A stretch of DNA of 64,000 nucleotides from Streptomyces sp. WMMB 322 (lineage in GTDB: Bacteria; Actinomycetota; Actinomycetes; Streptomycetales; Streptomycetaceae): assembly GCF_900090145.1 (NCBI RefSeq), contig NZ_FMHI01000016.1, positions 1 to 64,000 on the forward strand, given 5' to 3'. Shown one piece after another: positions 1 through 64,000 of this stretch. The notes under the pieces are model-generated. The model saw only the letters and a program-made list of their open reading frames with translations. It was not told the DNA's origin and did no database searches. How positions within the stretch are numbered: position 1 is the first letter of the stretch; each line of letters starts with the position of its first letter. A program made the translations under genes and the position numbers.

Positions 1-18
1 GCCATGTGTGGGGGGTGT

Positions 19-138
19 GTTTCGGTGGTCATAGCGTGAGGGAAACGCCCGGTTACTTTCCGAACCCGGAAGCTAAGCCTTACTGCGCCGATGGTACTGC
101 ATGCGGGAGCGTGTGGGAGAGTAGGACACCGCCGAACT
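19..138 (+). rRNA. rrf: 5S ribosomal RNA
   Basis: The sequence has the actinobacterial 5S core: it begins GTTTCGGTGGTCATAGCG, carries the CCGAACCCGGAAGCTAAG loop and ends GTAGGACACCGCCGAAC. The 5' and 3' ends pair (GTTTCGGTGG with CCGCCGAAC), which sets the boundaries to within a few bases. Bases 1-18 are the end of the 23S-5S spacer, so this is the last gene of an rRNA operon that lies mostly outside the window. A terminator hairpin follows directly. Confidence 0.95.
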
Positions 139-145
139 ACTATTG

Positions 146-191
146 AAGGGCTGTGGTTCTCGAACTGTTGGGTTCGGGAACCACAGCCCTT
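146..191 (+). terminator. rRNA operon terminator
   Basis: AAGGGCTGTGGTTC and GAACCACAGCCCTT form a perfect 14-bp stem eight bases after the 5S gene, followed by a T-rich stretch (TATTCG). This is the expected intrinsic terminator of the rRNA operon. Confidence 0.85.
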
Positions 192-239
192 ATTCGTGTG
201 GTTACCGGGAGTTCATTTTCCGCGCTCACCATCGGCGGC

Positions 240-926
240 ATGAGCGCGACAGAGATGAAGGCCGCCGGCATACGAAGCGGAGACGAGGTTGTGGTGCCGG
301 CCTTCGGTGGTGCCGAAGTGGCGGGCGCGGTGCGTGCGGTGGGGGCCAGGCCGGTGTTCGCGGACATCGATCCCCTGAGTTTCTGCCTGTCCCCCTCGGC
401 GGCGGAGGCCGCCGTGACGGACCGGACGGTTGCCATAGCGCCCGTCCATCTCTTCGGTCACCCCGCGGACATGGTTTGCCTGCGTGAGCTGGCGCAGAGG
501 CACGGTCTGCACGTCGTGGATCCCGGCCCCGGTTCTACTGTGGCCTCGATCGACGGCGCGCGCCGTCGGCAGTCGGCGGGTTACCTGGAGCGCCGCCTGC
601 GAGGCGTGGTGACGCCGGCCGTCGCTCTCGGGGTTCAGCACGAGTTCACGGAGTACGTGGTGCGTGTGCCCGGCAACGGGCGGCCCGACCGCGATGCTTT
701 CAAGCACGCGCTCAGGGCACGCGGTGTGGGCTGCTACGTACCGGTGAAGAATCCGGCGCACCGTACCGCGGAGTTCCGCACCGATGTGTGGCTTCCCGAG
801 TCGGAGCGGGCGGCGGACGAGACACTGGCTCTTCCCGTTGAGGCGTCGATGACGAAGCGCGAACTCCACCGGATGGTCTCCGCCTGCAACGGCCTCGGCG
901 GGCTGCTGATGGATGCGGCCTGCTGA
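240..926 (+). CDS. degenerate DegT/DnrJ/EryC1-type aminotransferase homologue, no catalytic lysine
   Basis: The 228-residue product looks like a DegT/DnrJ/EryC1/StrS (PLP aminotransferase) fold with its middle removed. Residues 1-100 match the family N-terminus: GDEVVVPAFGG, PVFADIDP, then APVHLFGHPADM. The C-terminus has the family ending (PVKNPAHR, ERAADETLALPVEASMTKREL). The roughly 100-residue block that normally carries the PLP-binding lysine is missing, and the usual EDAAQ motif reads DPGPGS. I therefore infer that it cannot act as a transaminase; a sugar-nucleotide binding or regulatory role is only a guess. The ATG at 240 is the first methionine after the rRNA terminator; an upstream GTG near 198 is possible. 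From memory, similar truncated proteins lie next to rRNA operons in other streptomycetes. Confidence 0.75.
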   Translation: MSATEMKAAGIRSGDEVVVPAFGGAEVAGAVRAVGARPVFADIDPLSFCLSPSAAEAAVTDRTVAIAPVHLFGHPADMVCLRELAQRHGLHVVDPGPGSTVASIDGARRRQSAGYLERRLRGVVTPAVALGVQHEFTEYVVRVPGNGRPDRDAFKHALRARGVGCYVPVKNPAHRTAEFRTDVWLPESERAADETLALPVEASMTKRELHRMVSACNGLGGLLMDAAC

Positions 927-996
927 AGATCGCACGCTGCGAACCAGGAGACGAACCGGCAGACGGTGCACGGTGGTTGTCGCCGCGGGACGGGGA

Positions 997-1026
997 TTCG
1001 TGGCGGGCTGCCGCATCAGGTAAGAT
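997..1026 (+). promoter_or_regulatory. possible tRNA-Thr promoter
   Basis: TTCGTG (997-1002), an 18-nt spacer and TAAGAT (1021-1026) resemble a housekeeping promoter and end 15 nt before the tRNA. The -35 match is weak. Confidence 0.35.
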
Positions 1027-1041
1027 CGACTCCGCTGCCGC

Positions 1042-1114
1042 GCCCCAATAGCTCAGTCGGCAGAGCGTCTCCATGGTAAGGAGAAGGTCAACGGTTCGAT
1101 TCCGTTTTGGGGCT
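1042..1114 (+). tRNA. tRNA-Thr (anticodon GGT)
   Basis: A 73-nt cloverleaf can be folded by eye. The acceptor GCCCCAA pairs with TTGGGGC and is followed by discriminator T. The D-arm is AGCTCAGTCGGCAGAGC. The anticodon stem TCTCC/GGAGA encloses the loop ATGGTAA, giving anticodon GGT, which reads ACC threonine codons. The T-arm contains GGTTCGATTCC. The CCA end is not encoded. No integrase or duplicated tRNA 3' end was seen nearby, so there is no sign that it serves as an attachment site. Confidence 0.93.
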
Positions 1115-1132
1115 CTGAACAAGCAGTTCGAA

Positions 1133-1168
1133 GGGGGGCTTCCGTCCGAGGACGGAAGCCCCCCTTTT
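1133..1168. terminator. bidirectional terminator after tRNA-Thr
   Basis: GGGGGGCTTCCGTCC and GACGGAAGCCCCCC form a perfect 14-bp stem closed by a GAG loop and followed by TTTT. It sits between tRNA-Thr and the convergent phosphatase gene and could end transcription from both sides. Confidence 0.85.
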
Positions 1169-1206
1169 CGTTGTCGTGCCCCGCTGCCGGTGGCTGCGGC
1201 CCGGGA

Positions 1207-4011
1207 CTACTCGGGCACGCGCATGGCGAGGATGGCCATGTCGTCCGAGGGAGCCGCGCTCGCGAAGCGTTCGACGGCGCGCATGATCCTTGCGGCCACG
1301 GCCCCGGCCGTCAGTCCGGTGCAGCTGGTCAGCACGTCGGCGAGACCGTCGTCCCCGAGCATCCGCGTGCCCTCGCGGCGTTCGGTCACGCCGTCCGTGA
1401 CACACAGCAGTACATCGCCCGGGTCCAGGAAGACGGTCTGCTCGTACAGTTCGAGGTCCTCCATGACGCCCAGGAGGGGCTGCGGGTCCGCGGCCGGTTC
1501 CACGCTGCCGTCCTGGCGAAGCCGCAGCGGCAGCGGATGCCCGGCGCAGACGACCTTGAGCTCGGCGCTCCCGTCGCGCTGCGGCCGCAACTCCCCGTAC
1601 AGCAGCGTCAGGAAGCGGCTGCGCGCTCCCTCGTCGAGGATCGCCGTGTTGAGCCTGTCCAGGACCGCAGGCCCACCCAGACCCTCGCGCGCGAGCAGGC
1701 GCAGCGCGTGTCTCGCCAGGCCGGTGACGGCTGCCGCCTCCGGCCCCGTGCCGCAGACGTCGCCGATGGCGAAGCCGTAGGTGTCCTCGGAGATGTCGAA
1801 GAGGTCGTAGAAGTCGCCGCCCACCTCGTTGCCTTCGCCGGCCGCACGGTAGATCACCTCGACCTCGACTCCGCCGCTGACTTCGGGGAGTTCGGGGGGC
1901 AGCAGGCTGCGCTGCAGCGACTGGCTGATGGCCGTCCGCTCCGAGTAGAGCCTCGCGTTGTCGAGGGCCAGTGCGGCACGGCGGGAGAGGTCCTCGGCGA
2001 GTTCCAGGATCTCCTGCCTGAACCGTTCGTCCGCCGGCTTGCCGAGCGTCAGCATCCCGATGACGCGGTTGCGCGCGACCAGGGGCAGGACCACCGTTTC
2101 GCCGCCCACCGCCGACGCCGTGGCCCGCGTCGAGCCGGGCGAGAGCTGGTGTTCCTCCTCGCCGAGCACCACGGTGCGCAGCGAACTGCGCAGGGCCGCC
2201 GAGTGCGCCTCGTCGGACGGCGCACTCCACACGCGGGCGCCGGGAGCGGGCACCGGTTCCGGCGGATCGACCTTGCTGAGCAGCGACTTGAGGTGGTCGA
2301 TGCGGTCCTCGTCCTCGTGCAGCACATACGACAGCTGCGGGTCCGAGCCGGGGTCGGTCACGGTGTAGACGGCGCACCATGCCGCCAGGGTGGGCACCGT
2401 CATCTGTGCCATGAGGGCCAGAGTCTGGTCCCTGTCCAGCGTGCCTGCCAGCAGGTCGGACGCTTCGACGAGGAAGGAGAGCGAGCCGCGCCGAAGCCTC
2501 TCCAGCTCGGTGAGACGGGCCCGTTCGACGGCGAGCGCGATGCGGTCGGCGGCGAACTGGAGGCGCAGCGCCTCCTCGTTGGTGTACCGGCCGGGCGCTT
2601 CCGTGGCCACGCCCAGCGAACCCGTCAGCCGGCCCTCGACCTTCAGCGGGACCGTGACGACGGAACGCATGCCGGTACCGGCCAGCAGCGGGACGGCACC
2701 CGGCACGACGGTGAGGTCTTCGTGCACTGAAGGCATGCGCGCCGACCCGTACCGGCCGGTGCCCGCCTCGACCGGTACGCGGGCGAAGCGCTGGCGCGCG
2801 GAGGGCAGCCCGGTGGAGGCGCGCACTTCGAGTTCCGTCTCGTCGTCCGTGGCGAGGAGGAGGTAGGCCGAGTCACCGTCCAGCATGTCGCGTGCGCGTT
2901 CCACGGTGCGCTGGAGCAGCCCGTCAAGATCGTCGGGGGCCGGGGAACCGATGAAGATTTCGAAGGGGTCGGCCGGGCCGTCTCCGGTGTCCTGGCGGGC
3001 GGCCGAGTCCGGTGCCGGGGAGCGCAGCGGGGACTGAAGAACGGCACGTTCGTGGTCCCGTACGAGCAGGCACACGGTGGACGGTTCTCCGTCGCTGTCG
3101 CGCACGCGCAGGTGGGAGGCGTAGACGGGGATCGTACGGCCGTCTGCGTCCCGCAGCCCGTACGAGCCCTCCCACCGGGAGAGGTGCAGCGCTTCGGCGA
3201 TGCCTGTGCTGGTGCCGGGGGTGTGGGGCCATGCGGCGAAGTCGGTGAGCGGCTTGCCGACGACCTGATCGGCCGGGTAGCCGAAGAGCTGCTGGGCGTC
3301 CTCGTTCCAGGCGGCGATCGCGCCGCCGCGGTCGACCTGCACGACTGCGACCCGTACGCGCCTGTCGGCGACGGGAAGCGCGTCGTCGGGCAGTGCGGGG
3401 CCTGCCGCGCGAGTGCCGACGGGGCGTTCGGGCAGGTCGAGGCTGAACCAGACGCGCTTGTCGGCGGCCGTGTAGTCCACGCCCCAGTGCGAGGCCAGAG
3501 CCGCGCACAGCAGGAGCCCACGGCCGCCCTCCCGGTCCGGGCTGCCGAGGACGTGTGCGGGGTCCTGGAGCGGCAACTCTCGCTCCGGGTAGCGGTCGAC
3601 GACTTCGATGCGCACGCCCTCGCCGTTGCGCAGGCACACCACTTCGGCGGCCGTGCCGGCGTGCACGACGGCGTTGGTGACGAGTTCGCTGGTCAGGACG
3701 ACGGCGTCGTCGACGATGTCGCCGAGCCCCCACCCTTGGAGGGTGTCCCGCACGAATGCGCGGGCGGTCGCGACGGAACGTCCGACAGGCTCGAACGTGG
3801 CCGCTGCCCTCGCGGTGATCACTCGTCTCCCCTTGTATCGCTGATCGCTTCCCGCCGGTGCGCCGTCCGCGCCTGGCGGGGTGTGCTGCGCCGCGATGGC
3901 GGGTGCACTCACGCTGTCGTCTGCCGGGCTGTTCCCATTACCGCCGGCCGGGAGACCCACGTCGCCGTCCGCGGGCATTTCCCCGCGATCGGCGCTCTGC
4001 TCTTGCGTCAC
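1207..4011 (-). CDS. SpoIIE-family PP2C phosphatase with HATPase, PAS and GAF domains
   Basis: A 934-residue multidomain signalling protein. Residues about 60-200 are an RsbW-like anti-sigma ATPase (LTSELVTNAVVHAG N-box, GGRGLLL). A PAS domain (about 225-345, AWNEDAQQLFGYPADQVVGK) follows, then two GAF-like sensory regions (about 350-690). Residues 720-930 are the SpoIIE/PP2C phosphatase with metal-binding motifs VGGDFYD and SDDMA. Such proteins reset anti-anti-sigma factors in partner-switching pathways, usually towards SigB-like sigma factors in streptomycetes; the partner is not encoded here. The GTG start at 4011 is chosen because GGAGGGG lies at an ideal distance upstream; ATGs at 4038 and 4107 lack a good ribosome site. 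It is divergent from the giant kinase gene, so the two may share control. Confidence 0.85.
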   Translation of the reverse strand: MTQEQSADRGEMPADGDVGLPAGGNGNSPADDSVSAPAIAAQHTPPGADGAPAGSDQRYKGRRVITARAAATFEPVGRSVATARAFVRDTLQGWGLGDIVDDAVVLTSELVTNAVVHAGTAAEVVCLRNGEGVRIEVVDRYPERELPLQDPAHVLGSPDREGGRGLLLCAALASHWGVDYTAADKRVWFSLDLPERPVGTRAAGPALPDDALPVADRRVRVAVVQVDRGGAIAAWNEDAQQLFGYPADQVVGKPLTDFAAWPHTPGTSTGIAEALHLSRWEGSYGLRDADGRTIPVYASHLRVRDSDGEPSTVCLLVRDHERAVLQSPLRSPAPDSAARQDTGDGPADPFEIFIGSPAPDDLDGLLQRTVERARDMLDGDSAYLLLATDDETELEVRASTGLPSARQRFARVPVEAGTGRYGSARMPSVHEDLTVVPGAVPLLAGTGMRSVVTVPLKVEGRLTGSLGVATEAPGRYTNEEALRLQFAADRIALAVERARLTELERLRRGSLSFLVEASDLLAGTLDRDQTLALMAQMTVPTLAAWCAVYTVTDPGSDPQLSYVLHEDEDRIDHLKSLLSKVDPPEPVPAPGARVWSAPSDEAHSAALRSSLRTVVLGEEEHQLSPGSTRATASAVGGETVVLPLVARNRVIGMLTLGKPADERFRQEILELAEDLSRRAALALDNARLYSERTAISQSLQRSLLPPELPEVSGGVEVEVIYRAAGEGNEVGGDFYDLFDISEDTYGFAIGDVCGTGPEAAAVTGLARHALRLLAREGLGGPAVLDRLNTAILDEGARSRFLTLLYGELRPQRDGSAELKVVCAGHPLPLRLRQDGSVEPAADPQPLLGVMEDLELYEQTVFLDPGDVLLCVTDGVTERREGTRMLGDDGLADVLTSCTGLTAGAVAARIMRAVERFASAAPSDDMAILAMRVPE

Positions 4012-4322
4012 CCGCAGCGCCCCTCCGTTGCCTTTCATGTTGCCGCAGCCGCCCCGCCTTCTTCGTGTGCTTCCACACGATCCGCACTTTTCGCGCTCTG
4101 CCCACAACGCGGGCCGGATGGACAGCCGGAAGCCAGGTTACTTACGTTCGCAGTGTGCGCGGGTGCCGGATCCAGTGTGTTTTCCGTCCGGGGTCTGTGG
4201 AGAGCCGTGTGCCATGCTGCCGAACTGTTATCGCCTGGTTCGGGCAGGGTGAAACACTGGGAAGGCTCGAAGCAGAAGCCCGGGTATGACGGCAGGACGG
4301 TCGACCCTTCGGGAGGGACACG
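4012..4322. other. intergenic region between divergent phosphatase and kinase genes
   Basis: This 311-bp gap must hold the promoters of both divergent genes. The only promoter-like element I see is TGTTAT at 4226-4231, with no convincing -35. A strong ribosome site (GGGAGGG, about 4313-4319) precedes the kinase start. No small gene is supported. Confidence 0.5.
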
Positions 4323-10043
<5,721 letters not shown>

Positions 10044-10289
10044 TGTGGCACGGTGCTCGTAGCAGTCGGCTGCTGACAGAGTGTGCCGAGAATATGTGGA
10101 AGTGCGGTCAACCGGGAACCTTGCGGTCTCCTGAGACGTTTTTGCTGCGTACACAGTGACATCACGGTGACAGGGTGTGGTGAACACCGGCGTGCGGCTA
10201 CGATGGCCCGCACAAGGACGGGCGGCGCTGTCGATGGGCGGCCCTCAGGGGCGGTGTCCGACGGACTGCCGGGGCGAGGAGGACGGGCC

Positions 10290-11000
10290 ATGGTGCAGAA
10301 GGCCAAGATCCTCTTGGTCGATGACCGGCCGGAGAATCTGCTGGCGCTGGAGGCCATTCTCTCCGCGCTCGATCAGACACTGGTGCGGGCATCGTCAGGG
10401 GAGGAAGCGCTCAAGGCGCTGCTGACGGACGACTTCGCGGTCATCCTGCTCGATGTGCAGATGCCCGGCATGGACGGCTTCGAGACGGCGGCCCACATCA
10501 AGCGCCGGGAACGCACGCGTGACATCCCGATCATCTTCCTGACGGCCATCAACCACGGTCCGCACCACACCTTCCGGGGCTACGCGGCAGGAGCGGTGGA
10601 CTACATCTCCAAGCCGTTCGACCCTTGGGTTCTGCGGGCCAAGGTCTCCGTATTCGTCGAGCTGTACATGAAGAACGTCCAGCTGCGCGAACAGGCGTCG
10701 TTGCTGCGGCGCCAGTTGGAGAACGGCAGCACTTCCTCCGGTCAGGCGGGGAGCGAGAGCGCGGACAGCGACGAGGGCGCCGAGCCCCACGCACTGCTGA
10801 CCGAGCTGTCCACCCGTCTGGCCGCCGTGGAGGAGCAGGCCGAAGCGCTGTCCAAACAGCTCGGCGACAGCGCCGAGTCGGCCACTGTCGCCACGGCCGC
10901 GCATCTCGAACGCAAAATCACCGGGCTGCGCCGGGCACTTGACGCCCTCGAACCCGGCACGGGCGGCAGCGCCACGGCCCAGGTGCCCTCCCAGAACTGA
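10290..11000 (+). CDS. osaB: response regulator with C-terminal coiled coil (OsaB-type)
   Basis: A 236-residue protein. Residues 1-125 are a CheY-like receiver: the acidic pair in LLVDDRPENL, phospho-acceptor aspartate in AVILLDVQMPGMDG, switch threonine in IIFLTAI and lysine in YISKPFD. The C-terminal part (about 140-220) is predicted coiled coil with alternating charged and leucine residues and no DNA-binding domain. It follows the giant hybrid kinase on the same strand after a 246-bp gap, so it is the likely phosphotransfer partner, acting through protein contacts. The ATG at 10290 is chosen because GAGGAGGA lies just upstream and the receiver starts there; the reading frame extends further upstream without family similarity. 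A TACGAT hexamer at 10199-10204 may be its -10 element, suggesting its own promoter. Confidence 0.87.
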   Translation: MVQKAKILLVDDRPENLLALEAILSALDQTLVRASSGEEALKALLTDDFAVILLDVQMPGMDGFETAAHIKRRERTRDIPIIFLTAINHGPHHTFRGYAAGAVDYISKPFDPWVLRAKVSVFVELYMKNVQLREQASLLRRQLENGSTSSGQAGSESADSDEGAEPHALLTELSTRLAAVEEQAEALSKQLGDSAESATVATAAHLERKITGLRRALDALEPGTGGSATAQVPSQN

Positions 11001-11196
11001 CCGGGCAGGGCCCGGGAAGCAGTACGGCCCGTACCGGCATGCCGTGCGGCCGGGATCCGCCGGGCCGCCTCCTGATGCGCCGTCACCGGTCTGCCGGCCA
11101 CATGCTGCCCCGACGGTGCGAGACCTGCCCCTGGCACCCGCGGCGCCACCACGCAGGCCCTGCACAGCCGTTCGTGCTCCGGGGGCCCGACGACGG

Positions 11197-11202
11197 TAAC
11201 CT
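11197..11202 (+). promoter_or_regulatory. -10 element for leaderless ftsK transcript
   Basis: TAACCT ends 7 nt before the ftsK ATG, and no ribosome-binding site precedes that ATG. A transcript starting about 7 nt after the hexamer would begin at the start codon. Confidence 0.45.
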
Positions 11203-11209
11203 CACCGTC

Positions 11210-13942
11210 ATGGCCTCTCGTACGTCAGGCTCCGGAAAGGCAGCCAAGAAAGCACCCGCGAAGAAGGCTGCCGCGAAGAAGGCGCCGGCGAAGAAGGCCA
11301 CCGCCAAGAAGGCAGCACCGCGCAGGCCTCCCGCCAAGGCGAAGGCCAAGCCGGCACCCAAACCCGCGCCGTCGCCCACCGGTGGCATCTACCGCCTGGT
11401 GCGGGCCGTCTGGCTCGGTCTCGCCCACACGCTCGGCGCGCTGCTGCGCGGCATAGGGCGAAGCACCAAGGGCCTCGACCCGGCCCACCGCAAGGACGGC
11501 ATGGCCCTGCTGCTGTTCGGCCTCGCGCTGGTCGTCGCCGCGGGCACCTGGTCCAACCTCGACGGCACCGTCGGCGAGCTCATCAAGATGCTCATCACGG
11601 GAGCCTTCGGGCGGCTCGATCTGCTTGTGCCGGTGCTCCTCGGTGTCGTCGCCGTGCGCCTGATCCGCCATCCCGAGAAGCCGGAGGCCAACGGCCGTAT
11701 CGTCGTGGGACTTTCGGCGCTCGTCGTGGGCGGGCTCGGGCTCGTGCACATCGCCTGCGGTGCGCCCGGCCGCGGCGCGGGTGAGAGCGCCATCCAGGAC
11801 TCGGGGGGCCTCATCGGCTGGGCCTCGTCGCGGCCGCTGATCGAGACGGTCGGCGGGGCGCTGGCTGTGCCGCTGCTCGTACTCGTCGCCGTCTTCGGTC
11901 TGCTGGTCGTCACCGCCACGCCCGTCAATGCGATTCCGCGGCGGCTGCGTGCCCTCGCCGTGCGGCTGGGCCTCGCGGATGCCCCTGCCGCAGCGGGTGA
12001 GTTCGAGGGCGACGAGACGGACGAGGAGCGCCCGGCTCGGGGGCGTGCCCACAACATGCGCAAGGAGTACCTCGACCCCGCGCACGCGGAGAAGGAGGCG
12101 CTCGACGCGCGCCGCTCCTCACGCAAGGGCCGTGGCCGCCGGGGCGGCGTGGCGGCGGATGCGGAGCGGTCCGACGAGTCGTTCGACGTCTCCGCCGGTG
12201 CTGCGGCCTCGCTCGACGGGGCGCTGCTGCACGGCGTGCAGCCCTCACCGCTCGTCGCCGACCTGAGCAACGGCGTCTCCTCCGGTGAGCGTCGCGGGGC
12301 CACCGGAGAGAAGGCCCCGCCCGGGGACGCGGCCGCGCGGGGCGAGCGCGGTGAGACGGGTACCGGCCGGCGCGAGGACACCCCCGTGCCCGACCTGACG
12401 AAGCCGCCCGTCCGGAAGGACCCGGAGTCGCTGCCGCCGCGCGCGGAGCAGCTCCAGCTCTCCGGGGACATCACTTACTCGCTGCCCTCCCTCGACCTCC
12501 TGGAGCGGGGCGGGCCCGGCCGTACGCGCAGTGCCGCCAACGACCGTGTGGTCGAGTCGCTGACGAACGTCTTCAGCGAGTTCAAGGTCGACGCCGCCGT
12601 CACCGGATTCACACGTGGTCCAACCGTGACCAGGTACGTGATCGAACTCGGTCCGGCAGTGAAGGTCGAGAAGATCACGGCCCTGACGAAGAACATCGCC
12701 TACGCCGTGGCGAGTCCGGACGTGCGCATCATCAGCCCCATCCCGGGCAAGTCCGCGGTCGGTATCGAAATCCCCAACAGCGACCGGGAGATGGTCAACC
12801 TCGGTGACGTGCTGCGCTCCGCCGAGGCGTCGGGCGAGGAGCACCCCCTGCTCGTGGGCCTCGGCAAGGACGTCGAAGGGGGGTATGTCTCGGCCAATCT
12901 CGCCCGCATGCCCCACATACTGATCGCGGGCGCGACCGGTTCCGGCAAGTCCTCCTGCATCAACTGCCTGATCACCTCCGTGCTGGCCCGTGCCACTCCG
13001 GAGGACGTGCGGATGGTCCTGGTCGACCCCAAGCGGGTCGAACTGACCGTCTACGAAGGCATTCCGCACCTCATCACGCCCATCATCACCAACCCCAAGA
13101 AGGCCGCCGAGGCGCTGCAGTGGGTCGTGCGTGAGATGGATCTGCGCTACGACGACCTGGCGGCGTACGGGTACCGGCACATCGACGACTTCAACGCGGC
13201 CGTGCGCAGCGGCAAGGCGACGGCGCCGGAGGGCAGCGAGCGGGAGCTGGCGCCCTACCCGTATCTCCTGGTCATCGTCGACGAGTTGGCCGACCTGATG
13301 ATGGTGGCCCCGCGGGACGTCGAGGACGCGATCGTGCGCATCACGCAGCTTGCGCGTGCGGCGGGCATCCACCTGGTTCTGGCGACGCAGCGTCCGTCCG
13401 TGGACGTCGTGACCGGTCTGATCAAGGCCAACGTGCCCTCACGGCTGGGCTTTTCCACTTCCTCCCTCGCCGACAGCCGCGTCATCCTCGACCAGGCCGG
13501 TGCGGAGAAGCTGATCGGCAAGGGCGACGGCCTGTTCCTGCCCATGGGTGCGAACAAGCCGGTGCGGATGCAGGGGGCCTTCGTCGGCGAGGAGGAGGTC
13601 CAGGCGGTCGTCGCGCACTGCAAGGATCAGATGTCCCCGGTCTTCCGGGACGACGTCGTCGTCGGGCAGAGCAAGAAGAAGGAGATCGACGAGGAGATCG
13701 GCGACGACCTGGACCTGCTCTGCCAGGCGGCGGAGCTGGTCGTCTCCACCCAGTTCGGCTCGACGTCGATGCTGCAGCGGAAGCTGCGCGTCGGCTTCGC
13801 CAAGGCCGGGCGGCTGATGGACCTGATGGAGTCCCGTGGCGTGGTCGGGCCCAGCGAGGGCTCCAAGGCGCGTGATGTGCTGATCAAGCCCGACGAACTC
13901 GATGGTGTGCTCGCCGTGATCCGCGGGGAACCTCACCCGTAA
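11210..13942 (+). CDS. ftsK: DNA translocase FtsK/SpoIIIE
   Basis: A 910-residue septal DNA translocase that moves chromosome ends out of closing septa. Residues 1-55 form a Lys/Ala/Pro-rich tail of AKK-type repeats resembling histone H1. Four to five hydrophobic segments (about 105-240) anchor it, followed by a charged linker, the motor (Walker A GATGSGKSS with lysine 580; Walker B LLVIVDELADLMM) and a winged-helix gamma domain (about 835-905) that would read orientation sequences. The ATG at 11210 gives the tail directly; upstream in-frame sequence is unrelated. There is no Shine-Dalgarno, but a TAACCT hexamer 7 nt upstream suggests leaderless translation. In Streptomyces, FtsK acts mainly at sporulation septa. 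Confidence 0.93.
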   Translation: MASRTSGSGKAAKKAPAKKAAAKKAPAKKATAKKAAPRRPPAKAKAKPAPKPAPSPTGGIYRLVRAVWLGLAHTLGALLRGIGRSTKGLDPAHRKDGMALLLFGLALVVAAGTWSNLDGTVGELIKMLITGAFGRLDLLVPVLLGVVAVRLIRHPEKPEANGRIVVGLSALVVGGLGLVHIACGAPGRGAGESAIQDSGGLIGWASSRPLIETVGGALAVPLLVLVAVFGLLVVTATPVNAIPRRLRALAVRLGLADAPAAAGEFEGDETDEERPARGRAHNMRKEYLDPAHAEKEALDARRSSRKGRGRRGGVAADAERSDESFDVSAGAAASLDGALLHGVQPSPLVADLSNGVSSGERRGATGEKAPPGDAAARGERGETGTGRREDTPVPDLTKPPVRKDPESLPPRAEQLQLSGDITYSLPSLDLLERGGPGRTRSAANDRVVESLTNVFSEFKVDAAVTGFTRGPTVTRYVIELGPAVKVEKITALTKNIAYAVASPDVRIISPIPGKSAVGIEIPNSDREMVNLGDVLRSAEASGEEHPLLVGLGKDVEGGYVSANLARMPHILIAGATGSGKSSCINCLITSVLARATPEDVRMVLVDPKRVELTVYEGIPHLITPIITNPKKAAEALQWVVREMDLRYDDLAAYGYRHIDDFNAAVRSGKATAPEGSERELAPYPYLLVIVDELADLMMVAPRDVEDAIVRITQLARAAGIHLVLATQRPSVDVVTGLIKANVPSRLGFSTSSLADSRVILDQAGAEKLIGKGDGLFLPMGANKPVRMQGAFVGEEEVQAVVAHCKDQMSPVFRDDVVVGQSKKKEIDEEIGDDLDLLCQAAELVVSTQFGSTSMLQRKLRVGFAKAGRLMDLMESRGVVGPSEGSKARDVLIKPDELDGVLAVIRGEPHP

Positions 13943-14132
13943 GGACGAGTGAGGCAACCGTTTCCCTGGCGTATACGTCAAGTTGGAGATGGGAGTGTGC
14001 GGAAGTGTCCGAAGTCAGGCGGTACGACAATCCTGATGGCGTACAAAGTTCGTCCGCCCGCTTGCCCCGCTCTTTTGCCCCGCCCCTAGACTGAACCCCC
14101 AGCAGGTGGCTACACGCTCGAAAGGCGCCCCC

Positions 14133-14954
14133 GTGTCCATCGGCAATGAAGCGGAAGAGGACCGTCCATCGGTCGGTCAAGCCCTCAAGCAAGCACGTAA
14201 CGAAGCACGGCTGACAGTGGACGAAGTCAGTACGTCTACGAGAGTGCGCGTCCCCATCGTGCAGGCGATCGAGGAGGATGACTTCTCCCGCTGCGGCGGC
14301 GACGTCTACGCCCGCGGTCACATCCGGACCCTGGCGCGCGAAGTCGGACTGGACCCCGAAGAGCTCGTCTCGCAGTACGACGAGGACCACGGCGGACGTC
14401 CTCAGCCGACGCCGCCGGCCGCGCTCTTCGAGGCCGAACGCATCAGGCCGGAGCGGCGCAGGCCGAACTGGACCGCCGCCATGGTCGCCGCGATCGTCGC
14501 GGTCGTCGGTTTCGTCGGCTTCACCCTCGTCGGAGGCGGCGGGGAGCAGGAGCCGTCGAAAGCGAAGGAGTCACGCTCCGCGGAGCCGACGGAGACTTAC
14601 ACCCCGTCAAAGCCGCCGCAGAGCTCGGACCCCGAGGACCAGAAGCCCTCCGAAGGCCCCGAGGCTTCCGACAGCGCGATCGCCGCCGCCCCCGCCGACA
14701 AGGTCACGGTGCAGATGACGGCCGAGCAGGACGTGTGGATCTCCGCGCGGGACCACAACGGACGGCTGATGCACGAGGGCGTGCTGAAGAAGAGCAAGAG
14801 CAAGGTCTTCACCGACGACGAGCGCCTCAGCCTCGTACTCGGCAACGCCGGAGGCGTGAAGCTCTACGTCAACGGCAAGGAGGTCAAGGACGTCGGCGAG
14901 GACGGCCAGGTGCAGCGAGTGAGCTACACCAGGGGCGACCCCGAGGCGGGCTGA
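14133..14954 (+). CDS. RodZ-like membrane protein with N-terminal helix-turn-helix
   Basis: A 273-residue protein with RodZ layout. Residues about 14-85 are a cytoplasmic helix-turn-helix domain (VGQALKQARNEARLTVDEVS, then GDVYARGHIRTLARE). One transmembrane helix lies around residues 115-135, followed by a Ser/Pro/Glu-rich spacer and a C-terminal DUF4115-like domain (about 195-270). In rods RodZ links MreB to the wall machinery; in Streptomyces it would act at the membrane in growth or sporulation wall synthesis. I prefer the GTG at 14133, preceded by GAAAGG, over the in-frame GTG at 14106. TAGACT at 14087-14092 may be the -10 element. It lies downstream of ftsK on the same strand, with a 190-bp gap. 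Confidence 0.82.
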   Translation: MSIGNEAEEDRPSVGQALKQARNEARLTVDEVSTSTRVRVPIVQAIEEDDFSRCGGDVYARGHIRTLAREVGLDPEELVSQYDEDHGGRPQPTPPAALFEAERIRPERRRPNWTAAMVAAIVAVVGFVGFTLVGGGGEQEPSKAKESRSAEPTETYTPSKPPQSSDPEDQKPSEGPEASDSAIAAAPADKVTVQMTAEQDVWISARDHNGRLMHEGVLKKSKSKVFTDDERLSLVLGNAGGVKLYVNGKEVKDVGEDGQVQRVSYTRGDPEAG

Positions 14955-15089
14955 CCCCGGCAACGCCGACCCGATGCGCAGCCCTGACCAGGGCACCGCA
15001 GTGCGACGACCGCGCAAGGACCCGGCCGGAGCGCGTCCCGCCCACCAGCCGCAGCATCACCTGCGGCCGGTGGACGGAACGCGACGAAG

Positions 15090-15095
15090 TACGCT
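15090..15095 (+). promoter_or_regulatory. -10 element for leaderless rimO transcript
   Basis: TACGCT (TAnnnT consensus) ends 6 nt before the rimO ATG, and there is no Shine-Dalgarno sequence. This predicts an mRNA that begins at the start codon. Confidence 0.5.
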
Positions 15096-15101
15096 GAGTC
15101 C

Positions 15102-16691
15102 ATGCCCGAACGCCGCACCGTCGCCCTTGTCACGCTTGGATGCGCACGCAACGAAGTCGACTCCGAAGAGCTCGCAGGCCGCTTGGCGGCGGACGGCTGG
15201 GACCTCGTCGAAGAGGCCGCCGACGCCGATGTCGCCGTGGTCAACACCTGCGGTTTCGTCGAGGCCGCCAAGAAGGACTCCGTCGACGCGCTGCTCGAGG
15301 CCAACGACCTGAAATCCGCAGCGGGTTCGGACGGCGGCGGCCGCACCAAGGCCGTCGTGGCCGTGGGCTGCATGGCGGAACGGTACGGCAAGGATCTCGC
15401 GGAAGCACTGCCCGAGGCCGACGGTGTGCTCGGATTCGACGACTACGCCGACATCTCCGACCGGTTGCAGACCATCCTCGGCGGAGGCGTGCACGCCCCG
15501 CACACCCCGCGGGACCGCCGCAAACTGCTGCCCATCAGCCCCGCCGAGCGGCAGGGTGCCGATGGCGTCGCGCTGCCCGGTCACGGCCCCCAGGCGCCCG
15601 AAGGGCCCGAGGACCTCCCGGCGGGGGTCGCTCCGGCTTCCGGGCCCCGTGCGCCCCTGCGACGGCGGCTGGACGGCAGTCCCGTCGCGTCCGTGAAGCT
15701 GGCGTCGGGCTGCGACCGGCGGTGCTCGTTCTGTGCGATCCCCTCCTTCCGCGGTTCCTTCATCTCCCGGCGGCCGTCGGACGTACTGGACGAGACGCGC
15801 TGGCTGGCCGGACAGGGCGTGCGCGAGGTCATGCTCGTCTCCGAGAACAACACCTCCTACGGCAAGGACCTGGGCGACATCCGTCTCCTCGAGACGCTGC
15901 TGCCCGAGCTGGCCGCCGTCGAGGGCATCGAACGCGTCAGGGTCAGCTACCTCCAGCCGGCCGAGATGCGCCCCGACCTGATCGACGTACTGACGCAGAC
16001 GGACAAGGTCGCCCCGTACTTCGACCTGTCCTTCCAGCACTCCGCCCCGGGGGTGCTGCGGGCGATGAGGCGCTTCGGCGACACCGACCGCTTCCTCGGG
16101 CTGCTGGAGACGATCAGATCCAAGTCGCCGCAGGCGGGCGTCCGTTCGAACTTCATCGTGGGATTCCCGGGCGAGAGCGAGGCCGACGTCGCCGAGCTGG
16201 AGCGTTTCCTCACCGAGGCCCGCCTGGATGCCGTCGGCGTCTTCGGGTACTCCGACGAGGACGGGACGGAGGCCGCGGGCTACGGGGACAAGAACGACCC
16301 CGAGGTCGTCGCGGAACGCCTCGAGCGCCTCTCCCGGCTGGCAGAGGAGCTGACGGCGCAGCGAGCCGAGGAGCGTCTCGGGGAGACGGTGCGCGTGCTC
16401 GTCGAGGCGGTCGAGACCGACGGCGAAGGCTCGGGCGGCTCCGGCGGCGGCGAGGCCCACGAGACCGACGGGCCCGTGCTGGTCGGCCGCGCCGCGCACC
16501 AGGCGCCGGAGACGGACGGACAGGTGCTGCTGAGCGGAGGTCCCGCGCCGCTACGAGGCTCCGCGATCGGACGTATGGTCGAGGCGAAAGTGGTCGCCAC
16601 AGAAGGCGTGGACCTCGTCGCGGAGCCTCTGCACGGCAGTGCCGAGGGGCGCGACGAGGGCGGCGGAGGCAGCAAGGAGGCCGGCGGATGA
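15102..16691 (+). CDS. rimO: ribosomal protein S12 methylthiotransferase RimO
   Basis: A 529-residue radical-SAM enzyme that adds a methylthio group to an aspartate of ribosomal protein S12. The N-terminal UPF0004 domain has cluster cysteines in [22 protein letters not shown] and GCMAERYG. The radical-SAM CxxxCxxC is CDRRCSFC near residue 205, and a TRAM domain ends the protein. Two low-complexity insertions distinguish it: a Pro/Gly/Ala-rich stretch before the radical-SAM domain (about 145-193) and a Gly/Ser/Glu stretch in the TRAM region (about 440-465), which make it longer than the 440-residue E. coli protein. The ATGA overlap with pgsA indicates translational coupling. The paralogue miaB also lies in this window; the [10 protein letters not shown] signature assigns this one to RimO. 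Confidence 0.93.
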
Positions 16692-17395
16692 CAGGAGTCC
16701 CGGCCTCCGCGGCGAGCGGTGGTGCCATGGCGAAACCCCAGCACAAGCCCCAGCGCGAGCCCCTGCCACCTGCCACCGCGGACGCGGCGCGCAAAGTGAG
16801 CCTGTGGAACATCGCCAACATCCTCACGATGGTGCGGCTGCTGCTCGTCCCCGCGTTCGTGACGCTGATGCTGTGGCAGGGCGGGCACGATCCCGCCTGG
16901 CGCTCGTTCGCCTGGGCCGCCTTCACGGTCGCCATGATCACGGACCTCTTCGACGGGGAACTGGCCCGCCGCTACGACCTCGTCACCGACTTCGGCAAGA
17001 TCGCGGATCCCATCGCGGACAAGGCGATCATGGGGGCCGCTCTGGCCTGCCTCTCGGTCCTGGGCGACCTTCCCTGGTGGGTGACCGCCGTGATCCTCTT
17101 CCGGGAGCTGGGCATCACGGCGCTGCGCTTCTGGGTCATCCGGCACGGCGTGATCCCCGCCAGCAGGGGCGGCAAGCTCAAGACACTGGCACAGGGCGTC
17201 GCCGTGGGCATGTACGTGCTGGCGCTGACGGGGCCGCTCGCCACCCTGCGCTGGTGGGTCATGGCGGTCGCCGTCCTGCTGACGGTCGTGACCGGGCTGG
17301 ACTACGTCCGGCAGGCGATTGTGCTACGCAGGGCAGGGCGTGCCCGGGAGCGGGAGGCACGAGGGGCGGGCCGGGCCGGGCAGGAGCGCTCGTGA
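16688..17395 (+). CDS. pgsA: CDP-diacylglycerol-glycerol-3-phosphate 3-phosphatidyltransferase
   Basis: A 235-residue membrane enzyme that makes phosphatidylglycerophosphate, the first committed step to phosphatidylglycerol and cardiolipin. The CDP-alcohol phosphotransferase signature is complete: DLFDG, AR two residues on, then G, D and D in correct spacing (GKIADPIAD). Four to six hydrophobic segments span residues about 45-215. The N-terminal 40 residues are Pro/Gln-rich and probably cytoplasmic; a second in-frame ATG 13 codons in is an alternative start. The ATG overlaps the rimO stop (ATGA), and the 3' end overlaps the cinA GTG (GTGA), so rimO, pgsA and cinA form one coupled operon. The rimO-pgsA-cinA-clgR order is common in actinobacteria. 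Confidence 0.93.
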
Positions 17396-17958
17396 CCGAC
17401 GTCCCTGCGCCGGAGGAACGTGACGAGGATTTTCTCGACCGGGCCGCGCATGTGCTGGAGCTTCTGGTGGAACGCGGGGAGTCCGTGGCCGTCGCCGAGT
17501 CGCTGACGGGAGGGATGGTGGCCGCCGAGTTCACTGCGGCACCGGGTTCCTCGCGGGCGTTCCGCGGCTCGGTGACGGCGTACGCGACCGACCTGAAGAA
17601 GGACCTGCTGGGCGTCGACGGAAAGCTGCTCGCCGAGCGGGGCGCCGTCGACGAGGACGTGGCACGGGCGATGGCCGAGGGCGTGAGAGCGGCGCTGGGC
17701 GCTTCCTGGGGGCTGTCGACGACGGGCGTGGCCGGCCCGGATCCGCAGGACGGCAAGTCCGTCGGCACGGTCTTCACGGCCGTGGCCGGCCCGGACGGGG
17801 CGACGGTGTGCCGGGAACTGGATCTCGACGGGGACCGCGCGGAGATCCGCAGGGGGAGCGTGAGGGGCGCCGTGGCGCTGCTGCACGACGAACTGGCCGG
17901 GAATGCGCGGAGGAAGGATAAGGAACATGACGGGGGGAATGGTTGTTTGCAGCCCTGA
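17392..17958 (+). CDS. cinA: CinA C-terminal family nicotinamide-nucleotide amidohydrolase
   Basis: A 188-residue single-domain protein matching the CinA C-terminal (PncC) family, which deamidates nicotinamide mononucleotide for NAD recycling. Seen motifs are VAVAESLTGGMVAAEFTAAPGSS near the N-terminus, GSVTAYATDLKKDLLGV, and STTGVAGPDPQDGKSVGTVF. It lacks the N-terminal molybdopterin-binding-like domain found in longer CinA proteins, which is usual in actinobacteria. The GTG start overlaps the pgsA stop (GTGA), with GGAG nine bases upstream, so it is translationally coupled. The last 15 residues are charged and not conserved. Confidence 0.88.
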   Translation: MTDVPAPEERDEDFLDRAAHVLELLVERGESVAVAESLTGGMVAAEFTAAPGSSRAFRGSVTAYATDLKKDLLGVDGKLLAERGAVDEDVARAMAEGVRAALGASWGLSTTGVAGPDPQDGKSVGTVFTAVAGPDGATVCRELDLDGDRAEIRRGSVRGAVALLHDELAGNARRKDKEHDGGNGCLQP

Positions 17959-18088
17959 GTGAACACGACATCGCTCCCCGCACGGGCGCAGCCCGAGGCG
18001 GTACGGTGGAGCCTGAAGGATTCACGCCCGATGGGGTGGTGGGTATCAAGCTGTGGAAGACGCCGCGCGTTGAGAGGGAGGAGCACCG

Positions 18089-18472
18089 ATGATTCTGCTC
18101 CGTCGCCTGCTGGGTGACGTGCTGCGTCGGCAGCGCCAGCGCCAGGGCCGTACCCTGCGCGAAGTCTCTTCATCTGCCCGGGTTTCGCTCGGGTATCTCT
18201 CCGAGGTCGAGCGTGGTCAGAAGGAAGCTTCCTCCGAGCTGCTGTCCTCCATCTGCGACGCGCTGGACGTACGGATGTCCGAGCTGATGCGTGAGGTCAG
18301 CGACGAGCTGGCACTTGCGGAGCTCGCCGAGTCCGCTGCGAGCGAGACGGTGCCCGCGCCGATGCGGCGTACCGTGCTCAACCCGATCTCCGTGACGTCC
18401 GTCACAGGAGTGCCGGAGGAGCGCGTGACGATCAAGGCGCCCGCCGAGGCCGTCGACGTCGTCGCGGCCTGA
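18089..18472 (+). CDS. clgR: XRE-family transcriptional activator ClgR
   Basis: A 127-residue regulator. Residues 1-65 are a Cro/C1-type helix-turn-helix ([29 protein letters not shown]) in the form typical of ClgR, which activates clp protease and lon genes in actinobacteria. The C-terminal half (about 75-127) is short and ends VDVVAA; a terminal Ala-Ala is known to target Streptomyces ClgR to ClpP, so the protein is probably degraded by the protease it induces. GGGAGGAGC at the right distance supports the ATG. The position behind pgsA-cinA is the usual actinobacterial context (130-bp gap). A strong hairpin follows the gene. Confidence 0.88.
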
Positions 18473-18504
18473 CGCGCGTCCCGCAGGGACAGCCACGGGA
18501 GTTC

Positions 18505-18544
18505 GCCGAGAGGCCCCGCCGGTTCGCCGGCGGGGCCTCTCGGC
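18505..18544 (+). terminator. terminator after clgR
   Basis: GCCGAGAGGCCCCGCCGG and its exact reverse complement form an 18-bp stem closed by a TTCG tetraloop, 33 nt after the clgR stop. There is no T-run, which is common for Streptomyces terminators. Confidence 0.85.
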
Positions 18545-18697
18545 GTCGTGAGGCGGTCGGAGCCCGTGCGGCCGGCCCGCGGGACCGCTGATGTGCGGCA
18601 GAACGCACTGATGCCGCTCTGCTGTCGCGCGGTCGCACGGAGTGCGCGACGATGGGCCGAGCGTGACCAGCGACCGGCGTGCCCGGGAGGTGCGGAG

Positions 18698-19003
18698 ATG
18701 ACGGGATGCATACGGCGGCTGCCCGTGCGCCGGGCCCTGACGGCCGTGGCCGTCGCGGCAGGTGCGTGGCTGGTGTGGCGGCTCATAGCCCCGGGCGGCG
18801 GCGCTCCGGCAGCCGCGACGGCAGCGGTACTCGGCTGGGGGCTGGGCCTGATACCCGTCCATGTGACGTTCTCAACTCCCCGTCAGCAGGCCCCGAGCAG
18901 GACGGTACGGCGGCCCGCACAGACCTACCGGCACGAAGTGATGCGGCGAACTGCGGGGCGAGACACGAAAGTTCGCTGGTCGCGCGAAGCGGACAACGAC
19001 TGA
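18698..19003 (+). CDS. small two-helix membrane protein of unknown function
   Basis: A 101-residue basic protein whose function I do not recognise. Two hydrophobic stretches near residues 13-32 (ALTAVAVAAGAWLVWRLI) and 38-57 suggest a membrane hairpin; the C-terminal 45 residues are Arg/Thr-rich and probably cytoplasmic. The start at 18698 is supported by GGGAGG followed by GGAG directly upstream; the frame continues further upstream without a ribosome site. It lies behind the clgR terminator and converges on nei. A similarly placed small membrane-protein gene occurs, as I recall, at this place in other streptomycetes. Confidence 0.65.
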   Translation: MTGCIRRLPVRRALTAVAVAAGAWLVWRLIAPGGGAPAAATAAVLGWGLGLIPVHVTFSTPRQQAPSRTVRRPAQTYRHEVMRRTAGRDTKVRWSREADND

Positions 19004-19028
19004 CCGCGGGGAACATGCGGGCGAAGGG

Positions 19029-19883
19029 TCAGCGGGAGACCGGTCCGGAAGGCGGGGTCCCGGGCTCATCGGGGTGCGGACCCGGCTGGCAGCGGGGGCA
19101 GTAGAAGGCGGTGCGGGGGCGGTCCGCCGGTCCGTGCGAGCCCGTGCGCACGGTGGTGCCGCACCGGTGGCAGGGGCGGCCGACGCGGCCGTACACCCAC
19201 AGCGCGCGGTCGCGGTCGGAACGGGCGGGGGCGTGCGTCGTACGGCGGTCGAAACGCTCCTTGTTGGCGTCGAGGAGATTGTGCGCCGCGGCGAGAAGTG
19301 TCTCCAGGCGCGACGGCGGAAGTTCCCCGAGGGCAGCCCAGGGCGAACTGCCCGCGAGGAAGCACAGTTCGGCCGCGTAGACGTTGCCGATCCCGGCGAG
19401 GTTGCGCTGGTCCAGCAGCGCTTCGACGAGGGGGCGGCCAGGCTCGGTCAGAAGGCGGCGCAGGGCCTCCTGCGCGTCCCAGTCCGGGCCGAGGAGATCC
19501 GGCCCCAGATGTCCCAGGGCCCCGGACTCCTCGTCGGTGCGCAGCAGTTCGAGAACGGGGAGACGGTAGCCCGTCGCCGTGGCTGTCGCCGTCGTCAGGA
19601 CAGCACGGATCTGATGAGCGGGCCCGCTGCCACCCCGCGCAGGACGCTGCGGGGTGCTGACGCGCCATGAGCCCTCCATCCCGAGATGCGAGTGGACGGT
19701 GACGCCGCCCTCGACGCGGATGAGGATGTGCTTGCCGCGTGACGCCGCTTCGAGGACCCGTCGTCCGCCGAGATCCGACGTCGCGAACCGGGGGACGCGG
19801 AAATCGGTCCTCGTGAGTGCCTGCCCGGCCAGTGCCTCGTGCAGCCGGCGCGCGGTGTACCAGACGGTGTCTCCTTCGGGCAT
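19029..19883 (-). CDS. nei: Fpg/Nei-family DNA glycosylase-lyase (endonuclease VIII type)
   Basis: A 284-residue base-excision repair enzyme that removes oxidised bases and cuts the abasic site. It starts MPEGDT, with the catalytic N-terminal proline and glutamate of the family. The H2TH region (about 140-205) contains LLDQRNLAGIGNVYAAELCF, and the C-terminal zinc finger has CHRC and CPRC pairs (about 235-265). PEGDT rather than PELPE points to the Nei branch. It lies 102 bp downstream of lhr on the same strand; lhr-nei is a known actinobacterial neighbourhood, so the two probably serve one repair pathway and may be cotranscribed. Confidence 0.9.
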   Translation of the reverse strand: MPEGDTVWYTARRLHEALAGQALTRTDFRVPRFATSDLGGRRVLEAASRGKHILIRVEGGVTVHSHLGMEGSWRVSTPQRPARGGSGPAHQIRAVLTTATATATGYRLPVLELLRTDEESGALGHLGPDLLGPDWDAQEALRRLLTEPGRPLVEALLDQRNLAGIGNVYAAELCFLAGSSPWAALGELPPSRLETLLAAAHNLLDANKERFDRRTTHAPARSDRDRALWVYGRVGRPCHRCGTTVRTGSHGPADRPRTAFYCPRCQPGPHPDEPGTPPSGPVSR

Positions 19884-19985
19884 GGGCTCATCCTTGCAAG
19901 GAGCGGAAGCGGTCGGAGAGGGACGCGGTCGGTGGAACGCCGACTCCCCGTGCCGCGCGGCCGGTTGAATCCGGCCGTTCTTCCG

Positions 19986-22900
19986 TCATCGGGCCCGCAG
20001 GCGGAGCCCGCGCGGAGTGGCGTGGAAGCCCGCGCTCTCCAAGAGGCCGCCGAAGGGCGAGGAGAGGGCGGGAACTCCGTTCACGCGCTCCACGGTGACC
20101 GTGCCGAGAGCACCGTCCAGCGCCGCACGCGCCAGGGCCTCGGCCGCGGTGCCGGGCGCGGGCACCTCGCCGGGGGCCGTGAGGCCGTCGCCAGGGGTGG
20201 TGCCCGGATCTGACGTGCCCGGCCACACGAGCAGCGTCTTACCGCCCCGCTCCATGTAGATGGTCAGCTCGCCGTCGACGAGGACAACCACCGCGCCCGC
20301 CTTGCGGCCGGGCTTGTGCGTGGCGCCCTCCGGAGGGTCGGGCCAGGGGAGGGCCGCTCCGTAGGCGTTCGCCGGGTCGGCGGCGGCCAGGACGACGGCG
20401 CGGAAATGCTGGTCGCGCTCACGGGCCGTGTGCACGGCGCGCAGTCTGTCGATTGCACCGTCCATCGCGAACTGGGCCGCGCCGAGGCCTTCCACGACAT
20501 AGCCGCGCCGCGCCTGCCCGCTCTCCTCGAACGCGGCCAGCACCCGGTAGGCGGCGGAGAAGCCGCCCTCCACGCCTTCCGCCGACACCGCACCCCGGGT
20601 GACGATGCCGTGCCGGTCCAGAAGCGTGCGGGCCAGGGCATGAGCCCGGTGCGTCGCGTCCGTCCCGGCGGGCGGCAGGAGAGACCAGCGGCCCGCGACC
20701 GTCGGCGGCCCGTTGCGGGAAGCCGTGGGCCGGTTCGTGCCGCTGCGGGTGGCGGCGGCGGTGAGGGAGCCGTAACGCCCGCGCGGGACCGCACGCTTGG
20801 CGCGGTGAGCCGTCGACCCCGCCGTACGGCCCGAGCCCAGGAGCGCGCGCAGCGGGGCCAGCGTGTCGTTGGACACCCGGCCGGACCACGCCAGATCCCA
20901 CAGGGCGTCCGCGAGTTGGGGGTCCGTCGCCTCCGGACCGGACGTGGCGCGCACCTGGTCGGCGATCTGACGGAAGAACAGGCCGTACCCGGGAGCGAGG
21001 GCGTCCAGTACGGCCTGGTGAAGCGGCGTCAGCTCCAGCGGCAGCGGCGGTGGAAGGAGCAGTTCCGCCGTGTCGGCCGGATACAGCGAGAGCCAGCCGT
21101 CCTTGCCGGGCAGCGAACCCGCACCGGCCCAGAGGACCTCGCCGGACGTGGTGAGTTCGTCGAGCATGCCGGGGCCGTAGTCGCGCACGCGGCCCGGCAG
21201 CACCAGCCTCTCCAGTGCCGAGGCGGGCACCGGTGCGCCCTGCAACTGCTCGACGGTGCGCATCAGACCGTCGATGCCGCGTACGCTGCCGCCGCCCGGA
21301 GCGGACACGTGCTGCCACTGCGGAAGGAACGCCGCGAGCGCGGAGGCCGGCACCGGCTCCAGCTCCTCGCGCAGTGCGGCCAGCGACCGGCGGCGCAGCC
21401 GGCGCAGCACGCCCGCGTCGCACCACTCCTGGCCGACCCCGGCGGGATGGAACTCGCCCTGCACCAGACGCCCGCCCGCCGCCAGCCTCTGGAGCGCGCC
21501 CTCCGCGACGGCGGTGCCCAGCCCGAAGTGCGCCGCCGCGTCCGCGGAGACGAAAGGGCCGTGCGTACGGGCGTAGCGCGCGAGCAGGTCGCCGAGGGGA
21601 TCCGGAACCGGCTCGGTGAACGCCTCCGGGACGCCCACCGGGAGCGCCGCTCCCAGCGCGTCGCGCAGCCGGCCCGCGTCCTCCACGGCGGCGAAGCGCT
21701 CCTCACCGGCGACACGGACGCGGATCGCCCGGCGGGCGGCTTCCAGCTCCTCCGCCCACCTCCGGTCCGCTCCGCGCTCCCGCAGTGCCTCGGGCGTCAG
21801 CGGGCCCAGCAGCCGCAGGATGTCGGCCACACCCTCGGCATCCTTGACGCGCCGGTCCTCGCTGAGCCACTGCAGTTCGCGCTCCAGCTCCGCCAGCACC
21901 TCCGCGTCGAGCAGTTCACGCAGCTCCGCCTGGCCGAGCAGCTCCGCCAGCAGCCGCGAGTCCAGCGACAGGGCCGCCGCGCGGCGCTCCGCCAAGGGGG
22001 AGTCGCCCTCGTAGAGGTACTGCGCGACGTAGCCGAACAGCAGGGACCGGGCGAAGGGCGACGGGTCGGTGGTGGTCACCTCGACCACGCGGACCCGGCG
22101 TGCCTCGATGTCGCCCATCAGCTCCGACAGGCCCGGCACGTCGAAGACGTCCTGGAGGCATTCCCGCACCGCTTCCAGCACGATCGGGAACGAACCGAAC
22201 TCCGAGGCGACCTGGAGGAGTTGGGCGGCCCGCTGCCGCTGCTGCCACAGCGGGGTGCGCTTGCCGGGGTTGCGGCGCGGCAGCAGGAGCGCACGGGCGG
22301 CGCACTCGCGGAAACGGGCGGCAAAGAGAGCGGAGCCGCCGACCTGGTCCGTGACGATCTGCTCCACGTCGCCCGCGTCGAAGAGGACGTCGGACACGCC
22401 GACCGGGGCCTGCCCGTCGTCGAAGGCCGCCCCGCCCCCGGACGGCTGCCCGGCCGCGGCCTCCTCCAGCAGATCCAGACCCATCAGATCGGCGTCGGGA
22501 AGGCGCAGGACGAGGCCGTCGTCGGCGTGCATGACCTGGGCGTCCATGCCGTACCGCTCGGTGAGACGGGCACCGAGGGCCAGCGCCCACGGCGCGTGCA
22601 CCTGCGCGCCGAAGGGTGAGTGCACGACGATCCGCCAGTCGCCCAGCTCGTCGCGGAAGCGCTCGACCACGATCGTCCGGTCGTCGGGGACGTGGCCGCA
22701 CGCGCTGCGCTGCTCCTCCAGGTAGGTGAGCAGATTGCCGACGGCCAGTTCGTCGAGCCCGGCCGCGGACAGCCGCTCACTCGCCGCCTCTGCGCCGAGC
22801 GAGCCGACCTCGCGCAGGAACGCCCCCAGCGCGCGCCCCAACTCCAGCGGACGGCCCAGCTGATCGCCCTTCCAGAACGGCAGCCGCCCCGGCACACCCG

Positions 22901-24743
22901 GAGCCGGTGTGACCAGGACGCGGTCGCGGGTGATGTCCTCGATCCGCCAGGAGGTCGTTCCCAGCGTGAAGACGTCGCCCACGCGCGACTCGTAGACCAT
23001 CTCCTCGTCCAGCTCGCCGACCCGGCCGCCGCCCTTCTTCGGGTCGGCCCCCGCGAGGAAGACGCCGAAAAGACCCCGGTCGGGGATGGTGCCTCCGGAG
23101 GTGACGGCCAGGCGCTGGGCGCCGGGCCTGCCGCTGACGGTCCGCGCCACCCGGTCCCACACCAGCCGCGGCCGCAGCTCGGCGAAGGCGTCGGAGGGAT
23201 AGCGCCCCGCGAGCATGTCCAGCACCGCGTGGTACGCCGACTCGGGAAGCGAGGCGAACGGTGCCGCGCGGCGCACGAGCAGCAGCAGCTCCTCCACGTC
23301 CCAGGTGTCGACGGAGACCATCGCGACCACCTGCTGCGCCAGTACGTCCAGCGGGTTGGCCGGGATGCGCAACGACTCGATGGCGCCCTCGCGCATCCGC
23401 TCCGTGACGACGGCCGACTGCACCAGATCTCCCCGGTACTTGGGGAAGACCACACCGGCCGAGACTGCACCGACCTGGTGGCCCGCGCGGCCCACGCGCT
23501 GCAGCCCCGACGCGACCGACGGCGGCGACTCGACCTGGACGACCAGGTCGACGGCGCCCATGTCGATGCCCAGCTCCAGGCTGGAGGTGGCGACCACGGC
23601 GGGCAGCCGGCCCGATTTCAGCTCCTCCTCGACCTGGGCACGCTGGTCCTTGGAGACGGAGCCGTGGTGCGCACGGGCCAGCAGGGGAGGGGCGCCCTTC
23701 GCCGATCCCGCCTCGGCCATCAGCTCCGCGGGCGAATGGTGCTCGGGCATGGGCTCGCCGGTGGCGCGCTCGTACGCGATCTCGTTGAGACGGTTGCACA
23801 GCCGCTCCGCGAGACGGCGGGAGTTGGCGAAGACGATCGTCGAGCGGTGCGCCTGCACGAGATCGGCGATGCGCTCCTCCACCGATGGCCAGATCGAGGG
23901 CTTGCCGCCACCCCCGGGGCCGCTGCCGCCCGCGGCACCGGCGCTGTCCTGCGCGGGGGAGCCGCCCAGTTCGCCCATGTCCTCGACGGGCACTACCACC
24001 GAGAGGTCGAACTCCTTGCCGGACGGCGGCTGCACGACGGTCGCCTTGCGCTGCGGCGAGAGGAAACGCGCCACCTCGTCCACGGGCCGGACCGTCGCGG
24101 ACAGCCCGATGCGCCGTGCGGGGCGCTCCAGCAGCTCGTCCAGCCGCTCCAGGGACAGGGCGAGATGAGCACCGCGCTTGGTGCCGGCCACCGCGTGCAC
24201 CTCGTCCAGGATCACCGTCTCGACGCCGGAGAGGGCGTCGCGGGCGGCGGAGGTGAGCATCAGGAAGAGCGACTCGGGCGTCGTGATCATGATGTCGGGC
24301 GGTCGGCGGGCCAGCGAGCGCCGCTCGGCGGCGGGGGTGTCGCCGGAGCGGATGCCGACTCTGATGTCCGGCTCGGGCTGACCGAGACGCAGCGACTCCT
24401 GGCGGATGCCCGTCAGCGGACTGCGCAGATTGCGCTCCACGTCGACCGCGAGTGCCTTCAGGGGCGAGACGTACAGCACGCGGCAGCGCTTGAGCGGGTC
24501 CGCGGGCGGCGGAGTGGAGGCCAGCCTGTCGAGCGAGGCGAGGAACGCGGCGAGGGTCTTCCCGGAGCCGGTCGGAGCCACCACCAGCGCGTCCGACTCC
24601 TCGGCCAGCGCGCGCCAGGCCCCCGCCTGGGCGGAGGTGGGCGCGCTGAAGGCCCCCGTGAACCAGGCCCTGGTCGCGGGGGAGAAGACATCGAGTGCCG
24701 AGGCCGGTGAGGGGCCCGGCGACGTCCGACCCATGGTCCCCAT
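19986..24743 (-). CDS. lhr: Lhr-type superfamily 2 DNA helicase
   Basis: A 1585-residue ATP-dependent DNA helicase of the long Lhr family. The N-terminal half has the SF2 motifs: Q-motif region, Walker A VVAPTGSGKT with lysine 62, DEVH box (VILDEVHAV), SATVRP, and motif VI QRVGRAGHQ. A winged-helix region and the long Lhr C-terminal domain fill the rest. Lhr translocates 3' to 5' and unwinds RNA:DNA and DNA duplexes in repair. The ATG at 24743 is preceded by GAGGTG; the frame is open about 980 bp further upstream, but that part is only the antisense of the AraC gene. Length is close to the mycobacterial protein of about 1500. It is divergent from the AraC gene, with only 48 bp between start codons. 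Confidence 0.92.
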   Translation of the reverse strand: MGTMGRTSPGPSPASALDVFSPATRAWFTGAFSAPTSAQAGAWRALAEESDALVVAPTGSGKTLAAFLASLDRLASTPPPADPLKRCRVLYVSPLKALAVDVERNLRSPLTGIRQESLRLGQPEPDIRVGIRSGDTPAAERRSLARRPPDIMITTPESLFLMLTSAARDALSGVETVILDEVHAVAGTKRGAHLALSLERLDELLERPARRIGLSATVRPVDEVARFLSPQRKATVVQPPSGKEFDLSVVVPVEDMGELGGSPAQDSAGAAGGSGPGGGGKPSIWPSVEERIADLVQAHRSTIVFANSRRLAERLCNRLNEIAYERATGEPMPEHHSPAELMAEAGSAKGAPPLLARAHHGSVSKDQRAQVEEELKSGRLPAVVATSSLELGIDMGAVDLVVQVESPPSVASGLQRVGRAGHQVGAVSAGVVFPKYRGDLVQSAVVTERMREGAIESLRIPANPLDVLAQQVVAMVSVDTWDVEELLLLVRRAAPFASLPESAYHAVLDMLAGRYPSDAFAELRPRLVWDRVARTVSGRPGAQRLAVTSGGTIPDRGLFGVFLAGADPKKGGGRVGELDEEMVYESRVGDVFTLGTTSWRIEDITRDRVLVTPAPGVPGRLPFWKGDQLGRPLELGRALGAFLREVGSLGAEAASERLSAAGLDELAVGNLLTYLEEQRSACGHVPDDRTIVVERFRDELGDWRIVVHSPFGAQVHAPWALALGARLTERYGMDAQVMHADDGLVLRLPDADLMGLDLLEEAAAGQPSGGGAAFDDGQAPVGVSDVLFDAGDVEQIVTDQVGGSALFAARFRECAARALLLPRRNPGKRTPLWQQRQRAAQLLQVASEFGSFPIVLEAVRECLQDVFDVPGLSELMGDIEARRVRVVEVTTTDPSPFARSLLFGYVAQYLYEGDSPLAERRAAALSLDSRLLAELLGQAELRELLDAEVLAELERELQWLSEDRRVKDAEGVADILRLLGPLTPEALRERGADRRWAEELEAARRAIRVRVAGEERFAAVEDAGRLRDALGAALPVGVPEAFTEPVPDPLGDLLARYARTHGPFVSADAAAHFGLGTAVAEGALQRLAAGGRLVQGEFHPAGVGQEWCDAGVLRRLRRRSLAALREELEPVPASALAAFLPQWQHVSAPGGGSVRGIDGLMRTVEQLQGAPVPASALERLVLPGRVRDYGPGMLDELTTSGEVLWAGAGSLPGKDGWLSLYPADTAELLLPPPLPLELTPLHQAVLDALAPGYGLFFRQIADQVRATSGPEATDPQLADALWDLAWSGRVSNDTLAPLRALLGSGRTAGSTAHRAKRAVPRGRYGSLTAAATRSGTNRPTASRNGPPTVAGRWSLLPPAGTDATHRAHALARTLLDRHGIVTRGAVSAEGVEGGFSAAYRVLAAFEESGQARRGYVVEGLGAAQFAMDGAIDRLRAVHTARERDQHFRAVVLAAADPANAYGAALPWPDPPEGATHKPGRKAGAVVVLVDGELTIYMERGGKTLLVWPGTSDPGTTPGDGLTAPGEVPAPGTAAEALARAALDGALGTVTVERVNGVPALSSPFGGLLESAGFHATPRGLRLRAR

Positions 24744-24757
24744 CGTGCACCTCACCA

Positions 24758-24785
24758 CTGACAACGCCGCACAGCGGCGCAGAAT
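24758..24785 (+). promoter_or_regulatory. promoter for leaderless AraC-family gene
   Basis: CTGACA (24758-24763), a 16-nt spacer and CAGAAT (24780-24785) form a near-consensus promoter that ends 6 nt before the ATG at 24792. Transcription would start at the A of the start codon. The element begins only 15 bp from the divergent lhr start. Confidence 0.6.
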
Positions 24786-24791
24786 GGGCCC

Positions 24792-25619
24792 ATGGGGACG
24801 GGTGAGAGCGCGCGGCACTGGCGGCATCCACAGCTGCCGGAGGTCGATCTTCTGCGGGCCAGCTACCTGCGCAAGACCTTCGCCCGGCACACCCACGACG
24901 CCTATGTGATCGGGGCCGTCGCCCAGGGCGTGGAGGCGTTCGTGCTGGGCGGTGCCGAGCACCGCGCCGTGCCGGGCCGGCTGGCGCTGATCAATCCCGG
25001 CGTTCCGCACTCGGCGCACGCGGGCAGCCCGGAGGGGTGGAGCTACGACGTGCTCTACCCCGCGCCCGCGCTGGTCACCCGCACGGTCGCCGAGACGACG
25101 TCGCTCCGCGGGACTCCCGGCTTCGCCGCCACGGTCGCCGACGATCCCGAGGGCGCGGCTCTCGTCGCCCGTGTGCACCGTGCCGCCGAGGCCGGGCAGG
25201 CACTCGCCGCGGACAGCCTGATGCGGATCGTCATCGTCCGGCTGCTGCGGCTGTACGGAGGCACGCTCCCGTCCCGGCCGGTCGCCACGGCGGGATCCCG
25301 CACGGCCGAGCGGGCCCGCGCCGTCCTGGAGGAGCGGATGGCGGACCCTCCCACCCTGGAGGCTCTCGCGGGCGAGCTGGGCACCGGCACCTTCTCGCTG
25401 CTGCGCGCGTACCGCGAGCGGTACGGGATGCCGCCGCACGCCTGGCTGACCGACGCCCGCGTGCACCGGGCACGCCGGCTGCTCGACGCGGGTGTGCCGC
25501 CGGCGCAGGCCGCTGCCGCGGTGGGGTTCACGGACCAGTCGCATCTCAGCCGGCACTTCGGGCGCATCGTGGGTGTGCCGCCGGGCGCGTACCAGCGTGA
25601 GCGTCTGCGGCCGGGCTGA
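24792..25619 (+). CDS. AraC-family transcriptional regulator
   Basis: A 275-residue regulator. The N-terminal half (about 20-100) is a cupin-type AraC sensor: RHTHDAYVIGAVAQG and LINPGVPHSAHAG. The C-terminal 100 residues carry two helix-turn-helix units (LEALAGELGTGTFSLLRAYRE and PAQAAAAVGFTDQSHLSRHF). This arrangement is typical of AraC regulators next to AzlCD or LysE-type exporters. It precedes azlC-azlD on the same strand by 139 bp and is the likely regulator of that exporter; the ligand is unknown but may be an amino acid. The ATG is used without a Shine-Dalgarno; a promoter lies 6 nt upstream. Confidence 0.85.
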   Translation: MGTGESARHWRHPQLPEVDLLRASYLRKTFARHTHDAYVIGAVAQGVEAFVLGGAEHRAVPGRLALINPGVPHSAHAGSPEGWSYDVLYPAPALVTRTVAETTSLRGTPGFAATVADDPEGAALVARVHRAAEAGQALAADSLMRIVIVRLLRLYGGTLPSRPVATAGSRTAERARAVLEERMADPPTLEALAGELGTGTFSLLRAYRERYGMPPHAWLTDARVHRARRLLDAGVPPAQAAAAVGFTDQSHLSRHFGRIVGVPPGAYQRERLRPG

Positions 25620-25746
25620 AGCCCGGCCGGACCGCCCGCGAAGCAGGGCCGGTGCCCCGCGGCCGGTGACGGCCGTGATGACGGGTGCGCGAGCACGGTC
25701 ACGTTCGCGTGCAAGAACGTACAAGACCGCTGTCGGCCGTCGTGGT

Positions 25747-25752
25747 TAGCGT
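25747..25752 (+). promoter_or_regulatory. -10 element for leaderless azlC transcript
   Basis: TAGCGT ends 6 nt before the azlC GTG, and no ribosome site is present. The -35 region is not clear. Confidence 0.45.
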
Positions 25753-25758
25753 GGGGCC

Positions 25759-26670
25759 GTGCTCGAACAGAAGAACGTCTCGCAGTCCGCCGATGACCCG
25801 CCTTCCCGCACACGGCACGACGACCGGGCCGTCGTGCGCGACGCGCTGGGCGTGGGCGTCGCCGTCGGGCTCTCCGGGTTCGCCTTCGGGGTGACGGCGG
25901 CCGGCGCGGGCATCAGCCTGCCGCAGACGTGCGCGCTCAGCCTGTTCGTCTTCACCGGCGCTTCGCAGTTCGCCCTCGTCGGTGCGCTCGCGGCGGGAGC
26001 GAGCCCGCTCACCGCCGCAGCCGGTGCCTTCTTCCTGGGCGTGCGCAACGCCTTCTACGGACTGCGGCTCGCGACGCTGCTGCGGCTGCCGGGTGCGATA
26101 CGTCCCCTCGCCGCCCACATGGTGATCGACGAGACGGCGGCGGTGACCCTCGCGCAGCGCACCCGGCGGGGAGCCCGGATCGGCTTCACCGTCACGGGGG
26201 CGACCCTCTTCGTGCTGTGGAACCTCACCACGCTGCTCGGGGCGCTGGGCGCCGGTGCACTGGGCGACACCAGGACGTGGGGCCTGGATGCGGCGGGGCC
26301 CGCGGTCTTTCTCGCGCTCCTGGCTCCGATGCTCCGCACTGCGGCCGCGCGTGCGACCGCCGCCCTCGCGGTCGCTCTGGGGCTCGGGCTGCTGCCCGTG
26401 CTTCCGGGTGGCGTGCCGGTGCTGCTCGCGGCGCTGGCGGCACCGGCGGTGCTGCTGATGCGGGGACGCAGGGATCAGGAGCGGAACCGGGAGCGGGAGG
26501 CGGCTTCGGCGGAGGAGCAGGACCCGGGGGCGGCTACGGAACAGGACCCGGAGCGGCTGGCGGCTCCGGAGCAGGACCCGGAGGGTGCGGCAGGGCCGGA
26601 GGCCCGCACCCGCACCGGCACGGGCGCCCCGGCCGGGGATTGCGGGCGGACGGGGGAGGAGGGGCGATGA
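25759..26670 (+). CDS. azlC: AzlC-family branched-chain amino acid exporter, large subunit
   Basis: A 303-residue membrane protein with AzlC signatures (GVAVGLSGFAFGVTAA, FTGASQFALVGALAAG, FFLGVRNAFYGL) and about six transmembrane segments up to residue 235. With AzlD it forms an exporter for branched-chain amino acids or analogues. The last 65 residues are a hydrophilic tail rich in Glu/Gln/Ala/Pro with three EQDP repeats; family members usually stop before this. The GTG at 25759 is chosen because the first hydrophobic segment starts 30 residues later and TAGCGT lies 6 nt upstream. The 3' end overlaps azlD (ATGA). Confidence 0.85.
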   Translation: MLEQKNVSQSADDPPSRTRHDDRAVVRDALGVGVAVGLSGFAFGVTAAGAGISLPQTCALSLFVFTGASQFALVGALAAGASPLTAAAGAFFLGVRNAFYGLRLATLLRLPGAIRPLAAHMVIDETAAVTLAQRTRRGARIGFTVTGATLFVLWNLTTLLGALGAGALGDTRTWGLDAAGPAVFLALLAPMLRTAAARATAALAVALGLGLLPVLPGGVPVLLAALAAPAVLLMRGRRDQERNREREAASAEEQDPGAATEQDPERLAAPEQDPEGAAGPEARTRTGTGAPAGDCGRTGEEGR

Positions 26671-26981
26671 GCGTCTGGATCGCGATCGGCGCGACGGCGC
26701 TGGGCTGTTACGCGGCGAAGCTGCTGGGGCTGTCGGTGCCGGAGGGAATGCTGGAACGCCCGGTCGTCAAGCGGCTGGTGACGCTGCTTCCGGTCGCGCT
26801 GCTCGCCGCGCTGACGGCGCAGCAGACCTTCAGCGAGGGCGGCGCGCTCCTGCTGGACGCGAAGGCCGCGGGCCTGGCCGCCGCCGCGGTGACGCTGCTT
26901 CTCCGGGCGCCCTTCCTGGTCGTGATCGCGGCGGCGGTACTGGTCACCGCGGCCGTGCGGGCCCTGGGCTGGGCGCCGTGA
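26667..26981 (+). CDS. azlD: AzlD-family exporter small subunit
   Basis: A 104-residue protein with three to four transmembrane helices that matches AzlD in size, the motif near the N-terminus (ALGCYAAKLLGLSVPE) and position behind azlC. It is needed together with AzlC for export. The ATG overlaps the azlC stop as ATGA and has GGGGGAGGAGGGG upstream, so the subunits are translationally coupled. Confidence 0.87.
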   Translation: MSVWIAIGATALGCYAAKLLGLSVPEGMLERPVVKRLVTLLPVALLAALTAQQTFSEGGALLLDAKAAGLAAAAVTLLLRAPFLVVIAAAVLVTAAVRALGWAP

Positions 26982-27015
26982 GCGGAGGGCGGACGGCCCG
27001 GCCTGCAACGGGCTG

Positions 27016-27021
27016 GATACT
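27016..27021 (+). promoter_or_regulatory. -10 element for leaderless DUF3046 gene
   Basis: GATACT ends 6 nt before the ATG, and no Shine-Dalgarno is present. Confidence 0.45.
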
Positions 27022-27027
27022 GGTCTC

Positions 27028-27222
27028 ATGCGGTTGACGGACTTCTGGCAGCGGATGGCGGACCACTTCGGCGAGTCCTACGCCGACTCCTTCGCACGTG
27101 ACCATGTGATGGCGGGACTCGGCGGCCGTACGGTCCGCGAGGCCCTGGACGCCGGCTGGGACGCGAAGGACGTCTGGCGAGTCGTGTGTGCCGTGATGGA
27201 CGTGCCCGCAGAGAAGAGGTGA
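27028..27222 (+). CDS. DUF3046 protein
   Basis: A 64-residue soluble protein of the DUF3046 family, recognised from MRLTDFWQRM at the start and LGGRTVREALDAGWDAKDVWRVVC in the middle. The family is restricted to actinobacteria and usually sits directly upstream of recA, as here (244-bp gap). Its function is unknown. The ATG lacks a Shine-Dalgarno, but a GATACT hexamer 6 nt upstream fits leaderless expression. The conserved position and size make it a real gene despite its length. Confidence 0.88.
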   Translation: MRLTDFWQRMADHFGESYADSFARDHVMAGLGGRTVREALDAGWDAKDVWRVVCAVMDVPAEKR

Positions 27223-27308
27223 CCGGCCCGCCGCTGCGCGGCCGTGGCTGCTGAACTCGCCCTTTTGAAGGGGGATTTCGGGAGTTTTCCACAGACTCCC
27301 GGAGCGCC

Positions 27309-27338
27309 TTGACGTCAAAATCGAACATCGATTCTTAT
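27309..27338 (+). promoter_or_regulatory. LexA-type SOS box within a recA promoter
   Basis: TCGAACATCGATTCTT (27321-27336) matches the actinobacterial SOS box consensus TCGAACN4GTTCGA in its left half and three of four core bases on the right. It lies between TTGACG (27309-27314) and the -10-like TCTTAT (27333-27338, overlapping). LexA binding here would block the polymerase. Confidence 0.6.
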
Positions 27339-27400
27339 GGAGGCCCTGGCGGGTTCTCCCGCTCCCGCCTTCCCGGCCGGGAAGCAGGCAGCCGGACCGA

Positions 27401-27423
27401 TTGTCAGTGGCAGGCGCTAGCGT
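27401..27423 (+). promoter_or_regulatory. RecA-independent DNA-damage promoter of recA (PafBC type)
   Basis: TTGTCAGTG (27401-27409), exactly 8 nt, then TAGCGT (27418-27423) matches the RecA-NDp consensus described for mycobacteria and streptomycetes (tTGTCRGtg-N8-TAnnnT), which the WYL regulators PafB/PafC activate. The start site would lie near 27430, giving a leader of about 37 nt. Confidence 0.8.
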
Positions 27424-27466
27424 CTTGGACGTGAAGCGATCGACTCAAGCAAACCGGGTGGCACCC

Positions 27467-28609
<1,143 letters not shown>

Positions 28610-28612
28610 TCC

Positions 28613-29422
28613 GTGACACGGCGCACCCCATGGCCGGTCCAGGAAGACAGCGGTGGCTCCACTTCGTCGAGGGCCGGGGCGGGGCCACCGCGTAAGACGC
28701 GCACGTCACGCAGGCGTGCGTCCGGCGGTCGCCGCCCCGATGACCAGGGGCTGCCGGGCGACGCCGAAGAGGAGGGCGGACTCCCCGTCCAGGTGGGCGG
28801 GGGCCGGCCCGGGGAGCCGACAGGCGGGCGTGCTTCTCACGAAGGCGGCGACGAAGCCCCGGAGGGAGACGGCGAGAGCCCTCCGTCCGGGCATGCCCAG
28901 GACGGGGGCCCGGAGCAGGATCCGGCGGAGCGTGCGCGCGCGATCTGTCTGAGGCTGCTCACCGGTACGCCGCGGACGCGACAGCAGCTGGCCGACGCGC
29001 TGCGCAAGCGGGAGATCCCCGACGAGGCCGCCGAGGAGGTGCTCTCCCGCTTCGAGGAGGCCGGGCTGATCGACGACGTCGCCTTTGCCGATGCGTGGGT
29101 CGAGTCCCGGCACCACAGCCGTGGTCTGGCCCGCCGGGCGCTCGCCCGCGAACTGCGCACCAAGGGTGTTGAACCGCAGGTCGTCGAGAACGCCGTCGGG
29201 CAGCTCGACGCCGAGCGTGAGGCGGAGACGGCACGGGCCCTGGTGGAGCGGAAGTTGCGGTCCACCAGGGGGCTCGACCGGGAGAAGCGCATACGGCGGC
29301 TTGCGGGGATGCTCGCCCGCAGGGGGTACGGCGAAGGGCTGGCGCTGCACGTGGTGCGGAGGGCCCTGGAGGAAGAGGGCGAGGACCCTGAGGCGCTGGA
29401 CCGGTATCTGCCGGAGGACTGA
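28613..29422 (+). CDS. recX: regulatory protein RecX
   Basis: A 269-residue RecX, an inhibitor that binds RecA filaments. The conserved three-helix repeats occupy residues about 105-265: ICLRLLTGTPRTRQQLADAL, FEEAGLIDDVAFADAWVESR and LARRGYGEGLALHVV. The first 100 residues are a disordered Arg/Gly/Asp/Glu-rich extension that lacks family similarity but is common in Streptomyces. The GTG start lies 3 nt after the recA stop, so the genes are cotranscribed and probably coupled. A later start inside the low-complexity part cannot be excluded. Confidence 0.9.
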   Translation: MTRRTPWPVQEDSGGSTSSRAGAGPPRKTRTSRRRASGGRRPDDQGLPGDAEEEGGLPVQVGGGRPGEPTGGRASHEGGDEAPEGDGESPPSGHAQDGGPEQDPAERARAICLRLLTGTPRTRQQLADALRKREIPDEAAEEVLSRFEEAGLIDDVAFADAWVESRHHSRGLARRALARELRTKGVEPQVVENAVGQLDAEREAETARALVERKLRSTRGLDREKRIRRLAGMLARRGYGEGLALHVVRRALEEEGEDPEALDRYLPED

Positions 29423-29541
29423 GGCGGAGTGCGCGCCTCCGGCCGCGGCCGCCTGCCCGGCCCCGCCGCCGGCCGCCTGTGCACGCACATCCCCCCGGGG
29501 GGCCCGGCCCGCATCGAGGCTCCGCCTGTCCGCGCCTCAGG

Positions 29542-29557
29542 CCTGGGCGGTCCCAGG
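29542..29557. terminator. possible short terminator between recX and monooxygenase gene
   Basis: CCTGGG-CGGT-CCCAGG forms a 6-bp stem with a tetraloop in the 146-bp convergent gap. It is weak, and the surrounding GGCCTCAGG-type repeats can form alternative pairs. Confidence 0.3.
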
Positions 29558-29568
29558 TCTGGGCGGCC

Positions 29569-31383
29569 TCAGGTCCGGGTCTGCCGACGGGGCCTGCGGT
29601 ACGCGTCCGGCTGCCTGCCGGGGAGGGCGCCGCCGCGCACCGCGTCGGCGCACGCCCGCAGGTCGGCGGTGCGCGGCCCGGGCAGGGCCGCCACCAGATG
29701 ACCGTCGGGCCGTATGACCAGCACGGTGTGGGCTGCCGCGCCGGGGTACTGCTCCGTCACCAGCAGCTGTGCCTTCAGCGGCAACGCCTCCACCGCTGCG
29801 GCCAGTTCGGGCATCATCCCTGCCGACAGCCAGTGGCGGCTGTCCCACACGGCCGTTCCGGGCGCGACGAGCAGGACGAGCAATTCACTGCCGGAGCCGC
29901 ACAGTTGTCCGCGCAGCCTCCCGCGTCCCCCGTCCATCGCGATCACCGGTACGTCCTCCACGGGCGCGCCGGGCGGCGTGTCCACCGGCACGGTCCCGAC
30001 CTCGCCCTGCGGAGGGGTCAGCGGCGAGCGCCGGTAGGCCGCCGGCGCCCCCAGCAGTCCCCGCCCCAGATGCCCGTCCGTGAGCAGCTCCATCGGCGTG
30101 CGGGCGCCGCCGCCGGGCAGCATCGACCGCAGGCCCCCGCCTTCCCGCCGCACCACCGGCAGTGCCTGGTCGACGGCGCGCAGCCGGGCTCCGACGGCCC
30201 CTCGCCGCTCCGACTCGTAACTGTCGAGAAGCGCGTGGATCGCGTCACGGTCGGTGCGGGCCCCCCGTACACCGTTCGCCTCGTGCCAGGCCAGGGCGAG
30301 CTTCCAGGCGAGGTTGGCGACGTCGCGCAGCCCCTCGTCCACGGACTGGACGCCGAGCGCGCCGACGAGGTGCGCCGCGTCGCCGGCCAGGAACGTACGC
30401 TCCACACGCCACCGGCGCGCGAGCCGCTGGTGCGAGGTGTGGACGCCGGTGTCGAGGAGTTCGTACCGCACGGCCTCATCCACGCCGGTGACCTCGCCTC
30501 CGCGTCCGCGCGCGCCTCCTCCGTGCCACAGTCCGAGGGTGTCCTGCACGCGTTCCAACAGCGCCTCGGGCGTGACGAGTTCGCCCCGGGGCGGGAGCAG
30601 CCAGTCGAGGCGCCACACGCCGTCGGGCAGCGGCCTGGCCGTCACCTCGGTCTGCGTCCTGCCGGCCCGGTTCCCGCTTCCCGCACCCAGTTCACGGTGG
30701 AGCAGCGCCTCTTGCTCCCACGGCAGTTCCGCGCGGAGTGCCGCCACGGCGTGACGTTCCACTGCGGTGCGTCCCGCGAATCCGACTCCCAGGAGTTTCC
30801 GCACAGTTGACCGTGCGCCGTCGCACCCGACCAGGTAGCTGCCGCGCCACCATGTGCCGCCGCGGCCCGCCCCCGCGCCTTCGCCGGCATCGCGTCCGGT
30901 GGCCGCGGTGTCCGTGCCGTCACCTGAGTCCTGGTCGCCGGCGGGAGCGGCCGAACCGCGCGGCCGCGTGTGCGCGGTGACGCCTGCCGCGTCCTGCTCG
31001 ATGAGATCGACATGGCTGCGCGTGACGACGTGGGCGAGCTTCTCCCGCGCGAGCGCGGCGCGCAGCCCGCGCTCCAGAGCGTGCTGCTCCACGTGGACCG
31101 GCGAGGTCTCGTCGGTCAACTCGACGTCCTGCACGAGCTGCGAGCGCCGCCGCGTGCTCCAGCGCCTCCAGCGGACGCCGGGAACGACGGCGTGCGGCGT
31201 CGCCATCGACGCCAGCCACGCGGCGGTGTCGGGGCGCAGCACGCAGCTGCGGGCGGCTCGTCGGACGACCTCGCCGTCGCTGTTGTCCAGCACGAGTGAG
31301 GGAACACCGGACCTGGCGAGCGCCAGTGCCAGGGCGAGCCCTGCCGGCCCGGCGCCGACGACGATGACTTCGGACTCGCTCAC
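29569..31383 (-). CDS. FAD-dependent aromatic-ring monooxygenase
   Basis: A 604-residue flavoprotein of the PheA/TfdB class A hydroxylase family. The FAD-binding Rossmann motif is VVGAGPAGLALALAL at residues about 6-20; the second motif is LVGCDGARSTVRKLLGV, and the ribityl-binding motif is LAGDAAHLVGALGVQSVDEG. A thioredoxin-fold C-terminal domain (about 460-595) is typical of phenol hydroxylase relatives. A Gly/Asp/Ala-rich insertion lies before the second motif. In the third motif the usual P..GQGMN is replaced by VGALGVQSVDEG, so cofactor handling may differ. The GTG at 31383 opens the Rossmann fold. The substrate is unknown. Such enzymes modify aromatic nutrients, polyketides or antibiotics such as rifampicin; none of these is supported by context. 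Confidence 0.75.
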   Translation of the reverse strand: MSESEVIVVGAGPAGLALALALARSGVPSLVLDNSDGEVVRRAARSCVLRPDTAAWLASMATPHAVVPGVRWRRWSTRRRSQLVQDVELTDETSPVHVEQHALERGLRAALAREKLAHVVTRSHVDLIEQDAAGVTAHTRPRGSAAPAGDQDSGDGTDTAATGRDAGEGAGAGRGGTWWRGSYLVGCDGARSTVRKLLGVGFAGRTAVERHAVAALRAELPWEQEALLHRELGAGSGNRAGRTQTEVTARPLPDGVWRLDWLLPPRGELVTPEALLERVQDTLGLWHGGGARGRGGEVTGVDEAVRYELLDTGVHTSHQRLARRWRVERTFLAGDAAHLVGALGVQSVDEGLRDVANLAWKLALAWHEANGVRGARTDRDAIHALLDSYESERRGAVGARLRAVDQALPVVRREGGGLRSMLPGGGARTPMELLTDGHLGRGLLGAPAAYRRSPLTPPQGEVGTVPVDTPPGAPVEDVPVIAMDGGRGRLRGQLCGSGSELLVLLVAPGTAVWDSRHWLSAGMMPELAAAVEALPLKAQLLVTEQYPGAAAHTVLVIRPDGHLVAALPGPRTADLRACADAVRGGALPGRQPDAYRRPRRQTRT

Positions 31384-31603
31384 GCGCCGGTCCCCGTGCG
31401 GCGCGGGACACCGTGAACCGCTCGGCCCGCACACGCGGTTGAGGAGGGAAAAGCCGGAACGGGTGGAGCACAGCGCGCGATCACAAACGTATGCAACCCA
31501 GTGCCGGGTCACCCGTCAAGCTGAGCCGGAACGGCGGGAGCGGCGGCCCGGACACATGGTGACAAGTCCGGTCCGCCGCTCCGGCGGCTGCTCCCCCGCG
31601 GCC

Positions 31604-31654
31604 TCCGCGTCAGGCAGGGCTCCGCGTCAGGCAGGGCTCTGCGTCAGGCAGGGG
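31604..31654. repeat. three tandem 17-bp repeats at the gluD 3' end
   Basis: TCCGCGTCAGGCAGGGC occurs twice perfectly (31604-31620 and 31621-31637), and a third copy with two changes (31638-31654) covers the gluD stop codon. The unit is not a multiple of three. Confidence 0.9.
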
Positions 31655-32513
31655 GCCCGGCGCTCGCGCCCTCGGGAGTCGCGGTCTGCGCCTCGGTCAC
31701 CTTGATGCCTGTCTTGGCGCGGCGGCCGCGCTTCTCGATCCAGTTGGCGACCGCGGAGAGAGCCAGGCACAGGGCGACGTAGATGGCGCCGAAGACGAGC
31801 ACGACCGGCACGTACGGGTTCTCCCCGTCGACCAGGATGGTGTTGGCCATCTGCCGCCCGGCGTAGAGGAGTTCCTCGTAGGTGATGACGAAGCCGAGTG
31901 AGGTGTCCTTGAGCGTGACGACGAGCTGGCTGACGATCGTCGGCAGCATGGACCGCACGGCCTGCGGGATGAGCACCGTCGTCATCACCTGGGTCTTGCT
32001 CATGCCCAGCGCGTACGCGGCCTCGCTCTGGCCCCGCGGCACGGCAAGGATGCCGGCGCGCAGCACCTCGGCCTGCACCGCCCCGTTGTAGAGCGTGAGG
32101 CCGATGACGACGGCCCACAGCGGCTCGTTGGTGAAGAAGCCGACCCACAGCACGTAGATGGTGATCAGCAGAGGAACGGCGCGGAAGAGCTCGATGACGC
32201 CGGTCGCGGCCCAGCTGACGGGCTTGTGATCGGACAGCCGCCCCACGGCGAGCACCACGGCCAGCACCAGCGACAGCACGCCGGCCATCGCGAACGCCTG
32301 AAGGGTGCTGACGAGTCCGTCGACGATCGAGTTGCGTACTCCGGCGTAGTTGAAGATGTCCCACATCGCGCCGTCGAGCTGGCCCTTGGCGGCCAGCCGG
32401 TAGACGATGAAGGCGATCAGCGCCACCAGCGCGGCGGAGCCGATGACGGCGTAAGTGCGGTTGCGTGCGCGGGCCTTGGGCCCCGGCGCGTCGAAGAGTA
32501 CGGACGAGCTCAT
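31644..32513 (-). CDS. gluD: glutamate/polar amino-acid ABC transporter permease GluD
   Basis: A 289-residue inner-membrane permease of the His/Glu/Gln/Arg/opine family. A hydrophobic segment near residues 22-42 and four to five further segments between 65 and 265 surround the EAA-type loop that contacts the ATPase (AEVLRAGILAVPRGQSEAAYALGM). The ATG overlaps the gluC stop (ATGA), placing it last in gluABCD. The C-terminal tail (KVTEAQTATPEGASAGPPA) is variable, and the stop codon lies within a 17-bp tandem repeat. In corynebacteria and streptomycetes this operon imports glutamate. Confidence 0.9.
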   Translation of the reverse strand: MSSSVLFDAPGPKARARNRTYAVIGSAALVALIAFIVYRLAAKGQLDGAMWDIFNYAGVRNSIVDGLVSTLQAFAMAGVLSLVLAVVLAVGRLSDHKPVSWAATGVIELFRAVPLLITIYVLWVGFFTNEPLWAVVIGLTLYNGAVQAEVLRAGILAVPRGQSEAAYALGMSKTQVMTTVLIPQAVRSMLPTIVSQLVVTLKDTSLGFVITYEELLYAGRQMANTILVDGENPYVPVVLVFGAIYVALCLALSAVANWIEKRGRRAKTGIKVTEAQTATPEGASAGPPA

Positions 32514-33157
32514 CGGGCGACCTCCAGCCTGCGCTCAAGCAGCCGGAAGAAACCGCTGATGAGGAAGACGAGCACGAGGTAGGCGAGGGCCACCCAGACG
32601 AAGATGACCATGACGTTGTAGCCCTTGTCGCTCAGCACCTTCTGGACGCTGAAGAGTTCGGGGTTGTTGAAGGCGCCGGCGATGGCGGAGTTCTTCGTGA
32701 GCGCGATCATGATGCTGCTCAGCGGGGGGAGAACGGTCCTGGTCGCCTGCGGCAGCACGATCATGCGGAGCGTCTGCACGAAGGTCATGCCCAGGCTGCG
32801 CGCGGCCTCTGCCTGGCCCATCGGCACCGTGCTGATGCCGGAGCGCACGGCCTCGCAGACGAACGACGAGGTGTAGAAGCCGAGTGCCAGCACGCCCAGG
32901 ACGTAGGAACTGATACCGGGGAAGACGATCTGCGGCAGTACGAAGAAGGCCACGAGGAACAGCAGCGTCAGCGGCGTGTTCCGCAGCAGCGTCACCCACG
33001 CGGTACCGAACGCGCGCAGCGGCGGCACCGGCGAGACCCGGAAGCCGGCTATGAGCACGCCGAGTATGAGGGCGAGCGCGGCGCTGGCCGCGGTCAGAGA
33101 GACCGTTCCTATGAATCCGTCACGGAACAGGTCCAGATGGTCGAGCAGAACATTCAT
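32510..33157 (-). CDS. gluC: glutamate/polar amino-acid ABC transporter permease GluC
   Basis: A 215-residue permease with five hydrophobic segments and the amino-acid permease loop CEAVRSGISTVPMGQAEAARSLGM. TLLRNTPLTLLFLVAFFVLPQ is typical of the polar amino-acid subfamily. It is shorter than GluD because it lacks an N-terminal extension. It lies 150 bp after gluB and overlaps gluD by 4 bp. The two permeases form the heterodimeric channel. Confidence 0.9.
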   Translation of the reverse strand: MNVLLDHLDLFRDGFIGTVSLTAASAALALILGVLIAGFRVSPVPPLRAFGTAWVTLLRNTPLTLLFLVAFFVLPQIVFPGISSYVLGVLALGFYTSSFVCEAVRSGISTVPMGQAEAARSLGMTFVQTLRMIVLPQATRTVLPPLSSIMIALTKNSAIAGAFNNPELFSVQKVLSDKGYNVMVIFVWVALAYLVLVFLISGFFRLLERRLEVAR

Positions 33158-33307
33158 GGGGTCTCCGCAGGGCGGTCAGGGAAAGCCGCGTCCCGCACGC
33201 CCGCCCGCGCGGACGGGCGTACGGGACGCGGTGCGGCGCCGGCCTGCCGGTCAGGCGTGACCGCCGCGCGAGGTGGTCGAGCGTCGGGCCGGCCTTAGGC
33301 CGAGCTG

Positions 33308-34228
33308 TCAGCCGCGCTCCAGGGCCGGGGGCTCCTCGAACTTCGAACCGGAGCGGCCAAGCGTCGCGTCGTAGGCCTTCTTGTAGCTGCCGTCCTTCTG
33401 GTGCGCCTCGACGGCGTCGAGCACCGCGTTCTGCAGCTCCGTGTCGCCCTTCTTCAGGCCGATGCCGTACGGCTCCTCGCTGAAGGTCTCGCCGACGACC
33501 TTCAGCTTGGTGGGACGCTCGGCCGCGTAGCCCTTGAGGATGGCGTCGTCGGTGGTCATCGCGTCGACCTGGCCGTCGAGCAGCTGCTTGACGCAGTCGG
33601 TGTACTTGCCGAACTCGACGGTCTCGGCACCGTACTTGGACTTGTTGTCCTTGATGTTCTGCAGCGGCGTCGAGCCGGTCACGGAGCAGACCTTCTTGCC
33701 CTTGATGCTGTCCGGGCCCTTGATCGACTTCTCGTCCTTGCGGACCAGGAGGTCCTGGCCTGCCATGTAGTACGGGCCGGCGAAGGACACCTGCTTCTTG
33801 CGCTCGTCGTTGATGGTGTACGTGCCCACCATCAGGTCGACCTGGCCCTTGGAGATCGCGGTCTCGCGGACGGAGGAGTCGATGGTCTTGAACTGGATGT
33901 CCTTCTCGCCGAAGCCGAGGTCGGCGGCGACCATCTTCGCGACCTCGATGTCGAAGCCCTCGTACTTCTTGGACGAGGGGTCCTGGAAGCCGAGGTAGGG
34001 CTGGTCGGACTTGGCGCCGATGATCAGCTTGCCCCGCTTCTGTGCCTTCTTCAGCACGGGCGAGTCGACCTTGACGTCCTTGGCGACCTCGTACTTCGGC
34101 AGCGCCTTGGTGTCCGTGTCGCCGCCCGGCTTGTCGCCGGCGGGGCCTTCCTTGCCTCCGCAGGCGGTGGCGGAGAGGGCGAGAGTGAGGACCACGGCCG
34201 CCGAGGCGGCTGTCTTACGGAACTTCAT
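33308..34228 (-). CDS. gluB: glutamate-binding lipoprotein GluB
   Basis: A 306-residue extracellular solute-binding protein of family 3. A basic start (MKFRKTAA), hydrophobic core and cysteine in ALSATACGG form a lipoprotein signal, although the -3 residue is alanine rather than the usual leucine. The mature part has family motifs FDIEVAKMVAADLG, VDLMVGTYTINDERKKQVSF and TTDDAILKGYA. The ATG at 34228 is preferred over 34237 because AAGGG lies 9 nt upstream of it. It is the second gene of gluABCD, separated from gluA by 225 bp containing a hairpin. Confidence 0.9.
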   Translation of the reverse strand: MKFRKTAASAAVVLTLALSATACGGKEGPAGDKPGGDTDTKALPKYEVAKDVKVDSPVLKKAQKRGKLIIGAKSDQPYLGFQDPSSKKYEGFDIEVAKMVAADLGFGEKDIQFKTIDSSVRETAISKGQVDLMVGTYTINDERKKQVSFAGPYYMAGQDLLVRKDEKSIKGPDSIKGKKVCSVTGSTPLQNIKDNKSKYGAETVEFGKYTDCVKQLLDGQVDAMTTDDAILKGYAAERPTKLKVVGETFSEEPYGIGLKKGDTELQNAVLDAVEAHQKDGSYKKAYDATLGRSGSKFEEPPALERG

Positions 34229-34330
34229 GATGGGCATCCCTTGCTCGGTGTTCTGCTGGTCGGCCGTCGTTGCACAGCCGGTCGTGCGGGTCGCAGGTCC
34301 TGCGGGCCCGCTGCCTGGGTCTTCGTCCTC

Positions 34331-34356
34331 CCGGCTGCCGCCGGGGCGGCAGCCGG
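34331..34356 (-). terminator. intra-operon hairpin between gluA and gluB
   Basis: CCGGCTGCCG and CGGCAGCCGG form a perfect 10-bp stem with a 6-nt loop in the 225-bp gap. It may partly terminate readthrough or protect the gluB-side message, giving the binding protein a separate level. Confidence 0.5.
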
Positions 34357-34453
34357 ACGGCCGTCGGACCGGGCGGCGCGTGGACCGGCGGGTCGTTGCG
34401 GGGGGCGTCCTGGATCTGGATCGGATCTGCTCGGAACTCCGCTCAGCGGCACG

Positions 34454-35230
34454 TCAGTGGTGAAGGATCTTCGCCAGGAAGTCCTTCGCCCGGTCACTGC
34501 GGGGGTTGTTGAAGAACTGGTCCGGTGTCGCCTCCTCGACGATCCGGCCGTCCGACATGAAGACGACCCGGTTGGCAGCCGAGCGTGCGAAGCCCATCTC
34601 GTGCGTGACGACGACCATGGTCATGCCCTCGTCGGCGAGCTGCTTCATCACCTCGAGGACCTCGTTGATCATCTCCGGGTCGAGCGCCGAAGTGGGCTCG
34701 TCGAAGAGCATCACCTTGGGGTCCATGGCGAGCGCGCGGGCGATGGCCACCCGCTGCTGCTGACCTCCGGAGAGCTGGGCGGGGTACTTGTCGGCCTGGT
34801 TGCCGACACCGACGCGGTCCAGCAGCGCGCGCGCCTTCCGCTCCGCCTCCTGCTTGTCGGTGCGGCGGACCTTGGTCTGCCCGAGCATCACGTTCTCCAG
34901 CACCGTCTTGTGTGCGAAGAGGTTGAACGCCTGGAAGACCATGCCGACGTCCGCGCGCAGCTTGGCCAGCGGCTTCCCCTCCTGGGGCAGCGGCTTGCCG
35001 TCGATCGAGATGCTGCCGGAGTCGACGGTCTCGAGACGGTTGATGGTGCGGCACAGCGTGGACTTGCCCGACCCGGAAGGTCCGATGACGACGACGACCT
35101 CTCCGCGCGCGATGGTCAGGTCGATGTCCTGGAGCACATGCAGCGCACCGAAGTGCTTGTTGACGTTGTCCAGTACGACCAGATCGTCCGCGGCCGGCGC
35201 GGCGTCCTTGGTCACCGATACTTCGCTCAT
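34454..35230 (-). CDS. gluA: glutamate/polar amino-acid ABC transporter ATPase GluA
   Basis: A 258-residue ABC ATPase. Walker A is [18 protein letters not shown] (about 47-64), the Q-loop is [13 protein letters not shown], the signature is [15 protein letters not shown], Walker B is [14 protein letters not shown], and the switch histidine lies in VVTHEMGFA. This is the polar amino-acid importer type and energises GluC/GluD. It is the first gene of the operon, with a probable promoter upstream and a hairpin-containing gap before gluB. Confidence 0.95.
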
Positions 35231-35244
35231 CGGCGTGTAGCTCC

Positions 35245-35265
35245 GTCCTCGTCGGTTGCGAGGAC
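35245..35265 (-). promoter_or_regulatory. inverted repeat in the gluA leader
   Basis: GTCCTCG and CGAGGAC are exact inverted 7-mers separated by 7 nt, 15-35 nt upstream of the gluA ATG. This could be an operator or a leader hairpin. Confidence 0.4.
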
Positions 35266-35293
35266 ACTAATGAGCGACGGCCGCCAGCGTCAT
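35264..35293 (-). promoter_or_regulatory. possible gluA promoter
   Basis: Read on the minus strand, ATGACG (35288-35293), an 18-nt spacer and TAGTGT (35264-35269) resemble a housekeeping promoter. It would give a leader of about 27 nt starting at the inverted repeat. Confidence 0.4.
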
Positions 35294-35505
35294 TACATCT
35301 GAGGGGAAATTGAGCATAACGATCCCGTCGCGGAACGGACCCGGTCCCGCTGTGACCTCGGAATCCGTGCCCGGTAGTACCGGCTGCATAACAGAAACCC
35401 GCGAGCGACCGGGAGCCCCTTGACTCACCTGCGCCGATAGGGGTTGATGCAATGCTGCGGTGTTTCCGCCGCGGACCCGGACCGGCATCACGGAGGGAGG
35501 CCCGA

Positions 35506-36225
35506 GTGAGGTTGCTGCTCGTCGAGGACGACATTCACGTCGCCACGGCGCTGTCGGCGGTGCTCGGGCGGCACGGCTTCGACGTGGTGCACGCCCGCAG
35601 CGGCGAGGAGGCGCTGCGTGAGCTGCTGCCCTCGGACGATGTGGCTCCCTTCGGTGTCGTGCTCCTCGACCTCGGCCTCCCGGACCAGGACGGCTTCGAG
35701 GTGTGCGGCCGCATAAGGAAGATCAGCTCGACTCCCGTGATCATGGTGACGGCGCGCGGCGGCGTACGGTCCCGCATCCACGGCCTCAACCTCGGCGCCG
35801 ACGACTACGTGGTCAAGCCGTACGACACCGGGGAGCTGCTGGCCCGCATCCACGCGGTGAGCCGCCGCGCGGCGCCCGAGGAGAGCGCCGAGACGGTCCG
35901 CGACGAGGGCACGCCGGCGGAGAGCACGCTCCGGGTCGGAGCCGTCACCATCGAGCTGCCCACCCGCAAGGTGTGCGTCGACGGTGACTCCGTGGCGCTG
36001 ACGCGCAAGGAGTTCGACGTGCTGGCCCTGCTCGCGCAGCGCCCCGGCGTCGTCTTCCGGCGCGAGCAGATCATCAGCGAGGTCTGGCGCACCAGCTGGG
36101 AGGGCACCGGACGGACGCTTGAGGTACATGTGGCATCGTTGCGCTCCAAGCTGCGCCTGCCCGCACTGATCGAGACCGTACGGGGCGTCGGCTACCGTCT
36201 CGTCGAGCCTCAGCAGACGGTCTAG
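35506..36225 (+). CDS. OmpR-family response regulator
   Basis: A 239-residue two-component regulator. The receiver (residues 1-120) has the acidic pair in LLVEDD, phospho-acceptor aspartate in VVLLDLGLPDQDG, switch threonine in IMVTARG and lysine in YVVKPYD. The C-terminal winged helix (about 145-238) shows the OmpR pattern: LTRKEFDVLALLAQRPGVV, then GRTLEVHVASLRSKL and VRGVGYRLV. The GTG at 35506 is preceded by GGAGGGAGG and opens the receiver. The kinase gene follows after 30 bp. The pair is divergent from gluABCD and may control it in response to amino acids; this is inference from position only. Confidence 0.92.
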   Translation: MRLLLVEDDIHVATALSAVLGRHGFDVVHARSGEEALRELLPSDDVAPFGVVLLDLGLPDQDGFEVCGRIRKISSTPVIMVTARGGVRSRIHGLNLGADDYVVKPYDTGELLARIHAVSRRAAPEESAETVRDEGTPAESTLRVGAVTIELPTRKVCVDGDSVALTRKEFDVLALLAQRPGVVFRREQIISEVWRTSWEGTGRTLEVHVASLRSKLRLPALIETVRGVGYRLVEPQQTV

Positions 36226-36255
36226 GCGCAGGGGAGCGGGGGGCCGGAAGAGACC

Positions 36256-37758
36256 ATGCATGCCCGTCTGCTGCCACTGCTGATCATTCTGCTCACCGGT
36301 GTGCTGCTGGCCCTCGGCTTCCCGCTCGCCATGAGCCAGGCCGCCACCGAGCAGCAGCGCGTCGTCGTCGACCGCATCGACGACACGGCACGGTTCGCCG
36401 CCCTCGCCCAGTTCGTGACCTCCTCGCCCGACGAGGGCGAGCGCCGCGCCATACTCCAGGACGAGCTGGACCGCTACCACTCCCTCTACGGCATCCGGGT
36501 CGGCGTCTTCCTCCGCGACGGGAACGCCCTGGGCGTCTCGCCCGGCGGCTGGCAGGTGGCCGACTCCGTGCAGGGCGCCGACGCCTTCGACGAGGCGCTC
36601 GCGGGACGCCGCAGCCACGACCCGCAGCAGGTCTGGCCCTGGCAGAAGGAGCGCATCGCCGTCGCGTCGCCGGTCATCCGGGACGGCGATGTGGCAGCCG
36701 TCGTGCTCACGGAGTCACCCACCGGGCAGCTGCGCTCACGCATCCTCCAGGGGTGGCTCCCGATCATCGCGGGCGAGGCCGCGGCGATGCTGCTCGCCGT
36801 CGGGCTCGCGCTGCGCCTGACGGGCTGGGTGCTGCGCCCGGTCAGGACGCTGGACCGTGCCGCGCACGAGATCGCCGTCGGAGAGTTCAAGTCCCGCGTC
36901 GCCGCGTCCGGCGGCCCGCCCGAGCTGCGCCGCCTGGCCCGTTCGTTCAACGAGATGGCCGACAACGTCGAGGGGGTGCTGGAGCAGCAGCGCGCGTTCG
37001 TCGCCGACGCCTCGCACCAGCTGCGCAACCCGCTCTCCGCGCTGCTGTTGCGCATCGAGCTGCTCGGCCTCGAAATGCCCGAGGCGGACGAGGAGTTCAA
37101 GTCCGTTCAGGCCGAGGGGAACCGTCTGGCGCGGGTGCTGGACGACCTGCTCGACCTGGCCCTCGCCGAGCACTCCTCCGCCGATCTGCGGCTGACGGAC
37201 GTGGCGGAGGTGGCGGCCGAGCGCGTGGAGGCGTGGCTGCCGGTCGCCGAGATCAAGGGCGTCGTGCTGGAGTCGGCGGGCCCTCAGGCAGTGACCGGGT
37301 GGGCCGACCCCGTCGCGCTCTCCAGCGCGCTGGACGCCGTGGTCGACAACGCGATCAAGTTCACGCCGGAGGACGAGAGGGTCACGGTGAGCGTCTCCCG
37401 GGAGCGCGAGAGCGTCGTCGTGGAGGTCGCCGACCACGGCCCGGGGCTCAGCGAGGACGAGATGGAACGCATCGGCGACCGCTTCTGGCGCAGCAGCCGG
37501 CACCAGAACATCTCCGGCTCGGGGCTCGGGCTGTCCATCACCAGGGCGCTGCTTGCTTCGGGCGGGGCGGAGCTCGCGTACGCGCACAACGAGCCGAAGG
37601 GCCTGCGCGTCCTGATCACGGTGCCGCGGAATCCTCCCCCGGAGCCTTCGGCCTGGGAGGCGCCCCGAGGGGATGAGGGCCGCCGGGCCGTCGGGCCGTC
37701 GGTGAGGCCCGTCTCCCTGACGAAGCGCTCACGGCAGTCCGCGGAGGCGGACGGCTGA
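36256..37758 (+). CDS. sensor histidine kinase
   Basis: A 500-residue membrane sensor kinase. Transmembrane helices at residues about 5-26 and 170-192 enclose an extracellular sensor of about 145 residues. A HAMP domain follows (RPVRTLDRAAHEIAVGEF), then HisKA with the acceptor histidine in DASHQLRNPLSALL, and an HATPase with N-box DAVVDNAIKFTP, VADHGPGLS and GSGLGLSITRALL. It is cotranscribed with the OmpR-type regulator 30 bp upstream, its certain partner. The signal is unknown; the extracellular domain has no cysteine pairs or recognised sensor fold. Confidence 0.92.
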   Translation: MHARLLPLLIILLTGVLLALGFPLAMSQAATEQQRVVVDRIDDTARFAALAQFVTSSPDEGERRAILQDELDRYHSLYGIRVGVFLRDGNALGVSPGGWQVADSVQGADAFDEALAGRRSHDPQQVWPWQKERIAVASPVIRDGDVAAVVLTESPTGQLRSRILQGWLPIIAGEAAAMLLAVGLALRLTGWVLRPVRTLDRAAHEIAVGEFKSRVAASGGPPELRRLARSFNEMADNVEGVLEQQRAFVADASHQLRNPLSALLLRIELLGLEMPEADEEFKSVQAEGNRLARVLDDLLDLALAEHSSADLRLTDVAEVAAERVEAWLPVAEIKGVVLESAGPQAVTGWADPVALSSALDAVVDNAIKFTPEDERVTVSVSRERESVVVEVADHGPGLSEDEMERIGDRFWRSSRHQNISGSGLGLSITRALLASGGAELAYAHNEPKGLRVLITVPRNPPPEPSAWEAPRGDEGRRAVGPSVRPVSLTKRSRQSAEADG

Positions 37759-37817
37759 CGCCGCCGCGGAGGCGATGCCCGCCCCGAGCCCGCGGACCGG
37801 GGCTGAAGGCGGCAAGG

Positions 37818-37853
37818 GCCGGTGCGCGCCCCTGCCGCGCGCCGCGCACCGGC
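37818..37853. terminator. terminator between kinase gene and bglC
   Basis: GCCGGTGCGCG and CGCGCACCGGC form an 11-bp stem with a 14-nt loop in the gap between the convergent genes. It can work in both directions. Confidence 0.65.
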
Positions 37854-37870
37854 TCCCCTGCCCACCGGAA

Positions 37871-39322
37871 TCAGGACTCCGCGGGCAGTCCCCCGCTGCG
37901 GGCCACCCGGGAGTACCAGGTGGCGCTGGACTTCGGGATGCGGGCCTGCGTCTCGTAGTCGACGTACACCGCGCCGAAGCGTTTGGTGTATCCGTAGGCC
38001 CATTCGAAGTTGTCGAGCAGCGACCAGAGGAAGTAGCCGCGGACGTCGGCGCCCTGCGTGATCGCGTCGTGCACGGCGGCGAGATGGCCGTGCAGATAGC
38101 GGATTCGGTCCGGGTCGTGCACCCGGCCGTCGGCGTCCAAGACGTCCTCGTACGCGGCCCCGTTCTCGGTCACATAGAGCGGGACGCCCGGGGCCTGCTC
38201 GGTGAAGTCGAGCAGCAGCTCGGTGAGTCCGGCCGGATCCACGGGCCAGTTCATCGCGGTGAGTTCGCCCGGCGCGTGGTGGAAGGCGACGTCGTCGGCG
38301 GCCGGCCACGGGCTGTGCTCGCCGGCGGCGTGCCCGTCGAGGCGGGGGCCTTTCTGGCCGGGGCGGGCGGCCGAGACGACGGCCGGGGTGTAGTAGTTCA
38401 GGCCGATGAAGTCGAGCGGCTGGTGGATGGCCTCGGTGTCGCCGTCCCGCACGAACGACCAGTCCGTGACGCCGGCGGTGTCGGCGAGCAGGTCCTGCGG
38501 GTAGGCGCCGTTGAGCAGTGGCCCGGTGAAGACCCGGTTCGCCAGCGCGTCGATGCGGCGCCGTGCGTCGAGGTCCTCGGGGGCCTCGGTGAAGGCCCTG
38601 ACCACGCTCGGGTTCAGGCTGATGCCGATGTCCGCGCGGGCCGGCAGCACGCCGCGCAGCGCGGAACAGGCAAGGCCGTGACCGAGGTTGAGGTGGTGAG
38701 CCGCGCGCAGGGCAGCTGCCGGGTCGGTGCGCCCGGGGGCGTGCACCCCGGAGCCGTAGCCCAGAAAGGCGCTGCACCAGGGCTCGTTGAGCGTCCCCCA
38801 GGTCTCGACGCGGTCGCCGAGCGCCTCACCGACGAGCGCGGCGTACTCCGCGAACCGGTACGCGCTGTCCCGCTCGGGCCAGCCGCCGGCGTTCTCCAGC
38901 TCCTGGGGCAGATCCCAGTGGTAGAGCGTCACGACGGGCGTGATCCCGTGCGCCAGGAGTTCGTCGACGAGCCCCCGGTAGAAGTCGAGCCCCCGCTGCA
39001 CGGCGGGCCCGCGCCCGGTGGGCTGCACCCGCGGCCAGGCCACGGAGAACCGGTACGCGGTGAGGCCCAGGTCCGCCATGAGCCGCACGTCGTCGCGCCA
39101 CCGGTGGTAGTGGTCCACGGCGACGTCACCCGTGTCGCCGTTCGCCACCTTCCCCGGCGTATGGCTGAACGTGTCCCAGATCGACGCCGTCCGCCCGTCC
39201 TCCTGCACCGCCCCCTCGATCTGATACGCGGCGGTGGCCGAACCCCACAGAAATCCTGCGGGAAACCGGTTCACGGCGGGGGCGGTGGTGACGGTGGGGC
39301 TGGTGTTGTCGGTGGTGGTCAA
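37871..39322 (-). CDS. bglC: GH1 beta-glucosidase (BglC-type)
   Basis: A 483-residue intracellular glycoside hydrolase family 1 enzyme that cleaves cellobiose and short cello-oligosaccharides to glucose. The acid/base is glutamate 180 in TLNEPW, and the nucleophile is glutamate 386 in [29 protein letters not shown] near the N-terminus and [19 protein letters not shown] near the C-terminus are family signatures. There is no signal peptide. The TTG at 39322 is chosen because GGGAGCGCACC is the only ribosome site near the family start; that site is part of an imperfect CebR box. It lies downstream of cebEFG behind a terminator, so it has its own CebR control. Confidence 0.92.
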
Positions 39323-39334
39323 GGTGCGCTCCCA
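39321..39334 (-). promoter_or_regulatory. imperfect CebR box overlapping the bglC start
   Basis: On the minus strand TGGGAGCGCACCTT matches 11 of 14 positions of the CebR operator TGGGAGCGCTCCCA. It covers both the ribosome-binding site and the first bases of the TTG start codon. Confidence 0.6.
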
Positions 39335-39376
39335 TAGGTAGGTATTGAGCTCGCGCCGGGAGAGGCCGGCGGGCAC

Positions 39377-39445
39377 GGGGGCAGAGCCCGGTCTTTCGAG
39401 CCCCGCCGGCGACTGAGGCGCGGGGTCCGGGGCAGAGCCCCGAGG
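39377..39445. repeat. Streptomyces-type dispersed intergenic repeat
   Basis: The stretch containing GGTCTTTCGAGCCCCGCCGGCG, CTGAGGCGCGGGGTCC and GGGGCAGAGCCCCG resembles, from memory, the dispersed GC-rich intergenic repeat seen in many Streptomyces genomes. GGGGCAGAGCCC-like arms occur twice. Confidence 0.4.
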
Positions 39446-39451
39446 CGTGGA

Positions 39452-39482
39452 GAACGGGGGCGTCACCGGGACGCCCCCGTTC
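39452..39482 (-). terminator. terminator after cebG
   Basis: GAACGGGGGCGTC and GACGCCCCCGTTC form a perfect 13-bp stem with a 5-nt loop, starting six bases after the cebG stop on the minus strand. It separates the transporter operon from bglC. Confidence 0.8.
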
Positions 39483-39487
39483 GGGCA

Positions 39488-40399
39488 TCAGCCCTTGACC
39501 GCCCCCTGCATGATTCCGCCCACGATCTGCTTCCCGAACAGCAGAAAGGCGATGAGCAACGGCAACGTCCCCAGCAGCGCCCCCGCCATGATCACCGAGT
39601 CGTCGGGGATGTACCCGGTGCCCAGTGCGTTCAGCGCGACCTGCACCGTGGGGTTCTCCTGGTTGAGCGCGATGATCGGCCACAGGAAGTCGTTCCAGGC
39701 CATGACGAAGGTCAGCAGCCCGAGCACGGCCATAGCGGGCCGCGCCGCGGGAAACACGACATGCCACACCACCCGCAGGCTGCTCGCCCCGTCGACCCGT
39801 GCCGCCTCGATGAGCTCGGTCGGCAGCGCCTGCACCAGGTACTGGCGCATGAAGAACGTGCCGAACGCGGACACGAGCGTCGGCAGAATCACGGTCTGCA
39901 GCTGATTCGCCCACCCCAGGTCCGTCATCCACAAGTACAGCGGGACGACGGCCAGTTGCGGCGGGATCATCATCGTGCCGATGGTCATCAGCAGCAGTGC
40001 CGTCGAGAACCGGAACTTCAGCTTGGCGAAGGCGAACCCGGCCAGCGTGGAGAACAGCACCGTACCGACCGTGATCGTCGACGCGACGATGATGCTGTTC
40101 CACATCGCCGAGCCGAGTCCTGCCTGGTTCCAGGCAGTCTCCAGGTTCTTGAACAGGTTCCCGCCGAACCAGAACGGCGGCGGCGTCTGCGCGAGCCGCG
40201 CGTTGGTGCGCGAGGCCGCGACCGCCGTCCACAGCAGCGGGGCGAGCGATATCGCGGCGAACAGGGCGAGCACGGCGTACGTGACCGGCCCGGCGTGCAA
40301 CTGCTTGCCCGCGCCGAGCAGCCGTCGGCGGCTCGGTGGTCCGGCATCCTCGACCGGCAGCGGACCAGGCGGCGGAGTTTCGGTGTTGATGACGGTCAT
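39488..40399 (-). CDS. cebG: cellobiose/cellotriose ABC transporter permease CebG
   Basis: A 303-residue MalG-type sugar permease with six hydrophobic segments and the EAA loop ELIEAARVDGASSLRVVWHVVFP that docks the shared ATPase (MsiK in streptomycetes, not encoded here). WNDFLWPIIALNQE near residue 230 is typical of the family. It overlaps cebF by 4 bp and is followed by a terminator. The N-terminal 35 residues are Pro-rich and cytoplasmic. Confidence 0.9.
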   Translation of the reverse strand: MTVINTETPPPGPLPVEDAGPPSRRRLLGAGKQLHAGPVTYAVLALFAAISLAPLLWTAVAASRTNARLAQTPPPFWFGGNLFKNLETAWNQAGLGSAMWNSIIVASTITVGTVLFSTLAGFAFAKLKFRFSTALLLMTIGTMMIPPQLAVVPLYLWMTDLGWANQLQTVILPTLVSAFGTFFMRQYLVQALPTELIEAARVDGASSLRVVWHVVFPAARPAMAVLGLLTFVMAWNDFLWPIIALNQENPTVQVALNALGTGYIPDDSVIMAGALLGTLPLLIAFLLFGKQIVGGIMQGAVKG

Positions 40400-41424
40400 T
40401 GGGTCTTCCTCAGCCGTCGGGAGATCAGCATGTTGATCGCGGCGATGACCAGCAGAATCAGGAACATCGACCAGGCGATCGCGGACGCCTTGCCGAGATT
40501 GCCGACGATCCAGCCCTGGTCGTACATGTACAGACCGAGCGTCTGGTACTGGTGCTCGGACCCGCCCTTGGTGCCGCTCACGCCGCCGAACAGCAGTGGC
40601 TCACCGAAGAGTTGGGTGGCGCCGATGGTGGAGACGACGATGGTGAACAGGATCGTCGGACGCAGCATCGGAACGGTCACGTGCCGGAACTGGTGCCAGC
40701 GGCCCGCCCCGTCCAGGGCGGCCGACTCGTAGAGGTCGGCCGGGATTGCCTGCATCGCCGCCAGATAGATCAGCGCGTTGTACCCGGTCCACCGCCAGAT
40801 CACGATCGACGATACGGCGAGTTGTGAACCCCAGTCGGACTCCCGCCAGTTGACCTCGTCGAGGCCGATGGAGCCGAGCACCCAGTTGATCATCCCGTTG
40901 TCGGGGGAGAACAGCAGCACGAAGACGAGCGTCGCCGCCGCCACCGATGTGGCGTACGGGAGGAGCATGACGACGCGCCACACGGTCGAGCCGCGCAGCC
41001 GGTAGTTGAGCATGTGGGCGAGCCAGATCGCCGCCATCAGCTGCGGCACGGTGGAGAGCACGCCGATGGTGAACGTGTTCTTCAGGGCGTTCCAGAAGAA
41101 CTCCGAGTCGAAGAGGTTCTTGTAGTTCTCCAGACCCGCCCAGGTCTGGGTGTCGAGCGAGGACAGCTGCACGTGGTGCAGCGAGTACCAGGCGGTGTAG
41201 AGCAGCGGCACCAGGGAGAAGGCGCCGAAGATGACGAAGAAGGGGGAGATGAACGCGTACGGGGACGCCTTCATGTCCCAGCGGTACAGCCGGCTGCGCC
41301 AGGAGTCGGCGCGCTGCGGAGTACCGCGACCCTGAGCGCCCCCGGCCGCGCCCGACCCCGTGACGGAGCCGGGCGCGGCGTCGGTGCTCGACGCTGACTG
41401 CGCGAGAGCTTCACTGGAGGTCAC
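40396..41424 (-). CDS. cebF: cellobiose/cellotriose ABC transporter permease CebF
   Basis: A 342-residue MalF-type permease with six hydrophobic segments beginning near residue 55 (PYAFISPFFVIFGAFSLVPL) and the EAA loop DLYESAALDGAGRWHQFRHVTVP. The first 45 residues are a Ser/Ala/Gly-rich cytoplasmic tail. The GTG at 41424 overlaps the cebE stop (GTGA), so it is translationally coupled; the frame remains open upstream inside cebE but carries no family sequence. Confidence 0.9.
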   Translation of the reverse strand: MTSSEALAQSASSTDAAPGSVTGSGAAGGAQGRGTPQRADSWRSRLYRWDMKASPYAFISPFFVIFGAFSLVPLLYTAWYSLHHVQLSSLDTQTWAGLENYKNLFDSEFFWNALKNTFTIGVLSTVPQLMAAIWLAHMLNYRLRGSTVWRVVMLLPYATSVAAATLVFVLLFSPDNGMINWVLGSIGLDEVNWRESDWGSQLAVSSIVIWRWTGYNALIYLAAMQAIPADLYESAALDGAGRWHQFRHVTVPMLRPTILFTIVVSTIGATQLFGEPLLFGGVSGTKGGSEHQYQTLGLYMYDQGWIVGNLGKASAIAWSMFLILLVIAAINMLISRRLRKTQ

Positions 41425-42740
41425 TGGCCGAGTACGTCCTTGACTTCCTTGGTGGCGGCGTCCCAGCCCTGCTCGGGCGACTTGCCCTTCTGCTCGACCT
41501 GGAGGACGCCGGTGTCGGTGATCGCCGTGTTGATCGGCTGGTCCTTGATGCCGAAGGTCTGCACCGGGATGGTCTTCGCCGCGTCGGAGAAGATCTGCGT
41601 CAGCGGGGCGTTCGAGAAGTAGGCCGTGGTCTCCGCCTTCGGCTTCAGGTTCTCGTACGCCGACGGGGTCGACGGGAAGCTGGCCTGCTTGGCGAAGACC
41701 TTCGCCTGCTGCTCGGGAGCGGTGAGCCACTTCGCCAGGGCGACGGCCTCCTTCTGGTGCTTGCTCGCCGTCGGCACCCCGATGAACGAGCCGCCCCAGT
41801 TGGCCGCGGTCGGCGCGGCCGCCACGTCCCAGTTGCCCTTGCCCGAGTCACCGGACTTCTCCTGGATGTAGCCGATCATCCACGCCGGGCAGGCGATGGT
41901 GGCGAAGGTGCCGTTCGCGAAGCCCTGGTCCCACGGCTTGTCGAACTGCTTGAGCTTCGCCGACATGTCGGAGGTCGCCACCTCCGTCGTGGCGTCCCAC
42001 GAGTCCTTGACGCCCTGGGACTTGTCCCAGATGACGTTGCCGTCCTTGTCGTAGTAGCGGTCCTTCGCGCCGCCGAGCGCCGCGTTGTAGACCGACGACG
42101 CGGAGTCCACGAACTTGGTGCCGCTCGGCGCCTTCTTCATGTAGTCCTTGCCGACGTCGACGTACTTGCTCCAGTCGCCCTTCCACATCTCGGCGAGCTT
42201 GTCGCGGTCGGTGGGCAGTCCGGCCTTCTTCAAGAGGTCCTTGCGGTAGCAGATCGCCATCGGGCCGACGTCGGTGCCGAGGCCGATCAGCTTGCCGTCC
42301 TTGGTGGTGGCCTGCTTGTTCTTCCAGTCCAGCCACTGCGACTTGTCGACCTCCTTGCCCAGGTCGACGAACTTGTCCGCCTGCGTCTGCACGGCCTCGG
42401 TGATGTTGCCGATCTCGATCGCCTGGATGTCGTCGGTGCCGGAGCCGGCCTGCAGCCGTGTGAGGATCTTGGGCCAGTAGACGTCGGTGCGGGTGGTGAC
42501 GTTCTCCTTGATGGTGATGTTCTTGTGCAGCTTCATGTACTCGTCGTAGAGCCCGGCCTGCTTGTAGCCGAAGGTGCCGAAGGTGCCGACCGTCAGTGTG
42601 GTCGAGCCCTTGTTTCCCGCGCCGGCGTCCCCGGAGCCGTCGTCGGCATCGCTCGCACAACCGGCAAGCAACCCTGCGGCCAGGGCGGCGACGACGGCGA
42701 AGGTCATCGCGCGTCGGGACATTCGGGCAGTCGTGCGCAT
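41421..42740 (-). CDS. cebE: cello-oligosaccharide-binding lipoprotein CebE
   Basis: A 439-residue family 1 extracellular sugar-binding protein. MRTTARMSRR followed by a hydrophobic core and LLAGCAS gives a textbook lipoprotein signal with lipid-modified cysteine 28. The mature part has Trp-rich surfaces (SQWLDWKNKQ, MWKGDWSKY), as expected for stacking against glucose rings. The ATG at 42740 has GGAGG upstream. In streptomycetes CebE binds cellobiose and cellotriose and feeds CebFG with the MsiK ATPase. The role is assigned from the perfect CebR box upstream, the bglC neighbour and the gene order. Confidence 0.9.
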   Translation of the reverse strand: MRTTARMSRRAMTFAVVAALAAGLLAGCASDADDGSGDAGAGNKGSTTLTVGTFGTFGYKQAGLYDEYMKLHKNITIKENVTTRTDVYWPKILTRLQAGSGTDDIQAIEIGNITEAVQTQADKFVDLGKEVDKSQWLDWKNKQATTKDGKLIGLGTDVGPMAICYRKDLLKKAGLPTDRDKLAEMWKGDWSKYVDVGKDYMKKAPSGTKFVDSASSVYNAALGGAKDRYYDKDGNVIWDKSQGVKDSWDATTEVATSDMSAKLKQFDKPWDQGFANGTFATIACPAWMIGYIQEKSGDSGKGNWDVAAAPTAANWGGSFIGVPTASKHQKEAVALAKWLTAPEQQAKVFAKQASFPSTPSAYENLKPKAETTAYFSNAPLTQIFSDAAKTIPVQTFGIKDQPINTAITDTGVLQVEQKGKSPEQGWDAATKEVKDVLGQ

Positions 42741-42879
42741 TGCGTCCTCCAAGTGCTCAAGCGCTCTTGTTGCTGAGACGTGCAGACCCCCCGGCCAACT
42801 GCCAATTGCTGTGCTGGGCCCGTTCGTTCGCATGCGGCCCGGGCGGGGAACGTGCGGCTTCTGTATGCGTCCAGTACGG

Positions 42880-42893
42880 TGGGAGCGCTCCCA
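42880..42893. promoter_or_regulatory. CebR operator (perfect palindrome)
   Basis: TGGGAGCGCTCCCA is the exact 14-bp palindrome known as the CebR box in streptomycetes. It lies in the 272-bp divergent region, 140 bp before cebE and 120 bp before cebR. CebR would release it when cellobiose binds. Confidence 0.9.
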
Positions 42894-43012
42894 CTCGTAA
42901 TGAGTTGAAGGGTCGCCGCCCGAACCCGGGGGTGTCAAGACACTCGACGGCGACATGTCCGTGCGGTTATCGGGCTGTTAGATTCCGCTCAAGATCTGGA
43001 GAGGCAGGAGTC

Positions 43013-44068
43013 ATGGTGGCTCACGGCACGCACGGCAGGCGCCCGACCCTTGAGGAGGTCGCGGCCAGAGCCGGCGTCGGCCGGGGCACGGTCTCCCGCG
43101 TCATCAACGGATCGCCGCGGGTCAGCGACCGCACCCGCGCCGCGGTCGAGGAAGCGGTCGCCGCACTCGGCTACGTACCGAACACGGCGGCCCGCGCCCT
43201 CGCGGCCAACCGCTCGGACTCCATAGCCGTCGTGGTTCCGGAGGCCGAGTCCCGGTTCTTCTCCGAGCCGTACTTCTCCGGCATGGTCGGCGGCGTCGGC
43301 CTCGCCCTCGCGCAGACCGACATGCAACTCCTGCTCACCTTCGCCCGCGGCGAGCGCGAACAGGACCGGCTGGCCGCCTACCTCGCCGCCCACCGCGTCG
43401 ACGGCGTCCTCCTGGTCTCGGTGCACTCCGACGACCCGCTCGCGGACCGCCTCGCCCAGATGGACATCCCGACCGTGATCAGCGGCCCCCGTTCCGCGGA
43501 CGAACCGCTGCCCTCGGTCGACACCGACAACTACGCGGGCGCCCGGCTCGCCGTCGAGCACCTCGTCTCCCGCGGCCGCCGCTCCGTGGCGATCATCTCC
43601 GGCCCGCTCGATGTGTACGGGGCCGTGCGCCGCCTCGTCGGCTACCGGGACGAGCTGGCCGCGAGCGGGATCGGCTACGAGGAGGAACTGGTGGCCCACG
43701 GGGACTTCACGGAGGAGGGCGGCCGGCGCTGCATGGCGGAACTCCTGGAGCGCGGCACCGACTTCGACGCGGTCTTCGCCTGTTCCGACCTGATGGCCTC
43801 CGGCGCCCGCCAGGTGCTGCGCGAGGCCGGCCGCCGCATCCCCGGCGACGTCTCCCTGGTCGGTTTCGACGACTCGGTGATCGCCCGCCACATGGAGCCG
43901 GGGCTGACGAGCGTCCGCCAGCCCACCCGGGACATGGGGCGGGCCATGGCGGAGCTGCTGCTCGAGGAGATGGCTCTGGCCGCCAAGGGCAAGCGCTCCT
44001 CGGTCCGCCGCGGAACGCAGCGTCACCTGGTCCTTCCGACGGAGCTGGTGGTCCGCGCCTCGTCATAG
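43013..44068 (+). CDS. cebR: LacI-family repressor CebR
   Basis: A 351-residue LacI/GalR regulator. The N-terminal helix-turn-helix and hinge are RRPTLEEVAARAGVGRGTVSRVING and LGYVPNTAARALAANRS; a periplasmic-binding-like sensor follows (PEAESRFFSEPYFSGMV, DGVLLVSVHSDDP, VFACSDLMASGA, VSLVGFDDSVIARHMEPGLTSVRQP). GGCAGGAG upstream supports the ATG at 43013. It is divergent from cebEFG, with its operator between them. In plant pathogens CebR also gates toxin genes, but none is present here. A strong hairpin ends the gene. Confidence 0.92.
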   Translation: MVAHGTHGRRPTLEEVAARAGVGRGTVSRVINGSPRVSDRTRAAVEEAVAALGYVPNTAARALAANRSDSIAVVVPEAESRFFSEPYFSGMVGGVGLALAQTDMQLLLTFARGEREQDRLAAYLAAHRVDGVLLVSVHSDDPLADRLAQMDIPTVISGPRSADEPLPSVDTDNYAGARLAVEHLVSRGRRSVAIISGPLDVYGAVRRLVGYRDELAASGIGYEEELVAHGDFTEEGGRRCMAELLERGTDFDAVFACSDLMASGARQVLREAGRRIPGDVSLVGFDDSVIARHMEPGLTSVRQPTRDMGRAMAELLLEEMALAAKGKRSSVRRGTQRHLVLPTELVVRASS

Positions 44069-44141
44069 AGGCGGACCGGACCGGGCACGTCCGGCCGCGG
44101 CGCCCCGGGGCCGGTACGGCCCTGGACTGCCCCGGGAACGC

Positions 44142-44177
44142 CGGACGACCCCGGTTCTCTCGAACCGGGGTCGTCCG
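44142..44177. terminator. bidirectional terminator between cebR and alpha-mannosidase
   Basis: CGGACGACCCCGGTTC and GAACCGGGGTCGTCCG form a perfect 16-bp stem with a TCTC loop between the two convergent genes. The rest of the 252-bp gap holds no convincing gene. Confidence 0.88.
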
Positions 44178-44320
44178 AACTTCTGGTCCAGCCAGGCAAG
44201 GGTTTCACAACCCGTGGCCCGGGACACGGCGGCGGCATCTTCCAGGACGGCACCGGCGGGGGTGACTCTCAGCGGCACCGCCCGGGCGTCGCGAGCCCGC
44301 GAAGACCCGCCGGACAGTCC

Positions 44321-47300
44321 TCAGCGGCCCAGGCGGAGGGTGAGGATCTGGAACGGGCGCAGGGTGACCTCCACGGAACCGTCCGCGGACAGCTCGTGCG
44401 CCGCGGCATCCGGCAGCGGACGCTCCAGCAGGTCCGTCTCGCTCACCGACGTGACCGGCGTCCCCGCCGTGAGCACCGCGCGTGCGCGCCCGCCGTGCGA
44501 CTCGTACAGGCGGACCACCAGATCGCCGCTGCGGTCGTCCGCAAGCTTGAGCGCCTCGACGACCACCTGGTCGTTGTCGACGCCGACGAGCGGTGCGACC
44601 GTGCCCCCGGCTCCCCGCACCGTGCGCTCCGGCAGGTTGATCCAGTGGCCCTCCCGCACCGCGTCTCCCACCGTCGCGCCCGGCGCGAGCGCGAACCGCA
44701 GCCGGTGCGAGCCCTGGTCGGTCTCCGGGTCCGGGTAGCGGGGCGCGCGCAGCAGCGACAGCCGCACCGTGGTGGTCTGGCCGCCGTCGTCGCGGACCGT
44801 GCGGGTCACGTCGTGCCCGTACGTCGAGTCGTTGACGACCGCCGCACCCCAGCCCGGCTCCTCGACGTGGAGCCAGCGGTGCGCGCAGATCTCGAACTTG
44901 GCCGATTCCCACGAGGTGTTGGTGTGCGTCGGACGGAAGACGTGCCCGAACTGCGTCTCGGACGCGGAACGGTCCGCCTTCACATCGAGCGGGAAGGCGG
45001 CCTTGAGGAACATCTCGCTCTCGTGCCAGTCCACTTCGGTGTCGATGTCCAGCACCTTAGAACCGGCGCGCAGCGTCAGCCGCTGCACCACGCTCGAAGC
45101 GCCGAAGGAACGCTCGACGCGGACGGTCGCCCGCGCCTCGCCGGACTCGGACAGCTCCAGCCCGTCCGTGCCCGTCAGGTCGGTGACGTTGTGACGGTAG
45201 AAGGAGTCCACGTCCCAGGCGTCCCAGTGGTTGGGCAGATCCGGGTGCACCTGGAGCAGGTTGGCCGCCTCACCGGGCGCGACGCTTTCGCGGCGGGCGT
45301 CCTCGTCGTACGCGGAGACGACCAGGCCCCGCCCGTCCACCTCGATCCGCAGCAGCCCGTTGGCCAGCACCCAGCCGCCGCCGGGCCGTTCCTCCACGGT
45401 GACGGGCGCCCCGCCGGTGCGCCCGCTCGCGGGTGCCGCACCGCCCGCGGCCACGCCGTCGCGCGCGTGCGGCGCGGCGTTGAAGACGACCGGGACGTCG
45501 CCCTCGCCCGCCAGGGCGGACTGAGCCGCGGCGATGATCTCCTCCAGCTCCGCCCGCACGCGCGCGTACGTCTCGCGTGCCTCGCGGTGCACCCAGGCGA
45601 TCGACGAGCCGGGCAGGATGTCGTGGAACTGGTGCAGCAGCACCGTCTTCCAGATCTCGTCCAGCTGCTCGTACGGGTAGGTGTGCCCGGTGCGCACGGC
45701 CGCCGTCGCCGCCCACAACTCGGCCTCACGCAGCAGGGATTCGCTGTGCCGGTTGCCCTGCTTCGTCTTCGCCTGCGAGGTGTACGTGCCGCGGTGCAGC
45801 TCCAGGTACAGCTCTCCGGCCCACACCGGCGCCTTGGCGCCGTACTCCTCGTGCGCCTTGGAGAAGAAGGCCGAGGGCTTCTCGACGGTCACGCGCGGTG
45901 AGCCCTCCAGGTCCTTCAGCCGCTCCGCCCGTGCCAGCATCTCGCGCGTCGACCCGCCGCCGCCGTCGCCCCAGCCGAACGGCGCGAGCGAACGCGAACC
46001 GCCGCCCTTCTCCTGGTAGTTGCGCGCGGCGTGCGCCATCTCGGCGCCGCCGAGGTCGGAGTTGTAGGTGTCGACGGGCGGAAAGTGCGTGAAGACGCGC
46101 GTGCCGTCGATGCCCTCCCACCAGAAGGTGTGGTGCGGGAACTTGTTCGTCTCGCTCCACGAGATCTTCTGCGTCAGGAACCACTTCGCCCCCGCCAGCT
46201 TCACGATCTGCGGCATCGCGGCGGTGTATCCGAACGAGTCCGGCAGCCAGACCTCCTTCGTCTCGACACCGAACTCCTCCAGGAAGAAGCGCTTCCCGTA
46301 GACGAACTGCCGGGCCATGGCCTCGCCGCCGACCATGTTCGTGTCGGACTCGACCCACATGCCGCCCACCGGCACGAACTGGCCGTCCGCCACCTTCTTC
46401 TTGACCTTCGCGTAGACCTCGGGCCGGTAGTTCTTGATCCACTCCAGCTGCTGCGCCGAGGACATGGCGAAGACGAACTCCGGGTGGTCCTCCATGAGGT
46501 TGACCATGTTCGACGCGGTACGCGCCACCTTCCGCACCGTCTCGCGCAGCGGCCACAGCCATGCCGAGTCGATGTGCGCGTGCCCGACGGCGCTGATGCG
46601 GTGCGCGGAGGGACGCGCCGGAGTGGAGAGCACGTCGCCGAGTGCCTCCCGTGCGCGGGAGGCGTTGCCAACGATGTCATGAACGCCGAGAGCGTCCAGC
46701 GAATCCTCGATCGCACGCAGCAGCTCCCACCGCCGCGCGTCCTCCAGCGGCAGCTCCCGCATCAGCGACCCGGCCACCTCCAGGTCCTGCACCAGCTCCC
46801 ACACCTCGGCCTCGAAGACGGCGAGGTCCATCCGCCGCAGCCGGTACAGCGGACGGTCGCTGGAGGTGAGCCTGTCGCCCTGGTACGTAGGCGTCTGCGG
46901 CGTGTTGACGATCGGGTTCGCCGCCGCCTCGACGAACAGCTCCACCTCCTCGCCGCCGGCGGCCGCTTCCGCGATGCGCACCCAGTCGTTGCGGGGATTG
47001 AGCGCCTTGACGGCCTCACCGTCCGCCCGGTAGATCAGGCCCTCGCACTGGAAGCCCGGCATGTTCCGGTCGAAGCCCAGATCCAGCACCGCCTCCACGG
47101 TGCGGCCCCGCCATTCCTCCGGCACCCGCCCCGTGACCTTGAACCATGTCGTTCCCCAGGCGGGCCCCCACCGCTCACCGGCCTTCGACGGTCCGTACGT
47201 CGCGGCAAGCCCCTCCGCCACCGGCACGGGCTCACCGGGGACGTCCCACCGCTCGACAGTCAGAGGCAAGGGGCTGCTGTATACGGCGGGCTTGATGCGT

Positions 47301-47353
47301 TCGGCCAGGACACGGCGAAGGCGGTCCTCGACGATGCGGCGGTCGTCGTGCAT
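44321..47353 (-). CDS. GH38 alpha-mannosidase
   Basis: A 1010-residue cytoplasmic glycoside hydrolase family 38 enzyme that removes alpha-linked mannose. The catalytic N-terminal domain shows metal-binding HAHIDSAWLWPLRET (about residue 265), the nucleophile region EVWLPDSFGYTAAMPQI, and QFHDILPGSSIAWVH. Beta-sandwich domains with RVERSFGASSVVQRLTL and a C-terminal RPFQILTLRLGR follow. There is no signal peptide, so its substrates are imported oligosaccharides or cell mannans. The ATG has GGAG 9 nt upstream. It converges on cebR and has no CebR box that I can see, so it is probably controlled separately. An 8-bp tandem (GGTCCTCG twice, 47374-47389) lies 20 bp upstream of the start. Confidence 0.92.
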   Translation of the reverse strand: MHDDRRIVEDRLRRVLAERIKPAVYSSPLPLTVERWDVPGEPVPVAEGLAATYGPSKAGERWGPAWGTTWFKVTGRVPEEWRGRTVEAVLDLGFDRNMPGFQCEGLIYRADGEAVKALNPRNDWVRIAEAAAGGEEVELFVEAAANPIVNTPQTPTYQGDRLTSSDRPLYRLRRMDLAVFEAEVWELVQDLEVAGSLMRELPLEDARRWELLRAIEDSLDALGVHDIVGNASRAREALGDVLSTPARPSAHRISAVGHAHIDSAWLWPLRETVRKVARTASNMVNLMEDHPEFVFAMSSAQQLEWIKNYRPEVYAKVKKKVADGQFVPVGGMWVESDTNMVGGEAMARQFVYGKRFFLEEFGVETKEVWLPDSFGYTAAMPQIVKLAGAKWFLTQKISWSETNKFPHHTFWWEGIDGTRVFTHFPPVDTYNSDLGGAEMAHAARNYQEKGGGSRSLAPFGWGDGGGGSTREMLARAERLKDLEGSPRVTVEKPSAFFSKAHEEYGAKAPVWAGELYLELHRGTYTSQAKTKQGNRHSESLLREAELWAATAAVRTGHTYPYEQLDEIWKTVLLHQFHDILPGSSIAWVHREARETYARVRAELEEIIAAAQSALAGEGDVPVVFNAAPHARDGVAAGGAAPASGRTGGAPVTVEERPGGGWVLANGLLRIEVDGRGLVVSAYDEDARRESVAPGEAANLLQVHPDLPNHWDAWDVDSFYRHNVTDLTGTDGLELSESGEARATVRVERSFGASSVVQRLTLRAGSKVLDIDTEVDWHESEMFLKAAFPLDVKADRSASETQFGHVFRPTHTNTSWESAKFEICAHRWLHVEEPGWGAAVVNDSTYGHDVTRTVRDDGGQTTTVRLSLLRAPRYPDPETDQGSHRLRFALAPGATVGDAVREGHWINLPERTVRGAGGTVAPLVGVDNDQVVVEALKLADDRSGDLVVRLYESHGGRARAVLTAGTPVTSVSETDLLERPLPDAAAHELSADGSVEVTLRPFQILTLRLGR

Positions 47354-47429
47354 GGCGGCTGCTCCGATCTAAGGGTCCTCGGGTCCTCGTTACGTTCGAC
47401 CTGGTGAGGAGCCTGCCATCATGCGGGCC

Positions 47430-47475
47430 GCGGCGACAGCGTTGTGTTTCAGCCTGCGGTGGCGTATTGGAGGAA
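47430..47475 (-). pseudogene. DUF397 tail remnant, left direct repeat of the toxin-antitoxin cassette
   Basis: On the minus strand this ends FLQYATAG-stop, like the DUF397 gene at 48277 (FVQYASTG-stop), and the similarity continues past the stop. By eye 36 of 46 bases agree with 48258-48303. Only the last codons of the relic remain, 15 bp beyond the toxin stop. Confidence 0.65.
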
Positions 47476-47489
47476 CCGCTCAGGAGCTC

Positions 47490-47915
47490 TCAAAGGTCGT
47501 CCGGGAGCAGCTCGAACGCGGGGGCGTGAACAGGGCGAACGATGCTGAAGTGCTTCCGGTCCACGGTGCTCACCTGCTTCGCCTTCCACCGTTCAGCGAT
47601 CGCGATGACGCAAGCATCCGTGCCGCCGAGTGGCAAGTCGGCGTACTGCCGCACGAGTTCAGCCATGCGTGCGATGTCCTCTGGCATGAGACCGGTGACC
47701 GTTCCCAGCTGGCCGGCTGCGAGCGCATCCAGGAACGACGCTTCGACTTGTGCGCCACAGCGAGTTCCCAGCAAGTGGCACACTTCGGCAATGACCGGGG
47801 ACGGGATCACAAGGTTTCGCGGGTTGACGTTGTCATACCAACGTACACACGCTGCGTGACAGGCATCATCGGCATCCGCCAGGGCTACGAGGGGCCCCGT
47901 GTCGATCACGATCAC
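47490..47915 (-). CDS. PIN-domain toxin (VapC-like)
   Basis: A 141-residue PIN-domain protein, likely a Mg-dependent ribonuclease toxin. All four acidic active-site residues can be placed: Asp5 (VIDTGPLVAL), Glu44 (SPVIAEVCHLLG), Asp100 (GGTDACVIAIAER) and Asp119 (STVDRKHFSIV). It overlaps the upstream antitoxin gene by 4 bp (ATGA), the normal toxin-antitoxin arrangement. Codon use is less GC-rich than in neighbouring genes, and the cassette lies between two related DUF397 tails, both suggesting transfer. VapC toxins usually cut initiator tRNA or rRNA; the target here is unknown. Confidence 0.88.
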   Translation of the reverse strand: MIVIDTGPLVALADADDACHAACVRWYDNVNPRNLVIPSPVIAEVCHLLGTRCGAQVEASFLDALAAGQLGTVTGLMPEDIARMAELVRQYADLPLGGTDACVIAIAERWKAKQVSTVDRKHFSIVRPVHAPAFELLPDDL

Positions 47916-48115
47916 TCGCCGAAACCTGTCTCGCGCAGAATCTCATCCGCGCGCGTCGACGTGTCCGAGTGGCCGGAATGTCCCATGCCGATGAAGGCGG
48001 GTCGTACAGAGCGGGGGCTCTGCTCTATGAATGGCCTCAGAGTCTGCACCACGGCATCGATATCGTCATCAGGCACGCTGTCGATAAGAGCGTGCAGCTC
48101 TTCCCGCGTCGTCAT
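47912..48115 (-). CDS. antitoxin for the PIN-domain toxin
   Basis: A 67-residue acidic protein whose N-terminal half (MTTREELHALIDSVPDDDIDAVVQTLRPF) resembles small helical antitoxins; no clear ribbon-helix-helix is seen. The C-terminal part (GHSGHSDTSTRADEILRETGFGE) would wrap the toxin active site. The ATG at 48115 is chosen because TACCCT lies 7 nt upstream (leaderless promoter); an ATG at 48145 is an alternative. It overlaps the toxin gene by 4 bp. The assignment rests mainly on this context. Confidence 0.75.
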   Translation of the reverse strand: MTTREELHALIDSVPDDDIDAVVQTLRPFIEQSPRSVRPAFIGMGHSGHSDTSTRADEILRETGFGE

Positions 48116-48122
48116 GGTTTCC

Positions 48123-48128
48123 AGGGTA
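48123..48128 (-). promoter_or_regulatory. -10 element for leaderless antitoxin transcript
   Basis: TACCCT on the minus strand ends 7 nt before the ATG at 48115. Confidence 0.4.
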
Positions 48129-48257
48129 GCCAAGGTGCCGCTCATCAGCAGCCGCGTATCGCTGCCGACAGTCGTGGGGCGCGGAGATCATTTGGGCCGG
48201 CGCCTCACGACGTGTGGCTACTCCCGGCGGCGGGAACGGTCGTTGATCACGTTGATC

Positions 48258-48303
48258 GCAGCGACAGCTTGGTTGTTCAGCCGGTGCTCGCGTATTGGAC
48301 GAA
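48258..48303 (-). repeat. right direct repeat of the toxin-antitoxin cassette
   Basis: The last nine codons of the intact DUF397 gene plus 19 bp of its 3' flank. It matches 47430-47475 in about 36 of 46 positions, in the same orientation, 828 bp apart. Confidence 0.65.
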
Positions 48304-48591
48304 TGCGGTCCAGCCGCTTCGCGGCACTGTGAGAAGAGGACCCTCCGGGTTCTTGGAGTCCCGGATGTTGACGGTGGGGGTCGCGTCGGTGACTTCGATG
48401 CACTCGCCGCCGGCGTTGTCGCTGTAGCTGCTCTTGCGCCAGGCAACTTCCAGGCAGTTGGCGCCCTCGCTGTCGCTGTGGCTGCTTTTCCGCCAGGCGA
48501 CTTCGATGCACTCGGCGCCTTCACTGTCGCTGTAGCTGCTCTTGACCCACATGAGATCGCTGTACGCGGAAGCCTGTTTCTCGACGTTCAT
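48277..48591 (-). CDS. DUF397 protein with tripled motif
   Basis: A 104-residue acidic protein of the DUF397 family, small partners of XRE/DUF5753 regulators in streptomycetes (BldB/WhiJ-type systems). Normal members carry one W.KSSYS...G.CVEVA motif of about 18 residues; here it is repeated three times in tandem (residues 15-32, 33-50 and 51-68), followed by the usual ending (VNIRDSKNPEGPLL, then GWTAFVQYASTG). It overlaps the XRE gene by 4 bp, so the two are coupled and the products probably bind each other. The expansion may raise valency or mimic several partners; this is inference. Confidence 0.88.
   Translation of the reverse strand: MNVEKQASAYSDLMWVKSSYSDSEGAECIEVAWRKSSHSDSEGANCLEVAWRKSSYSDNAGGECIEVTDATPTVNIRDSKNPEGPLLTVPRSGWTAFVQYASTG
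48388..48549 (-). repeat. three tandem 54-bp repeats in the DUF397 gene
   Basis: Three in-frame 18-codon units encode WVKSSYSDSEGAECIEVA, WRKSSHSDSEGANCLEVA and WRKSSYSDNAGGECIEVT. They arose by local duplication and could vary between strains. Confidence 0.92.
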
Positions 48592-49430
48592 AGGTCACCT
48601 GCCAACTGCTCGACAAGACGGGCCGACTCCTCGGTGTCCAGAGCCTGAGTCCGGATGATCCCATGACGTTGGGCGTAGACCCGAACTGCAGTGCGTTCGG
48701 TGATCACGCTGCTGACGCCTTGAGCTTCCGTATAGGCGACCAGGCGGCCATCTTTCGTCTCCAGCAACGTGATTGGGCCGAGCAGGCCGTTGTGCTCCCA
48801 GCGTGATGTCGGCATGACCTGGAGTGAAACGTTACGCAGTTTCGCCCTGTCCAACAGCCAGTCGAGTTGTGCCCTCATGACTGCACGTCCGCCGACCGGC
48901 CGTCGTAGCACGGCTTCTTCGATGACGAAGCTCGTAACCGGGGCGGAGTGATCGTCGAAAATGTGTGCCCTCTCCAGTCGGGCCGCTACGCGATCTTCAA
49001 TGGTGTCGTCTTCGAGAGGGGGACAGTGGCCCCGGATGAGTGCCCGTGCGTACTCCTCAGTCTGCAAGAGTCCTGGAACGGTGAGAGGCGCATAGGAGTA
49101 GAAGCTCGCGGCGTCCTTTTCCCAGCGTGCGAAGTCCCGGAAACGAGCGGGAAGAACGGACCGCTCGATGTCGTCCTGAACCGCCTTCAGCAACCCGCGC
49201 GCGTCCAGTACCCGCTCCACCCCGTCGATGAACTGCGGTTTCGGCGCTCGCCGTCCCCGCTCGACGGAGGAGACCAAGTCGACGCCGTAGCCGATTCGTT
49301 CGCCCAGTTCGGGCTGTGTCAGTCCCGCCCGTTCCCGGAGGAACTTGATCTGCCTGCCGATCGCCCTCAGCAGCGGATCGACGGTGTCTCCGGTCTCGGT
49401 CCGCTGCGCTGCGTGTTCGCCCTCGGTCAT
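48588..49430 (-). CDS. XRE-family regulator with DUF5753 domain
   Basis: A 280-residue protein. Residues about 20-80 are a helix-turn-helix (LRERAGLTQPELGERIGYGVDLVSSVERG); residues about 95-275 are a DUF5753 domain (VPGLLQTEEYARALI, RRPVGGRAVMRAQLDWLL, VSLQVMPTSRWEH). Hundreds of such proteins, paired with DUF397 proteins and RsbW-like ATPases, occur in streptomycetes and control development or antibiotics in some cases. GAAGGGGG upstream supports the ATG. It is divergent from the ATPase gene; a palindrome between them is a candidate operator. GC content is visibly lower than in the flanking core genes. Confidence 0.9.
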   Translation of the reverse strand: MTEGEHAAQRTETGDTVDPLLRAIGRQIKFLRERAGLTQPELGERIGYGVDLVSSVERGRRAPKPQFIDGVERVLDARGLLKAVQDDIERSVLPARFRDFARWEKDAASFYSYAPLTVPGLLQTEEYARALIRGHCPPLEDDTIEDRVAARLERAHIFDDHSAPVTSFVIEEAVLRRPVGGRAVMRAQLDWLLDRAKLRNVSLQVMPTSRWEHNGLLGPITLLETKDGRLVAYTEAQGVSSVITERTAVRVYAQRHGIIRTQALDTEESARLVEQLAGDL

Positions 49431-49560
49431 GCGGCGCCACCCCCTTCGTGCCCGTACTCAACGGGGGTGCGGCGGCCCCGTCACTGCTGACGCGGGGTAC
49501 AGCACCGCGGACGCTTCGGTACGGCCGCACCTCGTACCGGCCGACCCCCTCGACCGATTA

Positions 49561-49574
49561 TGTCCGGGCGGACA
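49561..49574. promoter_or_regulatory. candidate operator palindrome between XRE and ATPase genes
   Basis: TGTCCG-GG-CGGACA is a perfect palindrome. Its right arm overlaps GACACT (49571-49576), a possible -10 of the ATPase gene. Confidence 0.5.
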
Positions 49575-49585
49575 CTCTCTGTGAC

Positions 49586-50053
49586 GTGAAAACCGAGATC
49601 GCCCCGACCGAAATCAGCGCTCCCGTCCACGAGTTCGCGCAGCTGTTCAGTTCGACTCCCCGTGGTGCCCGGCTCGCCCGTCTGATGGGAACCGAACAAC
49701 TGGCGGCGTGGGGCTGGCCGTACGACGACGAGGTCTCCCGGACGGGCACGCTGCTCATCGCGGAACTGGCCGCCAACGCCGCCACGCACGGCCGTGTGCC
49801 AGGACGCAGCTTCCGGTTGCGCCTGCTGACCGGCCCCGGTCTGCTGCTGCCCGGCACCCTCCGGATCGAAGTCGCCGATGCGCGGGACGAGTTCGGGGCC
49901 ATGGCGCCCGAACCGCTCGCGCCGGACGCCGAGTCGGGCCGCGGCCTACTGCTCGTCGACTCGCTCGCGCACCGCTGGGGCGTCTCCCCGAGGGACCCGT
50001 CGGGGAAGACGGTGTGGGCCGAGCTGAGTCTCGGCGCGGCCGGCGGTCTGTGA
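49586..50053 (+). CDS. RsbW-like ATP-binding protein (HATPase_c_2)
   Basis: A 155-residue single-domain protein of the anti-sigma-factor-like ATPase group. The N-box is LIAELAANAATHG, and the G1/G2 region is RIEVADARDEFG and ESGRGLLLVDSLAHRWGV. The GTG at 49586 is the first start fitting the domain and lies 10 nt after a GACACT hexamer. Divergent orientation from XRE/DUF397 is the typical arrangement in streptomycetes, where the three form a small regulatory unit. It may bind and hold a sigma factor or anti-anti-sigma factor; none is adjacent. Confidence 0.85.
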   Translation: MKTEIAPTEISAPVHEFAQLFSSTPRGARLARLMGTEQLAAWGWPYDDEVSRTGTLLIAELAANAATHGRVPGRSFRLRLLTGPGLLLPGTLRIEVADARDEFGAMAPEPLAPDAESGRGLLLVDSLAHRWGVSPRDPSGKTVWAELSLGAAGGL

Positions 50054-50064
50054 GCCCGACGGAA

Positions 50065-50097
50065 AATGCTCACAGGTGCTGCCGGGCTGTAAGCATT
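50065..50097 (+). terminator. AT-rich hairpin after the ATPase gene
   Basis: AATGCT-C-ACAG can pair with CTGT-A-AGCATT (10 of 11 pairs) 12 nt after the stop codon. It may end the ATPase transcript. Confidence 0.4.
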
Positions 50098-50193
50098 CTC
50101 CTCCGTCCTCGCCCGCGTCCGCACGGCAGTTGGCCGCGTCAGGTACGACTACGATGGCGCCGGTTCCGCAGGCGCACACAACGGGGGGACGCC

Positions 50194-52279
50194 GTGGCCG
50201 GGTTCGACCCGCAACACTTCTCGCTGATCAACGACGAACCCGTCACCGACGCGCAAGGGGATCTGCTGGGCGCCCGCGACCCCGCCGCGCAACTCGCCAA
50301 GCTGCTGGTCGACTCCCGCCGTTCCACGCCCCTCACCCTGGCGGTCGACGCCGGATGGGGGACGGGCAAGAGCAGCCTGATGCGCCTGGTGGACACGGAG
50401 TTGACGCAGGTCCACGGAGTGCGCACGGTCTGGTACAACGCCTGGACCTCGACCGGCGCGGACGTCCTCGAAGGTCTGATCAAGTCGGTTCTGATGCGTT
50501 TCGACAAACGGGTCCTGCGCCGGACCGTCCCAGCGCATCTCCGACCGCGGGACCCTCCTGAGACTGATCCGCGCCTCGTTCCTGCTGGCAGGCGGCCTGT
50601 TCGGGCTGAGCCCCATGGTGAACGAGCTGTGGAAGGGAATGTCCGGGAGCCCGCAGGCCCGTAACGAGATGCGGGACGCGATCAGGGAAGCGGTGCGGGA
50701 GCGGGTCGAGACCGGCGAGTTCTCGCCCAAGCAGCTTCTGGTCGTCTTCATCGACGACCTGGACCGCTGCTCGGAGGAGACGGTTCTCGCGGTGTGCGAG
50801 GCCGTGAAGGTGTATCTGGACGTGCCCGGCGTGGCGTTCGTCATCGGGTGCGACCGCTCGGCGCTCGCATCCAACGGTCTGCTGCGCGACCTGTCGCCCG
50901 CCGGGTCGGCGTTCATGGAGAAGATCTTCCAGACGACCTACCGGATTCCCGTGCCGGACGGTACGGGAATCGAGGACTTCATCCACCGCTGTGCCCAGCG
51001 GTCCGGCATCCAGCCGGTGCTGAACGCCGACGTGGTCTCCGTGATCGCCGAGCGCTCCGGGCGCAATCCGCGGCGGATCAAGAAGCTCATCAACGGGTTC
51101 GTGCTGGAGGTCGGACTCAACCCGCTGTGGCGGGACTTCGTGCGCGAGGACGCGCGAAGCGTGGTCAGCACCCTGGTGCTCCAGCACTTCTACACCGACT
51201 TCTACCGGATGCTGGTCGACAGCGGAAGCGACGCCGCCAGCCCCTTCGGCGACGTCCTCACCGAGTTCCAGACCTACCGCAAAGTCCGCCTCCGGCTTCG
51301 GCTGCGGCCCCGCCAGGTGGAGGACGGCGTAGCGAGCGACGAGGAGGTCTCGCGCTTCTTCGCGCAGCACGAGGTGCGGCAGCCCTCGCTCACCGACACG
51401 GACACCTGGAGCGAGAACCTGGAGGAGCTGGAGCGGGAACTGCCCAGAGAATTCCCGGTCCTGGTCGCCGACCGCGGATTCACCTCGCTCGTCGACGAGT
51501 TGGAGCGGCAGCCCCGGTACGAGGAGCTGATCCAGCGACTGCGTCAGCGCCCCTCGCCGGTCGACGAGCTGGAGCAGCCGCAGGCGTACGGGCAGGTGAT
51601 CCAGTCGCTGTGGCAGCAGCAACTGCGCCCCACCGCGGAACAAGGCGCACCGGTGCCGGCTCAGCAGTACCAGGGCGCGTACCAGCCGCAGCCCTACCCG
51701 GGCTCGCCGTACCCGGGGCCCCCGTATCCGGTGTCCCCCTACTCGGCGTCCCCGTACTCGGGCCCCTCGTACCCGGGGTCCCCGTACCCGGGGTCCCCGT
51801 ACCCGGTGCCTCAGTACGGGGCCGAGCCTCCCCTCTCGGACCTTTCGAGGGCACGCGCCGCCCAACCACTCGCGGACATGCGCATCCTGTGGATCGACGA
51901 CAACCCTGCCAGTGTCGAGACGGAGGCCCAGGCGATGCGCCGGGCGGGGGCGTCCGTCGAGGTGGTCGAGAACCGGGCGGAGGCGGAGCGGCAGCTCGCG
52001 GCCGGTGACCACGATCTGCTGATCTCCGACATCGCGCGCGGCGCGGGCCGCGAGGCCGGGTTCAACGATGCCGAAGGTCTCCGCCGCGGCGACTACTACA
52101 AGGGCCCCCTGATCTTCTACACGGGCCGGGTCACCCCGGCGCGGCAGGCACAGGCCGAGCAGCTGGACGCGGGGATCACGGCGAGCCCGGACAAGCTGCA
52201 GCAGCTCGTCGCCGACGCCGCTCAGGAGCGCCGGTCGCGGACGTCTCCGGCGGCCGGGCCCGGCGACTCGACCGCGTAG
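50194..52279 (+). pseudogene. KAP-family P-loop NTPase fused to receiver-like domain, frameshifted
   Basis: Two adjacent frames encode one protein. The first (GTG at 50194, GGGGGG upstream) has KAP Walker A AGWGTGKSS with lysine 59 and WYNAWTSTGADVLEGLIKS, then loses similarity near FDKRVLRR and stops at 50664. The other frame resumes with a hydrophobic segment (LIRASFLLAGGLFGL), Walker B VVFIDDLDRC and DRSALASNG. Removing one C from CCC at 50529-50531 restores a continuous protein of about 694 residues. A Tyr/Pro linker (about 500-540) joins the NTPase to a receiver-like domain (562-685; ILWIDDNP, LLISDIARG, IFYTGR). KAP proteins include PifA, which excludes phage T7. Membrane-linked defence or signalling is plausible. 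The frameshift is either real decay or a sequencing error. Confidence 0.82.
51695..51814 (+). repeat. eight tandem 15-bp repeats encoding a Tyr/Pro linker
   Basis: Eight pentapeptides (YPGSP, YPGPP, YPVSP, YSASP, YSGPS, YPGSP, YPGSP, YPVPQ) are encoded by related 15-bp units such as TACCCGGGGTCCCCG. In-frame copy changes would alter linker length without breaking the frame. Confidence 0.9.
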
Positions 52280-52600
52280 CGGGTTCGCAGCCCCCGAAGT
52301 GCCGTTCGCGCCTTGCGACGGCGGACGGCGCGGCGAGGCGGCCGTCCCCAGCGACGTGGCCCGTGGCGTGTGGAGTCGGCATGCCGCCGGCGGCGGAGGG
52401 ACCAGCGGTCACGCGGTCCCTCCCGCGTCCTGGGAGATCTGTTCAGGGGTGTGGCGTTCGTCTAATCTGTGGCTCGCTCGGAGCCGGCGGCCCGGACCCG
52501 GCTGGCGGGGAGGCCGCCCCCGGATCGCCGGGAGCGGGCCGCGCCTGATCGGTGGCGCACGGCGCGGTACGGGCGCGCAGACGAACGGGGGAGAGGCGCC
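52280..52600 (+). other. intergenic region before the Ser/Thr kinase gene
   Basis: A 321-bp gap without a supported gene. TAATCT at 52463-52468 is the only promoter-like hexamer, and its -35 region (TGTTCA, 17 nt upstream) is poor. A strong ribosome site (GGGGGAGAGG) precedes the kinase ATG. Confidence 0.45.
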
Positions 52601-54709
52601 ATGTCTCAACTGGACCGTGGCGGTCCGGCGGTTCCGCCTGTCAGCCCTGGGCCGGGGTGGCCGACGACTCCGCCTCCGCACCGGCCGCTGGGGACCGGCG
52701 ATCCGCGCGAGGCCGGTCCGTACCGGCTGGAGGCGGTGCTGGGTGCGGGCGGGATGGGCCGTGTGTACCTGGGGCGTACACCGGCGGGCAGTGAGGTGGC
52801 GGTCAAGCTCGTGCACCGCGAGTACGCGGGTGACCGGGCCTTCCGCAAGCGCTTCGAGCAGGAGGTGGCCGCCGCCGGGCGGGTCCAGGGGCTGTACACC
52901 GTGCCGGTGGTCGACGCGGACCTTCAGGCCGAGGAGCCCTGGCTGGCCACGGCCTACGTTCCCGGGCCGTCGTTGCAGGACGCCGTGGACGACGAGGGTC
53001 CGCTGCCGGAGGCGGCGGCGCTGGGTCTTGTCGCCAAGGTGGCCGAGGCCCTGCAGTCCATCCATGCCGCCGGTGTGATCCACCGTGACCTGAAGCCTTC
53101 CAACATCATCCTCACCGCCGAGGGGCCCAAGGTCATCGACTTCGGCATCGCGCGGGCCGCGGACGTCACCTCGGTGACCGGTACGGGAATGCGCGCGGGA
53201 ACGCCCGGGTACATGGCGCCCGAGTACATCCGCGGGCATGAACTGACCGAAGCCGTCGACGTCTTCGCCCTCGGACTCGTCGCGCACTTCGCAGTCACCG
53301 CACGCCTCGCCTTCGGCGGCGGCAGCGCCCACGGCGTCACCTACCGCATCCTCGAACAGGAACCCGACCTCGACGGCTGCCCCGCGCCCGTCCGCACGGT
53401 CGCCGCGCGCTGCCTGGCGAAGGACCCGCAGCAGCGACCCGACCCCGCCGCCGTCATCCAGCTCTGTCGCGGGAATCCGGCGCCGGAAGCGACCGTCGTC
53501 GACGTCCACTCTGCTCCGACCCGGCCCGCCCACTCCGCGGTGCCCGCGCCGCCTCCGACGAAGCAGGACCCGGAAGAGGCGGCACCGTCCCGGCCGGCGA
53601 GCCCTTCCCCGCCGGTCGGGTACTCCCCGTTCGCCGCCCTTGCCGCGCCCTTGCGGAGAGGGCGAGGCGGCGCAGGGGCAGGCGGGGTCGTCCTCGGGCT
53701 CGTCCTCGTTCTGGCCGTCGTACTCACCGTCTTCCTCGTGCCCTGGGGCGGCACCGGCGGGGACTCGCCTCCCTGGCTGAAGCCCACGGTCACGCTCACG
53801 GGCCCCGGGGACTCGGCCGCGGACGTGGCGTTCAGCCCGGACGGCAGGACGCTCGCCGCAGGCGTTCAGCAGGGCAAGTTGCGGCTGTGGGACGTGGCGA
53901 CCCGCAAGCAGCGCGCCACCCTCGAGCAGCGCGACGAACGCGGCGAGGAGCAGCTCCAGAGGATTTCCTCCGTCGAGTTCAGCCCCGACGGCAAGGTGCT
54001 CGCCGGAGCGGCCGGCGACCACACGGTGGGACTGTGGGACCTGGCCGGGCGCCGACAGGTCGCCACCTTCGAGGCGAGCCCCACGGATCAGGTCAGGGAC
54101 ATCGCGTTCAGCCCGGACGGCAAGGTCCTCGCCACCGGCAGCGAGGACGGCAAGGTGCGGCTGTGGGACGTAGACAGCAGCGAGACCCGCCGCATCGCCA
54201 CACTGGATCACGGCCAGCCGGTGTGGAACGTCGTCTTCAGCCCGGACGGCGGGACGGTGGCGTCCGCGGCCTACGACCCCGCCGGCAGCTCCCTGCACAC
54301 GGCGATGCTGTGGGACGTGGCCGACCACACATCCGCCCACGCCCTCCGCCATCCCAAGAGTGTCGCCGGTGTGGCGTTCGGCAAGGACGGCACCACCCTG
54401 TTCACCGTCGGTTCGGACGACAGGATCAGACAGTGGGACGTGAACAGCGGCCGTGAAAAAGACCCCTTGGCCGAAGGCGGATTCACCTCCGCGGACGGCG
54501 TCGTCTCCAGCTCGGACGGCAAGACGCTCGCGACCTTCGCGTGGACCGAGGCGCGGCTGTGGAATCCGGACGACGGAACACCGCGGGCCGTCCTGACGGG
54601 CCACAAGGACAGCGTGGAGAGCGTGGCCGTCAGTCCGGGGGGCGGGCTCGTCGCGACCACGGCGAGGGACGGCAAGCTGCGCATGTGGAAGGTCCCGAAG
54701 GCCGGTTGA
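52601..54709 (+). CDS. membrane Ser/Thr protein kinase with extracellular WD40 propeller
   Basis: A 702-residue Hanks-type kinase. The kinase domain (about 40-300) has GAGGMGRVYLGR, catalytic Lys69 (VAVKLV), HRDLKPSN with Asp163, DFG with Asp180 and the activation-loop end GTPGYMAPEYIRG. A Pro-rich linker leads to one transmembrane helix (about 362-384), placing the rest outside. Seven WD40 blades follow (AFSPDG and LRLWDV motifs repeat), enough for a closed propeller that could sense a ligand or protein outside the cell. GGGGGAGAGG upstream supports the ATG at 52601. No phosphatase or substrate gene is adjacent. This is one of the longer bacterial eukaryote-like kinases, with a complete sensor in one chain. 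Confidence 0.92.
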   Translation: MSQLDRGGPAVPPVSPGPGWPTTPPPHRPLGTGDPREAGPYRLEAVLGAGGMGRVYLGRTPAGSEVAVKLVHREYAGDRAFRKRFEQEVAAAGRVQGLYTVPVVDADLQAEEPWLATAYVPGPSLQDAVDDEGPLPEAAALGLVAKVAEALQSIHAAGVIHRDLKPSNIILTAEGPKVIDFGIARAADVTSVTGTGMRAGTPGYMAPEYIRGHELTEAVDVFALGLVAHFAVTARLAFGGGSAHGVTYRILEQEPDLDGCPAPVRTVAARCLAKDPQQRPDPAAVIQLCRGNPAPEATVVDVHSAPTRPAHSAVPAPPPTKQDPEEAAPSRPASPSPPVGYSPFAALAAPLRRGRGGAGAGGVVLGLVLVLAVVLTVFLVPWGGTGGDSPPWLKPTVTLTGPGDSAADVAFSPDGRTLAAGVQQGKLRLWDVATRKQRATLEQRDERGEEQLQRISSVEFSPDGKVLAGAAGDHTVGLWDLAGRRQVATFEASPTDQVRDIAFSPDGKVLATGSEDGKVRLWDVDSSETRRIATLDHGQPVWNVVFSPDGGTVASAAYDPAGSSLHTAMLWDVADHTSAHALRHPKSVAGVAFGKDGTTLFTVGSDDRIRQWDVNSGREKDPLAEGGFTSADGVVSSSDGKTLATFAWTEARLWNPDDGTPRAVLTGHKDSVESVAVSPGGGLVATTARDGKLRMWKVPKAG

Positions 54710-54793
54710 GCCGAGGGAGCCGGGGCGCGCGGCCGGGCACCCGCCCCAACCGCAGGGCCGGCGAAGGAACTTGTGCGCGGCAGAGCTGACACG

Positions 54794-54846
54794 GGGCGTC
54801 AAGTGCTGCGCCGAACGGGAACTTTGACGCGACGGGCGTCAAGTGC
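54794..54846. repeat. duplicated 13-mer with alternative hairpins
   Basis: GGGCGTCAAGTGC occurs at 54794-54806 and 54834-54846. TTGACGC at 54824-54830 can pair with the GCGTCAA of either copy but not both, in the gap between convergent genes. Confidence 0.6.
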
Positions 54847-54856
54847 CCCCGCGGCG

Positions 54857-55879
54857 CTACGGCTTGACGGACCTGTAGAAGTGCTGGGCGCCCTTGTGCA
54901 GGGGCAGCGGTGCCGTGTAGATCGCGGTGCGCCGGTCGACCTTCTGCGCCGCGTGGACCTTCTCGCCGATCCGGTCGCGGCTGTTGAGCGCCGCCCGCGT
55001 CATGCCTTCGGTGAGGGCGGTGTCCGTACGGTCCGTGGTGACCAGCAGGTTGGCCACTGCCACGGTGTCGACGGGCTCGCCCTGCTGAATGGCCGGGTAG
55101 GCGTCGGGCGGCATCACGGCGGCACGGTAGTGGCGCGTCTCGGGTTCGAGGGCGTGGAGCTTCTCCACCAGATCGCCGAGCTGTACGAGCTGGATGTTGG
55201 TTCTCGCCGACAGGTTCTCGATGGCGGCGGTCGGCAGGCCACCGGACCAGAAGAACGCGTCGATCTTGCCCTTCTCCAGCAGGTCTGGCATACGGTCGAT
55301 CCCCTGGTGCACGGTGTGCACGTCCTTGTCGACGTCCAGACCGGCCGCCCGCAGCAGCCTTCCCGCGATGAGGTTCACCCCGGACCGCTCCTGGCCGACG
55401 CCGACCCGCATCCCCTTGAGGTCCTTGGCGCTGCGCACACCCGAACCGGCCGGTACGACGAGCTGCAGGTAGTCGTCGTACAGCCGGGCGCACGCGCGCA
55501 GGCGGTCGGCGCCCGGTTCCTTGCGGTCGCGGTACGTGGCGACCGCGTCCGAGGCGGCGATGGTGAAGGAGGCCTTGCCGGAGGTCACCAGGTCGAGGTT
55601 CTGCACCGAGCCCTGGCTGCTGCGCAACCGCAGTTGCACATCGGGCAGTTCGTGGTGAAGGCGGTCCTGGAGGAGGGAGCCGTAGCGCGCGTACACACCC
55701 GTGGACACGCCGGTGGCGAAGGTGACGGTGCCGCTGGGGGCGGCGGTGCCGCCGGGCACCAGCCACCACACCAGCACCCCGAGCACGGCGACCACAGCCG
55801 TGCCCGCGCGCAGCAGGTGCCGTCTGCCCATGCGGAGGCCGCCGCTCAGGCGGCGCGCTGTACGTCGGAGGCTCACCAT
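54857..55879 (-). CDS. TAXI-family TRAP-type solute-binding protein, orphan
   Basis: A 340-residue protein of the TAXI (TRAP-associated extracytoplasmic immunogenic) family. A basic N-terminus is followed by one hydrophobic segment (about 23-42, AGTAVVAVLGVLVWWLVPGG) that acts as a membrane anchor or uncleaved signal. The binding fold begins GTVTFATGVSTGVYARYGSLL and contains SSQGSVQNLDLVTSGKASF, DLKGMRVGVGQERSG and IDAFFWSGGLPTAAIENL. TAXI proteins feed TRAP permeases with carboxylates such as glutamate or 2-oxoglutarate, but no DctQM-type permease lies in the window. It may serve a distant permease or act as a sensor. An internal ATG at 55831 is an alternative start. Confidence 0.85.
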   Translation of the reverse strand: MVSLRRTARRLSGGLRMGRRHLLRAGTAVVAVLGVLVWWLVPGGTAAPSGTVTFATGVSTGVYARYGSLLQDRLHHELPDVQLRLRSSQGSVQNLDLVTSGKASFTIAASDAVATYRDRKEPGADRLRACARLYDDYLQLVVPAGSGVRSAKDLKGMRVGVGQERSGVNLIAGRLLRAAGLDVDKDVHTVHQGIDRMPDLLEKGKIDAFFWSGGLPTAAIENLSARTNIQLVQLGDLVEKLHALEPETRHYRAAVMPPDAYPAIQQGEPVDTVAVANLLVTTDRTDTALTEGMTRAALNSRDRIGEKVHAAQKVDRRTAIYTAPLPLHKGAQHFYRSVKP

Positions 55880-55955
55880 GGACGGCGATCGTGCCAGGCA
55901 CCGGCGCCGGACGCGAGGGCGGGGCCACGGTGCAGGGAGGAGGGGCGGGCGGCTC

Positions 55956-56546
55956 TCATCGTCGCCGCAGGCCGTGCAGCAGTTTCTCGACGGCGTCGGG
56001 GACGACGGCTTCCAGCTCCTGGCCGTCGAGCATCCCGCCGTTGGCCATGGCCGTCAGCCCGTGCAGCGTCGCGAGCGCCAGCAGGGCGAGGTGTTCGGGG
56101 TTGCCGGGCACCAGCTCCCCCGACTCCTGCGCGACGGAGATCACTTCGAGCGAGACGGCGAACGCCCGCTCCGCCGCGGCGCGCACGGACTCGGCACCCT
56201 CGCGGTGCTTGCCGGCGTACATCAGCTCCAGCAGGGCCGCGTGCCGCATGGCGAAGCGGACGTATGCGCGGGCGAGGGCCTGCAACCGGGCGGTGCATTC
56301 CGGCTCGGCGTCCCGCACGGCGGCGTCGAGGTCCTGGCCGAGGCGGACGAAACCGTCCTCGGCGAGCGCGTCCAGCAGCGCCTGCCGGTCGCCGAAGTGG
56401 CGCCGGGGTGCGGCGTGGCTGACGCCGGTCTCGCGGGCGAGCTCGCGGAGGGAGAGGGCGGTGACGCCGCGCTCGCGCACCGTGGCCTCGGCCCGTTCGA
56501 GAAGCGCGGCGCGGAGGTTTCCGTGGTGGTAGGAGCCGGCGCGCAT
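55956..56546 (-). CDS. TetR-family transcriptional regulator
   Basis: A 196-residue TetR-type regulator. The N-terminal helix-turn-helix covers residues about 5-52 (YHHGNLRAALLERAEATV, then LSLRELARETGVSHAAPRRHFGD). A TetR_C_33-like helical ligand domain follows, with YVRFAMRHAALLELMY. It is divergent from the SDR gene, and a perfect 34-bp inverted repeat lies between them next to the SDR promoter, so SDR is its probable target. Confidence 0.9.
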   Translation of the reverse strand: MRAGSYHHGNLRAALLERAEATVRERGVTALSLRELARETGVSHAAPRRHFGDRQALLDALAEDGFVRLGQDLDAAVRDAEPECTARLQALARAYVRFAMRHAALLELMYAGKHREGAESVRAAAERAFAVSLEVISVAQESGELVPGNPEHLALLALATLHGLTAMANGGMLDGQELEAVVPDAVEKLLHGLRRR

Positions 56547-56640
56547 GGCGGCAGAGTACTCGACCGCCGCGGTCGGCCCAGGTGGGTCCGGTTCGGTCCG
56601 GGCGTATCCCGGCAGCTCGCCGGGATCCCGGAGTTCCGGT

Positions 56641-56674
56641 GGCCGTGTTCCGCGCAGCCGCGCGGAACACGGCC
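56641..56674. promoter_or_regulatory. candidate TetR operator (15-bp inverted repeat)
   Basis: GGCCGTGTTCCGCGC and GCGCGGAACACGGCC are perfect inverted arms separated by AGCC. The element ends 13 bp before the -35 of the SDR promoter, in a divergent region where no terminator is expected. Confidence 0.6.
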
Positions 56675-56687
56675 CGGGTGGACGGGA

Positions 56688-56716
56688 TTGACGGCCATGT
56701 TGTCGGTGACTACATT
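56688..56716 (+). promoter_or_regulatory. near-consensus promoter of the SDR gene
   Basis: TTGACG (56688-56693), exactly 17 nt, then TACATT (56711-56716) is the best housekeeping-type promoter in the window. It ends 6 nt before the ATG at 56723, predicting a leaderless mRNA. Confidence 0.8.
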
Positions 56717-56722
56717 CCCGTC

Positions 56723-57628
56723 ATGACTACCTCACGATGGACGGCACAGCAGCTCCCCGATCTCTCCGGACGCACAGTCGTCGTGACCGGAGCCAACAGC
56801 GGCCTCGGCCTCGTCACCGCGCGGGAGGCGGCCCGCGCCGGAGCGCACGTCGTCCTCGCCGTGCGGGACACGGCCCGCGGCGAGGCCGCCGCCTCCACGC
56901 TGCGGGGCAGCACCGAGGTGCGACGGCTCGACCTGGCCGACCTGGCCTCCGTGCGCGCCTTCGCCGAGAACTGGCAGGGCACGCTCGACGTCCTGGTCAA
57001 CAACGCCGGCGTGATGGCGATACCCGAGCGCCGCACGGCCGACGGCTTCGAGATGCAGCTCGGCACCAACCACCTCGGCCACTTCGCCCTCACCAATCTG
57101 CTGCTGCCCCACATCAGCGGCCGCGTCGTGACCGTCTCCTCCGTGGCGCACCGAACCGGCCGCATCGCCTTCGACGACCTCAACTCCCACGGCGGGTACA
57201 ACCGCTGGCGCGCCTACGGGCAGTCCAAGCTCGCCAACCTCCTGTTCACCGCCGAACTCGCCCGGCGGCTGGAGTCGGTGGCCTCGCAGGTCACGGCGCA
57301 CGCCGCCCACCCCGGGTACTCGGCGACCAACCTCCAGGGCCACACGACGAACAAGGCCGAGAAGGCGTTCATGGCCGTCGCGAACCGGCTCGTCGCGCAG
57401 CGCGACGAGATGGGTGCGCTGCCCACGCTCTACGCCGCCACCCAGCCGCTGCCGAGCGGCAGTTACACCGGCCCCGGCGGTTTCATGGAGAGCCGCGGAC
57501 ACCCGGCACCGGCCCGCAGGAGCGCCGCCGCGAAGAACGCGCGCGACGCCGAGCGCCTCTGGGGTCTCTCCGAGAGCCTCACCGGCGTCGCGTTCCCGCT
57601 CACTTCCGCGCCTTCGGGACGTGCCTGA
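56723..57628 (+). CDS. short-chain dehydrogenase/reductase
   Basis: A 301-residue SDR oxidoreductase. The cofactor-binding motif is TGANSGLG (about residues 20-27), followed by NNAGVMA, the catalytic serine in [10 protein letters not shown], and YGQSKLAN with the catalytic Tyr and Lys. The pattern resembles the retinol-dehydrogenase/oxidoreductase group of Streptomyces SDRs; the substrate is not predictable. No Shine-Dalgarno is present, but a strong promoter ends 6 nt upstream. The divergent TetR gene and intervening inverted repeat suggest induction by a small hydrophobic molecule. Confidence 0.9.
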
Positions 57629-57750
57629 GCCGGGAGCCGGCCGGCAGTGCGGACGGGTCTGCTTCCGCGCGCGGGGCGGTACGCGGGGGAGCGGGCCGCC
57701 CCGGCCGCGGGGCGTGCGCAGCGCCCGAGCGCGTACCCTGTTCGACTGAG

Positions 57751-59265
57751 ATGACTGCGAAGACTTATGAGCTGCGGACGTTCGGCTGCCAGATGAACGT
57801 CCACGACAGCGAGCGGATGGCGGGCCTGCTGGAGGAGGCGGGCTATGTGCGCGCGCCCGAGGGCGCGGACGGCGGCGACGGCGGGGCCGCCGCGGACCTT
57901 GTCGTCTTCAACACCTGCGCGGTGCGGGAGAACGCCGACAACCGCCTCTACGGCAATCTCGGTCAGCTCGCCCCGAAGAAGGCCGCGCGGCCCGGCATGC
58001 AGATCGCGGTCGGCGGCTGCCTGGCGCAGAAGGACCGCGAGACGATCGTGAAGAAGGCCCCCTGGGTCGACGTCGTCTTCGGCACGCACAACGTCGGCAA
58101 GCTGCCTGTCCTCCTGGAGCGTGCCCGCGTCCAGGAGGAGGCGCAGGTCGAGATCGCCGAGTCGCTGGAGGCCTTCCCCTCGACGCTGCCCACGCGCCGC
58201 GAGAGCGCGTACGCGGCCTGGGTCTCCGTCTCCGTCGGGTGCAACAACACCTGCACCTTCTGCATCGTCCCGCAGCTGCGCGGCAAGGAGAAGGACCGCA
58301 GGCCGGGCGACATCCTCGCCGAGGTCGAGGCGCTGGTTTCCGAGGGCGTCACCGAGATCACGCTGCTCGGCCAGAACGTCAACGCATACGGGGCGGACAT
58401 CGGCGACCGCGAAGCGTTCAGCAAGCTGCTTCGAGCATGCGGACGCATCGAGGGCCTGGAGCGCGTGCGCTTCACTTCCCCCCACCCGCGCGACTTCACC
58501 GACGACGTGATCGAGGCGATGGCCGGGACGCCGAACGTGATGCCGCAACTCCACATGCCGCTGCAGTCCGGCTCCTCGCGGGTGCTGAAGGCCATGCGGC
58601 GCTCCTACCGGCAGGAGCGCTTCCTGAGCATCATCGAGAAGGTCCGTGCGGCCATGCCGCACGCGGCGATCTCCACGGACATCATCGTCGGCTTCCCCGG
58701 CGAGACCGAGGAGGACTTCGAGGAGACCATGCACGTCGTGCGCGAGGCGCGCTTCGCGCAGGCCTTCACCTTCCAGTACAGCAAGCGGCCCGGGACGCCC
58801 GCCGCCGAGATGGACGGGCAGATCCCGAAGAAGACCGTGCAGCAGCGGTACGAACGCCTCGTCGCGCTCCAGGAACAAATCTCCTGGGAGGAGAACAAGA
58901 AGCAGGTCGGACGCACCCTCGAACTCCTCGTCGCCGAGGGGGAGGGCCGCAAGGACGAGGCCACCAGGCGGCTGTCCGGACGCGCTCCCGACAACCGGCT
59001 CGTGCACTTCGCCCGTCCCGCCGAACAGGTGCGCCCCGGCGACATGGTCACCGTCGAGGTGACCTACGCGGCCCCCCACCACCTGCTGGCCGAGGCTCCG
59101 CCCACCGCCGTGCGCCGCACACGTGCCGGCGACGCGTGGGAGTCGCGCAATACCGCGCCGGACGCGGCGGCCGGGAAGCAGGGCGTGATGCTGGGCCTGC
59201 CCACGGTCGGCGCTCCCGAACCGGAACCCGCCGACGCCGGGGGCGGCGGCTGCCGCGTCTGCTGA
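57751..59265 (+). CDS. miaB: tRNA-2-methylthio-N6-dimethylallyladenosine synthase MiaB
   Basis: A 504-residue radical-SAM methylthiotransferase that modifies A37 of tRNAs after MiaA. The N-terminal cluster cysteines lie in [31 protein letters not shown] and GGCLAQKD; the radical-SAM cluster is CNNTCTFC; and a TRAM domain follows (about 390-455). The C-terminal 55 residues are a low-complexity extension ending GGGGCRVC, which typical MiaB proteins lack. A TACCCT hexamer lies 11 nt before the ATG, giving at most a very short leader. Both miaB and miaA lie within 3 kb, so the whole ms2i6A pathway is local. Confidence 0.94.
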
Positions 59266-59336
59266 GGCCGCCGGCGGTGCCGTACGGACCGCGCACGAGG
59301 TCGCATCGCGCGGTTACGCAGAGCGACTCACGCCGT

Positions 59337-59342
59337 TAAGCT
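59337..59342 (+). promoter_or_regulatory. -10 element for leaderless LigB-like gene
   Basis: TAAGCT ends 7 nt before the ATG at 59350. No Shine-Dalgarno is visible. Confidence 0.45.
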
Positions 59343-59349
59343 GCGCGCC

Positions 59350-60066
59350 ATGCTTGTCGCCGCCGCCACGTGTCCCAGTCCGCCCCTGCTCGTCCCCGAG
59401 GTCGCCGGAGGCGCGGCCCACGAGATGGACGCCGCACGCGCCGCGTGCGACGAGGCTCTCGGCGCCCTCGCAGAGGCACGTCCCGACCGTCTCGTCGTCG
59501 TCGGCCCGGCGGAGCAGTCCGCGCGCGGCACACACCCGCAGGGAGCACGGGGTTCCTTCCGCGGTTTCGGCGTGGACATGGAGGTCTCCCTCGGCAAGGG
59601 AGAGCCCCCCGCCGACGCCCGCCCGCTCCCGTCGTCCCTGGCCGTCGGCGCGTGGCTGCTGGACCGCGAGGGATGGACAGCCGCACCGGTGGAAGGACTC
59701 GGCGTCGGCGAACCGCTCAGCCGCGTGCGCTGCGAGGAGACCGGGCGTCAACTGGCGGCCGGTACCGAACGGGTGGCTCTTCTCGTGATGGGTGACGGCA
59801 CCAACTGCCGCACGGTCAAGGCCCCCGGCTACTTCGACGAACGCGCCACGGCCTTCGACGCCGAGGCGGCCCGTGCCCTGGGCACCGCGGACGCCGACGC
59901 CCTGCTGGCGCTGGACGAGGAACTCGCGTACGAGCTGAACGCCGCGGGCCGCTCCTGCTGGCAGGTGCTCGCCGGCGCGGCGGGGGGCGGCAGTGCGCTG
60001 CGCGGGCGGCTGCTGTACGACGAAGCCCCTTACGGAGTGGGCTACTTCGTCACGAGCTGGACCTGA
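59350..60066 (+). CDS. class III extradiol dioxygenase (LigB)-like protein
   Basis: A 238-residue protein with a LigB-like fold as found in actinobacterial genes between miaB and miaA. The N-terminus (LVAAATCPSPPLLVPEVAGG) and LALDEELAYELNAAGRSCWQVLAGA are the recognisable parts. The iron-binding histidines of true extradiol dioxygenases are not all present: the first-strand motif reads CPSPPLLVP without the usual HxP. It therefore may not be a dioxygenase. Function is unknown; conserved position suggests a housekeeping role. Confidence 0.7.
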   Translation: MLVAAATCPSPPLLVPEVAGGAAHEMDAARAACDEALGALAEARPDRLVVVGPAEQSARGTHPQGARGSFRGFGVDMEVSLGKGEPPADARPLPSSLAVGAWLLDREGWTAAPVEGLGVGEPLSRVRCEETGRQLAAGTERVALLVMGDGTNCRTVKAPGYFDERATAFDAEAARALGTADADALLALDEELAYELNAAGRSCWQVLAGAAGGGSALRGRLLYDEAPYGVGYFVTSWT

Positions 60067-60083
60067 CATGTGACGTGACGGGC

Positions 60084-60126
60084 GCGGGCGTGCCCCCGGC
60101 CGGAACTCCGGCGGGGGCACGCCCGC
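60084..60126. terminator. bidirectional terminator
   Basis: GCGGGCGTGCCCCC and GGGGGCACGCCCGC form a perfect 14-bp stem with a short inner stem, between the LigB-like gene and the convergent small gene. Confidence 0.85.
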
Positions 60127-60188
60127 ATCTCGCGCTCGCGGTGCGGCGAGCCCGGCTCACCACCGGCGGCGGGCCGGGGCCGGCACGG

Positions 60189-60413
60189 TCAGGAACCGCC
60201 CCGGGGGCCCTCGCTGCCGCCGCCCTGGGAGCCGCCGCCCTCACGGCCGTACTTCTCGGTCTGCTCCTTCGCCTTCCGGCTGCTGGACCGGATCTTCTCG
60301 CTGTACTTGCCCTTGGTCTTGGAGTCGGCCATGTCCGCGGCCTTGTCGATGCCCTTGGACACCTTGTCGCCGTGCTGGCCCAGCATTCCCTTGACCTTGT
60401 CCATGAGACCCAT
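60189..60413 (-). CDS. MT0933-like antitoxin family protein
   Basis: A 74-residue, highly charged protein matching the small MT0933 antitoxin-like family: GLMDKVKGMLGQHGDKVSKGIDKAADMADSKTKGKY near the N-terminus, with a Gly/Ser/Glu-rich tail. No toxin gene is adjacent; single copies like this are widespread in streptomycetes, and the antitoxin name is by similarity only. The ATG at 60413 is preceded by GGAAGGTGG. Confidence 0.75.
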   Translation of the reverse strand: MGLMDKVKGMLGQHGDKVSKGIDKAADMADSKTKGKYSEKIRSSSRKAKEQTEKYGREGGGSQGGGSEGPRGGS

Positions 60414-60454
60414 GGCGGCCACCTTCCTTCCGTCCGGTGCGCCTCAGCGGCGGT

Positions 60455-60679
60455 TCAGTTGCGGGCGTCGTCCGCGGCTTCGCTGTCGGCTGCGCCCTCG
60501 GCCGACTGCTGCTTCGGGATGCCGACGTCGTCCGGCTCGTCCCCGCCTCCGGCAGCCGCCGAGACCTCCTGTTCCTTCGCCTTCCCACCCGCTGCGGCTT
60601 CCCCAGCGGGGGCGGCGCCGGCGGCCGGTTTCCGGGGTGGACCGGAAGAACGCCGCAGAAGCCGTGCAAAGACGCCCAT
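60455..60679 (-). CDS. small conserved Streptomyces protein of unknown function
   Basis: A 74-residue protein with a basic amphipathic start (MGVFARLLRRS) followed by an acidic, Ala/Glu/Asp-rich, probably disordered tail (EPDDVGIPKQQSAEGAAD). CAGGAG 8 nt upstream supports the ATG. As I recall, similar small genes with this start occur between miaB and miaA in other streptomycetes. The basic head may bind membrane or nucleic acid; function is unknown. It lies upstream of the MT0933-like gene on the same strand (41-bp gap), so the two may form an operon. Confidence 0.7.
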   Translation of the reverse strand: MGVFARLLRRSSGPPRKPAAGAAPAGEAAAGGKAKEQEVSAAAGGGDEPDDVGIPKQQSAEGAADSEAADDARN

Positions 60680-60859
60680 ATCTCTACTCCTGACCTTACT
60701 GACATAGCTGCGATCCGGCGCACCGGGAAAGAGCGCCGCTCCCCGCCTGCGGCGGAACCGTCGCCGGAAACAGGGCTTGGGGCCCTCGCAACAGGCAACG
60801 AAACCGCGGGGCCGCCGTCACGTCGCTCGTTCGGGTCCGGAGAGGCGCGAGAGGTTTGG

Positions 60860-60865
60860 GACACT
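60860..60865 (+). promoter_or_regulatory. -10 element for leaderless miaA transcript
   Basis: GACACT ends 6 nt before the GTG at 60872, and no Shine-Dalgarno is present. Confidence 0.4.
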
Positions 60866-60871
60866 GGCGGC

Positions 60872-61870
60872 GTGAATGCCGCAGACCCGTCCCCGGTCCC
60901 CCCAGCCGCACCCGGCGGGCCCCTGACCCCTCAGCCCCGCCGCGGCGCCGTCCCGCCCGTCGTCGCAGTCGTCGGGCCCACCGCCGCGGGCAAGTCCGAC
61001 CTCGGCGTCGCGCTCGCCCGCCGCCTCGGCGGAGAGGTGATCAACGCGGACTCGATGCAGCTCTACCGCGGCATGGACATCGGCACGGCCAAGCTGACGC
61101 GGCGCGAGCGCGACGGAGTGCCGCACCATCTCCTGGACATCTGGGACGTCACGGTCGCGGCCAGCGTCGCCGAGTACCAGAGGCTCGCCCGAACCGAGAT
61201 AGAGCGGCTGCGCACCGCGGGACGCGTCCCGGTCCTGGTGGGCGGCTCCGGGCTGTACGTACGGGGCGCCATCGACGCCATGGACTTCCCCGGCACCGAC
61301 CCGGCCGTGCGGGCCCGCCTGGAGGACGAACTCGAGGCCGAGGGCTCGGGGGCCCTGCACGAGCGGCTGGCCGCCGCGGACCCGCAGGCCGCGCGCGCGA
61401 TTCTGCCGAGCAACGGGCGCCGTGTCGTGCGCGCCCTCGAGGTCATCGAGATCACCGGCCGTCCCTTCACCGCGAATCTGCCGGGGCACGAGGCGGTGTA
61501 CGAGACGGTCCAGCTCGGAGTCGACGTGGCCCGCCCCGAGCTCGACGAGCGGATCACCGCACGCGTCGGACGGATGTGGGAGGCGGGCCTCGTGGAGGAG
61601 GTGCGCGAACTGGAGGCGGCCGGGCTGCGCACGGGGCGTACGGCGTCGCGCGCGCTGGGCTACCAGCAGATCCTCGCGATGCTCGCCGGCGAGTGCAGCG
61701 AGCAGGACGCACGAGAGGAGACCGTGCGTGCCACGAAGCGCTTCGCACGCCGGCAGGACTCCTGGTTCCGCCGCGACCCGCGCGTGCACTGGCTCAGCGG
61801 TGCCGCGGGGGACAGGCCGGAACTGACCGGCAAGGCGCTGGAGTTGCTGGAGCGCGCCGTCACGGTCTGA
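60872..61870 (+). CDS. miaA: tRNA dimethylallyltransferase MiaA
   Basis: A 332-residue enzyme that transfers dimethylallyl to A37 of tRNAs reading UNN codons. Walker A is VVGPTAAGKSDLGVALA, followed by INADSMQLYRGMDIGTAK (tRNA/substrate loop), VPHHLLDIWDV, GGSGLYVRGAIDAMDFPG and SRALGYQQI near the C-terminus. The first 25 residues are a Pro-rich extension. The GTG at 60872 gives a protein slightly longer than E. coli MiaA. MiaB, which acts next, is encoded 1.6 kb upstream on the same strand. Confidence 0.94.
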   Translation: MNAADPSPVPPAAPGGPLTPQPRRGAVPPVVAVVGPTAAGKSDLGVALARRLGGEVINADSMQLYRGMDIGTAKLTRRERDGVPHHLLDIWDVTVAASVAEYQRLARTEIERLRTAGRVPVLVGGSGLYVRGAIDAMDFPGTDPAVRARLEDELEAEGSGALHERLAAADPQAARAILPSNGRRVVRALEVIEITGRPFTANLPGHEAVYETVQLGVDVARPELDERITARVGRMWEAGLVEEVRELEAAGLRTGRTASRALGYQQILAMLAGECSEQDAREETVRATKRFARRQDSWFRRDPRVHWLSGAAGDRPELTGKALELLERAVTV

Positions 61871-62032
61871 CCGCACGCACGGTTCCGGACGTCCCCGGCG
61901 GGGCCTGCGCGCCGGCCCGCCCGGCGGTTCAACGGGGCTGCCGCGCCGGGGAATCGGGGTGGGGAGCGAAGTGACCGGGGCGGCCCGGGCGTTCGTGGAC
62001 AGAACGGTCTCGCCTCTGAGACGGTCGAGTAC

Positions 62033-62473
62033 ATGTTGTCCGGCAAGAAGGATCTGTCCGAGCACCCGGGCGAACGCTCACCACCCGTACCCCGTCAGGC
62101 AGGGCGGCACCCGCGGGAGGCCGCCCGGACTCAGCAGCACCGCCGGTCCCGCGTGGAAGGCCCGGAGCTCGCGCCGCACGACGGCCGGAGGCAGACGGCG
62201 CGGGAGCAGCAGCTGGAGCGGGAGGTCGGCCGGCTCCGTCAGGCAATGGAGCACCGTGCGGCGATCGACCAGGCCCGCGGCATCATCATGGGCTTGCGGG
62301 CATGCTCCAGCGAAGCGGCATGGCAAGTCCTCGTCGAGGTCTCCCAGAACACCAACACCAAGCTCCGCGACGTCGCCACCACCCTGGTGGCCACGTCAAG
62401 CGTCGACTCACTCCCGGCGGACCAGCGCCGTCAACTCGGCGCCGCATTCCGCCGGATGGACACCGGAACCTGA
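62033..62473 (+). CDS. ANTAR-domain RNA-binding protein
   Basis: A 146-residue protein. The C-terminal half (about 62-125) is an ANTAR domain: LRQAMEHRAAIDQARGIIMGL, a hydrophobic/Ala region and TNTKLRDVATTLV. ANTAR domains bind paired hexaloop hairpins in leader RNAs and act as antiterminators. The N-terminal 55 residues are Arg/Pro/His-rich without a recognised sensor, so activity may depend on another protein. I do not see a paired-hairpin target in the window. Starting at the ATG at 62033 includes the basic N-terminus; a later start is possible. Confidence 0.82.
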   Translation: MLSGKKDLSEHPGERSPPVPRQAGRHPREAARTQQHRRSRVEGPELAPHDGRRQTAREQQLEREVGRLRQAMEHRAAIDQARGIIMGLRACSSEAAWQVLVEVSQNTNTKLRDVATTLVATSSVDSLPADQRRQLGAAFRRMDTGT

Positions 62474-62563
62474 CGGGCCTCGCGCCGCATCCGGAAATTG
62501 CGTGGTGCCGCCTGCCGGGCCGGCGCGCTCAGGGACGGGCGGACGTGCCGTCTCCTCACGCGT

Positions 62564-63796
62564 TCACATGAAACGGCGGACGGGCGAGACCGCAGCTTCC
62601 CTCAGCCGCTGCGCGGCAGGGCGCTTCTTCCAGCGGCCTCGTTGCATCCGCTCACTGACCTCGAGGTCCTGCTCGAAGTGCTCATCGAGCCGGGCGGTGA
62701 AGGTCTCCTCGAGCACGGCGAGCATGACTTCCTCGTCGTGGTCGAGCGAGCGGCGGTTGAAATTGGTCGAGCCCAGGAGCGAGGCCACCCGGTCGACCGT
62801 GATGACCTTCGCGTGCATCATCGTCGGCTGGTACTCCCAGATCCGCACTCCGCAGTCGAGGAGTTCCTCGTAGTGCTGCTGGCCGGTCAGCCGGGACACC
62901 CGCTTGTCCGAGTGCGGGCCGGGAAGCAGGATGTCCACCTCCACGCCCCGGCGGGCGATGTCGCACAGCAGACCGATGAAGTACGGGTCGGGGGCGAAGT
63001 AGGCAGTCGCGATGCGCACGCGCTCCTGCGCCGACTCGAGAACGACGCGCAGGAGGGTCTGCATGTCCTGCCAGCCGAAGCTGGCGGAGCCGCGGACCAC
63101 CTGGATCACCGCGTCGCCCTGGGGCTCCAGTTCGATGAAGCGGTCGCGTTCGTCGAAGAGTTCCTCGTGGCACTCGGCCCAGTTCTGCGCGAAGGCGGCC
63201 GCGATCCCGTCCACGGCCGGCCCGCGGACCTCGGCGTGGGTGTCCCTCCACTCGTTCTCGTTGCGGGCGTCGCCGCACCACTCCTGGGCGATGCCGACGC
63301 CGCCGGTGAAGGCGATGCTCTCGTCCACGACCAGCACCTTGCGGTGGCAGCGGTGGTTCTGCTTGAACGGCGACGACCACATCGGCTTGCGGAACCACGC
63401 CACTTGGGCGCCGGCCTGCTCCATCATCTCCAGCAGATTCTGTTCGATCGGTCTGCTGCCGAAGCCGTCGAGCAGCACCCTGACCCGCAGGCCGTTGCGG
63501 GCCCGGTCCGCCAGCGCCTCGGCGAACTGCCGCGCGATGTCACCGCGCCAGTAGACGAAGGTCATCATGTCCACGGTGTGCTCCGCGGCCCGGATACGGG
63601 CCAGCATCGCTTCGAAGATCTGGTCTCCGTTGCGCAGCGGAACAAGTGCGTTCCCCTCGGTGGCGGCGATGCCGATGAGGCGCTCCAGCCGTCGCCGTAT
63701 GCGCTGCCGCTTCTCCTCGCCGGACGCGGGAGCCGCCTCCGGTGGCTGCGGGCCGCGCTGGGGCGGGGGCTGATGCGGGTCTTGCGCGGTCGTCAT
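62564..63796 (-). CDS. phospholipase D-family cardiolipin synthase
   Basis: A 410-residue PLD-superfamily enzyme with two HKD motifs: HRKVLVVDE (about residue 150) and HAKVITVDRVASLLGSTNFN (about 330). This type makes cardiolipin from phosphatidylglycerol, though streptomycetes mainly use a CDP-alcohol type enzyme, so the substrate is uncertain. The N-terminal 40 residues are hydrophilic and Pro/Gln-rich; no transmembrane helix is clear, unlike E. coli ClsA. The start may be ATG 63796 or GTG 63802. It shares the membrane-lipid theme with pgsA at 16688 but is not linked to it. Confidence 0.85.
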   Translation of the reverse strand: MTTAQDPHQPPPQRGPQPPEAAPASGEEKRQRIRRRLERLIGIAATEGNALVPLRNGDQIFEAMLARIRAAEHTVDMMTFVYWRGDIARQFAEALADRARNGLRVRVLLDGFGSRPIEQNLLEMMEQAGAQVAWFRKPMWSSPFKQNHRCHRKVLVVDESIAFTGGVGIAQEWCGDARNENEWRDTHAEVRGPAVDGIAAAFAQNWAECHEELFDERDRFIELEPQGDAVIQVVRGSASFGWQDMQTLLRVVLESAQERVRIATAYFAPDPYFIGLLCDIARRGVEVDILLPGPHSDKRVSRLTGQQHYEELLDCGVRIWEYQPTMMHAKVITVDRVASLLGSTNFNRRSLDHDEEVMLAVLEETFTARLDEHFEQDLEVSERMQRGRWKKRPAAQRLREAAVSPVRRFM

Positions 63797-64000
63797 GGTC
63801 ACCTGCCGGTCAGGAACGGGGGGGGCGAGGGCACGGCTCCGAAATGCCCGATGCGTGCTTCCGCCGAGCGGACTGTACCCAGCGGCGATACCGGGAGGTA
63901 CCCCAGGTGGGCCACTCTCATCCGCGGCCGCACTGCCGGTTCTCCCGAGCGGGCATGCCGGTGCCCGGCATGGGCAGCGGTACGCCGGTCGATTCGGGGG
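63797..64000. other. upstream region of the phospholipase D gene
   Basis: No gene is supported in the last 204 bp. On the minus strand GGGTAC occurs twice (63875-63880 and 63898-63903); it resembles the -10 of Streptomyces SigB-type promoters, but no matching -35 at 14-16 nt was found. Confidence 0.4.

Follow-up and report, generated by a model that had tools for sequence, protein, structure and literature searches.

What is a protein that joins a KAP-family NTPase to a receiver domain, and what might such a protein do? The question is raised by a gene at positions 50194 to 52279 of the window, the 64,000-nucleotide stretch of Streptomyces sp. WMMB 322 DNA analyzed here, in which a first-pass annotation had recognized a KAP NTPase followed by a C-terminal receiver-like domain. 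Our results bear out this order of domains: PF07693 (KAP_NTPase) scored above its cut-off of 20 bits in both pieces of the gene, the receiver (REC) fold was confirmed, and the same order was found at 33 loci.

A KAP-REC gene divided between two frames

The features of the gene are as follows.

50194-52279, forward strand: broken KAP-REC gene (GTG start at 50194, stop at 52277-52279), a single gene spread over two frames
50194-50529, forward strand: N-terminal KAP NTPase piece, first frame (PF07693, 39 bits; family profile positions 5-110)
50353-50376, forward strand: Walker A, GWGTGKSS, read from the sequence and conserved in the family
50527-50534, forward strand: displacement of the reading frame by one base; profile matches switch frame between 50529 and 50531, and relatives are continuous
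50531-51560, forward strand: remaining KAP NTPase and C-terminal helical region, second frame (PF07693, 61.5 bits; predicted fold of a homologue resembles RdrA and ORC/Cdc6)
50735-50767, forward strand: Walker B, LLVVFIDDLDR, with DDLDR invariant in 33/33 aligned members
51695-51814, forward strand: linker of eight YPGSP-type pentapeptides, a 15-bp tandem repeat (TRF score 140, period 15), unconserved in the family
51878-52231, forward strand: C-terminal pseudo-receiver (REC) domain (PF00072, E 7e-6; family profile to position 597; homologue fold with Z 17.8 to the PmrA receiver)
51896-51901, forward strand: REC acidic pair, from active-site counts in the alignment
52028-52030, forward strand: REC acceptor-site Asp codon, from active-site counts; no lysine in the domain's catalytic place

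The N-terminal piece contains the GTG start, the motif SLINDEPV (SLLNDEPV being the N-terminal motif common to the KAP-REC family), Walker A and a NAW motif. Family profile positions 5-110 matched 50212-50529 and positions 111-597 matched 50531-52231; because these positions are contiguous across the two frames, only one base of register separates the pieces, near 50530. All motifs downstream of the break are intact in the window copy. Homologues read continuously across the same place, which rules out a programmed frameshift as a feature of the family. Among 60 relatives, a search at the DNA level for a close same-species copy found none, the nearest being 71-74% identical. Unless an assembly error, rather than a real mutation, accounts for the break, the whole protein is probably not made in this strain. 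The gene is the sole KAP gene found in this 6.6-Mb genome, and other broken copies were seen in the family, at L039 (KAP and REC in different frames) and L050 (truncated).

Distribution and evolution of the fusion

The first-pass annotation had proposed looking for the same domain order in actinobacteria, and in a scan of one genome per species we found KAP and REC in one open frame at 33 loci. The carriers are Streptomyces, Actinacidiphila, Streptacidiphilus, Amycolatopsis, Saccharopolyspora, Actinopolyspora, Phytohabitans and one actinomycete MAG, so that the fusion spans Streptomycetaceae, Pseudonocardiaceae and relatives. No REC domain was found in 40 more distant KAP loci (L055-L094), and the 98 genomes examined from the class contained no full-length fusion outside this one. 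Within Streptomyces the gene is patchy: apart from this one, 7 of the 60 species sampled have it. The closest relatives of the window gene are Streptomyces copies, L024 being the nearest.

About 20 Streptomyces and relatives have the gene at a common site, between an aminotransferase and a D-aminoacylase gene, and in at least four genomes without KAP-REC two genes that border it at this site lie close together, with no room for it. The window copy and L024 are both away from this site; in this genome the aminotransferase gene is found on a different contig. Taken together, the patchiness, the fixed site and the empty sites indicate an accessory gene that has been gained and lost and is for the most part passed on in place. 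Streptomyces sp. HPF1205 has two KAP-receiver genes: L033, whose receiver is degenerate, occupies the common site, and L024 lies elsewhere.

The annotation had also made the Tyr/Pro pentapeptide linker a titular feature. The eight pentapeptides are indeed present in the window copy, yet the linkers of relatives are of other sequence and length, either Pro-rich or almost absent, and the linker is the fastest-changing part of the protein. Being unconserved, the Tyr/Pro linker is incidental, a tether and not a defining part, and we discarded it as the defining feature of the family. The two domains themselves differ in rate: in six independent pairs, dN of REC was 1.5-5.5 times that of KAP, with dS similar in five of the six, and dN/dS was 0.15-0.37 for KAP and 0.25-0.80 for REC. 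The faster evolution of REC suits a sensing or partner-binding arm, and relaxed constraint would look alike.

Other heads occur on related KAP domains. At L049 (8474-11365) and L051 (8186-11467), a ClpC-like front half (Clp_N, AAA and AAA_lid_9 with a UVR motif) is fused to KAP, and at L053 (8846-11401) the front carries AAA and AAA_lid_9 with a UVR motif, Clp_N being confined to the first two. In these three proteins, from Actinocrispum, Mycolicibacterium and Crossiella, KAP sits at the place of ClpC's second AAA ring. A sister clade with ClpC-type domains before KAP suggests that the KAP engine has been combined with different heads. A further related KAP protein, in Amycolatopsis (L052:9575-11467), ends in an apparent zinc ribbon (CSTCGSSV...CGSCGAY) and has no receiver.

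The ATPase and the pseudo-receiver

PF07693 was above cut-off, and both Walker A and the DDLDR Walker B were present, in 33/33 aligned members. The Walker motifs and the overall profile are thus those of the KAP P-loop NTPases (PF07693; PifA, QatA, Tmn, Kidins220), from which the KAP-REC protein differs in adding a C-terminal receiver, in having no clear transmembrane pair in its insertion, and in standing alone, with no Qat partners as far as seen. A structure model was made for the homologue L024 (pLDDT 84; 84 also for the KAP part alone). The closest solved fold to its KAP part is RdrA of RADAR (Z 17.1, rmsd 5.2, 321 residues, 12% identity), followed by archaeal ORC2 and Cdc6 (Z 15.8-15.4). 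When a solved KAP structure was sought by sequence, each of the 60 matches listed was a receiver, and one was a designed protein. RdrA is an AAA+ ATPase that assembles as a heptamer; helices are inserted after its second and third strands, and its C-terminal lobe is helical (PMC9994260). The L024 model has a comparable run of helices, residues 89-172, between its second and third strands. The two proteins share the ATPase fold, the helices inserted after the second core strand and the helical nature of the C-terminal lobe, a similarity that does not imply the same function; KAP-REC differs in its low identity, its much shorter C-terminal part and the receiver at its end.

The stretch formed by these helices is where KAP proteins may carry transmembrane segments inserted in the NTPase domain, a family trait to which the title of Aravind 2004 (cited in PMC11846954) refers and which is typical, not universal. 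The first-pass annotation had accordingly called this one membrane-associated and a possible membrane switch, a suggestion that our results do not uphold. The two most hydrophobic helices of the insertion are about 12 residues long and modeled at low confidence, and the best 19-residue hydropathy there is mostly 1.3-2.1, which is borderline; membrane insertion, though conceivable, is therefore unsupported, and a classic transmembrane KAP protein is backed by neither hydropathy nor the model. As part of the joint explanation given below, and at the same roughly even level of confidence, the KAP part may be a soluble, AAA+/Cdc6-like ATPase whose C-terminal region is helical.

Response_reg (PF00072) matched the C-terminus of the window copy below its curated cut-off (E 7e-6), and matched 28/33 homologues, with a best value of 4.7e-18. 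The expectation that this part would adopt a REC fold was confirmed with the L024 model, whose residues 482-604 matched receivers at Z 16-18, among them PmrA (Z 17.8, rmsd 1.8, 119 residues) and RssB (Z 17.2). The receiver of RssB, a ClpXP adaptor, was ranked top by Foldseek (7lcm, E 1.8e-4), though its Z is tied with those of many others.

As the annotation had noted, the receiver retains the acidic pair and an aspartate and lacks the lysine. In the window copy the pair and the acceptor Asp are present (D, D, D), and they are kept in 30/33 aligned members, while the catalytic lysine at the end of the fifth strand is absent in 33/33, with none in the four columns there. The Ser/Thr catalytic position is filled in 24/33 members (22 Thr, 2 Ser), Arg at Asp+3 is kept in 30/33, and a basic residue (Arg, Lys or His) is found at Thr+2 in 29/33. 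A 2025 review (PMC12632262) defines five catalytic residues in receivers, and by the definition of a pseudo-receiver from the same source, the missing lysine makes this domain one. The receivers of L031, L033 and L036 have lost the acidic pair and the Asp, and those of L031 and L036 are also without Arg at Asp+3; with three such members, phosphorylation cannot be a mechanism common to the family. A receiver that has lost the lysine can in some cases still be phosphorylated, and a pseudo-receiver that keeps its Asp may be phosphorylated slowly (PMC12632262). Judging from sequence conservation, the arginines close to the former phosphorylation pocket could accommodate a phosphate group or some other anion. 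In Streptomyces catenulae, a KAP protein at L022 (9947-12469) has two receivers in tandem.

Atypical response regulators or pseudo-receivers are known in Streptomyces from BldM, WhiI and JadR1 (PMC12632262), which, like KAP-REC, have a receiver fold without one of the five catalytic residues. KAP-REC differs from these in having lost the lysine while keeping the Asp and the acidic pair, and in having an N-terminal ATPase as output rather than a DNA-binding domain. The annotation knew of no standard system with this order of domains, and our search agrees: the open-access literature yielded no description of a KAP-receiver fusion, subscription papers being outside the search. KAP and REC are each well known, and what is new is their combination and its conservation.

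Genomic context and possible functions

The window gene is adjoined by a gene for a HATPase_c_2 protein (49586-50053) and followed by one for a Ser/Thr kinase with WD40 repeats (about 52602-54709), neither of which is kept beside relatives; a solute-binding protein and other ordinary-looking genes are also near. No conserved operon partner, including a histidine kinase, and no defence island was found beside the KAP-REC loci. For 100 neighbours in 13 loci, the PADLOC matches listed were scattered singles, mostly from one protein matching many PD-T4-6 kinase models, and Pfam identified acetyltransferases, transporters and dehydrogenases. QatB, QatC and QatD were absent from the 25 PADLOC families listed for these neighbours, and no RdrB partner was seen in the surroundings of the KAP-REC gene.

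The explanation that we favor, and to which we give about an even chance, is that KAP-REC is an orphan AAA+-type ATPase, proposed to work as a ring or assembly, that is gated or targeted by a pseudo-receiver sensing a partner or ligand. By the similarity of its predicted fold, the KAP part may form a multi-subunit ring or assembly, as do RdrA and QatA, the latter a KAP protein reported to be a DNA-binding 7-8-mer (PMC13279940). Its lack of the lysine, its conserved arginines and its faster evolution suggest that the pseudo-receiver would act on its flexible tether as a sensing or targeting arm. It might take up an anionic ligand or dock a partner protein in or close to the former phosphorylation pocket, where the two arginines are conserved, and this binding would gate assembly or the ATP cycle, in place of efficient phosphotransfer from a histidine kinase.

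Three other readings draw on some of the same observations. The acidic pair and Asp of most members, and the fact that loss of the lysine need not abolish phosphorylation, could indicate an ordinary response regulator with an unusual output, whose Asp is phosphorylated by a histidine kinase and whose ATPase responds; we regard this as very doubtful, given that the lysine is absent throughout, that three members have no Asp, and that no kinase gene is conserved nearby. The occurrence of Clp_N, AAA and AAA_lid_9 ahead of KAP in the nearest REC-less relatives (L049 and L051), together with RssB among the top receiver matches, could point instead to an AAA+ protein-remodelling machine with the receiver as a client- or adaptor-binding head, comparable to the adaptor receiver of RssB or the N-domain of ClpC. 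However, we identified neither a pore loop or ClpP-binding loop nor a partner protease, and the similarity to RssB is unspecific, which leaves this reading decidedly unlikely.

The RdrA-like fold and the patchiness make a single-gene anti-phage protein a fair, if itself rather unlikely, alternative. In such a protein the receiver, with its fast evolution, would sense a phage product, and the KAP ATPase would either be the effector or drive it. The PADLOC models of QatA, PifA and PDC-S20 score against the KAP part in 33/33 members, and a gene gained or lost at one fixed site of the chromosome, broken in several copies (L039, L050 and the window gene) and carrying a fast-evolving arm would be consistent with defence. 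On the other hand, these scores are partial and far under family level (54.1 bits for the QatA NCBIfam equivalog, whose cut-off is 600), its neighbours are ordinary metabolic genes with only scattered generic matches to defence models, in about 20 Streptomyces it lies at one conserved housekeeping site, and a dedicated toxic effector domain is absent; genomic context thus lends defence no support. The kinship with PifA suggested in the annotation holds insofar as the KAP part resembles QatA, PifA and RdrA, but the full-length PifA profile matched L024 over positions 5-261 of 720, the N-terminal third only. A bolder idea, which we consider unlikely, is that this KAP clade is a general ring ATPase engine that actinomycetes equip with exchangeable heads, a phosphorylation-independent receiver here and a ClpC-type front half in the sister clade; the receiver, evolving fast, would detect a signal of phage or stress and so trigger the engine.

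For Streptomyces sp. WMMB 322 itself the fusion matters less, because the one KAP gene identified in its genome is this broken copy. Its interest lies in the family: how pseudo-receivers are switched on and off was called an open question in the 2025 review (PMC12632262), and in a pseudo-receiver wired to an ATPase, ATP turnover or assembly would be a measurable output for asking what the pseudo-receiver senses. Should that signal prove to be a phage product, the KAP/RADAR group would gain a defence system made of a single gene.
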